Below, piece after piece: positions 1 through 37,823 of a DNA stretch of 37,823 bases. The notes under the pieces were generated by a model, which worked only from the letters and a program-made list of their open reading frames with translations, was not told the DNA's origin and made no database searches. The DNA is taken from positions 1 through 37,823 of the forward strand of contig JAUXAW010000006.1 in assembly GCA_030619715.1 (NCBI GenBank), written 5' to 3'. Each line of letters begins with the position of its first letter. Position 1 is the stretch's first letter. Origin of the DNA: a candidate division WWE3 bacterium. Lineage in GTDB: Bacteria > Patescibacteriota > WWE3 > JAUXAW01. The position numbers were made by a program, and so were the translations under genes.

Positions 1-287
1 GCCACGCCAGAAGGTCCATATCCCTCCAGCCTCAATTCTTCAAGCCGCGCGCCTTCCGCACCCCCACTCCCCCGCTCGATCGCCCTTTTGATATTATCCT
101 TGGGCATATCGCCGCTCTTCGCATTCTCAATCGCCGACCGCAGCGTCGGGTTCGTCTCCGGATCCGGCCCACCCTTCTGCGCCGCAACCGTAATCGCCCG
201 CGCCAACTTCGTAAACATCTTTCCCCGCTTGGCGTCCTTGAGGGCTTTTTTGTGTTTAATCGTCGACCACTTACTATGTCCTGACAT
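1..287 (-). CDS. yebC: YebC/PmpR family protein, 3' end cut by window edge
   Basis: The reverse strand reads [20 protein letters not shown] from an ATG at 287, followed by [19 protein letters not shown] and a G-rich turn. This is the hallmark N-terminal domain of the YebC family (DNA-binding transcriptional regulators, some of which help ribosomes through proline stretches). About 95 of the usual ~245 residues are inside the window and the frame is open to base 1. The ORF track missed it because no stop is present; its ORF 32..292 is a shadow in another frame. A TACAAT -10 box at 298-303, 10 nt before the ATG with no Shine-Dalgarno site, suggests a leaderless transcript. Confidence 0.95.
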
Positions 288-342
288 TGCAAAACCTATT
301 GTAACACGCTAACACATAAATATGTCACTTCGTACGAGTGTG

Positions 343-1110
343 TTACCGCAACTCTTCGTCGTTTTCGACGCCGGCCAGAGGCCGGTCGTCCTTTGGACGA
401 GGTTCGGGGGCGGGTTTGGCTTTGGGTTTTTCTTCCTCTTTTTCTGTGTCCTCTGTTTTCTTCCGTGCCTTCCGTGTTACAGGCTTTTTGATCACCGGTT
501 CCTTTTTGGTGGTTCTCCTTTTAATGGCCTTCTTAATCACTGAAGGCACTGAAGGTTCAGAGGGCATTGAGGGTTCTTTTTCTGTGTCCTCAGTTTTTTT
601 CTGTGTTCTCTGTGTTTCCTCTTTCTTAATTGATTCTAGCGCCGCAAAGGGGGCGTTTTTGTCCTCAAGCGGCAAAACGACGACGACCTCATCGCCCTCT
701 TTACCGCCGTAAAATCCGACCGCCACCGGCGAAACTTTATAGGAACCATCGGCAGTCACCGCCACAAACTTACCATCCTTCTTGGCCAAAATCCCTTCAA
801 CCTTTTGCCGCTTGACCCGCGCAATCTGCTTGAATCGCTCCTGCCCGTCTTCCTCAATCTTCTTCAAAGTATCGCCATAGACCAAAACGGATTTGGAAGC
901 ATAATTGGGATTGACGGGATATTTCTTGCCCTCCTCGGTGACCATATCTTCTCCGTCAAAAGTGCCGGTGATCCCCGGAAGCTCCCGCGTCGACGGTTTC
1001 GGTGGTTGGTCTCTGACACCAGAGAGCAGCTGCTTAGCCAACTTAATATTCGTCTCGGCCGCATTGAGGGCCTGGACGATTAATTGCTGTTCACTCTTTT
1101 TCTTAGTCAT
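343..1110 (-). CDS. Conserved small-domain protein with repeat-derived low-complexity tail
   Basis: Product of 255 residues. Residues ~1-165 form a plausible globular part with a GTFDGEDMVTEEGKKYPV stretch and many beta-prone segments; I have a sense of having seen similar sequences next to the TraD-like ATPase in other CPR genomes but cannot name a function. Residues ~170-255 are Lys/Glu/Pro-rich and come from short DNA repeats (TEDTEKE occurs twice). The last residues (PKDDRPLAG) are encoded by two tandem mini-hairpins. The stop of the upstream ATPase gene (1115) lies inside this gene's ribosome binding site (GGGGGTGA), so the two are probably translationally coupled. Function unknown. Confidence 0.75.
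   Translation of the reverse strand: MTKKKSEQQLIVQALNAAETNIKLAKQLLSGVRDQPPKPSTRELPGITGTFDGEDMVTEEGKKYPVNPNYASKSVLVYGDTLKKIEEDGQERFKQIARVKRQKVEGILAKKDGKFVAVTADGSYKVSPVAVGFYGGKEGDEVVVVLPLEDKNAPFAALESIKKEETQRTQKKTEDTEKEPSMPSEPSVPSVIKKAIKRRTTKKEPVIKKPVTRKARKKTEDTEKEEEKPKAKPAPEPRPKDDRPLAGVENDEELR
371..399. repeat. Two tandem mini-hairpins inside the gene tail
   Basis: CCGGCCAGAGGCCGG (371-385) and CGTCCTTTGGACG (387-399) are perfect inverted repeats one base apart. The first has a CC-AGA-GG centre that recurs at 3809-3821 and 20548-20562. They encode the C-terminal PKDDRPLAG of the 343-1110 product. Confidence 0.8.
424..634. repeat. Degenerate TCTGTGT-type repeat within coding tail
   Basis: Two clusters (about 430-480 and 575-632) are built from words such as TTCTGTGT, CCTCTGT and TTCTCTGTG, and between them (540-575) runs CACTGAAGG/TTCAGAGGG. 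On the coding strand these give TQRTQKKTEDTEKE, PSMPSEPSVPS and RKKTEDTEKEEE. Confidence 0.7.
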
Positions 1111-1114
1111 CTCG

Positions 1115-3637
1115 TCACCCCCTTACCTTAAACTCTCCCTCAAAAGTAGAAGCAGAATCCGCGTCCTTCTGCTTGTCATCCGCGCTCATCTGCGTTGCCC
1201 GCCCCTGGCGGGCTTCTTCAGCTTTAGCGAGACCGAGGTCAAACTGCTTTTCCGTCCAGCGCTTAATCCGGGCTTCGACCTCCTCCGCCGGCCGACCATA
1301 TTTCTGTCGAGACAGTTCAACCGCTTTTTTAGCATTACCGGTCGGATCATCCGGCGGCGGCATCGTCACTCCCGAAAACGGCTGACTGGTCATCCCATCA
1401 ATCATCAGTTTGACATAAACATTGTACTTGTCCAAAGTAATCAGGTCGTTCTCCTCAAAAATCGGGGCAAATTCAGGAGCCAAAACTTTAGCATCCGGCG
1501 CCCCCAAGGCAAAAGAAATAATCGTTCCGATGTTGCCAAAGACCGCATCCTGCATCTCTTCGGGAAGTTGCGCCGTGTACTGGTGGGTCAGATTCAAGCA
1601 CAATCGATACTTCCGCGCCTCAGAAAGAATCGAGGCAAAAGCACCAGAGGCAAAGTTTTGGAACTCATCAGCATAGAGAAAAAAGTCCCGCCGCTCCTCC
1701 TCGGGAATCCGCACCCTTTGCATCGCCATAAAGTTCAAACGTGAAATAATCAACGAACCGAGCAGATTCGCATTGTCCTCGCCGATTTTGCCCTTGGCCA
1801 GGTTGATAAAAAGAATCTTGCTTTCGTTCATAATCTCACTGAGCCTAATCGTCGATTTCGCCTGACCTAAAATATTGCGGATGGTTGTCGTCGCCAAAAA
1901 GCGACCGATTTTGTTCTGAATGGGGGCTATCGCTTCGGTGTGGAAAGAAACGTTACCCATCATCTGCTTGAACTCTACCTCCCAGAAATCCCTCAAAACG
2001 GGGTCTTTGATCTTGTAGACGATATATTTTTGGTAATTTTTGTCCATCAGCAGGCGGACAATCCCGAGTATCGTCGTGTTAGGGATCTCAACAAGTGTCA
2101 AGATAGCATTATTAAGCAAATACTCCAGCCGCGGACCCCAGGAATACTCAAAGTGTTTTTTGACCGCGGTGACCAAACCCGAGGCCATCAAATTTTTCTG
2201 GGCTGGGTCGGGACACTCAAGCATATTGATGCTGACTGGCCACTTGGTGTCACCGGGGTCAACCAGAACGACATCGTCAACACGATCGTCGGGAACATAA
2301 TCCAAAAGTTCCTCAATCAGGTCACCGTGAGGATCAAGGACGCCAACGCCCCTACCCGCCTCCATATCCTGGATAATCATATTCTTAAAAACAGTTGTTT
2401 TACCGGTGCCGGTTTTTCCGACCAAATAAATATGCCGGCGGCGGTCGTCGGTGCCAGTTTTGATACCGAAATTAACCATCTGGTCGCGGAAACTGGTCCG
2501 GGCAAAAAAGTTGCAGTCGGTCGTCGGCAAGCTCAACGGCGGCTCGCCTTTGCGGCTGGCCGTCCAGGCGATGGCTGGCGTTTCGACGGTGATCGATGGT
2601 AGGTGGAAAACCGAGGCCAGCTCGACGGTGTCAAGGATATATGATTGTTCGGGAGTGAAAACCCGCTGGCGGTAATTTTCAAGAAACTCATTCTTATCCT
2701 TGATTTCCTCACCACGGACGAAGGAGTTGAGGTTGGCCGTCGAAAACTGACGAAAGGATGCCAGAGTTGAACGCAATCTGCCTCTGGCAGACTCACCGTC
2801 GGGAGCCAGAGTGACAACCCTAACTAGAGTCTCAAAACCCATGTGGGTCATCTTGTCTTCGATTGCCTTGAGCTCCAACTCTTGTCCGGCCGAAAGGCGA
2901 ACCGCTTCTTTGCGAGCCGGAGCTTTTCTGGACGGCTCCTCCGGTGGGGCAAAGATTGATTTAAACATGTGGAGAAAAAGCTCCCCCACCTCTTTCTGAA
3001 TTTCGCCCAAAATTTCCAGTGGCCCAATACCAACGGGGCTAATCCCCTCCCGCACCCTATCTACGTAATCATGCCCCTCCTCCTGCCAGACATCGGGCAC
3101 CGGTCGAAGTAAAATCTGGATCCAAACCCGCTCGCCGCCGGGCAAATCGGAGATAGCACTGGTGATAGCGGCGAGAGGATCAACCTCAAAATCGGGAAAG
3201 GTTCGAATGGGAAAAATATGCTCTTTTTCGAGCTTAAGATAGGTACCACCGACCACATGGGTCTGGGGGTCAATTTTTTTAGCATAATCTTCGGCCTCAC
3301 GGATTTCGGCTTCGGGATACTGGGCGTAAACCTGGCTCTCGACAAAAGTCTGCAACTCCTTGGGAACGACGGCATAAAAGTTGATCCCCTCGACGGAGCT
3401 GGCAATTTCAAAAGAGAGGTGCTCCTGGACCTCGGGCGTCAACTTCAAGAGTCCATGGAGGGAGGCGAACATCTGCTCGGCCGAGCGGGCATCCTTTTCG
3501 TTTTCCTTGGGGACGCGGATGGCTAAGACAACGTTGTCAAACTGGGCCGGGGTCAGCCTTTTTTTCCGGGCAGCGAGAACCGCCAGTATCAACGATACGG
3601 CTAGGACAATGAAAAGAACAATGAGATAAAAAGTCAT
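1115..3637 (-). CDS. Membrane-anchored type IV secretion/conjugation-type ATPase (TraD/VirB4-like)
   Basis: Product of 840 residues. Residues ~3-23 form one N-terminal membrane segment followed by basic residues. About 330 residues of a poorly conserved domain come next, then a HerA/FtsK-type motor with Walker A GKTGTGKTT (~408-416), HGD near the end of the first lobe, and Walker B-like FFLYADEFQNF followed by a SEARKY sensor region. This fits TraG/TraD coupling proteins and VirB4-like ATPases that move DNA or protein, and such single ATPases are common in CPR genomes. The start has a good site (GGGGAG). The C-terminus RATQMSADDKQKDADSAST is encoded by a repeat. Whether it serves DNA uptake, pili or secretion cannot be told here. 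Confidence 0.85.
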   Translation of the reverse strand: MTFYLIVLFIVLAVSLILAVLAARKKRLTPAQFDNVVLAIRVPKENEKDARSAEQMFASLHGLLKLTPEVQEHLSFEIASSVEGINFYAVVPKELQTFVESQVYAQYPEAEIREAEDYAKKIDPQTHVVGGTYLKLEKEHIFPIRTFPDFEVDPLAAITSAISDLPGGERVWIQILLRPVPDVWQEEGHDYVDRVREGISPVGIGPLEILGEIQKEVGELFLHMFKSIFAPPEEPSRKAPARKEAVRLSAGQELELKAIEDKMTHMGFETLVRVVTLAPDGESARGRLRSTLASFRQFSTANLNSFVRGEEIKDKNEFLENYRQRVFTPEQSYILDTVELASVFHLPSITVETPAIAWTASRKGEPPLSLPTTDCNFFARTSFRDQMVNFGIKTGTDDRRRHIYLVGKTGTGKTTVFKNMIIQDMEAGRGVGVLDPHGDLIEELLDYVPDDRVDDVVLVDPGDTKWPVSINMLECPDPAQKNLMASGLVTAVKKHFEYSWGPRLEYLLNNAILTLVEIPNTTILGIVRLLMDKNYQKYIVYKIKDPVLRDFWEVEFKQMMGNVSFHTEAIAPIQNKIGRFLATTTIRNILGQAKSTIRLSEIMNESKILFINLAKGKIGEDNANLLGSLIISRLNFMAMQRVRIPEEERRDFFLYADEFQNFASGAFASILSEARKYRLCLNLTHQYTAQLPEEMQDAVFGNIGTIISFALGAPDAKVLAPEFAPIFEENDLITLDKYNVYVKLMIDGMTSQPFSGVTMPPPDDPTGNAKKAVELSRQKYGRPAEEVEARIKRWTEKQFDLGLAKAEEARQGRATQMSADDKQKDADSASTFEGEFKVRG
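1150..1213. repeat. ATCCGCG-type repeat plus CCCGCC/GGCGGG palindrome in ATPase tail
   Basis: Words AATCCGCGTCC, CATCCGCGCTC and CATCTGCGTTG recur at about 10-nt spacing in 1157-1196. They abut a perfect hairpin with 7-bp arms GCCCGCC/GGCGGGC (1197-1213). Together they encode the last ~25 residues of the ATPase before FEGEFKVRG. Confidence 0.7.
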
Positions 3638-3728
3638 TGTGCAACTCCCCTTTGAAATGACAGCTTTAGCTGTTACTTCGTTCGTAAAGCATTATACCCA
3701 AAACAAAAACCTCTGTCAAAAAGAAAAT

Positions 3729-3757
3729 TTGACACCTACAGGATAGCGTGCTATAGT
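3729..3757 (+). promoter_or_regulatory. Sigma70-type promoter for the 3848 gene
   Basis: TTGACA (3729-3734), 17-nt spacer, TATAGT (3752-3757). The -35 is preceded by AAAATT, as in other accessory-gene promoters of this window. Transcription would start near 3764 and give an ~85-nt leader. Confidence 0.8.
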
Positions 3758-3780
3758 CTATTCAGCTTTACAAAGCCAAT

Positions 3781-3821
3781 TGCTCCGAAGTCCTTCGGAG
3801 CACCAAACCGTCCTCTGGACG
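3781..3821. repeat. Two tandem mini-hairpins in the 5' leader
   Basis: GCTCCGAAG/CTTCGGAGC (3781-3802) and CGTCCTCTGGACG (3809-3821) are back to back between the promoter and the start codon at 3848. The second is nearly the same as the hairpin at 387-399. They could be transcript-stabilising structures or just repeats. Confidence 0.7.
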
Positions 3822-3847
3822 AAAATCAATGAAAGGAGAAGCAAAAA

Positions 3848-4243
3848 ATGGAAGAAAGAGTCCAGATAGTTATTGGTGCCTCGTTACCTCCTAAATACCG
3901 AGCGGAGAGGGAGCACTACCTCAGAGAAAGGCTGAGAGAGGTGCTCGGTGAGTCAATTTACGGCTTGCTCATTAATATGGAGGTAGAGAGTGTGGAAATC
4001 GTCCCCGCCGCCGCGGGCGAGGACGAGGCCATCGAGGTTCGCTTCCTCCTCGACGATGGACAGATGAATCGGGCGGAGCAAGCAATCAATAATCGGCTCG
4101 TGACCCCGATCAAACAAATCGCGATGGCATCAATCGACCGAGGCACCCGAACTCTCTTTGCTTGGTGCCTCCTCCACAACAGGGAGCAGGGGTGGGTCAC
4201 TGTCCCGCTCCCACCGGAGAGCATTGACCTCATTCTGGGATGA
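3848..4243 (+). CDS. Uncharacterised 131-residue protein
   Basis: Acidic, soluble protein with no membrane segment or motif that I recognise. It has mixed alpha/beta character, with VQIVIGASLPP at the start and a Leu/Arg/Glu helix after it. It has an independent unit: promoter 3729-3757, ribosome site GAAAGGAG before the ATG, and terminator 4271-4310. GC content and codon choice look richer than in the adjacent ATPase gene. It belongs with the other strongly promoted orphan genes at 22800, 23380 and 32302. Confidence 0.8.
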   Translation: MEERVQIVIGASLPPKYRAEREHYLRERLREVLGESIYGLLINMEVESVEIVPAAAGEDEAIEVRFLLDDGQMNRAEQAINNRLVTPIKQIAMASIDRGTRTLFAWCLLHNREQGWVTVPLPPESIDLILG

Positions 4244-4270
4244 GGCCTGAACCGAGTCCCGCGGACTCAA

Positions 4271-4310
4271 AAGACCCCGCTGAGCGGCCAGCAGGGTCTT
4301 TTTCTTTTTC
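4271..4310 (+). terminator. Rho-independent terminator of the 3848 gene
   Basis: AAGACCCCGCTG and CAGCAGGGTCTT form a 12-bp arm with one mismatch around an AGCGGC loop, followed by TTTTTCTTTTTC. Confidence 0.9.
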
Positions 4311-4320
4311 TAAAAAAACG

Positions 4321-4450
4321 CGCAGAAGACACCAAAGAAGGACGTCAAAGGGAGTTAAAGGATCGCTAGAGGAAATTAAGGGATGTTAAGGGCAAATAAG
4401 GGTGGTTAGGGGAGGAAAAGGGGTGTTAGGGGGAATAAGGGTTAAAAACC
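4321..4450. repeat. Degenerate 10-bp tandem array (GGNNNTTAAG)
   Basis: About 12 consecutive 10-nt units such as GGAAATTAAG, GGATGTTAAG, GGCAAATAAG and GGTGGTTAGG. The array fills the gap between the terminator of the 3848 gene and the 3' end of the convergent LytR_C gene. Spacing is exact while the middle bases vary. No ORF covers it convincingly. Confidence 0.85.
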
Positions 4451-4461
4451 CCCGAAATACT

Positions 4462-4487
4462 AGCCCCCCGCTCTTTTGGCGGGGGGC
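4462..4487. terminator. GC-rich hairpin at the 3' side of the LytR_C operon
   Basis: AGCCCCCCGC and GCGGGGGGCT pair around TCTTTTG. It lies 32 nt beyond the stop of the 4519 gene. In the minus direction it is followed by TAGTATTTC and later GGTTTTT rather than a clean U-tract, so it may be a weak terminator or a repeat hairpin. Confidence 0.5.
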
Positions 4488-4518
4488 TGAAGAAAGGAGA
4501 GAGACTATGATCATATTA

Positions 4519-5574
4519 CTACAAATTCTTCCAGCTGTCAAGTCCCAAAATAATTGTCAAATCCGCCCGCTCCTCCACCCCTTCAAACTCCGAACGGGTA
4601 TCACCAATCTTTAAAACTTTAGAAAGTCTCTGGACGGTGTGCACCTTAGGCTTGCTCGTTACCATAAGACTCTGCTTTAAATCTGTTCGCTCAAAATTGG
4701 TAATCACAATCACATCGCCACCCAAATTTTTAACATAGCGTGAAATATGAGTCGCCAAACCCGACTTTTCCGTCGCGTTGAGAACCTGAATCTTGAATCT
4801 TTCTTCAATTATTTTTGAATCGGTGAAATGTTTTTGCAGTTCCAAATCCAAATGCTGCCGGTCGTAAAGCTCTCCTTCGGATATTGCCCACACCTCCTCC
4901 TCAACTCTCGCCGTCCAGATAAACTTACCTACCTGCAACAGCGAAGTGAAAGTCAAATTCGTCTTGATACTACGCCGAAGTTCAACCAAAAGGTTTGGCA
5001 GCAATTTCACCATTCGAAACCCGTCGCCGAGGAACTGGTTGATTTGACCCAAACCTGAAGAGTCGGTCACAATATAGCCATCAATTGGAACCGCCAGCAA
5101 TTTGGCCACTGTCTGCGCCGTCAAATCCAAATTGGCCTGTGGTTTGGTCAAAGCCCCTAAAGCATAAACCGTCGCCAGCTTGCCAGAACCGAAACCTTGG
5201 GGAACCAAAACCTCGGCCTCAAGCGGCAATTTGACCATAAAGACTTCGTTCTCGCTGACGTCCAAAGTGATGACCGAAAGTTCCTCGATCAGTGAGGTGG
5301 GGTTTTTGACATCTTCGAGCGTTATCAGCAGAAGATTAAACCGTCCCCCGGAAAAGATAACATCGCCATCGGAGGCACCGGACGCCGCCGCCATTGGTTT
5401 GGTAAAGAATTGATATAGAGCAACAGCACCGGAAACAACAATGGTCGCGAAGACGACGATGAGTGCTAGACCTAAAATTTTCAAGCGGTGTTTAACCTTC
5501 CTCGAAAGCCGCAGTTTTCTCCAAGAAGAAACTTTCTGGCGGCGTTTTGTTTTGTAATTTCTAGTCCTACCCAT
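4519..5574 (-). CDS. Membrane-anchored LytR_C-domain (LCP-like) envelope protein
   Basis: Product of 351 residues. A very basic cytoplasmic start (MGRTRNYKTKRRQK) precedes one membrane segment (~32-56), so the rest is outside the cell. Residues ~75-240 resemble a divergent LytR-CpsA-Psr-like region, though the canonical catalytic Arg/Asp pattern is not clear. Residues ~263-351 (IQVLNATEKSGLATHISRYV ... ADLTIILG) match the LytR_C domain found after LCP domains in cell-wall proteins. It is last in the operon and overlaps the RluA gene by 8 nt. The likely role is in envelope or glycopolymer assembly; catalytic activity is uncertain. Confidence 0.75.
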   Translation of the reverse strand: MGRTRNYKTKRRQKVSSWRKLRLSRKVKHRLKILGLALIVVFATIVVSGAVALYQFFTKPMAAASGASDGDVIFSGGRFNLLLITLEDVKNPTSLIEELSVITLDVSENEVFMVKLPLEAEVLVPQGFGSGKLATVYALGALTKPQANLDLTAQTVAKLLAVPIDGYIVTDSSGLGQINQFLGDGFRMVKLLPNLLVELRRSIKTNLTFTSLLQVGKFIWTARVEEEVWAISEGELYDRQHLDLELQKHFTDSKIIEERFKIQVLNATEKSGLATHISRYVKNLGGDVIVITNFERTDLKQSLMVTSKPKVHTVQRLSKVLKIGDTRSEFEGVEERADLTIILGLDSWKNL

Positions 5575-6190
5575 TGAGATTATCCAACACCTTCCTCAAA
5601 TCCTCCGGCAAATCCACCTCAAAACTCAACCACTCCCCTGTCCTCGGATGCTCAAACCCTAGTCGGTAGGCGTGCAAAAATTGCCGCGGGCACCATTTTT
5701 TGTCTTCTCTAATCTGCTTCCGGCTGGCGTAAAGCTTATCCCCCACCACCGGATGACCGATGGATTTGAGATGAACCCTAATCTGATGGGTTCGGCCGGT
5801 TAAAGGTTTTACGTCCAACAATGTGTAGTTTTCCAAATGTTTTTTAGTCGAGTACTCTGTTACCGAATCCCTACTCCCTTCAACTACCACAAATTTCCCT
5901 ACCCCTTTGGGGGCCCTCCCAATCGATGCATCAACCACACCCGACGGGTGCTTTGGTCGCCCGTGCACCAGCGCTAAATAACCCTTCTTGACCTTCCTCT
6001 CCTTAAACTGCCGCTGCAAATTTTCAAGCGCTTCCGTTGTCTTGGCGAAGAGCAAAAGCCCCGAAGTGTCCCTGTCCAACCGATGAACAGCCAAGCGATT
6101 GTCCGTTTGTATCGTGGAACGATCGACGACTAGGCCGGGAGGCTTGTTTACCACTAAAAGATCGGAGTTCTCGTAGATAATTTCCATCAA
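5567..6190 (-). CDS. RluA-family pseudouridine synthase (no S4 domain)
   Basis: Product of 207 residues with VHRLDRDTSGLLLFAKT, the RluA/RluD active-site motif whose Asp isomerises uridine in rRNA or tRNA. LTGRTHQIRVHL and the GHPVVGDKLYA segment are also present. It starts directly with the catalytic domain (IIYENSDLLVVNKPPGLVV) and lacks an N-terminal S4 domain, as in RluA, RluC-like short forms and TruC. ATGA overlaps the response-regulator stop, so they are co-translated. The exact RNA target cannot be deduced. Confidence 0.92.
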   Translation of the reverse strand: MMEIIYENSDLLVVNKPPGLVVDRSTIQTDNRLAVHRLDRDTSGLLLFAKTTEALENLQRQFKERKVKKGYLALVHGRPKHPSGVVDASIGRAPKGVGKFVVVEGSRDSVTEYSTKKHLENYTLLDVKPLTGRTHQIRVHLKSIGHPVVGDKLYASRKQIREDKKWCPRQFLHAYRLGFEHPRTGEWLSFEVDLPEDLRKVLDNLNG

Positions 6191-6561
6191 TCCGTCACCA
6201 AAAACTTTTTCACTTCCAACACTATTTGCTCCGGTGTATGCTCCGACTTGATCAAATATCCATCGGCACCCAAGGCAAAGCCTTCCTTGATGATCGATTC
6301 CCGCCCCAAGTTGGTCAAAAGAATCACCGGAATATCCTTGAGCTCCGCCTTTTTCTTGATCGTCCTTAGGATCTCCAGGCCATCAAACTTAGGCAGCATA
6401 ATGTCCAGAAGAATCAAATCGTGGACGTCTCCCAGCACTTTGGCCAGACCGGATTGACCGTCGACCGCCTCCTTGACCACAAAGCCTTCGTCCCGCAAAA
6501 CTTCGGCGTAAAGCTCACGGACATCTTGGTCGTCCTCAATTATTAAGATTTTTTTCTTCAT
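6187..6561 (-). CDS. CheY-like single-domain response regulator
   Basis: Product of 124 residues, a single receiver domain: acidic pocket D10/D11, phosphoacceptor D53 in LILLDIMLP, T83 in VILLTN, and K105 in YLIKS. No output domain, so it acts by protein contact or as a phosphorelay part. It follows the histidine kinase by 16 nt and is its probable partner. Confidence 0.95.
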   Translation of the reverse strand: MKKKILIIEDDQDVRELYAEVLRDEGFVVKEAVDGQSGLAKVLGDVHDLILLDIMLPKFDGLEILRTIKKKAELKDIPVILLTNLGRESIIKEGFALGADGYLIKSEHTPEQIVLEVKKFLVTD

Positions 6562-6577
6562 TCAAGCTCACCCCCAG

Positions 6578-8905
6578 TCACGCCAAAGGTAGAGTAAAAC
6601 TAAACGTACTTCCCTTCCCCACCTCACTCTGCACACTAATTTTACCGCGCATCCTCTCGACCAAAGCTCTACTAATATAAAGCCCCAGACCCGTTCCCCC
6701 CGCCTCGGCGGCGGTGACGAAAGAAGTTTCCAACCGACCAAATTTTTTAAAAAGCCGAGGAATGTCCTCTTTTCTTATCCCCCGCCCGGTATCGGTCACA
6801 TTGACCTGAACAAACTTGCCTTTTTGGTAGGCATCAATCGTCACCGAGCCTTTGTTTGTAAACTTGATCGCGTTGTCCAAAAGATTCATCAAAACCCGCC
6901 GCACTTTGTCCGCATCGGCTTTAACCTTTGGTATTTTCTCTCGCACGCTCAAAAACTCCAGCTTCAACTTCTTCTTTTGCGCCTGCTCCCTGAGTTCCTC
7001 CATCACCCCTCCTATCATCGGCACAAGCTCCAGCGGCTTGATCTCCAACTCCACCCTCTCCTGCTCGATTCTTGATACATCAAGCATATCATTAATCAGC
7101 GAAACCATTCGCTCCGAACCCTTCTGCGCCTTCCCCAAATATCTTTTCTGCTTTTCGTTCAACTCCCCACCTTTTTCGGAAAGCATCCAGAGATACCCCT
7201 GAATCGCCGTCATCGGGGTTCTCAGCTCGTGGGAAGTAATCGAGATAAACTCGTCCTTCATCTTGTCTAAGACTTTAAGTTCCTCATAAGCCTTCCTTAA
7301 TTCTCTAGTTCTTTTTTCTACCTCTCGTTCAAGTGTGGCACTAAAGCCTTTGATTTCGGAATAAAGTTTGGCATTCTGCATGGCAATTGAAGCTTGGTTG
7401 GCAAGCGAGATCAAAAGCTCGATATCCTGCACCGAGTAGGGATCGCCGGAAACCTTGTTCCCCAAGACAATCATCCCGATGATTTTTTCCTCAAAAAGAA
7501 GAGGAAGACAGAGGGTGGCTTCGATTCTCTTCATCGTTGATTGCAGCTTCTCCAAGTTTCTTTTTTCCTCTTCCTCAAAAGTATCCCTGATGATCAAGGA
7601 GAGCTCCTCGTAAACCACCGGCTTTGTGGTCTTTTCCAGCCAAAGAGTCAAGAAATTGTCTCTGACCAGAGCGATTCCGTTCTCTTCTCTAAACCCGATG
7701 TTCTTTTTGATTTGGTAATCTCCGTTCCCCGGTTCCCGCAGAAGGACGACGACTCGATCCAGCTTCATCGTCTCTATCAAAGTATCAACAATTAAAGAAG
7801 AGAGCTTATCTAGCTCCAAAACCTGAGTTAACCTTCTTCCCAGATCGGTTAAGACGGTCTGGGAACTATAGAAGGTGTAGTAAAAATACTGCGAGGCAAC
7901 TTTTTCAAAGAAGCGGAAAATTGGTTGGAAAAGGATAACACTGATAATTAGGATTAAGGGACCGGTGGTGTTGAAGGAAGCCGCACCGAAAAACCGATTG
8001 CTTAAAAGTGTTGCCGAAGAGGCAAAGGCGACGATGGTGATAAAAGAAAAAGCATAAACCGCCCCCCGACCCAAGGCGAAGCGGATGTCCATGAAACGGT
8101 GTCTTATAATTGCATAGAAAATAATAGCAATCATGCCAAGGAGCGAGAAGGGTCCAATCCAGATTAGGCGATAGTTGCCAAAATACGGAAGGATTAAGTT
8201 AAAAGGAAATGAGCAAGTCATTGGGGGAATCACGGATAAAAGTATGAATTGAAGCTGCGTCCGAGTAATCCCTCTCACCACCCGGTATTTGTTCACCAGA
8301 TTGGCGAGCGCCAACCCCATGAAGACTCCGAACCAAATCATCCAAATTAAATAAACTGGCCCCAGGGTGGCGTGATTTCCATTAGTGGTTAAAATAACAT
8401 CCTTGATAAAAAGTCCTCTTGTGAAAAAGGTAAAATAGGAGAACACAAAGATGGGGAGGATTATTCCAATCTTTGTTAGCAAAGCAGGAGGCTTCTCTTG
8501 CTTAGGAAATATAAAAGAAAAATATAAAAAAGCAGTTGCAGGCAGGTTCCCAACAAAATAGATTGCTTTATCCCAAAACCATGCTGAGTCTATATGTGTT
8601 GACATTCTAAACATCGCAATAACAAAAGCCCATAAGGAACCGCTGAGGGCAAAAAGGGCAAATGAAATATTTACCGGATTTTTCCGATTACGGAGATAGA
8701 CCAAAAATGGAATGGGTAAGGTTGAAAAAGAAACTAAAAGGAGAAGTATGTCTATCGGGGTAGTCCTCATCCTGGCATAATTTGTAGCATAAAGTCTTAA
8801 ATTACGCAAGGATAACTCCAGAGGAATGAAGGGATCGCGTGGGACGCAAATACGCCGATTAGGCGATGAGCGCCCCACGCGCGGGATCTGATGTGCTCTC
8901 TCCAT
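6578..8905 (-). CDS. Membrane sensor histidine kinase (multi-TM, GAF, HisKA, HATPase)
   Basis: Product of 775 residues as given. The order is a hydrophobic region with 7-9 membrane segments (~50-330, like the 7TM/MASE sensors of kinases), a GAF-like domain (~355-510), a coiled coil (~511-548), HisKA with SHELRTP (His559), and HATPase_c with DTGRGIRKEDIP and GGTGLGLYISRALVE. The first 45 residues (MERAHQIPRVGRSSPNRR...) do not look like this family. MRTTPIDILLLLV at 8770 is the better biological start, but the upstream ATG at 8905 has the stronger ribosome site (AAGGGGAG). It probably signals through the adjacent CheY-like regulator. Confidence 0.9.
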   Translation of the reverse strand: MERAHQIPRVGRSSPNRRICVPRDPFIPLELSLRNLRLYATNYARMRTTPIDILLLLVSFSTLPIPFLVYLRNRKNPVNISFALFALSGSLWAFVIAMFRMSTHIDSAWFWDKAIYFVGNLPATAFLYFSFIFPKQEKPPALLTKIGIILPIFVFSYFTFFTRGLFIKDVILTTNGNHATLGPVYLIWMIWFGVFMGLALANLVNKYRVVRGITRTQLQFILLSVIPPMTCSFPFNLILPYFGNYRLIWIGPFSLLGMIAIIFYAIIRHRFMDIRFALGRGAVYAFSFITIVAFASSATLLSNRFFGAASFNTTGPLILIISVILFQPIFRFFEKVASQYFYYTFYSSQTVLTDLGRRLTQVLELDKLSSLIVDTLIETMKLDRVVVLLREPGNGDYQIKKNIGFREENGIALVRDNFLTLWLEKTTKPVVYEELSLIIRDTFEEEEKRNLEKLQSTMKRIEATLCLPLLFEEKIIGMIVLGNKVSGDPYSVQDIELLISLANQASIAMQNAKLYSEIKGFSATLEREVEKRTRELRKAYEELKVLDKMKDEFISITSHELRTPMTAIQGYLWMLSEKGGELNEKQKRYLGKAQKGSERMVSLINDMLDVSRIEQERVELEIKPLELVPMIGGVMEELREQAQKKKLKLEFLSVREKIPKVKADADKVRRVLMNLLDNAIKFTNKGSVTIDAYQKGKFVQVNVTDTGRGIRKEDIPRLFKKFGRLETSFVTAAEAGGTGLGLYISRALVERMRGKISVQSEVGKGSTFSFTLPLA
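8836..8881. other. Nested hairpin in the methyltransferase-kinase junction
   Basis: CGCGTGGG (8836-8843) pairs with CCCACGCG (8874-8881), and inside lies CGCC-GATTA-GGCG (8853-8865). If the kinase starts at 8770 this is an intergenic structured element; if it starts at 8905 it encodes the odd N-terminal extension. No U-tract follows, so it is not a standard terminator. Confidence 0.6.
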
Positions 8906-8917
8906 CGTCTCTCCCCT

Positions 8918-9808
8918 TCACGGGACTGGGTTGTGGGTAACCCTCAAGAAGGTCGTTTGCCCCCAAAGAGGCTGAGCAAGTACCTCCACCTTGCAGCCTA
9001 AGCCGTTAAGCGCTTCCGCAATCTGATCGGATGACCAGAGCGGGAAGAGCTTCTTTAGCTCCAGACCATAGGGGATCATCCTCGTTAGGGCCTTCAGGGC
9101 CCGGATAACCTGAATTCCCGAGAGTTCCCTACGGACGAGGCCTTTGGCTAGGAACGGCATGAAGTGGACCATCAGCGAAGGTGGGCTGAACTTACCTGCT
9201 GTAAGCTGGTCGACTGTCAGGTCGCAAGCTCCAGCCTCAAAGGCCTGCTTCACAATCCTGACGATTGACTGCATCGGTAGGTAGAAAGCCCACCGAGCCA
9301 AAACCCTCGCTCGCCCTGCTTTAGCGATGGCCTCTACAGCAGACCCGGGTAAACCAACTAGCAGGTCGTGTTTAACGACAGTGCCAGCAAGTCCAAGGCG
9401 GTCCAGTTCCTTCCTTGCAGTAGTCACGGTCGCGGGGTGAGAATCCACCCCCACGTAGCCCGCTATCGTGGTGCTGGGTATGAACTGAGCCATCCAGGCC
9501 GCCCCACAGCCGAGGTCGATTACAACATCATTGGGTTCCAATGACATGAACCGAATGAGTTGATCCTCGAGCTTGAACATTCTAACGATGTCGTGGAACG
9601 ACCCACCTGGTGTCCCGGGACGTGCATGCCGCCACTCGGCCCAATTGTCCCAGAAGGCCGCGTGAGCTTCGGCTGCTTGCCCCCACACCGCTGCCTCAAC
9701 TGTTGGGTCCGTGCTCAGATCGTTCTCGAGCGCCCGACCCAATGGAAGTACTCCAGTTGTCAGTCCCTTCAGAACTTGTGCGGGTGCCAAGACCCTTACT
9801 GTTGCCAC
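8918..9808 (-). CDS. SAM-dependent (class I) methyltransferase
   Basis: Product of 296 residues from a GTG start at 9808 behind a very strong AAGGAGGAGG site. Motif I is VIDLGCGAAW (~96-105), with the acidic VGVDSH loop (~119-124) after strand 2; this is the Rossmann methyltransferase fold. The flanks (residues 1-90 and 200-296) are not familiar, so the substrate is unknown. It has its own promoter (9892-9920) and a GCCGGC-loop-GCCGGC hairpin at 9838-9855 in the leader. GC content is higher than in the kinase operon downstream, with which it may be cotranscribed (12-nt gap). Confidence 0.8.
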   Translation of the reverse strand: MATVRVLAPAQVLKGLTTGVLPLGRALENDLSTDPTVEAAVWGQAAEAHAAFWDNWAEWRHARPGTPGGSFHDIVRMFKLEDQLIRFMSLEPNDVVIDLGCGAAWMAQFIPSTTIAGYVGVDSHPATVTTARKELDRLGLAGTVVKHDLLVGLPGSAVEAIAKAGRARVLARWAFYLPMQSIVRIVKQAFEAGACDLTVDQLTAGKFSPPSLMVHFMPFLAKGLVRRELSGIQVIRALKALTRMIPYGLELKKLFPLWSSDQIAEALNGLGCKVEVLAQPLWGQTTFLRVTHNPVP

Positions 9809-9891
9809 GTCTCTCCTCCTCCTTTAATGTGTTTTGGCCGGCGGTTTTGCCGGCGTTATAGGCCTCTCTGCCTCTTTCTCTTCATAGTAAG

Positions 9892-9920
9892 TTTATAGCA
9901 TAATTTCGGCTAAAAGTCAA
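9892..9920 (-). promoter_or_regulatory. Promoter of the methyltransferase gene
   Basis: Reading leftwards: TTGACT (9915-9920), 17-nt spacer, TATAAA (9892-9897). The leader is ~75 nt. A second CAAAATTTGACTTTTCC box lies just upstream at about 9962-9978. Confidence 0.8.
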
Positions 9921-9994
9921 ACTCGCTACACCCCCAAAGATAAAAATTGCTACTTTTGGGAAAAGTCAAATTTTGGGCGGAGGGAAAAGGAGTC

Positions 9995-10039
9995 AAAAAA
10001 AGAAAAAAGGGACCGCTGGAATAGAACCAGTCAGTCCCC
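9995..10039 (-). terminator. Terminator of the CHAP-protein gene
   Basis: On the minus strand GGGGACTGACTGG and CCAGCGGTCCC form a stem with a small internal loop, followed by TTTTTTCTTTTTTT. It lies 30 nt beyond the stop at 10070. Confidence 0.9.
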
Positions 10040-10069
10040 TGTTAGTCGGTCTCCCTATACTTCATTTCC

Positions 10070-11833
10070 TCACCCCTTTCTTACCCAAGGTAAGAAGATC
10101 CTGTATAGCATCTTTGGTGTTGGGGTGGGCGGCGGTGTGACCGTTACCGTCACCGTGTTTATTGGTGTCGCCGTTCCCGTCGGTGTCAGCGTCATCGTTG
10201 GTGTTGGCGACCAACCTTCTGGTGTCGCTGTTGGGTATAGTGTTGTCGTTGGGATTGCCGTTGCCGTCCCTTCCACTGGAGTAGCGATTGGTGTATTTGT
10301 TGGTGTTGACGTTGGTTGTGGCATAAACGGTGTTACCGTTATTGGGACGGGGGTTGGTGTAGCTAGACCACCTCCGGGAGTTGAGGTTGGGGTCGGTGTG
10401 TCGTCTGGCGAAACTGTTGGTGTATCTATCGGCGGTGGGGTGTTGGTGGAGGTAGGGCTTGGTGTAGGGGTGGGGGTATTTACCGGTTCGGGAACGACAT
10501 CAAAGCACTGGGTTTGACGGTAACCGTTGGCTGGTAGATCAAGCCACACCCCGTTCTGATCCAAGACCGGAATGTGCTCGATGCACCAAGTGGCCTCCCA
10601 CTCAAACGACCTACGGGCGGTAATGCTGACGGTTTCTCCCGGACCGACGGTGATATCGTGAGACGGGACGTTCCACGGTCCGGTCTGTTGGCCATCGTCA
10701 TAAGCATACCCCTGAGGTATGATCGTGTCGATGGTAATCGACTCACCTCCGTGGTTCTTGACCGCGTAACTGAAGGTTACTTCTTGATTCACCACAGGAT
10801 ACGCGGGTGAGACTACCAGGTCCGAGGCCTGCCGTAGATCGGCTGCGCCCGGAATTGGTGTGGCCGTTGGTGGTGGGGGCAAGGTTGGTGTTGGAGTTGG
10901 ATAGAGGTATTGAGACGGACACTCCTCGTCACCTAACACCAGCGCACCTTGGGCCCCACTGCCTCCCGAAGCAAGGACACAGAAAGTCACCTCCTGCTCG
11001 ACACATCCCGATTCGGTGCAGATGGGAATGAGCGGGAATTGTCTACTGTCTCCCGGAACGCGATAGCTCACCTGTTTGAGCGTCCACCATCCGACTTCGG
11101 TGAGGTTAGGCACCCAGTTATGGACTGTGAACAGAGCGTAGGCCCATTGACCAGCGGCGAAGGAGCGGCTGCATCCATCCGTACGGAGCCTTACCTCGTT
11201 CCCGAATGGTGAGGTGAAAAGGAAGTGGAACTCTGGGCAGACCCCGGCCTCTCCGTAGTTTTGGATGTCGATACCGAGCTGGAGTTGGTCCGTAGCGCAG
11301 ATGGGAGGCGGCGGCCAGACCTCGGTTGGGAGTAACTGCATCAAAAGATGCGTTCCCGCGGTTTTGTAGATGAAGCTGACGCCGTTCCGCGTCACGTCGC
11401 CTCGTCCCTCGTTGAAGCACAGCCCGCCCCAATGCATTTCGGAGACGGTAAAGCTTTCGCCTTGAACACTTTCTACATAGGCGACATGGCCAGGGTCGTC
11501 TATCTCTCCCAACCACCCTTCGTAGACGGCGATTGCTTCTTGGCGGGGGGTTTCCCCGACGATGAACCCCTCCCGTCTGGCAACGCTATCCCACTGTTCA
11601 GCATTGCCGAAGTCAACGTTGTCCGGTATATCCTGCCTCATGTAGGAAGCATACCAAGTACATTCCCCGCAGGTATAGGGATTGCCGGGGTCTTCGAAAT
11701 GCTTCCCTCCGCAATCACACACATCGTCCCCTGCTAGCACTAGTTGATGGGAAGTCGTCAACGACCCTGAACCAACAGCTAGCAGTACCAGCAACACCAT
11801 TGTTGCCACCAATAGAACTCGTAGCTTATTCAT
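10070..11833 (-). CDS. Secreted CHAP-domain protein with Thr/Pro stalk and FLPWVRKG tail
   Basis: Product of 587 residues. A signal peptide (hydrophobic 6-21) is followed by a Cys-rich stretch, then a CHAP amidase/endopeptidase domain with YTCGECTWYAS (Cys58 likely nucleophile) and DPGHVAYVESV (His116). CHAP enzymes cut peptidoglycan peptides. Residues ~190-275 resemble an NBR1-like Ig module (W-rich GWWTLKQVSYRVP), and ~345-455 a second beta-sandwich. A Thr/Pro repeat stalk (~460-570) precedes the C-terminal LYRIFLPWVRKG. A Thr/Pro stalk followed by a YLPLV-R ending is typical of exported Chloroflexi proteins. It has a strong ribosome site (GAAAGGAG) and a terminator. Probable role: cell-wall hydrolysis, on its own or a host wall. 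Confidence 0.85.
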   Translation of the reverse strand: MNKLRVLLVATMVLLVLLAVGSGSLTTSHQLVLAGDDVCDCGGKHFEDPGNPYTCGECTWYASYMRQDIPDNVDFGNAEQWDSVARREGFIVGETPRQEAIAVYEGWLGEIDDPGHVAYVESVQGESFTVSEMHWGGLCFNEGRGDVTRNGVSFIYKTAGTHLLMQLLPTEVWPPPPICATDQLQLGIDIQNYGEAGVCPEFHFLFTSPFGNEVRLRTDGCSRSFAAGQWAYALFTVHNWVPNLTEVGWWTLKQVSYRVPGDSRQFPLIPICTESGCVEQEVTFCVLASGGSGAQGALVLGDEECPSQYLYPTPTPTLPPPPTATPIPGAADLRQASDLVVSPAYPVVNQEVTFSYAVKNHGGESITIDTIIPQGYAYDDGQQTGPWNVPSHDITVGPGETVSITARRSFEWEATWCIEHIPVLDQNGVWLDLPANGYRQTQCFDVVPEPVNTPTPTPSPTSTNTPPPIDTPTVSPDDTPTPTSTPGGGLATPTPVPITVTPFMPQPTSTPTNTPIATPVEGTATAIPTTTLYPTATPEGWSPTPTMTLTPTGTATPINTVTVTVTPPPTPTPKMLYRIFLPWVRKG

Positions 11834-11944
11834 TTGTCTTTTCTCCTTTCTATTCTCTAGATTTTTGTTTTTGCTACGACCTCGACACTTTATGGCGTGT
11901 CAACCTTGTTGTCTTGTTAAGGTGCTGCGTATTTTGACAAATTA

Positions 11945-12628
11945 CTAAAAACCCATTGGAAATGTTGGTAATTTGTCAGGAATATTTTCTGTATTTTCAA
12001 ACTCAAAGGTTCTTAAAAAGTGTTCGTAGATATCCCAAAGGAGAGGGTTTTCGTTTTTGGGTGTGAAGTGTTCCAAAGTGAAAATATAGTCTCCTTTCTT
12101 CAAAACAGCCACTATTTTTGAGGGTGCCTGCTCAGAAGGTGAATAAACAATAAAAGCATTGTGGCCGGCCAACTTGGCGTTGGGTTTGGGCGGCAACGCC
12201 TCTGCGTTCGAGCTTAGTAATTCATAAAACTTACTGGACCAACCCATCAAACCAAGATCCGTTCTCATTGTATAAATAGTGATATAACCTTCTCCGGCTA
12301 CCCCAAACGAGATTTTAGCTCTCGCCACGTATTCCGGTGCGCCTGCCTTGCTTATATTTTCTTCTTCCACACCCCAAGTTGCTGGATACTCGACCGAGAA
12401 GCCATATTCTTTATTAATGTAGAGATTCCAATTAGGATCGTCCGTCGGCTCGGTGATTGGGGTTGGTTTTGGATCCTCGGCAACAGAGGGTTCCTGCGCC
12501 TCGGAGACCGATTGGTCTATATGCAGGTATCGGTAACCAACGTAAAAAGAGAGGATACCGCCCAAGACGAGTGCAGTAAGGACGGAGAAAACGGAAAGTT
12601 TGGCCTGCTTAGTCAGTTGAATGCTCAT
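11945..12628 (-). CDS. Membrane-anchored PsbP/DUF1795-like protein
   Basis: From the ATG at 12628 (MSIQLTKQAKLS) the product is 227 residues; the track's start at 12649 is a TTG. One membrane segment (~14-34) is followed by an acidic Pro/Glu linker and then a beta-rich domain beginning YINKEYGFSVEYPATW, the opening motif of PsbP-like extracytoplasmic domains. Function is unknown; such proteins are common surface proteins in CPR bacteria. A TTGTAA-18-TATAAA promoter sits just before the start and would give a very short leader. Confidence 0.7.
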   Translation of the reverse strand: MSIQLTKQAKLSVFSVLTALVLGGILSFYVGYRYLHIDQSVSEAQEPSVAEDPKPTPITEPTDDPNWNLYINKEYGFSVEYPATWGVEEENISKAGAPEYVARAKISFGVAGEGYITIYTMRTDLGLMGWSSKFYELLSSNAEALPPKPNAKLAGHNAFIVYSPSEQAPSKIVAVLKKGDYIFTLEHFTPKNENPLLWDIYEHFLRTFEFENTENIPDKLPTFPMGF

Positions 12629-12725
12629 CTTAGCTTCTTTATACCACAATGACCCATAAAATTACAAACCTGAGAAGCAAAATTCAAACAACAATGTCTG
12701 TTACCTGAATCCTACTTTCCAGATT

Positions 12726-12995
12726 TTACCAAAATGATGACCGAACGGACCGAGTTTTGGTAAACCCCAACTCACGTCCGTAAAACTTTCCCAATTGTGT
12801 GAGAAAATTTTCCTCGACCCCAAGCCAGTTATCCTCAATATGTTCAATCAGGGATTTTAGAAAGGGGGAATCTGGTGGTATAGACACTCTGTTCAGCTCC
12901 TTCTCAATCATACTTCTTGAAGGCTCCTCTAACTTAGTTTCTTTAATCGTGTGGAATATTTTTAATTCTCTCTCTCGATCGTAAACAAACTTCAT
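12726..12995 (-). CDS. Uncharacterised 89-residue protein
   Basis: A charged helical protein (KFVYDRERELKIFHTIKETK) with an amphipathic centre and no recognised domain. The end (TKTRSVRSSFW) looks unlike the rest, so a 3' truncation or frameshift is possible. Transcription is supported by a good minus-strand promoter at 13070-13099, giving an ~65-nt leader, but no strong ribosome site is seen next to the ATG. Confidence 0.5.
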   Translation of the reverse strand: MKFVYDRERELKIFHTIKETKLEEPSRSMIEKELNRVSIPPDSPFLKSLIEHIEDNWLGVEENFLTQLGKFYGRELGFTKTRSVRSSFW

Positions 12996-13069
12996 TGGCT
13001 AATGGTGGTACGCGGTCTCTCACCTACCTTTCCTTTTAATTTGGCTTAGTGCCAGCCCCTTGTGACAAT

Positions 13070-13099
13070 GTTATACCATAATTTTCGAGGGAAAGTCAA
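13070..13099 (-). promoter_or_regulatory. Promoter reading into the 12726-12995 gene
   Basis: TTGACT (13094-13099), 18-nt spacer, TATAAC (13070-13075) on the minus strand, with the shared CAAAATTTGACTTTCCC context. Confidence 0.7.
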
Positions 13100-13194
13100 A
13101 TTTTGGATGTTTTTCATTTCATACTCATTTGGTGGCGACCGTCTGCTTTTAAGTATGAATTCTCCCTACAACCCCAACCCACAAACTAGAAATT

Positions 13195-13203
13195 TGATAT
13201 AAT
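13195..13203 (+). promoter_or_regulatory. Extended -10 promoter of the beta-propeller gene
   Basis: TGATATAAT: a perfect TATAAT (13198-13203) with an upstream TG; no good -35. It leaves a ~50-nt leader before the ATG at 13262. Confidence 0.65.
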
Positions 13204-13261
13204 ACGAGGCACGAGGAAATAGAGAGCAAAAGCAGGTAAAATAAGGGAAGGAGGTTGAGCA

Positions 13262-14314
13262 ATGAAAAAGGCTCTTTTACGACTGTTGGTGCTGGCTAGG
13301 CGCTTTTGGCGGATTTATGTCCGACCACCGGAGGAATCCAAGGTTTCCCTGGACCTTTCGGGTTTGCCAACGCTGAGCGAGAAAATCGCGGAGTGTGAAA
13401 CAAGTCCAGAGCCGAAGCAGGTGGCGGCACATCTCGAACGGCAGTTAGCCTTCGTCAGCTGTATGAAGGGACACGCTGTTCAAGCATTCGACTACTCCAA
13501 CGGCAAACTGGAGCTAGTCCGAGAATGGAGTTTTCCCGAGCAATGCGTCGAGGTCGAAGTCGTTGGTGATCTTTTGTTTGTCACCATGACCAATTTCGCC
13601 CGCGGACCGGGAGAAAAAAGTCGCCTGGCGATTGTTGACATCGATTCGGGAGAAGTGCTTTCGACGATTGACACCGGTGGCGAATGGAGCAAGGTGGCCA
13701 AACCACACCCCAACGGGTGCATGGTATTTGTCTCCAACTGGCATAGCCATGACTTGTCCGTAATGGATGTCAGCAACCCGCGCAATCCGTGTCTGCTTCA
13801 GACAGTGTCGTGTGGTGAATCACCTCGAGGAATTGATTTTACCGCCGACGGAACCTGTCTGGTGGCCGGCTTCTACTCCGCCCGAATCTACATCCTCAAA
13901 GAGAAGGGCGGACGCTGGGTGATAATGCATGAATCGCCTGAGTTTGAGCCTGAGGGTTACAGCGGCAATATGAGGGATCTTGTGATTGCTCCCGATGGCC
14001 ACCACGCCTGGGTCTCCAACTTGGGGAGGAATCTGGTCCACCGCTTCGACATCGAGCGTGGGGAAATCACCGACTCTATCTTGGTCGGACGCCATCCCAA
14101 CTCGATCCGCTTTTTGGATGGGGAAGGCAAAACGCTGCTTGTCTCGTGCCGCGAAGACGGCGTGGTCTGTTTTGTGGACACAGAGAAGCTGGAAGTAAAA
14201 GGAAAATCGGTCCTAACCGGAGTCAAGCCAATAGGTCTAGCCGTTGTCGACGACGGGTTCCTCGTCACAAACTTTGCTGATGGTGTACTAGAATACCACT
14301 CTCTAGGGGGTTGA
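13262..14314 (+). CDS. YncE-like beta-propeller (YVTN-type) protein
   Basis: Product of 350 residues with repeated ~40-residue blades: AIVDIDSGEVLSTIDTG, SVMDVSNPRNPCLLQTVSCG with PRGIDFTADGTCLVAGF, DLVIAPDGHHAWVSNLGRNL, HRFDIERGEITDSILVG and KPIGLAVVDDGFLVTNF. These are hallmarks of YVTN/lactonase-type seven-bladed propellers, which usually bind ligands or proteins. The first 20 residues are basic and hydrophobic (KKALLRLLVLARRFWRIYV), possibly an amphipathic membrane anchor rather than a cleaved signal. The ribosome site GGAAGGAGG is strong. No enzyme motif is visible. Confidence 0.8.
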   Translation: MKKALLRLLVLARRFWRIYVRPPEESKVSLDLSGLPTLSEKIAECETSPEPKQVAAHLERQLAFVSCMKGHAVQAFDYSNGKLELVREWSFPEQCVEVEVVGDLLFVTMTNFARGPGEKSRLAIVDIDSGEVLSTIDTGGEWSKVAKPHPNGCMVFVSNWHSHDLSVMDVSNPRNPCLLQTVSCGESPRGIDFTADGTCLVAGFYSARIYILKEKGGRWVIMHESPEFEPEGYSGNMRDLVIAPDGHHAWVSNLGRNLVHRFDIERGEITDSILVGRHPNSIRFLDGEGKTLLVSCREDGVVCFVDTEKLEVKGKSVLTGVKPIGLAVVDDGFLVTNFADGVLEYHSLGG

Positions 14315-14359
14315 AATTTTTCTCACAATATACTACCATCTCAAATAGGAGGTGCGAAG

Positions 14360-14515
14360 ATGGTCTCCAAAAAGCCCGCTACCAAAAAAAGAATTTACAA
14401 TCCTGTTACTAGAACCTACTACGAAGTGAGAGTTAGAAGCACGTCCGCTGGCAGGAAAGGGTCAATTCTCAAAAAATGGTCTCCCTCCTCCAAAAAATCT
14501 AGGAAGAAGAGATAG
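14360..14515 (+). CDS. 51-residue very basic protein upstream of PIN RNase
   Basis: Too short for the ORF track. AGGAGGTG precedes ATG at 14360; the product runs MVSKKPATKKRIYNPVTRTY to SSKKSRKKR and stops at 14515, 6 nt before the PIN gene. A third of it is Lys/Arg. The tight spacing and strong site argue it is real. It could be a nucleic-acid-binding protein or an antitoxin-like partner of the PIN protein; I do not recognise a family. Confidence 0.75.
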   Translation: MVSKKPATKKRIYNPVTRTYYEVRVRSTSAGRKGSILKKWSPSSKKSRKKR

Positions 14516-14521
14516 ATTCTC

Positions 14522-15163
14522 ATGCTGAAAGGGTCCTACTCGCTTTATCTCGACACCAATATTTGGATAGATTATCTCTGGTTTAAAAAAGTAGCTTTGG
14601 ACACAAAGTTCATACGAGATACAAGAAAAAGGCAGCTATCCGTCGAACTCATCACATTTCTCTCCGAGAAAAATTACAGAGTGGTAACTTCCCTCTTCCA
14701 CAACACCGAAATATCAACATGGTTCCGCGACTGGCTGCTTTTTAAACAGGCTCTTAGCAAAGGCTTTCACTTCGGCGATTTCCAAAGATATAAACGAAGT
14801 TTTAAGTTGTCTGAGAAGGAACGTGAGGAAGTTAGTTCATATTACAGTTGGATATCCGACCTTCCCTTTGTGGATTCTGTACAATTGAAAAATCTGAATG
14901 AAAAAGCCCTAGACGCTTTCTTCATACTAACTACCGATTACGGCGTTTGGTATATGGATGCTCTACACCTAATTGTGGCAATGATTGAAGGGTGCCGGTA
15001 CTTAATAACAGGAGACTTGGACTTTAAAGATAAAGCTAACCAATTCCTGAAGGATGAGGGGTTAATTCAAAATATTAAAATACTCTCAACTAAAGAATTT
15101 CTCAATATAATAGCCAAATCAAGGAGCAGAAAATCTAAAGACGTTAAGGTTGCACCTAAATGA
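14522..15163 (+). CDS. PIN-domain ribonuclease-like protein
   Basis: Product of 213 residues. LYLDTNIWIDYL (Asp11) opens the domain and DALHLIVAMIEGCRYLITGDLDF supplies the C-terminal acidic cluster, so the metal-binding Asp set of PIN nucleases is present. It is longer than VapC toxins (~130), with an inserted helical region of ~70 residues (about 60-130). The codons are AT-rich relative to the propeller gene before it, suggesting separate origin. The upstream 51-residue basic ORF is the natural candidate for a partner. The last residues run into a poly-C tract region. Confidence 0.85.
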   Translation: MLKGSYSLYLDTNIWIDYLWFKKVALDTKFIRDTRKRQLSVELITFLSEKNYRVVTSLFHNTEISTWFRDWLLFKQALSKGFHFGDFQRYKRSFKLSEKEREEVSSYYSWISDLPFVDSVQLKNLNEKALDAFFILTTDYGVWYMDALHLIVAMIEGCRYLITGDLDFKDKANQFLKDEGLIQNIKILSTKEFLNIIAKSRSRKSKDVKVAPK

Positions 15164-15262
15164 TGTTGCGTCCCCCCCCCTCCTTTCGTTTCATTGTTAC
15201 TCACCTCCATTTTCTATTTTCTACTTTTTCTACCTCTCCTTTCGAGCTTCTACGATGTCTAC

Positions 15263-15291
15263 CTTATAACAGTGTTGGGTGGAAAAGTCAA
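15263..15291 (-). promoter_or_regulatory. Orphan minus-strand promoter pointing at the PIN gene end
   Basis: TTGACT (15286-15291), 17-nt spacer, TATAAG (15263-15268), followed downstream by GGAGGTGAGTAAC-ATG near 15203 and then a run of nine G. Only a short ORF follows the ATG before it enters the antisense of the PIN gene. No gene is present to use this promoter. Confidence 0.6.
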
Positions 15292-15356
15292 ATTTTGGGC
15301 GGAGGAAAGGAAAATAGAACGTTCGTCGAACATTCGAAGCACATACAAATAAAATA

Positions 15357-15365
15357 TGTTAAAAT
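15357..15365 (+). promoter_or_regulatory. Extended -10 box of uppS (leaderless)
   Basis: TGTTAAAAT with 11 nt to the ATG at 15377. The identical TGTTAAAAT precedes rtcB. Confidence 0.6.
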
Positions 15366-15376
15366 CGTTCTCATCG

Positions 15377-16063
15377 ATGACTTTACCTTCTCACATCGCC
15401 ATCATTATGGACGGCAATCGGCGTTGGGCGCGGAAACACGGGAAAACGATTGCTGAAGGTCACCAGGCCGGTGCGGAGGCAACAGCCAAACTTGTTGACT
15501 ATTGCGAAGAATTGGGAGTCAAAACTCTAACCCTTTACACTCTCTCGACCGAAAATTGGAAGAAAAGAACCAAAAAAGAAGTCAAGGGCATTTTTAAACT
15601 CTTGATCCAAATCGTTAAAGAAAAAAAAGACGAGTACGCTAAGCGCGGCATCCGAATGACCGTCCTTGGTGATATTAACGAATTCCCTCAAAAAGTGCGT
15701 AAAGCGCTTAGAGAGATAGCGAAGGTTGTGATCAAAAACGAGACGATGCGGGTTAATCTGGCTCTAAATTATGGCGGAAGGGACGAGATTGTCCAGGCGG
15801 TGCAGAAAATTGTTCAAGAAGGACTCAAACCGGAAGAGGTCAACGAGGAAGTCATCGCCAACCATCTTTATACCAACAGTCAACCCGACCCCGACCTCAT
15901 TATCCGCCCCGGCGGCGAACAGCGTCTCTCCAATTTTTTACTCTGGCAAATGTCCTATTCCGAAATCTATTTTACCGACACCCTCTGGCCCGATTTTACC
16001 CCCAAGGAGCTCGACAAGGCCTTGGCGGAGTACGCAAAAAGGCAACGAAGGTTTGGGAAGTAG
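15377..16063 (+). CDS. uppS: Isoprenyl transferase (undecaprenyl diphosphate synthase)
   Basis: From MTLPSHIAIIMDGNRRWA (Asp12 in the MDGNRRWA signature) the product is 228 residues, the usual size; the track's ATG at 15356 overlaps the -10 box and adds seven atypical residues. TLYTLSTENWKR-like and the C-terminal GGEQRLSNFLLWQ-SYSE segments match cis-prenyltransferases. The usual R(T/S)(G/S)GE is RPGGE here. It makes the C55 lipid carrier for cell-wall and glycan export. The stop TAG is the first TAG of the downstream GTGCTAG/AGCTCTT array. Confidence 0.95.
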   Translation: MTLPSHIAIIMDGNRRWARKHGKTIAEGHQAGAEATAKLVDYCEELGVKTLTLYTLSTENWKKRTKKEVKGIFKLLIQIVKEKKDEYAKRGIRMTVLGDINEFPQKVRKALREIAKVVIKNETMRVNLALNYGGRDEIVQAVQKIVQEGLKPEEVNEEVIANHLYTNSQPDPDLIIRPGGEQRLSNFLLWQMSYSEIYFTDTLWPDFTPKELDKALAEYAKRQRRFGK

Positions 16064-16117
16064 CTCTTTGGCTCTTAGCTAAGTGCTAGGTGCTAGGTGC
16101 TAAGTGCTAGGTGCTGT
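16064..16117. repeat. GTGCTAG heptamer array between convergent uppS and lgt-like genes
   Basis: AGCTCTT words then GTGCTAG, GTGCTAG, GTGCTAA, GTGCTAG, GTGCTGT in exact 7-nt steps. It starts at the uppS stop and overlaps the last codons of the convergent gene, which ends in APST-stop encoded by the repeat. Confidence 0.9.
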
Positions 16118-17149
16118 CAGCTCCTTTTTCTCCTGACAATCTAGACAAAGAGTAATTGAGGGGTCAACTTTGAGACGGGCGGGGTCGATTGGTTTGCCGC
16201 ACTTTTCGCAAGCTCCGTATTTTCCCTTCTTCATCCGCGAAAGTGCTTGCTTGACCTGCGTCGAACGGACTTTAACGGCCTCGCGGATCGCAGCAAACCG
16301 CCGGTGACCAATTTCTTCCTCGGCCTCGGCGACCATCTCCGGGTTAGAGTGCGTCCGTCCCGGCTCGAACAGCGGGTCGTCTTCTTTTAATCTCTGCTGC
16401 TGTCGCTCTAACTTCCGCTTCTCGCGACGCAACTGTTTTTTGAATTTTTCCAAGGGAATCCTCGGAAACTTGATCCTCATCTTAAACTCCTTCAAATCCT
16501 CCCTTAAATCCCTCTTTGAGCCCTCATATACCCACCGCAATCCTACCACGCCCAAGATTAAAAACACAATCGACAAAACCTGATTCAAGTTCACGCCGAG
16601 AAAAAATGTTTTTTCGAGGCGGAAAAATTCGGCGAGGAATCGAACAAGAGAAGTAGTGATAAGATAAACTGCAACTTGAAACCCCACGGCAAACTCTCCC
16701 TTGCGGGTATAATTAAAAAGGATAAAGAGGATTAAAAAGGACAGGGATTCAAGTGGGTAAGTTGGCAACAAGCCGATCGCTTGGCCGAGGACTAAAGCGG
16801 GCACGGCCGTGTCCCAAATTTTTTTCAGGTCCCAATGATTATAATCAGCAAAAATCGAGCCGGTGATAAAACCGCCGACGAGGGCTCCGTACCAAAGCAT
16901 TCCCCCACCCTGCCAAACTTTGAAGAGTTGGAGGAGATTTTGCGTCGTTAGATTCTGTTCAAAAAGAAAATAGAAAACCCGACCGCCAACAATACCACCG
17001 ACGAGAGTGACAAGAACGAAGTCAAACAATGCCTCTTCCTCAAATTTCCTTCTTATCCCTTCGCGCCAGAAGAGATAGGACGAAGTAATAATCGCAATGA
17101 GAAGAAAAATTCCTTGTTTGTAAATTGTTATTGGACCTAAAGTAATCAT
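16100..17149 (-). CDS. Lgt-like membrane protein fused to DksA/TraR-type zinc finger
   Basis: From the ATG at 17149 (MITLGPITIYKQG) the product is 349 residues; the track begins at the TTG before it. Residues ~1-210 have seven hydrophobic segments and the layout of prolipoprotein diacylglyceryl transferase. Key sites are lost: the GGMSFHGGL His region reads GGMLWYGAL, and GRxGNFxNxE reads GQAIGLLPTYP. VRFLAEFFRLEK does match the conserved Arg near the end. A coiled, charged linker (~215-270) leads to a DksA/TraR C4 zinc finger, CEKCGKP ... LCLDCQEKKE. The start overlaps the M16 stop (TGATG). Whether it still transfers lipid is doubtful. Confidence 0.8.
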   Translation of the reverse strand: MITLGPITIYKQGIFLLIAIITSSYLFWREGIRRKFEEEALFDFVLVTLVGGIVGGRVFYFLFEQNLTTQNLLQLFKVWQGGGMLWYGALVGGFITGSIFADYNHWDLKKIWDTAVPALVLGQAIGLLPTYPLESLSFLILFILFNYTRKGEFAVGFQVAVYLITTSLVRFLAEFFRLEKTFFLGVNLNQVLSIVFLILGVVGLRWVYEGSKRDLREDLKEFKMRIKFPRIPLEKFKKQLRREKRKLERQQQRLKEDDPLFEPGRTHSNPEMVAEAEEEIGHRRFAAIREAVKVRSTQVKQALSRMKKGKYGACEKCGKPIDPARLKVDPSITLCLDCQEKKELTAPST

Positions 17150-18423
17150 CAAAGTTTCAAAATCTTTTCAAACTTCCCTTTATCCTTAAATGGCCCGACG
17201 ATTCCTAAATTCAGCCGATCTTCCCGCAAAAGGTCTCGAGCAACGGATTTAATTTCGGTCGCGGAAACCGTCTCGATACGTTGATTATACCCCTCGGGAC
17301 CAATCATTTCCTCCCCAAAGAGCTCTCTAAACCCAAACCAACCACCCAGAGCGTCGCTGGTTTCCACCGAAAGCAGCGTTTTTCCTTTGACATATTCCTT
17401 AGCTTTTCTAAGTTCTTTGCCGCCAACTTTCTCACCAGTCAGTCTAACAAACTCAGCGAAAATGGCCTCAATTGCCTTCTCCGCCCGATCGGTGTCAACC
17501 CCTGCCCGAGCGAACCACAACCCCGTATCAAGACACTCCCAGTTACTCGAACTGACATAGTAGGCCAACCCCAACTCCTCGCGGATTTTGCGGAACAGGC
17601 GGCTGCTCATTCCCTGGCCAAGAATAGTGTTGAGAAGGTCCAGGGCATAACGACGCTCGTCGTACCGATCAAAACTCTTGACCCCCAAACAAAGATGGGT
17701 TTGTTTTGTTTCATCGCTATCCAAATGAATTCGCGGCTTCTTTTGAAACTCCCTAAACGGCTCTGTGGTAGTCCTAGCAAAAGCTTCGCCCTTGACAAAA
17801 TCTTTGTAAAAGGCGGAAACCTGAGAGTTAATCTTTTCAACATCCACATTCCCCGCAGCAACAATAACCATCCTCTCTGGGGAATAATTGTGTTTCACAA
17901 ACTGCAGCATCTGCTGCCGGGTGATGCTACTCACCGTTTTTTTAGTTCCAATGACCCTTCTACCAACCGGCTGGCTGCCCCAGACAAACTCCAAAAAATC
18001 GCGCAAAAGTCTGGCCGGGGGGTTGTCCTGATACATGTTAATCTCTTCGATGACATTCCCCCGCTCAATCTCCAAATCTTTTTTGGGAAACCTCATATTG
18101 AGAGAAATATCCATCACAATATCCAAAATTTTTTCAACCTGAGAGCTGGCTGCCTTGGCCCAGTAATTGGTGTAATCGAAGCTTGTCCACGCATTGGTTA
18201 CGCCACCCAAACCCTCGATTTCTTCGGTAATCTGGTTACGTCGCGGACGGTTTTTAGTTCCCTTAAAAACATTGTGCTCGATAAAGTGGGAGATACCGGC
18301 CAGACGAGGTTTTTCGTGACGCGAGCCAACCCCGACCATCACCATTACCGTCGCCGAGGGAGAATCGGGTTTTGGAACGGCGACGATACGCAGACCATTT
18401 TTGAGAGTAGTTTTTTTATACAT
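17149..18423 (-). CDS. M16-family zinc metalloprotease
   Basis: From MYKKTTLKNGLRIV at 18423 the product is 424 residues; the 17 residues before it in the track cover the promoter. The inverted zinc motif HxxEH is present in ISHFIEHNVFKGT, and GNVIEEINMYQDNPPA holds the third ligand. The C-terminal M16 half follows (HLCLGVKSFDR, LGQGMSSRLFRKIREELGLAYYVSS). The size is that of a single-unit processing peptidase (PqqL/MPP-like, YmxG). It likely degrades or processes small proteins in the cytoplasm. A ribosome site AAAGGAAC precedes the ATG. Confidence 0.95.
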   Translation of the reverse strand: MYKKTTLKNGLRIVAVPKPDSPSATVMVMVGVGSRHEKPRLAGISHFIEHNVFKGTKNRPRRNQITEEIEGLGGVTNAWTSFDYTNYWAKAASSQVEKILDIVMDISLNMRFPKKDLEIERGNVIEEINMYQDNPPARLLRDFLEFVWGSQPVGRRVIGTKKTVSSITRQQMLQFVKHNYSPERMVIVAAGNVDVEKINSQVSAFYKDFVKGEAFARTTTEPFREFQKKPRIHLDSDETKQTHLCLGVKSFDRYDERRYALDLLNTILGQGMSSRLFRKIREELGLAYYVSSSNWECLDTGLWFARAGVDTDRAEKAIEAIFAEFVRLTGEKVGGKELRKAKEYVKGKTLLSVETSDALGGWFGFRELFGEEMIGPEGYNQRIETVSATEIKSVARDLLREDRLNLGIVGPFKDKGKFEKILKL

Positions 18424-18424
18424 A

Positions 18425-18474
18425 TTGTGAGTTCCTTTACGAAAAAGTATAATGGTAACCAACTGCCAATGCAA
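18425..18474. promoter_or_regulatory. Overlapping divergent promoters (M16 / four-helix gene)
   Basis: Minus: TTGCAT (18469-18474)-17-TATACT (18446-18451). Plus: TTGTGA (18425-18430)-17-TATAAT (18448-18453). The two -10 boxes share 18448-18451 and the minus -35 is the start codon region of the plus gene, so the two RNA polymerases cannot bind at once. Confidence 0.7.
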
Positions 18475-19092
18475 GGTTACAAAAATCTCCTCAGTTATAA
18501 ACTATCCAAGATAGCATTCGACTTGACCTGGGAGTTGGTTCCAATCATTTACCCCGCTCCGGAAGACAGTCGTCAGCGAAGCCAACTTAAGCAGGCAGCA
18601 CGGTCTTTAAAGCAGAATAACGTTGAGGGCTCCGAGGAGCGAAGCCTTTCCAGCAAACTGAAACTTTGGGATGTAGCTCGGGCTTCCGGCGGTGAACTAA
18701 TTGAGGATTGCGAAGACTTTATGAGGCAAAACAACATCCCCCGCTGGAATAAGGACGATCCGCGCTTGATGAGGCTGCGCGCAGAGCTGGAGGGATATCG
18801 TCCTCGCTCTATTTCCTCTAGTACTTCTGGTACTCCTGGTACTCCTCCCGCCAAGATAACGGTGGCCAGTGTTCTGCAAGTGCTCAGAGGAACAAGAAGT
18901 ACCAGAGGTACAAGGGGCGTCAGACTAACGAGAGAAGAACTAGAGATAGTCTTGAATTACCTCCTGGACGTACTGATTCGCTGCGGATATTTGCTGGACA
19001 GGCAGATAGACGCCGTCGAGAAGAAACACCAAACTGAAGGTGGTTATCGAGAGAAGCTTTACAGAAGACGCAAACAGTATCGTGGTTACTGA
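18469..19092 (+). CDS. Four-helix-bundle protein with suffix domain
   Basis: The track's 603-residue ORF is mostly a shadow of the M16 gene; the real gene starts at ATG 18469 (MQGYKNLLSYKLSKIAFDL), 207 residues. Residues ~1-115 have the pattern of 23S-intervening-sequence-like four-helix proteins, including QLKQAARSLKQNNVEGSEE, and continue with DVARASGGELIEDCEDFMRQ, the suffix-domain variant. The middle holds two runs encoded by AGTACC repeats (SSSTSGTPGTPP and RGTRSTRGTRGV). Function is unknown; the family often sits in variable loci. TATAAT 15 nt upstream. Confidence 0.8.
   Translation: MQGYKNLLSYKLSKIAFDLTWELVPIIYPAPEDSRQRSQLKQAARSLKQNNVEGSEERSLSSKLKLWDVARASGGELIEDCEDFMRQNNIPRWNKDDPRLMRLRAELEGYRPRSISSSTSGTPGTPPAKITVASVLQVLRGTRSTRGTRGVRLTREELEIVLNYLLDVLIRCGYLLDRQIDAVEKKHQTEGGYREKLYRRRKQYRGY
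18816..18930. repeat. GGTACC-type 9-nt repeats within the four-helix gene
   Basis: AGTACTTCT-GGTACTCCT-GGTACTCCT (about 18820-18846) and, inverted, AGAAGT-ACCAGAGGT-ACAAGGGGC (18894-18921). The two runs are roughly inverse complements and would pair in RNA. A 9-nt period keeps the frame. Confidence 0.8.
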
Positions 19093-19111
19093 AATCTGTT
19101 AAAATCAAGGT

Positions 19112-20530
19112 ATGGATATTAAACTGAAAAAAATTGGAGTTAATAAATATCAACTGGAAAAAGTTCCGGGAATGAGGGCCGAGGCGGTGATCTACGTCAA
19201 GCCTTCGATGCTCGATCAGATTAGAAAAGACCGCTCGCTGATGCAGTTGGCCGAGGCGGCAATGCTTCCCAGGGTTGTCTCTCCTCTAGTGGGGATGCCG
19301 GACATTCACGAGGGCTTTGGTTTGCCCATCGGCGGCGTAATGGCCACCACCGGTCTGATCTCCGCCGGGGCGGTCGGGATGGACATCAACTGTGGCGTCC
19401 GCCTGGTGGCGACTAATTTGGAACACGATCCCAAGGTCTTCACAACCGAAAATTTGAGAACTCTAGTCAGAAAAATTGAACGGGTGATCCCCGTTGGGGT
19501 CGGGAGTCAGCGAAAAAAGCTTCCGGCAAAAATTACTCTTAGGGATGTGGTTCTGGGCGGGGCGGAGTTTGTCGTTAGGGCCGGTTACGGAAAATTGTCC
19601 GACCTTGAATCAATCGAAGAGGGAGGAAAACTTGAAGGCGCTCGCTTTGAAGCTCTGACTCCCAAGGCAACCAAAAGAGCTCGGTTCCAAGTTGGCACGC
19701 TGGGTTCGGGAAATCATTTCATCGAAATCCAGAGAGTAGCCAAGGTCTTCGACCCACTGATAGCCAAAGTTTTCGGGCTGCGAGAAAATCAAATCTGTTT
19801 GATGATTCACTGCGGCTCAAGGGCTTTGGGTCACCAAACCTGCACCGATTACAGCGAGATTCTTTGGCGAGCACGGGATAAATACAAAATTGAGGTCCCA
19901 CGAAAGGGTCTGGCGGCTCTGCCGATCGAAACTTCTGAAGGTCAGGACTACTTTGCCGCCATGGTTGCCAGCGTCAACTTCGCCTTCGCCAACCGCCAAC
20001 TAATTATGTTCGACTTGGAGCGACTGCTGGTACATTTCTTTGGCCCCCAGACCCGGTTTAATCTTGTCTATGACATCGCCCATAATATAGCGAAGTGGGA
20101 ACCCTTCGACTCCGCTCAGGGTAAAGAGCTTTTAATTCACCGCAAAGGGGCGACGCGAGCGTTACCGGCAGGACATCCTAAAAATCCACAGAAGTATATG
20201 ACAACGGGACATCCGGCCCTGGTTCCCGGCAGCATGGGGACGCCTTCTTATGTTTTGGTCGGACTGGACAAAGCCCGCGAAACTTTTTATTCCGTCAATC
20301 ACGGGGCCGGTCGGACGATGAGCCGCAAGCAGGCCCGAAGAACCATACAGCAAAAAGAGTTTGTCCAGAAAATGGGTGCGATTGTCTACAATCTACCCTT
20401 TAGAAAAATTGCCGACGAGGCCCCCCAGGCCTACAAAGACATTAATGCCGTCGTCGAGACTCTGGTCGAGGCCGGCCTAACGAAAAAAGTTGTCAAGCTA
20501 GAACCTCTGGCAGTAGTTAAGGGTGATTAG
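19112..20530 (+). CDS. rtcB: RNA-splicing ligase RtcB
   Basis: Product of 472 residues. Family motifs: MPDIHEGFGLPIGGV, GMDINCGVRL (Asp/Cys metal ligands), GSGNHFIEIQ, HCGSRALGHQ, HNIAKWE, HRKGATRALPAG, PGSMGTPSYVL and NHGAGRTMSR (GMP-attaching His). It joins 2',3'-cyclic phosphate and 5'-OH RNA ends. A short foreign stretch, EPFDSAQGKE (~330-339), sits in the loop between HNIAKW and LLIHRKGATR and is encoded by a repeat. The transcript is probably leaderless: TGTTAAAAT ends 6 nt before the ATG. Confidence 0.97.
   Translation: MDIKLKKIGVNKYQLEKVPGMRAEAVIYVKPSMLDQIRKDRSLMQLAEAAMLPRVVSPLVGMPDIHEGFGLPIGGVMATTGLISAGAVGMDINCGVRLVATNLEHDPKVFTTENLRTLVRKIERVIPVGVGSQRKKLPAKITLRDVVLGGAEFVVRAGYGKLSDLESIEEGGKLEGARFEALTPKATKRARFQVGTLGSGNHFIEIQRVAKVFDPLIAKVFGLRENQICLMIHCGSRALGHQTCTDYSEILWRARDKYKIEVPRKGLAALPIETSEGQDYFAAMVASVNFAFANRQLIMFDLERLLVHFFGPQTRFNLVYDIAHNIAKWEPFDSAQGKELLIHRKGATRALPAGHPKNPQKYMTTGHPALVPGSMGTPSYVLVGLDKARETFYSVNHGAGRTMSRKQARRTIQQKEFVQKMGAIVYNLPFRKIADEAPQAYKDINAVVETLVEAGLTKKVVKLEPLAVVKGD
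20100..20122. repeat. ACCCTTCGACTCCGCTCAGGGT element inserted in rtcB
   Basis: The short element with ACCC/GGGT ends is in frame and adds PFDSAQG to a surface loop of RtcB. From memory, the same CTTCGACTCCGCTCAGGG word is a widespread environmental repeat. Confidence 0.75.
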
Positions 20531-20547
20531 AAGAGAGCCTGCACCGA

Positions 20548-20562
20548 CCCGCCAGAGGCGGG
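20548..20562. repeat. CCCGCC-AGA-GGCGGG mini-hairpin
   Basis: Perfect 6-bp arms around AGA between rtcB and the tRNA gene. It shares its CC-AGA-GG core with 371-385 and 3809-3821. Confidence 0.8.
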
Positions 20563-20566
20563 GAGG

Positions 20567-20653
20567 TGGTGGGCAAGGAGAGAATCGAACTCTCATGGTG
20601 TCACCACCACACGATTTTGAGTCGTGCGCGTCTGCCAATTCCGCCACTTGCCC
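20567..20653 (-). tRNA. tRNA-Leu (anticodon CAA)
   Basis: Minus strand GGGCAAGTGGCGG (acceptor plus D-arm start), D-loop with TTGGCAGACGCG, anticodon arm CACGA-CTCAAAA-TCGTG, a long class II variable arm (TGGTGGTGACACCA), T-arm GAGAGTTCGATTCTC and CTTGCCC acceptor. Discriminator A and an encoded CCA (20569-20567) follow. It decodes UUG. It lies between the convergent rtcB and dnaB genes, with a CCCGCC hairpin just beyond its 3' end. Confidence 0.97.
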
Positions 20654-20706
20654 TCAAATATCAGAGCCAATTATACCAAAAAACAGCTTGATTTGCAAAA
20701 AGGGTA

Positions 20707-22017
20707 TTACCCACCCCGCACCGTTTCCGCCTCATAAAACTTCGTTCTTTCCCCCCGAAAATACAGATCAATTTCGCCGGTGGGGCCGTTGCGGTGCTTG
20801 GAGATCAGAAGTTTAATTTCCGAACGGTTTTCCGGATCGGGACGATACAAAAACATCACCACATCCGCCTCTTGTTCAATCGAGCCGCTCTCGCGAAGAT
20901 CGGAAAGTTGGGGAATTCGCGAGGTGCGGGATTCGATTGCCCGCGAAAGCTGAGCGCAGGCAAGAACCGGGACCTTAAGTTCACGAGCCATGTTTTTGAG
21001 GGCCTGAGAAATTTCGGATACTTCTTGTACTCGATTTTCAAGGCCTCGTCCGTGAAGCAATTGCAAGTAATCAACGATGAAAAGTTTGACCCCGTGCTCC
21101 ATCTGCAGCCGCCGCGCCTTGGTCCGCATCCCCAAAATATTCAAGCCGGGAGTGTCGTCAACAAAAATCGGTGCCTCGGCTAACTCCCCCATTGCCTCAC
21201 CAATGCGGGCAAAATCCTCCTCCTCGAGGTTGCCAGTAGTAATCCGCCAGGCATCAACATCAGCCTGGGCCGACAGCATCCGGTCGACCAGCTGCTCGCG
21301 GCTCATCTCCAGAGAAAAAACGCCGACGGGAGTTTTTTGCGCGACGGCGGCATATTGGGCAATATTGGCGGCCATTGAACTTTTTCCGATGCTAGGCCTG
21401 GCCGCCAGAATGATTAAATTCGACTCCTGCAGACCGGACAACTTGCGGTCCAAAGTTTTAAAGCCGGTCGAAACACCGCGCAGACCCTCACCTTTTTTGT
21501 GGAGCTCATCGAGACGGTCAAAGGAGACCTCCAACGTTTGCTTGATCGGAACAAAATATTCGCGCAAAAAATCCTGAGAAACCTTAAAAAGGGTCCGCTC
21601 AGCTTTGTCGATCAGCTCCGCGCACTCAGTTCCCTCCTCGTAGCCCATCTCCGCAATCCGCGAGGCCGAGGCGATTAGCTCACGCTTGACAAAATTATCC
21701 TTGACGATACGCCCGTAATACTCAATGTTCGCCGCCGTCGGCACCGAGGCCGCCAGCTCCGAAAGATATCCCACTCCCCCCACCTTACTTAAAAGCTTCT
21801 TTTTCTTGAGTTCGTCGGGAACGGTGACCATATCCGCCGGTTCGCGCTTTTCGTACAACGAAAGAATCGCGGCATAAACCTGGCCGTGGGCGTCTTTGTA
21901 AAACTGTTCGGGACGCAAAAACTCCGCCACCTGGACAATGGCGTCTTTGTCAATGAGCAGAGCACCCAACACTGATCTTTCTGCTTCTAAATTCTGAGGA
22001 GGCAAACGTTCAGGCAT
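20707..22017 (-). CDS. dnaB: Replicative DNA helicase DnaB
   Basis: Product of 436 residues. An N-terminal DnaB-type helical domain (PPQNLEAERSVLGALLID) and linker precede the RecA-like motor with GFKTLDRKLSGLQESNLIILAARPSIGKSS (Walker A), GVFSLEMS, LFIVDYLQLL (Walker B) and the C-terminal LSDLRESGSIEQEADVVMFLYR. Length is standard and no intein is present. It unwinds the fork as a hexamer. The start lies 4 nt after the MBL gene stop, so the two form an operon. Confidence 0.98.
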   Translation of the reverse strand: MPERLPPQNLEAERSVLGALLIDKDAIVQVAEFLRPEQFYKDAHGQVYAAILSLYEKREPADMVTVPDELKKKKLLSKVGGVGYLSELAASVPTAANIEYYGRIVKDNFVKRELIASASRIAEMGYEEGTECAELIDKAERTLFKVSQDFLREYFVPIKQTLEVSFDRLDELHKKGEGLRGVSTGFKTLDRKLSGLQESNLIILAARPSIGKSSMAANIAQYAAVAQKTPVGVFSLEMSREQLVDRMLSAQADVDAWRITTGNLEEEDFARIGEAMGELAEAPIFVDDTPGLNILGMRTKARRLQMEHGVKLFIVDYLQLLHGRGLENRVQEVSEISQALKNMARELKVPVLACAQLSRAIESRTSRIPQLSDLRESGSIEQEADVVMFLYRPDPENRSEIKLLISKHRNGPTGEIDLYFRGERTKFYEAETVRGG

Positions 22018-22021
22018 GTCT

Positions 22022-22672
22022 TTACTTGGTTCTTTCTAAAACCACAACTTCTGTGTCTTCGGGCAAATTGCTTTTGGTGATTTTAAGCTTTTTCTCGCGC
22101 CGCACATTTTCTTCGCCCATTTGCTCTAAAAATTTCTCAACGGGATCTAGTTTTTTGGAAAGACCGGTCAGTTCAGGAATTTGGTAGTGCATCGGGACGA
22201 CTATTTTCGGCTCCAACTGGGCAACAACCTCGGCGGCGGTCTCGGCGTTGATCGTATAGATCCCACCGACGGGAACCATCAAAATATCAACCGCATTCAG
22301 CTCCTCCACCTGATCGTGTTCCAGCTTGTGACCAAGATCGCCCAGATGAACCAGGGAAAGATCGTCCATCTCGATCAGATAGAGCACAATCCTCCCACGT
22401 TCAGCACCTTTTTTGTTGTCATGGAAAGCCTTGATACCAAAGACGCGAACGCCCTTGACCTCATACTCCCCCGGTCCAGAGATAACAAACGGCTCACCCT
22501 TAACTCCCTTAACAAAGTTGTGGTCGGTGTGCTCGTGCGAAACGGTCACAATGTCCGCCTCGACTTTGGGAAACTCAAACCCAGTTTCTTTCGGATCAAA
22601 AGGATCGGTCACAACCGTGACATCCTTGCCCTTGATTTTAAAACTCGAATGCCCCAAAAACGAAATTTCCAT
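22022..22672 (-). CDS. MBL-fold metal-dependent hydrolase (UPF0173-like)
   Basis: The true start is ATG 22672 (MEISFLGHSSFKIKGKDVTV), 216 residues; the 73 residues before it in the track cover the promoter. GHSSF, VTVSHEHTDHN (the metal site), GPGEYEVKGV, LVHLGDLGH and VVPMHY are the marks of the UPF0173/UlaG-like MBL branch. The substrate is unknown. TTGTCA-17-TATCAT with the -10 only 6 nt before the ATG predicts a leaderless message. Confidence 0.9.
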   Translation of the reverse strand: MEISFLGHSSFKIKGKDVTVVTDPFDPKETGFEFPKVEADIVTVSHEHTDHNFVKGVKGEPFVISGPGEYEVKGVRVFGIKAFHDNKKGAERGRIVLYLIEMDDLSLVHLGDLGHKLEHDQVEELNAVDILMVPVGGIYTINAETAAEVVAQLEPKIVVPMHYQIPELTGLSKKLDPVEKFLEQMGEENVRREKKLKITKSNLPEDTEVVVLERTK

Positions 22673-22678
22673 AGTTCG

Positions 22679-22707
22679 ATGATAACAAAATAATGAGAGG
22701 TTGACAA
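22679..22707 (-). promoter_or_regulatory. Promoter of the MBL-dnaB operon
   Basis: TTGTCA (22702-22707), 17-nt spacer, TATCAT (22679-22684) with an upstream TG, on the minus strand; 6 nt to the ATG. Confidence 0.75.
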
Positions 22708-22740
22708 GAGGGAAAACGGCTGGCGCCGACCAATAGAATA

Positions 22741-22749
22741 TGTTATAGT
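22741..22749 (+). promoter_or_regulatory. Extended -10 promoter of the 22800 gene
   Basis: TGTTATAGT, that is TATAGT at 22744-22749 with an upstream TG; no good -35. It gives a ~45-nt leader. Confidence 0.55.
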
Positions 22750-22799
22750 TAACAAGACCGTTAGGAGGGGTAATAACCGCCAAAAGAAAGGGAGGGAAA

Positions 22800-23234
22800 A
22801 TGTCAAAATGGGAAAGGGATCTTGGACCCTGGATTCGCTTTCTGAATGGCGTCATAGAAAGGCTAAAAGAAACCGATCCAAAGTTTAGCATCTATACAGA
22901 CGGACCTTGGCACGGTTTTGGGCCTATCTGGATGCGCCACTTTAAGCGAAAAACTGGGGGACTCCCGAGGGGCGTTGCCGTCAAATGGGAAACGATCTAC
23001 ATTTTGTTTTTGCCAACGATGTTTGATGGTGTCCCTCTGGACCCCAACAGACTCCCCATGTGCCAGATAAAAGAGATGGAGAGAGATTTTAAACAGTCCT
23101 CTGCACTAATGCTTCACCAGGTCCATAAGCTAGCCGGTGAGAGCTGGCGCAATGCTTGGGAAGAGGTGAAGGCTACGTGGGAGGCGAAGGGTCGTGAGGT
23201 TCCCAGTTTCGAAGAGTTTCTCCAAGAAGATTGA
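22800..23234 (+). CDS. Uncharacterised 144-residue protein
   Basis: Soluble and Trp-rich (KWERDLGPWIRFLNGVIERL, GPWHGFGPIWMRHFKRK), with a long helix at the end (WRNAWEEVKATWEAKGREV). No domain recognised. It is an independent unit: promoter near 22741-22749, ribosome site AAAGGGAGG, terminator 23256-23291. Composition resembles the other strongly promoted orphan genes here. Confidence 0.8.
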   Translation: MSKWERDLGPWIRFLNGVIERLKETDPKFSIYTDGPWHGFGPIWMRHFKRKTGGLPRGVAVKWETIYILFLPTMFDGVPLDPNRLPMCQIKEMERDFKQSSALMLHQVHKLAGESWRNAWEEVKATWEAKGREVPSFEEFLQED

Positions 23235-23255
23235 GATGGCAGGGCCCCACATAGG

Positions 23256-23291
23256 CTCGGAGGATGTACTATCTCCTCCGAGTTTTTCTTT
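23256..23291 (+). terminator. Terminator of the 22800 gene
   Basis: CTCGGAGGA and TCCTCCGAG pair perfectly around TGTACTATC, followed by TTTTTCTTT. Confidence 0.95.
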
Positions 23292-23296
23292 GCGGC

Positions 23297-23348
23297 AAGA
23301 AACAAAATAGCGGATCGAGGGTGAAAATGAAACTCACCGACGATCCGC
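23297..23348 (-). terminator. Terminator of the 23380 gene
   Basis: On the minus strand GCGGATCG/CGATCCGC with an inner GGTGA/TCACC stem is followed by TATTTTGTTT. It directly faces the plus-strand terminator. Confidence 0.85.
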
Positions 23349-23379
23349 TTCCGCTGGATGTACAAAGCTCCCGGTACCC

Positions 23380-23616
23380 TTACTGCGCTGGCCCTCTTTG
23401 GCGGCCATGGCGTATCCGCACCCCAGCGGTGGGCCACGCTCGCAACCAGGCTGAACACCCACCATTGACCCCACGCGGTTTCTGGCGAGGGTGGGTGGCT
23501 GCTGGACGCGGGCGGACGATCACCGGCTCCTCCACCCTAGGCTTCTCAGCGCGCTGGAAAAACCGATCCCATAACCGCCGCAGGAAACTACGTACCTGAT
23601 CGAAAAACTCTCGCAT
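23380..23616 (-). CDS. Small 78-residue protein, amphipathic N-terminus
   Basis: MREFFDQVRSFLRRLWDRFF is a strongly amphipathic basic helix; the rest is Pro/Arg-rich and probably disordered. It has a full expression unit: TTGACA-17-TATAAA promoter, GAAAGGAGAG site before the ATG, and its own terminator, so it is likely real despite the odd composition. It could bind membrane or nucleic acid; no family recognised. Confidence 0.7.
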   Translation of the reverse strand: MREFFDQVRSFLRRLWDRFFQRAEKPRVEEPVIVRPRPAATHPRQKPRGVNGGCSAWLRAWPTAGVRIRHGRQRGPAQ

Positions 23617-23679
23617 TGGTCTTTCTCTCCTTTCGCTATGAATGATTGACCCGCCGATCTTCCGGATTTGCGTAGTCTA

Positions 23680-23708
23680 TTTATACCACAAACCAACCCT
23701 CCTGTCAA
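23680..23708 (-). promoter_or_regulatory. Promoter of the 23380 gene
   Basis: TTGACA (23703-23708), 17-nt spacer, TATAAA (23680-23685) on the minus strand. Confidence 0.85.
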
Positions 23709-23724
23709 GTGCTAGAGGACAGAC

Positions 23725-23753
23725 TTGACACGGTTTTAAAATTGTGTTATTTT
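23725..23753 (+). promoter_or_regulatory. Promoter of the T-box leader
   Basis: TTGACA (23725-23730), 17-nt spacer, TATTTT (23748-23753). It is back to back with the promoter at 23680-23708. Transcription would start near 23760. Confidence 0.65.
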
Positions 23754-23775
23754 ATAGTCACAATTTAACCAAAGG

Positions 23776-24084
23776 CGCTAATTATCAAGGAATAGTAGGT
23801 TGGGAGGTGGGTTGCTAGCGAGTCAACGACGGTGGAAGGTTGACAACCACGAGCAAGCCGAACACGCCTTGAGACCCTAAGAGAAAATCGAAGGGGCGCT
23901 GCTCGGGGGAAATACCGAGACGGTAAGTTCGGCCGTAATAAATGGACACCCGGTGTCGTAAAAACGGAGCCGGGATTGAGTGGTCAGACTGAGCAATCGG
24001 TTTGGCAACAAGGATGGGACCGCGGAGGTTCAAAAAGGCCTTCGTTCCTTTATCACGAAAGTGGTAGGTGAACGAGGGCTTTTT
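23776..24084 (+). promoter_or_regulatory. T-box riboswitch, predicted tRNA-His sensor
   Basis: AACAAGGATGGGACCGCG (24007-24024) matches the T-box consensus AANNAGGGUGGNACCGCG at all but one fixed position. TTCGTTCCTT (24041-24050) can pair with AAGG and GCGGA to form the antiterminator. Alternatively GCCTTCGTTC (24038-24047) pairs with GAACGAGGGC (24070-24079), then TTTTT: a terminator. Upstream is a short specifier hairpin: GGTTGCT/AGCAAGCC and GTCAAC/GTTGAC enclose an internal loop with AACCACG, which holds the His codon CAC. Stems CCTTGAG/CTCGGGG, TACCG/CGGTA and GACACC/GGTGTC follow. The UGGN base is G, which calls for C73, the tRNA-His discriminator. hisS lies downstream. This 506-nt gap holds no gene. 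Confidence 0.9.
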
Positions 24085-24122
24085 GCGTTTAGCCCTCAAA
24101 ATACAAAGAAAGGAGGTTGAGG

Positions 24123-24317
24123 ATGAGCTTAGAACAGGTGGTGGAAATCAGAGGTAGGCTGTGGCAGATTCTGGCAGATCTCAGATCCCTGGCGAAAGAC
24201 AACAAAGCCAGCAATAAGGCCCCATTCAGTAACGAGCGTCTAGCCGACGCAATCGGCATCATCAAAGACGAGCTGGGATGCCACGTAAAACCACCGGGGC
24301 CGCTGAGCCCCCACTAG
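24123..24317 (+). CDS. 64-residue ORF directly behind the T-box
   Basis: ATG 24123 follows AGGAGG by 6 nt; the track's start is an upstream TTG. The product MSLEQVVEIRGRLWQILADL... is helical in its first half, with DELGCHVKPPGPLSPH at the end. It contains only two His, so it is not a His-rich leader peptide. It is the first gene under T-box control. No family recognised. Confidence 0.65.
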   Translation: MSLEQVVEIRGRLWQILADLRSLAKDNKASNKAPFSNERLADAIGIIKDELGCHVKPPGPLSPH

Positions 24318-24339
24318 ACAAAGAAGGGGAGGGGAACGA

Positions 24340-24394
24340 GGGGTAGGAGAGGAAGTCTAAAGCTTGCACTAAAGGGCTTCCTCCCTACTCCCCC
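24340..24394 (+). terminator. Long hairpin between the 64-residue ORF and hisS
   Basis: GGGGTAGGAGAGGAAG pairs imperfectly with CTTCCTCCCTACTCCCC around a 21-nt loop, followed by ATCACATTTT. It may partly terminate T-box transcripts. A possible separate hisS promoter (TTGAAG-18-TAGGAT) starts at about 24411. Confidence 0.5.
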
Positions 24395-24455
24395 ATCACA
24401 TTTTAGATAATTGAAGAACAAGAATCAAAAGTGTTAGGATGAAGGAGGATTAATT

Positions 24456-25724
24456 ATGAATAAAAAAATTAAGCCACAAACACTTAAAGGCTTCCGAGAT
24501 TTTTTGCCGGATGAGATGAGAATCCGGAATTTTGTGTTGGGAGTTTGCAAAGAAGTTTTTGAATCTTTTGGGTTTGAGCCGTTGGAGACACCGTCGCTGG
24601 AATACGCTTCAACCTTGCTGGGAAAATACGGCGAGGAAGCCGACCGTTTGGTTTACACCTTCAAAGACCGCGGCGACCGCGAGGTTGGTTTAATTTATGA
24701 CCTGACTGTCCCCGTCAGCCGCGTCCTAGCCACCTACCGCGACGAGATTTCGCTGCCTTTTAAGCGCTACCAAATCCAGCGCGTCTGGCGAGCGGAAAAA
24801 CCGCAAAAAGGCCGCTTTCGCGAATTTGTTCAGTGTGATTTTGATATTTTTGGGGTTGCTTCTCCTCTAGCCGACGCCGAAATTATTGCCGTGATTTATC
24901 AGGTCCTCAAAAAATTAGGTTTTGATGACTTCAAAATTCGTATCAATTCCCGTCCCCTCCTCTTTTCTATCCTAGAGGAAGTAGGAATAACGGAAAAAAA
25001 TCAGCAGCTTGAAGTCTTGCGTATCGTCGACAAACTCGATAAACTGCCAGAGGAAAAGCTTATCGAAGACTTGCAAAAAAAGAATTTATCTTATTCGACA
25101 TGCGATCGCTTGCTAAACATGATAAAGCAAACTGTCCCAGATGAAAATACTGAGAGGATACTGAGTTACCTCCAGGCAATGGGCCTAGAGGAGAAATACT
25201 ATTGTTTTGATCCTACTCTTGTCCGCGGTTTAGACTATTACACCGGCCCGATTTTCGAGGCGGTCGTCGGAGATTCCAAGAATAGTGTTGCCGGCGGTGG
25301 AAGATATGACAACCTGATCAAGCAGATGGGTGGACCAAATGTTCCCGCCACCGGCTGCTCCCTCGGCCTCGACCGCATCTGTGAAATTCTTTCAGAGCGA
25401 GGCTCTGCAAATAAGCTCAACCAAGCCGAAACGCAGGTCCTCGTTACCATCTTCGACGAATCACTAGTTGATGAGTCTTTGAAACTTACTACCATGCTGC
25501 AGAGTATGGATGTTTTTACCGAAATCTATCTTGACCCCTCCGCCAAACTCGACAAACAGCTCAAGTATGCCGATCGGAAAGGAATACCCTATGTCGTTAT
25601 CCTTGGACCGGATGAGATCAAAAGTAATAAAGTGACGATCAAAGATTTAAGAACTGGTGAGCAGGAGATGGTCGGACGTAAAGATTTAGTAAATTTTCAA
25701 TTCTCAAATCCCAATTTTCAATGA
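24456..25724 (+). CDS. hisS: Histidyl-tRNA synthetase
   Basis: Product of 422 residues. Class II core: LKGFRDFLPDE start, motif 2 RYQIQRVWRAEKPQKGRFREFVQCDFDIFG, the His-specific LVRGLDYYTGPIFE loop, motif 3 TGCSLGLDRI, then the anticodon-binding domain (QVLVTIFDE ... RKGIPYVVILGPDE). The ribosome site AAGGAGG is strong. The last ten residues, NFQFSNPNFQ, are not part of the family; they are encoded by the TTTTCAA repeat array which also provides the stop. Confidence 0.97.
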   Translation: MNKKIKPQTLKGFRDFLPDEMRIRNFVLGVCKEVFESFGFEPLETPSLEYASTLLGKYGEEADRLVYTFKDRGDREVGLIYDLTVPVSRVLATYRDEISLPFKRYQIQRVWRAEKPQKGRFREFVQCDFDIFGVASPLADAEIIAVIYQVLKKLGFDDFKIRINSRPLLFSILEEVGITEKNQQLEVLRIVDKLDKLPEEKLIEDLQKKNLSYSTCDRLLNMIKQTVPDENTERILSYLQAMGLEEKYYCFDPTLVRGLDYYTGPIFEAVVGDSKNSVAGGGRYDNLIKQMGGPNVPATGCSLGLDRICEILSERGSANKLNQAETQVLVTIFDESLVDESLKLTTMLQSMDVFTEIYLDPSAKLDKQLKYADRKGIPYVVILGPDEIKSNKVTIKDLRTGEQEMVGRKDLVNFQFSNPNFQ

Positions 25725-25747
25725 ATTTTCAATGATCAAATTTTCAA
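25691..25747. repeat. TTTTCAA array across the hisS/EamA junction
   Basis: AATTTTC AATTCTC AAATCCC AATTTTC AATGAATTTTC AATGATC AAATTTTC, mainly 7-nt steps. It encodes the HisRS tail, the stop TGA, and the ATG plus first codons (MIKFSN) of the next gene. Confidence 0.9.
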
Positions 25748-26655
25748 ACACCGCTATCATTGCTATTCTCGCAGTGACAGCAATATGGGGACTAGCTGGG
25801 CCGGTCATTGTTTGGACACTTCAACACATTCCCCCATTTACTTTCTTGTTTTTAAGATTTCTAATTGCTTCAGTTGTCATCTTGCCCTTTGCTTTGAAAG
25901 CAAAATTTTGGCGGGAAATTAACCGGCAGAACCTGCCGACGCTTCTTGGCCTTTCGCTTTTGAGCACGACCGTCGGACTTGGGCTCCTTTTTTACGGCTA
26001 CCAGTTCACCACCGCCCTCGACGGCTCGTTAATCGCCCTGCTCGCCCCCCTTTTAATCATCGCCGGCGGCGCTTTTTTCTTAAAAGAAGAAATTACCACC
26101 CTCGAAAAAATCGGACTCCTGGTCGCTTTTGCCGGCAGTATCGTCACCCTCATCCAGCCGCTACTTGAAAAAGGAATCGCCGGAGAAAAAGCGGCCCTGG
26201 GAAACTTCCTTATTCTTTTGTACCATATCTCCTGGGCGACCTATGCTCTTTGGAATAAAAGAATTGGTAAGAAGTTTAGTACACTGACAATGACGGCGGT
26301 ACCGATTTTTATCTCTGTTCCAATCTTTGCGCTGCTTGCTGGCTTCGAAAACCAAAATTTTCAATTTTCAATTTTCAATGTTCAATCAATTTTCAATTCC
26401 CAATTTACAAGTGCTCTGCCAGGAATTCTCTATATGTCATTGCTATCCTACATCGTCGCCTACTACCTCTATGAGTGGTCAGTTAGACGAATCGAGGTTT
26501 CCGAAGCCGCTCTCTTCGGCTACCTCCAACCCATCTTCGCCTTCCCCGCCGCCTACCTTTTGCTCGGTGAAGTTCCAACGCGCTACTTCCTCCTTGGTGC
26601 GAGTTTAATTGGGATCGGGGTGTTTCTGACGGAGTGTAGAAAGAAGCACCAATGA
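25732..26655 (+). CDS. EamA/DMT-family membrane transporter
   Basis: Product of 307 residues with ten hydrophobic segments arranged as two EamA repeats: NTAIIAILAVTAIWGLAGPV, PPFTFLFLRFLIASVVI, then ISWATYALWNKRIGKK opening the second half and EVSEAALFGYLQPIFAFPAAYLLLGE near the end. It is a drug/metabolite transporter of unknown substrate. A repeat array encodes an unusual loop of ~22 residues (ENQNFQFSIFNVQSIFNSQF) between segments in the second half. It starts 7 nt after hisS. Confidence 0.9.
   Translation: MIKFSNTAIIAILAVTAIWGLAGPVIVWTLQHIPPFTFLFLRFLIASVVILPFALKAKFWREINRQNLPTLLGLSLLSTTVGLGLLFYGYQFTTALDGSLIALLAPLLIIAGGAFFLKEEITTLEKIGLLVAFAGSIVTLIQPLLEKGIAGEKAALGNFLILLYHISWATYALWNKRIGKKFSTLTMTAVPIFISVPIFALLAGFENQNFQFSIFNVQSIFNSQFTSALPGILYMSLLSYIVAYYLYEWSVRRIEVSEAALFGYLQPIFAFPAAYLLLGEVPTRYFLLGASLIGIGVFLTECRKKHQ
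26352..26411. repeat. TTTTCAA array inside the EamA gene
   Basis: CAAAATTTTCAATTTTCAAT and following copies in 7-nt steps, in frame, encoding NFQFSIFNVQSIFNSQF in a loop between membrane segments. The orientation used contains no stop in any frame. Confidence 0.9.
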
Positions 26656-26704
26656 GTCACGAAGGAGGTAACAGATAAATCTGTCACTTCATCCCCCGAT
26701 TGTG

Positions 26705-26710
26705 TATAAT
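26705..26710 (+). promoter_or_regulatory. -10 box of rpmE-prfA
   Basis: Perfect TATAAT, 9 nt before the rpmE ATG (26720); no Shine-Dalgarno site, so a leaderless message is likely. Confidence 0.65.
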
Positions 26711-26719
26711 ACCAATACC

Positions 26720-27013
26720 ATGAAAAAAGAGATTCATCCAAAGTGGTATCCGGAAGCGAAAATAAGTTGCGCCTGCGGGCATAAGTTTACTGCCGGGGCG
26801 ACGGTGCCGGAAATAAGAGTCGAAATCTGCAGCCAATGCCATCCCTTCTACACCGGCCAGGAAAAGCTGGTCGATACTGCCGGCAGGGTGGAAAAGTTTG
26901 AAAGAAAACTTGCAACCGCAAAAGCGCAAAAAACAACCAAAAAGCGCAAAAAGGGCAAGGTTGAGAAGGTTGACGAGAGACCGAAGACGTTGAAGGAAAT
27001 GTTGGGGACATGA
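26720..27013 (+). CDS. rpmE: 50S ribosomal protein L31 (zinc-binding type)
   Basis: From [20 protein letters not shown] the product is 97 residues. The zinc ligands CAC and CSQC are present, and [23 protein letters not shown] is the L31 signature. A basic Lys-rich extension of ~30 residues follows the usual end. The stop overlaps the prfA start (ATGA). Confidence 0.95.
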
Positions 27014-27726
27014 CTTCAGTTATTTTAGAAATCAGAGCCGGTGCCGGTGGAGACGAGGCCGGTTTGTTTGCCGCCGAGCTTCTGCGGATGTATCAGAAGT
27101 TCGCCGCTACTCAAGGCTGGAAATCTCGCATCCTTTCAACCACAACCGGTGGTCTTGGCAATATCAAGCAGGTGACTGCTGAAATTGCTGGGGTGGCTGG
27201 CGAACAAATTTTCAAATTGCTAAAAAACGAATCTGGCGTTCACCGTGTCCAGAGAGTGCCTAAGACGGAGAAATCGGGCCGGATTCACACTTCGACCGTC
27301 ACGGTTGCTATTTTGCCCAAAGTTTCCCCGACCAAAGCAGAAATCAACCCCAAGGATCTTAAAATTGAGACTTTCAGGGCCTCGGCTCCCGGCGGCCAAC
27401 ACATGCAAAAATCGGAAACAGCGGTGCGAATTACTCACCTACCGACGGGAATCGTTGCTTCCTGCCAAGACGAACGGTCGCAGAAGCAAAACAAAATCAA
27501 GGCCGAAGAGGTTCTGCGCAGCCGCCTGTTCCAAATGATGCAAAAACAGAAGAAGTCGAAGGTTGATGAATTACGGCGGGAGCAAATCGGCACCGCCGGC
27601 CGCGAAGAAAAAATAAGGACATACAATTTTCCCCAAAACAGAGTGACAGACCATAGGTTGGGTAAGTCTTGGCACAAGTTGAAAGATATTCTTGACGGAG
27701 ATTTGGATCAGCTCCTTAGCACTTAG
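27010..27726 (+). CDS. prfA: Peptide chain release factor 1, lacking domain 1
   Basis: Product of 238 residues where RF1 usually has ~355. It opens at [20 protein letters not shown], inside the PCRF domain, so the ~110-residue N-terminal helical domain is absent. [18 protein letters not shown] carries the PxT codon-recognition tripeptide as PKT. The catalytic GGQ is in [27 protein letters not shown] near the end is RF1-like. The ATGA overlap with rpmE argues that the start is correct. The end LLST-stop is encoded by the GTGCTAG-type array. Confidence 0.9.
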
Positions 27727-27790
27727 CACTCAGCACTTAGCTAATCGAGAGCTAGGAGCTAAAGAGCTAACGAGCTAGGTGCTAGGTGCT
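27715..27790. repeat. CTTAGCAC/GTGCTAG array between convergent prfA and htrA
   Basis: TTAGCAC, TTAGCAC, TCAGCAC, TTAGCTA, then GAGCTAG, GAGCTAA, AGAGCTAA, CGAGCTAG, GTGCTAG, GTGCT. The left and right halves are inverse complements and could fold into one long hairpin. Both convergent stop codons lie inside it. Confidence 0.9.
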
Positions 27791-28893
27791 TCGCCGAGGG
27801 TAGCGGTCATGGTTAGAACTTCACCGTTGCGATTGACAGTTAATTGCAGCTTGTCCCCCACTTTGTGACCCCGTATTACTTGAGCCAAGGTGTGCTTTTC
27901 GTTAATGTCCTCGCCATCAATCTTGGTAATGACATCTCCTGCTTTCAGGCCGGCTTCCTCCGCCGGGGTTCCACTGACAACTTTTTGAATAAAGGCCCCC
28001 TGGGGAAGTTTGCGCAGAACCGAAAGGTCCTCAGTAACAATCACATACTCGACTCCGAGGAATGGCCGGACAATCCGGCCTTTGGCCTTAAAGTCCGTCA
28101 GAACCGGTTTGATGGCATTGACCGGAATCGAAAAGCCGATGTTTTCCGCCCCCGAGGTGGTGGCGACGTTGATGCCAATGACCTCGCCGGACAAATTGAG
28201 CAGCGGGCCGCCGGAATTGCCGGGGTTGAGGGCGGCGTCGGTCTGAATGACATCATCCAAAACCTCGCTCTTGCCATAGCCGCTGGAGGCGGTCACTCCC
28301 CGCCCGATGCCGGAAACGACCCCGACGGTCACCGTGTTGGAAAATCTTCCCAGAGCATTGCCAATCGCCACCACCGTCTGTCCAACCCTTAGGGTTGCTG
28401 AATCTCCCAGCTCGACCGTCGGCAGTCCAGAGGCTTCGATCTCTAAAATGGCTAGGTCAACGAAGGGATCGCGGTGAATCGCCACCACCGGGTAATCGGT
28501 ACCGTCCTTCAAGACCACTCGGTAGCGGGTTTTTTCCGAGGAAACGACGTGTTTGTTGGTCAGAATCAGCCCGTCGGACCCGACGATAAAACCGGTGCCG
28601 ATGCCGCTTTCCTCGGCCGCGGGACCGGTGAAGGGGCTAAAAACAACCTGCTTGGCCGCAATGGAGACAACCGCCGGTGAGGCCTTTTCCACGACCTCGA
28701 TTACCGCCGATTCCTCCGAGATAATTTTTTGTTCGGTGGTGGTTTGAGTTTGAACCTGAACCAGGGAGTCTTTAAAGTTTTCCCAAAGCTGCTCGATTTG
28801 AGGACCGGCGTAGTTGAGACCCGCGGCCAGGACAACAAGAGTAATTGCTGCTACAAGAACTAATCTATTTTTAGTGTTTTGGGCGTTTTGCAT
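27775..28893 (-). CDS. HtrA/DegP-type serine protease with one PDZ domain
   Basis: From MQNAQNTKNRLVL (28893) the product is 372 residues; the track start is a TTG inside a repeat. One membrane anchor (~11-30) is followed by an S1C trypsin fold with TNKHVV (His), VDLAILEI (Asp) and NPGNSGGPLL (Ser), then one PDZ (GAFIQKVVSGTPAEEAGLKAGD). It acts outside the membrane in quality control. The last residues EAPST and the stop come from the repeat array. Confidence 0.95.
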   Translation of the reverse strand: MQNAQNTKNRLVLVAAITLVVLAAGLNYAGPQIEQLWENFKDSLVQVQTQTTTEQKIISEESAVIEVVEKASPAVVSIAAKQVVFSPFTGPAAEESGIGTGFIVGSDGLILTNKHVVSSEKTRYRVVLKDGTDYPVVAIHRDPFVDLAILEIEASGLPTVELGDSATLRVGQTVVAIGNALGRFSNTVTVGVVSGIGRGVTASSGYGKSEVLDDVIQTDAALNPGNSGGPLLNLSGEVIGINVATTSGAENIGFSIPVNAIKPVLTDFKAKGRIVRPFLGVEYVIVTEDLSVLRKLPQGAFIQKVVSGTPAEEAGLKAGDVITKIDGEDINEKHTLAQVIRGHKVGDKLQLTVNRNGEVLTMTATLGEAPST

Positions 28894-28978
28894 AGTCAAA
28901 TTTTCAATGATCAATCGTTTGGAAATTGGTTAATTGGAAATTGATTGGTGAATTGAAAATTGTAAATTGAAAATTAAA
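28894..28978. repeat. TTTTCAA/TTGAAAA inverted array between S41 and htrA genes
   Basis: TCAAATTTTCAATGATCAAT on the left, then AATTGG and AATTGAAAATTG words on the right, so the two sides are inversely oriented. The S41 gene's TAA stop lies in it and the htrA start abuts it. Confidence 0.85.
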
Positions 28979-30191
28979 GTTCTCTCGCAATTTCCAAAGC
29001 TTTCTCTAGCTGCGGATCCTTGCCGGCATTGGCATCCTCCTGCGTCCTTTCCACCACCATATCCGGCTCGAGGCCGACGCCGTCAACATTCACACCTTCG
29101 GGCGTTAGCCAGCGGGCGATGGAAACGTGAATCGCGGAGCCGTCGGCGAAATCAACCGCATCTTGAACCGTGCCCTTACCAAACGACTGCTTCCCGACCA
29201 AGGTTGAGCCCTTAAGATCCCGCAGCGCCGCCGCTAAAATCTCCGAGGCCGAGGCGCTACCCCCGTTAATCAGAACAACTGTGGGCACCGAAATCAGTCG
29301 CCCACGGTGGTCGGACTTAAACGCCTGCCTTCGCCCGTCGCCAAATTCCTCGTAGACAACCACTCCGGTGTTGGTAAACTCCGAGGCGATGTGAATGCTT
29401 GCCTGGAGATAGCCGCCGGGGTTAGATCTGACATCCAAAACAATTTTGGGATTTGTTATTTGTAATTTGATGATTTCGCCAACGGCGGCATCCCAATCCT
29501 TGTTGGTTTGCTCGCCGAAACGAGCTACACGGATGTAAATCACACCATCGCCCTTATCGTCCCAAGAAATACCTTTGATCGTGATCTGCTGCCGGGTGAT
29601 TTCAACCGGAAACGGCTCGTCTTCGTTGCGTTTTAGGGTAAGCCGCACCATCGTCCCCGCCGGCCCCCGAATCTTGGAAACGGCCTCGCTCAAACTTAGG
29701 TCGGTGGTGTTCTCATCACCAACCTTGAGAATAATATCCCCCGGCTGGACACCAGCGGCCTCAGCCGGCGAACCATCAAGTGGAGAGATAATCGTCAGCT
29801 GCCCGTCTCGCATCCCAAGTTCGGCCCCAATCCCCTCGAATCTGCCGCTGAGGTTATCTTTAACCTCCTTGTTTTCCGGCGGCGGGAGAAAGGCGGTGTA
29901 GGGGTCACCGACGGCTTCGGCCAGGCCCTTTAGAGCCCCGTAAAAAAGTTTTTGGGTATCTAGAGGCTGGTCAACGTAGCGGGTGTTTAAAACCTCCCAG
30001 ACCTTCCAAAAGGTGGAAAAATCGAGATTTTGGGGTGCTAGCTCCGCTTGCTTGTTGATAATCTGAATCTTCGGAGGGCTGCTTTCGACCTCAACCTCGT
30101 ATCCTTGACCACCGAGATACCAACCGCCAGCGAAGGTGGAGATTGAGATGAGCAGTATTAGAATGTAGAGCTTTAAGTTTCTTCGATGCAT
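28974..30191 (-). CDS. C-terminal processing peptidase (S41 family)
   Basis: From MHRRNLKLYILIL (30191) the product is 405 residues; the track start is a TTG. One N-terminal membrane segment is followed by a short helical region (FWKVWEVLNTRYVD), a PDZ domain (GIGAELGMRDGQLTIISPL...), and the S41 core with LDVRSNPGGYLQAS, LINGGSASASEI (catalytic Ser) and GKQSFGKGTVQ (catalytic Lys). It cleaves exported proteins near their C-termini. It is upstream of htrA in the same direction, so the two proteases may share a transcript. Confidence 0.95.
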   Translation of the reverse strand: MHRRNLKLYILILLISISTFAGGWYLGGQGYEVEVESSPPKIQIINKQAELAPQNLDFSTFWKVWEVLNTRYVDQPLDTQKLFYGALKGLAEAVGDPYTAFLPPPENKEVKDNLSGRFEGIGAELGMRDGQLTIISPLDGSPAEAAGVQPGDIILKVGDENTTDLSLSEAVSKIRGPAGTMVRLTLKRNEDEPFPVEITRQQITIKGISWDDKGDGVIYIRVARFGEQTNKDWDAAVGEIIKLQITNPKIVLDVRSNPGGYLQASIHIASEFTNTGVVVYEEFGDGRRQAFKSDHRGRLISVPTVVLINGGSASASEILAAALRDLKGSTLVGKQSFGKGTVQDAVDFADGSAIHVSIARWLTPEGVNVDGVGLEPDMVVERTQEDANAGKDPQLEKALEIAREL

Positions 30192-30203
30192 CAAAAAATC
30201 CAA

Positions 30204-31043
30204 TTATTTTATGATTCCGACGTTCCTCCCCGGCACAGTTATCTTATCACCCCCGTCAAGTTGAACCTCAACCTTATCCTCAAGTACTTTCTCCACCTTT
30301 CCCGTCTGGCCAAAAGTTGAGGAAGTAAAAACCTGAACTTCCATTCCTTTCTTGAGATCGGCGAAGACCTCGGTTACCTCCTCCGACTGGGCGTCGAGGA
30401 GTTCATGCCGGTCTTCTTCACCATCAACATAACGGGCAACCAAAAGCTCCCCATACTCGGGGGACAGGAAAACATGACGTCCCTCGACATTTTTCAAAAA
30501 ATCAAAAATCTTGCGGTTTAGCGGAGGTCTGCCAAAGCCCTCGGTTATAAGGATTGGTAGTTTCGTTTTGGCAAAAGCCGAAAAGTCCGCCCCACCACAG
30601 ACGATCCCTTTGACCCCGACGGCCTCGGCTTTCTTAAAAATCTCCAGCGTCGGCACATTCCCCCCAACCAAAATTTGACCTAGACAGCCGGCATCAATCG
30701 CCTCCAGTTTGATCGGTTCGTTGTAATCGGCCGCTATTCTGACCTCTCCCTCGCTGTCCTCACCGTTACCGGCCACTCCGCGAATAATCACCGCCGAGGT
30801 TTGGATCAGAACCGCTTTGCCCGGCAGCAACTTGACAACCTCACCGCTAACCCCGGCGGTTAAACGCTGGCGAACGGTATCTTTAATCTCGGCAACGAAA
30901 TCAAAAGGGCGAACTTTACTCCCCTTTTTGACGAGAAATTTTGCTTTACCCGCCCCTACCTTGCCGGCAGGCAGGTCTGGCGGGCGCCGCTCAACAAAAA
31001 CCTTTTTGCTAAAAATTACTTTTTGAATAACGGGCGCCTGCAT
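30204..31043 (-). CDS. Unknown protein with C-terminal KOW-like domain, MutL-like partner
   Basis: The preferred start is ATG 31043 (MQAPVIQKVIF), which has GGAGG upstream; the track's 31058 is an alternative. The product is ~279 residues. Residues ~25-100 look like a barrel-sandwich/biotinyl-type region (VKKGSKVRPFDFVAEI, AGVSGEVVKLLPGKAVLIQ). The middle (LGQILVGGNVPTLEIFKKAEAVGVKGIVCGG) is Rossmann-like. The end (KKGMEVQVFTSSTFGQTGKV) is KOW-like. It overlaps the MutL-like gene, so they probably work together. A repeat adds PPDLPAGKVG near the N-terminus. Function unknown. Confidence 0.7.
   Translation of the reverse strand: MQAPVIQKVIFSKKVFVERRPPDLPAGKVGAGKAKFLVKKGSKVRPFDFVAEIKDTVRQRLTAGVSGEVVKLLPGKAVLIQTSAVIIRGVAGNGEDSEGEVRIAADYNEPIKLEAIDAGCLGQILVGGNVPTLEIFKKAEAVGVKGIVCGGADFSAFAKTKLPILITEGFGRPPLNRKIFDFLKNVEGRHVFLSPEYGELLVARYVDGEEDRHELLDAQSEEVTEVFADLKKGMEVQVFTSSTFGQTGKVEKVLEDKVEVQLDGGDKITVPGRNVGIIK
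30949..30984. repeat. CCCGCC...GGCGGG nested palindrome inserted in coding sequence
   Basis: Outer arms CCCGCC/GGCGGG and inner TACCTTGCC/GGCAGGCAGGT flank a GGCA turn. In frame it encodes RRPPDLPAGKVGAG in the 30204 gene product. The outer arms match those at 1197-1213 and 20548-20562. Confidence 0.8.
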
Positions 31044-32074
31044 ACGGCCTCCTCCCATTTTTTCAAAACCTTTATCCGCTCACCCTCACCTTGGGGAAGC
31101 TCTAACGGCCGGCCACGGGCGTCAATCACCAAACCAACAAGACCGCCCTCGGCTTCAAATTCCCCCTTTTGACTCTGGCCTTCAAATCTTACCTTGGCAA
31201 TTTTACCAGCTTCCAGAGGGAACAGAACCAGCTCCCCGAAAGCAACTTCCAATTCCTGCGGCTCTGCCAAACCGAGGTCGATGGAAAGAAAAATCTCCTC
31301 GGAGACGGAAAAAGTCGTTGCCAAAAAGGTAAACGGTTTCTGGTCCAAAATCTCCTGGGCCTTTGAAGGTGCCTCTGGCACTTCCTCCTCAAAGAAGGCA
31401 AGGGTGGCCAGGGCTGGCAGCATCTGTTTTTGATCAAGATAAACTTTAAACAACCCTTCAGGTTGAAGTGCATCAAGTAGCATTAAAACAATACACGATG
31501 GGGTTGGAGCTTTGGAAAAAACCCCGCCACTGGCAATTATATAATCGCTCCCTCCTCCCTCCCCCCTCCTTTCTACCTTCTGGATTCTCACTCGCGCCGC
31601 CGCTTGCTCAAGATGTATGTCCCCGGGGGTGGTCGGAATAATCCGCGGATAAAGCCTCTTGTTAGCGAAATAATTCTGAATCTCGGAAAGCCGTGCTTCA
31701 AACGGTAGCCAACGGGCAATCTCTTCGGCGTAATCCGTAATATCTACACCCCGCGCCGCCTCGCCGTTGACATAAGTTATCCCCGCACCGACGATCACAA
31801 CCGGAAGTTCGAATTTCTTTAGGGCCTCAACCGGATCCAATGGTGGTTTGGTCAGAATCTTTTTAAGCTCCACCGAAGCGATCTCCCCCGAGGCATAGAT
31901 AGCGTCCGGTTTCTTGTTACCGACGGCTTGCTCGATAATATAGCGCAGGGTTTCCGGAATCGTCAAATGTGGTCGGGTTCGAAAACCCAAAGGAACTTCA
32001 ACGATGTCGAATCTATTTCCGTCAACAACTAGTACTTTAGCAACCGCCCCACCGAAATCAATGGACAAGATCAT
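31016..32074 (-). CDS. MutL-like (glutamate mutase accessory type) ASKHA protein
   Basis: From MILSIDFGGAVAKVLVVDG (32074) the product is 352 residues; the track start is a TTG in a repeat. The first strand pair is the phosphate-1 motif of actin/Hsp70-fold ATPases. IIASGGVFSKAPTPSCIVLMLLDALQPEG and VYLDQKQMLPALATLA match the conserved part of the MutL/GlmL family. No adenosylcobalamin mutase is visible nearby, so a different role is likely. Such proteins are frequent in Chloroflexi. The pairing with the KOW protein is the main clue. Confidence 0.75.
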   Translation of the reverse strand: MILSIDFGGAVAKVLVVDGNRFDIVEVPLGFRTRPHLTIPETLRYIIEQAVGNKKPDAIYASGEIASVELKKILTKPPLDPVEALKKFELPVVIVGAGITYVNGEAARGVDITDYAEEIARWLPFEARLSEIQNYFANKRLYPRIIPTTPGDIHLEQAAARVRIQKVERRGEGGGSDYIIASGGVFSKAPTPSCIVLMLLDALQPEGLFKVYLDQKQMLPALATLAFFEEEVPEAPSKAQEILDQKPFTFLATTFSVSEEIFLSIDLGLAEPQELEVAFGELVLFPLEAGKIAKVRFEGQSQKGEFEAEGGLVGLVIDARGRPLELPQGEGERIKVLKKWEEAVCRRPLFKK

Positions 32075-32077
32075 GAT

Positions 32078-32114
32078 AAAAATTTTCAATTTTCAAATCC
32101 CAATTTTCAAACTT
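32078..32114. repeat. TTTTCAA array upstream of the MutL-like gene
   Basis: AAATTTTCAATTTTCAAATC then CCAATTTTCAAACTTG, the same 7-nt words as at 25691-25747, including the AAATCCC variant. Confidence 0.9.
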
Positions 32115-32157
32115 GATTATACGGGGTTGGGAAAAAAGTTACAAGAAGAATCCAGCA

Positions 32158-32231
32158 TCTAGCTCTTTAGCTCATTAGCTCTTAGCTAAACGTTAGGTGC
32201 TAAGTGCTGGGTGCTAAGCGCTAAAGAGCTG
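32158..32231. repeat. AGCTCTT/GTGCTAA array
   Basis: AGCTCTTTAGCTCATTAGCT then GTTAGGTGCTAAGTGCTGG and GTGCTAAGCGCTAAAGAGCT. The ends AGCTCTTTAGC and GCTAAAGAGCT pair over 11 bp. It lies beyond the terminator of the 32302 gene. Confidence 0.9.
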
Positions 32232-32232
32232 G

Positions 32233-32279
32233 TTAAAAGAGAAAGAGGCAACCTTTCGTCGTGACAAGGTCGCCTCTTT
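32233..32279 (-). terminator. Terminator of the 32302 gene
   Basis: Minus strand AAAGAGGCGACCTT and AAGGTTGCCTCTTT pair (one G-U) around GTCACGACGA, then CTCTTTTAA. Confidence 0.9.
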
Positions 32280-32301
32280 GGCAGGTGTGGGCAGGAACTC
32301 C

Positions 32302-32997
32302 CTATCCTTTCAGGGGAACTGGGTAGCCGGTCACCGAGAGCTTCTCTTGCAGAAGTCTCATCAGTCCCTCGCCGATTCCAGGTATTTGCCTGTGATCCCA
32401 CCCCCCCTCATCGAGCAACTGAAGCGTAGGACCAACAAATACCTTGTTGTTGGGCATATTGAGAGCACGGCTAATCTTGTTGTTGATCAGGGATGCGTTT
32501 GACTTCTCAGGCTTTGTCTGCACCCCAACCATCAGGATCTCAAGGAGGGGCCTCTCGTGCATCTCTCTGGTGATCTCCAACTCCTCCCAGGGCCGCTCCT
32601 CCTCGACCGACGGCTCCTCGACCGGCCCCTCCGTGGGCGCTTCCTCCTCTTCGGGCGGAACCTCTTGTCCAAGAAGTTGGGCATACTCGATGAGTCTAGC
32701 TTCAGCGACCCGAATGTTTTTGATAGCCGCACCGATCTGGCCGTAATCGATGGGCATCTCGATGTACCCGCCCAAGAAGTCCATATCTTCAAGGACCTGC
32801 TTACGGAAAGCAGCAATCACGTCCTCCGCTTCGAGGATGCGCAACCACCTCCCAAATTGGTTGAGGCCATCCTTTATGCCTCTAATCGATCGGTCATCGA
32901 TCGGGTCACGGAGGTGCAGGTACTCCTTCATCAGCTTAGCCCAAGCCGCCTCGACCTCAGGTACCACCTGCTCCTCTTTCCTCTTTCCTCCCGTCAT
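32302..32997 (-). CDS. Uncharacterised 231-residue acidic protein
   Basis: Two parts joined by a Glu/Pro linker (EVPPEEEEAPTEGPVEEPSVEEE, ~115-138): a helical N-terminal part (EAAWAKLMKEYLHLRDP...) and a C-terminal part with NNKVFVGPTLQLLDEGG. No membrane segment or known motif. It has a strong unit: TTGACA promoter near 33079-33107, GAAGGAGG site, terminator 32233-32279. It resembles the other well-expressed orphan genes here. Confidence 0.8.
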   Translation of the reverse strand: MTGGKRKEEQVVPEVEAAWAKLMKEYLHLRDPIDDRSIRGIKDGLNQFGRWLRILEAEDVIAAFRKQVLEDMDFLGGYIEMPIDYGQIGAAIKNIRVAEARLIEYAQLLGQEVPPEEEEAPTEGPVEEPSVEEERPWEELEITREMHERPLLEILMVGVQTKPEKSNASLINNKISRALNMPNNKVFVGPTLQLLDEGGWDHRQIPGIGEGLMRLLQEKLSVTGYPVPLKG

Positions 32998-33078
32998 CTC
33001 TCTACCTCCTTCTTTGATTTTTTGGCCCAGCTAAAAGCTGGAAAGGGTTTTCTAAAAGCCTCAATGGCTTATACTGAA

Positions 33079-33107
33079 ACACTAGCAGAGAAGGGGTTGT
33101 TTGTCAA
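33079..33107 (-). promoter_or_regulatory. Promoter of the 32302 gene
   Basis: TTGACA (33102-33107) preceded by TTAAT, 17-nt spacer, TAGTGT (33079-33084). The -10 is weak; GTATAA lies 10 nt further on. Confidence 0.55.
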
Positions 33108-33131
33108 ATTAAAAAAGCGCGCAATAAGAAC

Positions 33132-33201
33132 CTGCTCGCTTCGCTCGCAGAACCTTGCATTTGAGCGTAGCCTCCGCTGACGCTACGGCTATTAGCTCAA
33201 A
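33132..33201. repeat. Hairpins downstream of rpsR
   Basis: CTGCTCGC-TTC-GCTCGCAG style repeat (33132-33150), then TTTGAGCGTAGC pairing with GCTAC and GCTCAAA (33160-33201). These could end the ribosomal-protein operon transcript (minus) and also look like short repeats. Confidence 0.6.
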
Positions 33202-33215
33202 AGTGAATTGCGCTA

Positions 33216-33467
33216 CTACTGATGACGGATGAAAGGAAGAAGAGCCAGAATGCGAGCACGTTTAATTGCTGTCTTGAGTTGCCTTTGGTGCTTGGCGCAG
33301 ACGCCGCTCTTGGCGCGGGCGAGGATTTTGCCGCGATCGGTGATAAAACGCCGCAAAACCAAGACATTTTTGTAGTCCGGTTCTTCACCTTGCCTGCAAA
33401 AGCTACAAAATTTTGGCCGACGATCAAAAACTCTTCGCCGGCGGCGGCGCTTCTGAAATCTTGGCAT
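33216..33467 (-). CDS. rpsR: 30S ribosomal protein S18
   Basis: Product of 83 residues: basic start [62 protein letters not shown], the S18 core that binds S6 and 16S rRNA. The FCSFC and VCAKH cysteines suggest the zinc-binding form. It is last in ychF-rpsF-ssb-rpsR. Confidence 0.97.
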
Positions 33468-33476
33468 AATAAAAGT

Positions 33477-34025
33477 TTAAAACGGCATCTTTTTCGATAC
33501 TTCCTCTGGATCTACGTCCTCCTTACCACCTGATTGCGCTGATTTATCCGCTGATAACGCTGATTTGGTTTCGGATTCCGCTGATTTTTTCTGCTTAGGC
33601 TTCTTTTCCTCAGCCTTGACCTCCGGTTCCCCCACCGGAGCTGGAGGCACCGCCAGCGCCTGCCCCGTACTGGATGGTGCTGGAGCCCCACCGGGACGCT
33701 GCAACATCACCATATCATTGGCAACAATTTCCGTCCTTGATCGACGATTCCCGTCCTTACCTTCCCAGGTTCGCGTCTGCAACCGCCCCTGAATATAAAC
33801 TTTTTGCCCCTTGGTCAGATACTGACTGCAGATTTCCGCCAGCCGGTTCCAGGCGACGATGTTGTGAAATTCGGCACTCTCCTTGCGTTCCCCCTCGGCC
33901 GTCTTCCACACACGGTTGGTCGCTACTCCAAAATTGCAAACCGCGTGTCCCGCCGGAGTGTAGCGCAACTCCGGGTCGCGAGTCAGGTTGCCGAGGACAA
34001 CCGCCATATTAATCGATCTCGCCAT
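33477..34025 (-). CDS. ssb: Single-stranded DNA-binding protein
   Basis: Product of 182 residues. An OB-fold of ~105 residues (NMAVVLGNLTRDPELRYTPAG, FHNIVAWNRLAEICSQYLTKG, VYIQGRLQTRTWEGKDGNRR) is followed by a disordered linker and the KKMPF tip that recruits partner proteins. The linker segment SAESETKSALSADKSAQSGG is encoded by a GCTGAT-type repeat. It sits between rpsF and rpsR as in many bacteria. Confidence 0.97.
   Translation of the reverse strand: MARSINMAVVLGNLTRDPELRYTPAGHAVCNFGVATNRVWKTAEGERKESAEFHNIVAWNRLAEICSQYLTKGQKVYIQGRLQTRTWEGKDGNRRSRTEIVANDMVMLQRPGGAPAPSSTGQALAVPPAPVGEPEVKAEEKKPKQKKSAESETKSALSADKSAQSGGKEDVDPEEVSKKMPF
33531..33590. repeat. GCTGATTTATCC-type repeat in the ssb linker
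   Basis: CGCTGATTTATC, CGCTGATAACG, CTGATTTGG and CCGCTGATTTTTTC follow each other at 9-12 nt spacing and encode the Ser/Ala/Lys linker of SSB. Confidence 0.75.
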
Positions 34026-34038
34026 AACTTCTCACCAC

Positions 34039-34320
34039 CTACTCAGAACATACAATCAAAAACCGCAACACCTCATCATCAAGATTAAGTTTCTTTTCCA
34101 GCTCTTTGATCTTGGAGGGGGTTAACTTGAAGTTGAGAAGGTGATAGATGCCTTCGGTGAGGTGCTTGATCGGATAAGCCAAAACACGCTTGCCCCACGC
34201 TTCCTCCTTGGCAACCTCGCCCTTGTTCTTTGTAATCAAGTCCTTGATCTTATCCACTTCTGCCTTCAGTTCCGCTTCGCTCACTTCGGGCTTCAGAACA
34301 ACCATTAGTTCGTAGTTCAT
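34039..34320 (-). CDS. rpsF: 30S ribosomal protein S6
   Basis: Product of 93 residues: NYELMVVLKPEVSEAELKAE, WGKRVLAYPIKHLTEGIYHLLNF and the end KLNLDDEVLRFLIV match S6. The ATGA start overlaps the ychF stop (34317-34320). Confidence 0.97.
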   Translation of the reverse strand: MNYELMVVLKPEVSEAELKAEVDKIKDLITKNKGEVAKEEAWGKRVLAYPIKHLTEGIYHLLNFKLTPSKIKELEKKLNLDDEVLRFLIVCSE

Positions 34321-35090
34321 ATCTTCACCGTCACCACATCACCGTCTTGAACTTGGTAATCCTTCCCTTCCACCCGGACCCAACCTTTGGCCCTGGCCTC
34401 TTGATATGATCCGGCTACGTCTAGCTTTGCGAAAGGGATCACCTCGGCCCGGATAAACTTGTCTTCAAAATCTGAGTGTACCATCCCAACCGCTTCTTTG
34501 ACAACCGCTCCCCGCTTGACCGGCCAGGCCTGAACCTGCTTACCACCTTCAACCGTAAACATCGTAATCAGGTCGAGCAATTTATAACATTCTTTGATTA
34601 TCTGGTCAAGAGTGGCCCCGTCGGGATACTCCTTGTTGAGATAGACAAAAGTTGGCTTAAGGATTCCGGCCTGTTTGAGCTCCTCACTGATGATTTCAAT
34701 ATCACGCTGGGAGTCGACACTTCCCATCACATGAGCAACCTGAGGATTCTCAAACGCCCTAACAACATGCAAGACAGCATCGCACTCACGAATTTTAGCC
34801 AGAAAGCGGTTGCCGAGTCCGGCGCCCTTGTGAGCGTCTTTGACCAAACCAGCGATGTCAATAAATTTGATCGCCGCCGGAACTACCTTCAAATCTCCCC
34901 GAGCCACACCCGAAACGACCTCCACCAACCTCTTTAAGCGCTTATCCGGCACCTCCACCACTCCCACATTCGGCTCAATCGTCGTAAATGGATACTCGGC
35001 CACATAAGCAATCTGCCGGCCTAAGAGGGCGTTAAACAGCGTCGACTTCCCCGCGTTAGGTAAGCCGACTATCCCTACTTCTAAAGCCAT
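34317..35090 (-). CDS. ychF: Short YchF-type GTPase/ATPase (missing coiled-coil domain)
   Basis: Product of 257 residues against ~363 in E. coli. G1 is GLPNAGKSTLFNAL, switch PFTTIEPNVGVV, G3 DIAGLVKDAHKGAGLGNRFL, and NKEY stands at the G4 site; the C-terminal TGS/DUF933 domain is complete (MFTVEGGKQVQAWPVKRGAV ... EGKDYQVQDGDVV). After DIEIISEEL the chain jumps straight to LKPTFVYLN, so the ~65-residue coiled-coil domain is missing, and about 40 more residues including the usual G5 region are gone before the TGS part. A -10 box TAGAAT with upstream TG lies 9 nt before the ATG. Confidence 0.93.
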   Translation of the reverse strand: MALEVGIVGLPNAGKSTLFNALLGRQIAYVAEYPFTTIEPNVGVVEVPDKRLKRLVEVVSGVARGDLKVVPAAIKFIDIAGLVKDAHKGAGLGNRFLAKIRECDAVLHVVRAFENPQVAHVMGSVDSQRDIEIISEELKQAGILKPTFVYLNKEYPDGATLDQIIKECYKLLDLITMFTVEGGKQVQAWPVKRGAVVKEAVGMVHSDFEDKFIRAEVIPFAKLDVAGSYQEARAKGWVRVEGKDYQVQDGDVVTVKI

Positions 35091-35163
35091 CTTGCTTCAA
35101 TTCTATCACACTAAGAAACTCTCACTGACATTTTTGTTAATTGTGGTAATATAGATAGGAAAG

Positions 35164-35616
35164 ATGGGCTTAGTGGATAAGGAAAAGCATCAAAAAACCC
35201 TCTCATACATTTGGTCTCTTAAAGAGCGGGCCGAGAAATTACGGGAAGAAGCTGATGATTGGGAAGCAAAGCCACGTATGAGTAAAGGGCTAAAGAAGCT
35301 AAAGACTCATTCAGGATCCCTTAGACGCATAATAAAAATAGCCTCAAAACCAAAATTAACCGAAAAAGAAAAAAGGCAATTAGTCCGTTTGACTAAGCGC
35401 CAGCTTACTCTACTCAAGAAACACTTTTTGTCGGTGCACAGGGTAATTCAGAAAAACCCTAGTGGGTTTTGGGACAAAAAAATTAAAAGCACCGAGAGAG
35501 AATTGGAAGAGCTTCTTACTCTTTACGAAGAAATCGTACCGCTCTTGTTCCGAAAGAAATCCGCTGCTTTCCCGGAAGAATTACAAAGAAATTCCCGAAC
35601 AAAAGGAGGTGATTAG
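35164..35616 (+). CDS. Uncharacterised helical (coiled-coil) protein
   Basis: Product of 150 residues, highly charged, nearly all helical (TLSYIWSLKERAEKLREEAD, TEKEKRQLVRLTKRQLTLLKKH, KIKSTERELEELLTLYEEI). The AAAACCC-TAGT-GGGTTTT hairpin at 35453-35470 encodes KNPSGFW, which breaks the helix pattern. A TAATAT -10 with TG lies 11 nt before the ATG. It overlaps the ribosome site of the RRM gene with its stop. Confidence 0.7.
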   Translation: MGLVDKEKHQKTLSYIWSLKERAEKLREEADDWEAKPRMSKGLKKLKTHSGSLRRIIKIASKPKLTEKEKRQLVRLTKRQLTLLKKHFLSVHRVIQKNPSGFWDKKIKSTERELEELLTLYEEIVPLLFRKKSAAFPEELQRNSRTKGGD

Positions 35617-35617
35617 T

Positions 35618-35908
35618 ATGAATAAAAAGCTTTATGTTGGTAGTCTCGACTACAGTATGACCGCCAGTAAGTTAGAGGAAATGTTTACCGATGCTGGGCA
35701 TGTGGAGAGCGCGGATGTAATTATGGACCGCGACTCCGGTCGCTCCAAAGGTTTTGGTTTCGTGGAGATGAGCACCGAGGAGGAGGCCAAAGCTGCTATC
35801 GAGATGTTTAACGGCAAAGAAGTTGACGGACGGGCTCTAATTGTTAATGAAGCTCGACCGCGAGCTCCTCGCGAAGATCGAGGGTCTTTCCGTGGACGGA
35901 GATACTAA
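35618..35908 (+). CDS. RRM-type RNA-binding protein
   Basis: ATG 35618 after AAAGGAGGTGATTA; the product is 96 residues (the track's longer ORF is an upstream extension). RNP2 is KLYVGSLDY and RNP1 is RSKGFGFVEM; a short Arg-rich tail (RAPREDRGSFRGRRY) follows. This matches the small glycine/arginine-tailed RRM proteins of cyanobacteria and CPR bacteria, which bind RNA under stress or cold. Confidence 0.95.
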   Translation: MNKKLYVGSLDYSMTASKLEEMFTDAGHVESADVIMDRDSGRSKGFGFVEMSTEEEAKAAIEMFNGKEVDGRALIVNEARPRAPREDRGSFRGRRY

Positions 35909-35942
35909 AAACTGCAGACCGCTCTCATGAAAGTCTTTGAGG

Positions 35943-35990
35943 AACCTTGTGAACTCCCCCTTGGCTGCGAGGTTTTTTATTCTTTCTATT
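35943..35990 (+). terminator. Terminator of the RRM gene
   Basis: AACCTTG (35943-35949) pairs with CGAGGTT (35968-35974), followed by TTTTATTCTTT. Confidence 0.65.
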
Positions 35991-36248
35991 ATTTTTTGTT
36001 TTTTAAGAGGCTTTTGGAGACCAAGATAAAAAGTGTTATTTCTGACGGTGAGAGCGTAGCATTGAGCAAAAAGACGAGGGAACTCGAGCAGGAACTCTTT
36101 GTTTGTTTTCTCTTGCTTTTTGGTGTTTGCCCGGTTGATCAGTACGATGCCCTCGGGCTTGAGAAGCTTAATTACGTTTAGGTAGAACTCTAGACAACTA
36201 CATCTAGGATCAACCTCATCGTCTTTGAAGGTATCTATTAAAACTAAA

Positions 36249-36743
36249 TCAAATCTTGGCCGCCGGTAGGCGGCTTTTTCTGAATTTTCCCTGGGGGTAG
36301 AAATCCTCAAAATACTTATCTCGGTGGAACTCAAAGTCCTTCCCCCGGTTTTTTCTAAGATATCTTCTTACATCTTTCTTTGTCTGGGCCAAGAGTTTGT
36401 CCAAATCTAAACCTAAATTTATGTGGATCGTTCTGGTGGGGCAAAGAGCCCAGCGGGATTCTTCATAGCCAAATTTTTTTAGGCGCTCTAAGATTGCCGG
36501 TGTGCGTGGATCGTCCGTTGTCAGGTTTGGTTCGAGCTTAATAAGGAGGGTGCGATGTCTCTTTGCTACTCTATCTATTTTTTGCAAAGAGACCTTGGGG
36601 TCACATCTTTGAATCTTTATTATCGAGCCCACGAGAGGGAGGTGCCGAATTAGAATGAAAGTACCGTTGATCTTTTCTACAATCCAACCCCGTTTCCCAA
36701 AGAAGTTGTTATATTCCACGTACTGGCGATAATCCCGTCCCAT
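36249..36743 (-). pseudogene. FemAB-like peptidyl transferase, C-terminally truncated
   Basis: Product of 164 residues where the family has ~330-400. The first part (DYRQYVEYNNFFGKRGWIVE, LIRHLPLVGSIIKIQRC) and TIHINLGLDLDKLLAQTKKDVRRYLRK match the N-terminal GNAT-like domain of FemAB proteins, which add amino acids to the peptidoglycan bridge. The frame ends in SRLPAAKI right after a GCCGCC/GGCGGC hairpin, where the methyltransferase remnant begins in another frame. The 5' end is intact, with a TAGAAT -10 box 8 nt before the ATG. Confidence 0.7.
36259..36274. repeat. GCCGCC-GGTA-GGCGGC hairpin at the gene-fragment junction
   Basis: Perfect 6-bp arms exactly where the FemAB-like frame ends and the methyltransferase frame begins. 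Confidence 0.75.
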
Positions 36744-36992
36744 TTGGATTCATTCTATCATCGAACCCTTTCATTTGTCACTCTCCCCCTCCTCGGTTCG
36801 GGCAGAGAAACCTTAATCTCAAAAGGTAAGGTTACGCTTTGGCTGTCCCGACAAATAAAGACGGTATCGCGAGCTTATTTTATCACAAAGCGGCTAAAGG
36901 GAGTTTGACTGCTACGAATCATATCATGGTAGTCATGGTAGTGAGGTTTCAGGAATAGGAAATCGAAGAAAAAATTTCAGGTGCTAAGCTAA

Positions 36993-37009
36993 GATACCTT
37001 CGGGGTATC
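36993..37009. repeat. GATACC-TTCGG-GGTATC hairpin
   Basis: Perfect 6-bp arms, just beyond the stop of the radical SAM gene and next to a GGTGCTAAGCTAAG word. No U-tract follows closely. The rest of 36744-36990 holds no gene that I can see, only a CATGGTAGT duplicate at about 36927-36942. Confidence 0.6.
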
Positions 37010-37016
37010 AGAACCA

Positions 37017-37823
37017 CTATATAAAATCTACGTGCGGCTTAACTTTTAACCTAAGATAACGAATGATATCATTATAATAATTAAATCTAAAACCGCAGTG
37101 TTTTGCACATTCTAACTTAGCTATTTTAGCTAAAACCCTTTTTCTGCGAGAGCTATTCCAAATTTCCGAAAAGGAAGTTTTTATCTCACCAAAATCATAC
37201 TCCTGTCTATACCTGAGATCACAACACCCATAGACATGCTTGTCTGCACAAACAACCGCTGAAAGAAAAGGAGCGAAACACTTTTTGAAAGTAATTTTTC
37301 GTCTTGATTCCTGGCCGCGAAATGCATCGGCGAAAACTGGAATCCCTAACTTCTTGCCCAAAATTTTGGCTTTTTCAAATTCTTTATTAATTCTCATATT
37401 TAAACTTTCTGAATCTTTTTGCGGCCCAAAAAACCTCTCAGCAAAAAGTATTTTCCTAAGACCAACATAATCTACTCCCAACCTTTTGCCCAATCTCACC
37501 GCTTCTGCGGCCTTTCGGTAATTCCTAAAAAAGCAAAAATTCATCCCAATTAAGAAGTTGTCTTTCTTCTTCCCTTTTTTAAGCTTGACTAAATAATTGA
37601 TGTTGCTTAATACCCTATCGAAGTTAGCCCCCAAGTCTTTGGGTCGATGGGTTTTCAAGTAGTCTTTTTTATTCGTAGCATCCAAGCTCACCCTTACCCC
37701 CTCGCAACAATTTAAAATAGTCTCTATAACCTTTTTTGTAGGTGAAGAAAAATTAGAAATTACTGCTACTTTTAGCCCTGCAGTTTTACAAAGATTTAAA
37801 ATCTCTTTTATATCAGGGTGCAG
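37017..37823 (-). CDS. Radical SAM/SPASM protein, 5' part beyond the window
   Basis: The frame is open to the window edge: reading inwards from the edge it gives LHPDIKEILNLCKTAGLKVA, then VISNFSSP and VRVSLDATNKKDYLKTHRPK, the middle strands of a radical SAM barrel just after the missing CxxxCxxC and GGEP motifs. A SPASM-like domain follows with CFAPFLSAVVCADKHVYGCC and a late CAKHC, for auxiliary Fe-S cluster binding. Such enzymes mature peptides or modify other substrates; no precursor peptide is visible here. The track's start at 37691 is internal. Confidence 0.85.
   Translation of the reverse strand: MHPDIKEILNLCKTAGLKVAVISNFSSPTKKVIETILNCCEGVRVSLDATNKKDYLKTHRPKDLGANFDRVLSNINYLVKLKKGKKKDNFLIGMNFCFFRNYRKAAEAVRLGKRLGVDYVGLRKILFAERFFGPQKDSESLNMRINKEFEKAKILGKKLGIPVFADAFRGQESRRKITFKKCFAPFLSAVVCADKHVYGCCDLRYRQEYDFGEIKTSFSEIWNSSRRKRVLAKIAKLECAKHCGFRFNYYNDIIRYLRLKVKPHVDFI

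Follow-up and report, generated by a model that had tools for sequence, protein, structure and literature searches.

What is the leader ahead of hisS in a candidate division WWE3 bacterium, which tRNA would it sense and which gene would it control? In the window analyzed (37,823 nucleotides of contig JAUXAW010000006.1), positions 23785-24084 of the + strand are a complete transcriptional T-box leader with specifier CAC and T-box UGGG. With a probability of about 0.92, we take this leader for a class I T-box riboswitch that attenuates transcription and responds to tRNA-His(GUG). A T-box here had been proposed from the letters alone in a preliminary description, and Infernal bears it out: the full RF00230 model matches with a score of 66.2 bits and, for the stretch searched, an E-value of 2.8e-14 over 23779-24052 and model positions 1-219, i.e., its whole length. 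Because this score lies under the Rfam curated cut-off of 93 bits, a default Rfam scan of the window called no T-box. RF00230 matches were obtained in five of 14 control genomes, including B. subtilis, L. lactis, and C. glutamicum, and one further match (48.9 bits) was found on a different contig of the 674-kb genome. The elements of the locus, with coordinates checked base by base, are as follows.

23725-23753, + strand: sigma-70-like promoter TTGACA-17-TATTTT with extended -10 TG (10/12 consensus matches)
23785-23872, + strand: Stem I, long form (RF00230 alignment, coordinates, covariation in seven sequences)
23863-23865, + strand: specifier CAC, a His codon, with the usual purine after it, G 23866 (sequence, seven-leader alignment)
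23920-23936, + strand: Stem IIA, ACGG..CCGT, the F-box region (RF00230 alignment)
23949-23974, + strand: accessory hairpin CCCGG-TGTCG..CGGAG-CCGGG, inserted in addition to the elements of the RF00230 consensus
23978-24008, + strand: GAGTG (RRRNG), Stem III (GTCAGACTGA/TCGGTTTGGC), and AA (sequence)
24010-24050, + strand: antiterminator with T-box bulge UGGGACC at 24015-24021 (coordinates checked)
24033-24084, + strand: intrinsic terminator that competes with the antiterminator; its 3' arm is GAACGAGGGCTTTTT (MFE folding)
24123-24317, + strand: 64-aa ORF with a strong Shine-Dalgarno; no significant family match in a family search
about 24339-24394, + strand: strong, GC-rich hairpin separating the 64-aa ORF from hisS, with a poor U-tract
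24456-25724, + strand: hisS, histidine--tRNA ligase (TIGR00442, 414.8 bits versus a cut-off of 286.75)

The leader belongs to the class I T-box family, all testable defining features other than Stem II being present. The promoter is the only + strand site in 23600-24500 and is weak, with 0.9 such sites expected by chance on both strands. Stem I rises from a base helix, TCAAGG/CCTTGA, through a specifier loop of AATAGTA opposite GAACACG to a long upper stem, whose distal helix GTCAAC/GTTGAC is capped by the T-loop GACGGTGGAAG (23828-23838). In class I T-boxes, it is this distal module of Stem I that contacts the elbow of the tRNA (see also PMC7583486). The preliminary description had placed CAC in the internal loop of a short hairpin; the codon does lie in the specifier loop, but the hairpin is not short, and the very short, Actinobacteria-like Stem I suggested there gives way to a long class I form with the distal T-loop motif. 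A reduced Stem I of the Actinobacteria type was also considered in its own right and ruled out, the distal helix and T-loop having a counterpart in seven of seven aligned leaders; the reduced form is that of the second T-box (Trp) of this genome. A candidate Stem II/S-turn sequence, AGAGAAAA, stands at 23880-23887, its helix not cleanly made out in the window sequence. Farther downstream, the RRRNG-Stem III-AA discriminator motif defined in PMC7778990 is present, with GAGTG at 23978-23982 and AA at 24007-24008.

A hairpin with the conserved TGTCG/CGGAG core of the accessory hairpin lies between Stem IIA and Stem III in about ten leaders besides that of the window. Among 184 T-boxes, 12 carry the motif with a complementary outer helix (0.65 expected from shuffles), one of which, L242, resembles a chance match.

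The T-box sequence claimed earlier is present as AACAAGGATGGGACCGCG from 24007, with UGGG at 24015-24018. The antiterminator is made up of AAGGA/TCCTT, the bulge TGGGACC, and GCGGAG/CTTCGT, and the base of helix A2 is a G-U pair, to which PMC7583486 ascribes the rejection of tRNA with an amino acid on its 3'-OH. When 24007-24090 was folded, the terminator form came out at −37.1 kcal/mol, against −22.7 kcal/mol when the antiterminator was enforced. The two structures are mutually exclusive, with energies in the right order, and compete over a common stretch, 24040-24047 (CTTCGTTC), as had been described. Some T-boxes, chiefly in Actinobacteria, act at translation (PMC7583486), and the 3' structure might likewise hide a ribosome-binding site; this is very improbable here, since the hairpin that competes with the antiterminator is an intrinsic terminator, complete with U-run, and ends well upstream of the nearest Shine-Dalgarno.

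The partner tRNA is encoded in the same genome. ARAGORN, applied at the tRNA loci, identified a single tRNA-His among 41 tRNAs typed (43 Rfam matches, two untyped), with anticodon GUG, acceptor gtgctcg/cgagcac, discriminator C73, an encoded CCA, and an encoded G-1. Because this sole typed tRNA-His has GUG and C73, both tRNA contacts match: CAC is complementary to GUG, and UGGG to the CCCA end. The deduction of C73 from the G of UGGN, made beforehand, was correct for this tRNA and also holds across the phylum.

In the proposed mechanism, the nascent RNA would capture tRNA-His through Stem I, where CAC pairs with GUG and the distal T-loop motif assists, while UGGG would probe the 3' end (CCCA). 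Uncharged tRNA-His would stabilize the antiterminator, and polymerase would read into the 64-aa ORF and hisS; with charged tRNA-His, the terminator would be free to form. The single histidine-pathway gene searched, hisD, was not found in the genome, consistent with histidine auxotrophy. Given a cell that appears unable to make histidine, the switch would tune the synthetase level to outside supply, from the host or the surroundings.

RF00230 matches were found in 24 of 45 genomes of the class, and six relatives (G004, G010, G012, G026, G033, and G039) carry a His-type leader with CAC at the same position. In Stem I of the window and these relatives, 21 of 26 pairs are changed on both sides and 88.3% of cells in the alignment are paired, bearing out the expectation of conserved pairing in relatives. 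The covariation score was 0.788, as compared to 0.308 for shuffled and at most 0.255 for slid alignments, in a small set of seven sequences whose relatedness the shuffles do not preserve and for which the slide control is favorable by construction, the structure having been derived partly from the same seven. An RF00230 score under the curated cut-off would also suit a decayed or chance look-alike without function; however, all functional contacts tested are intact, compensatory changes pervade Stem I, and the specificity bases fit both tRNA and gene, making this the least probable of the readings considered. A covariance model built from the seven CAC leaders brought up no further leader of this kind within the class, and gave weaker matches elsewhere in the phylum.

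The identity of the downstream gene as hisS, proposed at the outset, is confirmed by its TIGR00442 score. Among the relatives, the His T-box stands directly before hisS in G033 and before a 272-aa ORF and then hisS in G012; the leaders of G004 and G010 precede unknown ORFs, and those of G026 and G039 precede a tRNA-His gene. The predicted link between His T-box and hisS thus rests on two relatives (G033 and G012) plus this genome. In the only close named hisS relative, from Chisholmbacteria (L032), no T-box was found ahead of hisS.

Since the 64-aa ORF and a hairpin of −33.6 kcal/mol (fold of 24318-24400) intervene, hisS might be partly uncoupled from the T-box. Taken further, the T-box could be real but regulate the 64-aa ORF, with the hairpin at 24339-24394 ending the transcript and hisS having its own promoter. 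The strong Shine-Dalgarno of the ORF, the stability of the hairpin behind it, and the unknown ORFs behind the His leaders of G004 and G010 would accord with such an arrangement, as would the Trp T-box of this genome, which has the same layout of tRNA, ORF, GC-rich hairpin, and a trpS preceded by TATAAT. We nevertheless regard it as unlikely: a promoter scan came up empty for the + strand from 24085 to 24456, the U-tract behind the hairpin is poor, the T-box of G033 is immediately upstream of hisS, and most T-boxes across the phylum stand upstream of synthetases. Control of hisS by the T-box, with readthrough of the small ORF, is favored from the gene arrangements, because the T-box adjoins hisS in G033 and is separated from it by an ORF in G012.

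A T-box in a Patescibacterium had been thought unusual; it is instead common, with RF00230 matches (E 0.001 or better) in 127 of 380 genomes of an even phylum sample, about a third. The CPR-like placement suggested by the first reading is supported by small genomes (here 674 kb, 92% complete), by the lack of ribosomal protein uL30 in all 20 genomes in which it was looked for, this one included, and by the best named relative of hisS, from a Chisholmbacteria MAG (48%). From the phylum, 184 leaders were collected, the UGGN base being read automatically and the downstream gene assigned by rough sequence motifs, crude labels that leave about half of the 184 loci unlabeled. The base was A before thrS (11/11) and glyS (11/11), T before proS (9/9), C before serS (3/3), trpS (3/3), and asnS/aspS (13 of 15 readable), and G before hisS (3/3). 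The tRNA discriminators of this genome are U73 for Thr and Gly, A73 for Pro, G73 for Ser, Asn, Asp, and Trp, and C73 for His. The UGGN base thus tracks the downstream synthetase, in a partition that agrees with these discriminators.

Other targets were also noted among these leaders. Four UGGC (G73 type) leaders (L014, L017, L018, and L174) lie upstream of a glycosyl transferase family 3/TrpD-like gene. Six T-boxes (L003, L005, L009, L010, L183, and L142) lie upstream of aspartoacylase-like, GCS2-like, and ATP-grasp-like genes, which suggests that amino-acid ligase pathways may be under T-box control at these loci.

Several leaders of the phylum stand directly ahead of tRNA genes. Of the 179 leaders whose downstream sequence is long enough, seven are followed by a same-strand tRNA starting 42-61 nt past the match end; an eighth locus, L031, was left out of this count only by a contig end. 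The eight loci are as follows.

Trp, this genome (L002 1501-1834; G000:C13:25379-25712), the second T-box of the genome: UGG in the 8-nt loop of a mini Stem I, UGGC versus G73, terminator; tRNA-Trp
Tyr, G323 and G201 (L251 and L291): specifier UAC; tRNA-Tyr
Arg, G266, G274, and G205 (L248, L250, and L254): specifier AGA; three tRNA-Arg genes each, the first UCU
His, L159 (G026:C5) and L031 (G039:C30): specifier CAC; tRNA-His

The isotype fits the specifier as read in all eight, which amount to about five independent cases; by estimate, chance would place approximately one same-strand tRNA, and approximately 0.05 with matching isotype, within 200 nt when all leaders are taken together. The recurrent order is T-box, terminator, cognate tRNA gene(s), often an uncharacterized ORF, and cognate synthetase. 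At the Trp, Tyr, and G026 His loci, the tRNA starts 4-7 nt past the last U-run (7 nt for Trp), leaving no space for a separate promoter between. The Arg tRNAs are possibly transcribed independently, because TATAAT lies between T-box and tRNA. The T-box-linked copy is the only tRNA-His found in G026, while G201 has a second tRNA-Tyr copy and this genome a second tRNA-Trp gene, of different sequence, elsewhere. A clear canonical UGGN antiterminator was not found in L159 and L031, putative charging sensors before tRNA-His; in L159, the UGGG of the accessory hairpin strand might serve.

Judging from these arrangements, we lean toward the view that some Patescibacteria T-boxes control transcription of the very tRNA that they sense (Trp, Tyr in two families, His in two genera, and Arg in three genomes). 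If so, the uncharged form of a tRNA would prompt synthesis of that same tRNA, closing a self-sensing loop. No paper on T-boxes placed before tRNAs was found among those that the literature search covered.

The ORFs of these operons were also inspected. In the Trp operon, the tRNA is followed by a 291-aa orphan ORF and trpS; no convincing homolog of the ORF was found in 96 genomes, and its AlphaFold model is unusable (pLDDT 45). Homologous unknown ORFs lie between tRNA-Tyr and tyrS at L251 (576-1475, + strand) and L291 (344-1171, − strand). Each of the top 50 Foldseek matches listed, obtained with a poor model (pLDDT 47.5), was a tyrosyl- or tryptophanyl-tRNA synthetase or an engineered version of one, the best with E 0.006; both ORFs touch the tyrosine--tRNA ligase model (E 0.006-0.007), and a PDB sequence search returned no match. 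As a lead only, these ORFs are possibly class Ic synthetase paralogs or cyclodipeptide-synthase-like enzymes.

Our literature search found no T-box description for the phylum, although the central distribution reviews fell outside its scope and earlier reports are possible; a 2024 review of Patescibacteria leaves T-boxes unmentioned and proposes riboswitches only as engineered tools (PMC11665869). The anatomy of the window T-box is ordinary, its setting phylum-wide and apparently undocumented; the broader interest lies in that spread and in the T-box-tRNA arrangements. The former would put attenuation by tRNA sensing into a phylum of bacteria with small genomes that is very large and mostly uncultured, and would offer native regulatory parts for Patescibacteria genetics; the latter raise the testable question of self-regulated tRNA supply. 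A His T-box would in addition fit an auxotrophic, host-dependent lifestyle.

Among known systems, the leader is closest in plan to the class I transcriptional T-box (RF00230; Bacillus subtilis tyrS), with which it shares a long Stem I, specifier loop, distal T-loop motif, Stem IIA, RRRNG..AA Stem III, UGGN-bulge antiterminator, and competing terminator; it differs in its Patescibacteria-type host, the TGTCG/CGGAG hairpin, and the small ORF before the synthetase. With the His-specific T-boxes of Firmicutes and Actinobacteria (his genes; named in PMC9413887), it has in common the amino acid and a his-related target. It differs in that the gene under its predicted control is hisS, not one of biosynthesis or transport, and in that the genome lacks hisD. 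The reduced or ultrashort Stem I T-boxes of Actinobacteria (ileS, translational) resemble instead the Trp T-box of this genome, which, in contrast to them, ends in a transcription terminator, whereas the window leader is set apart from them by its long Stem I.
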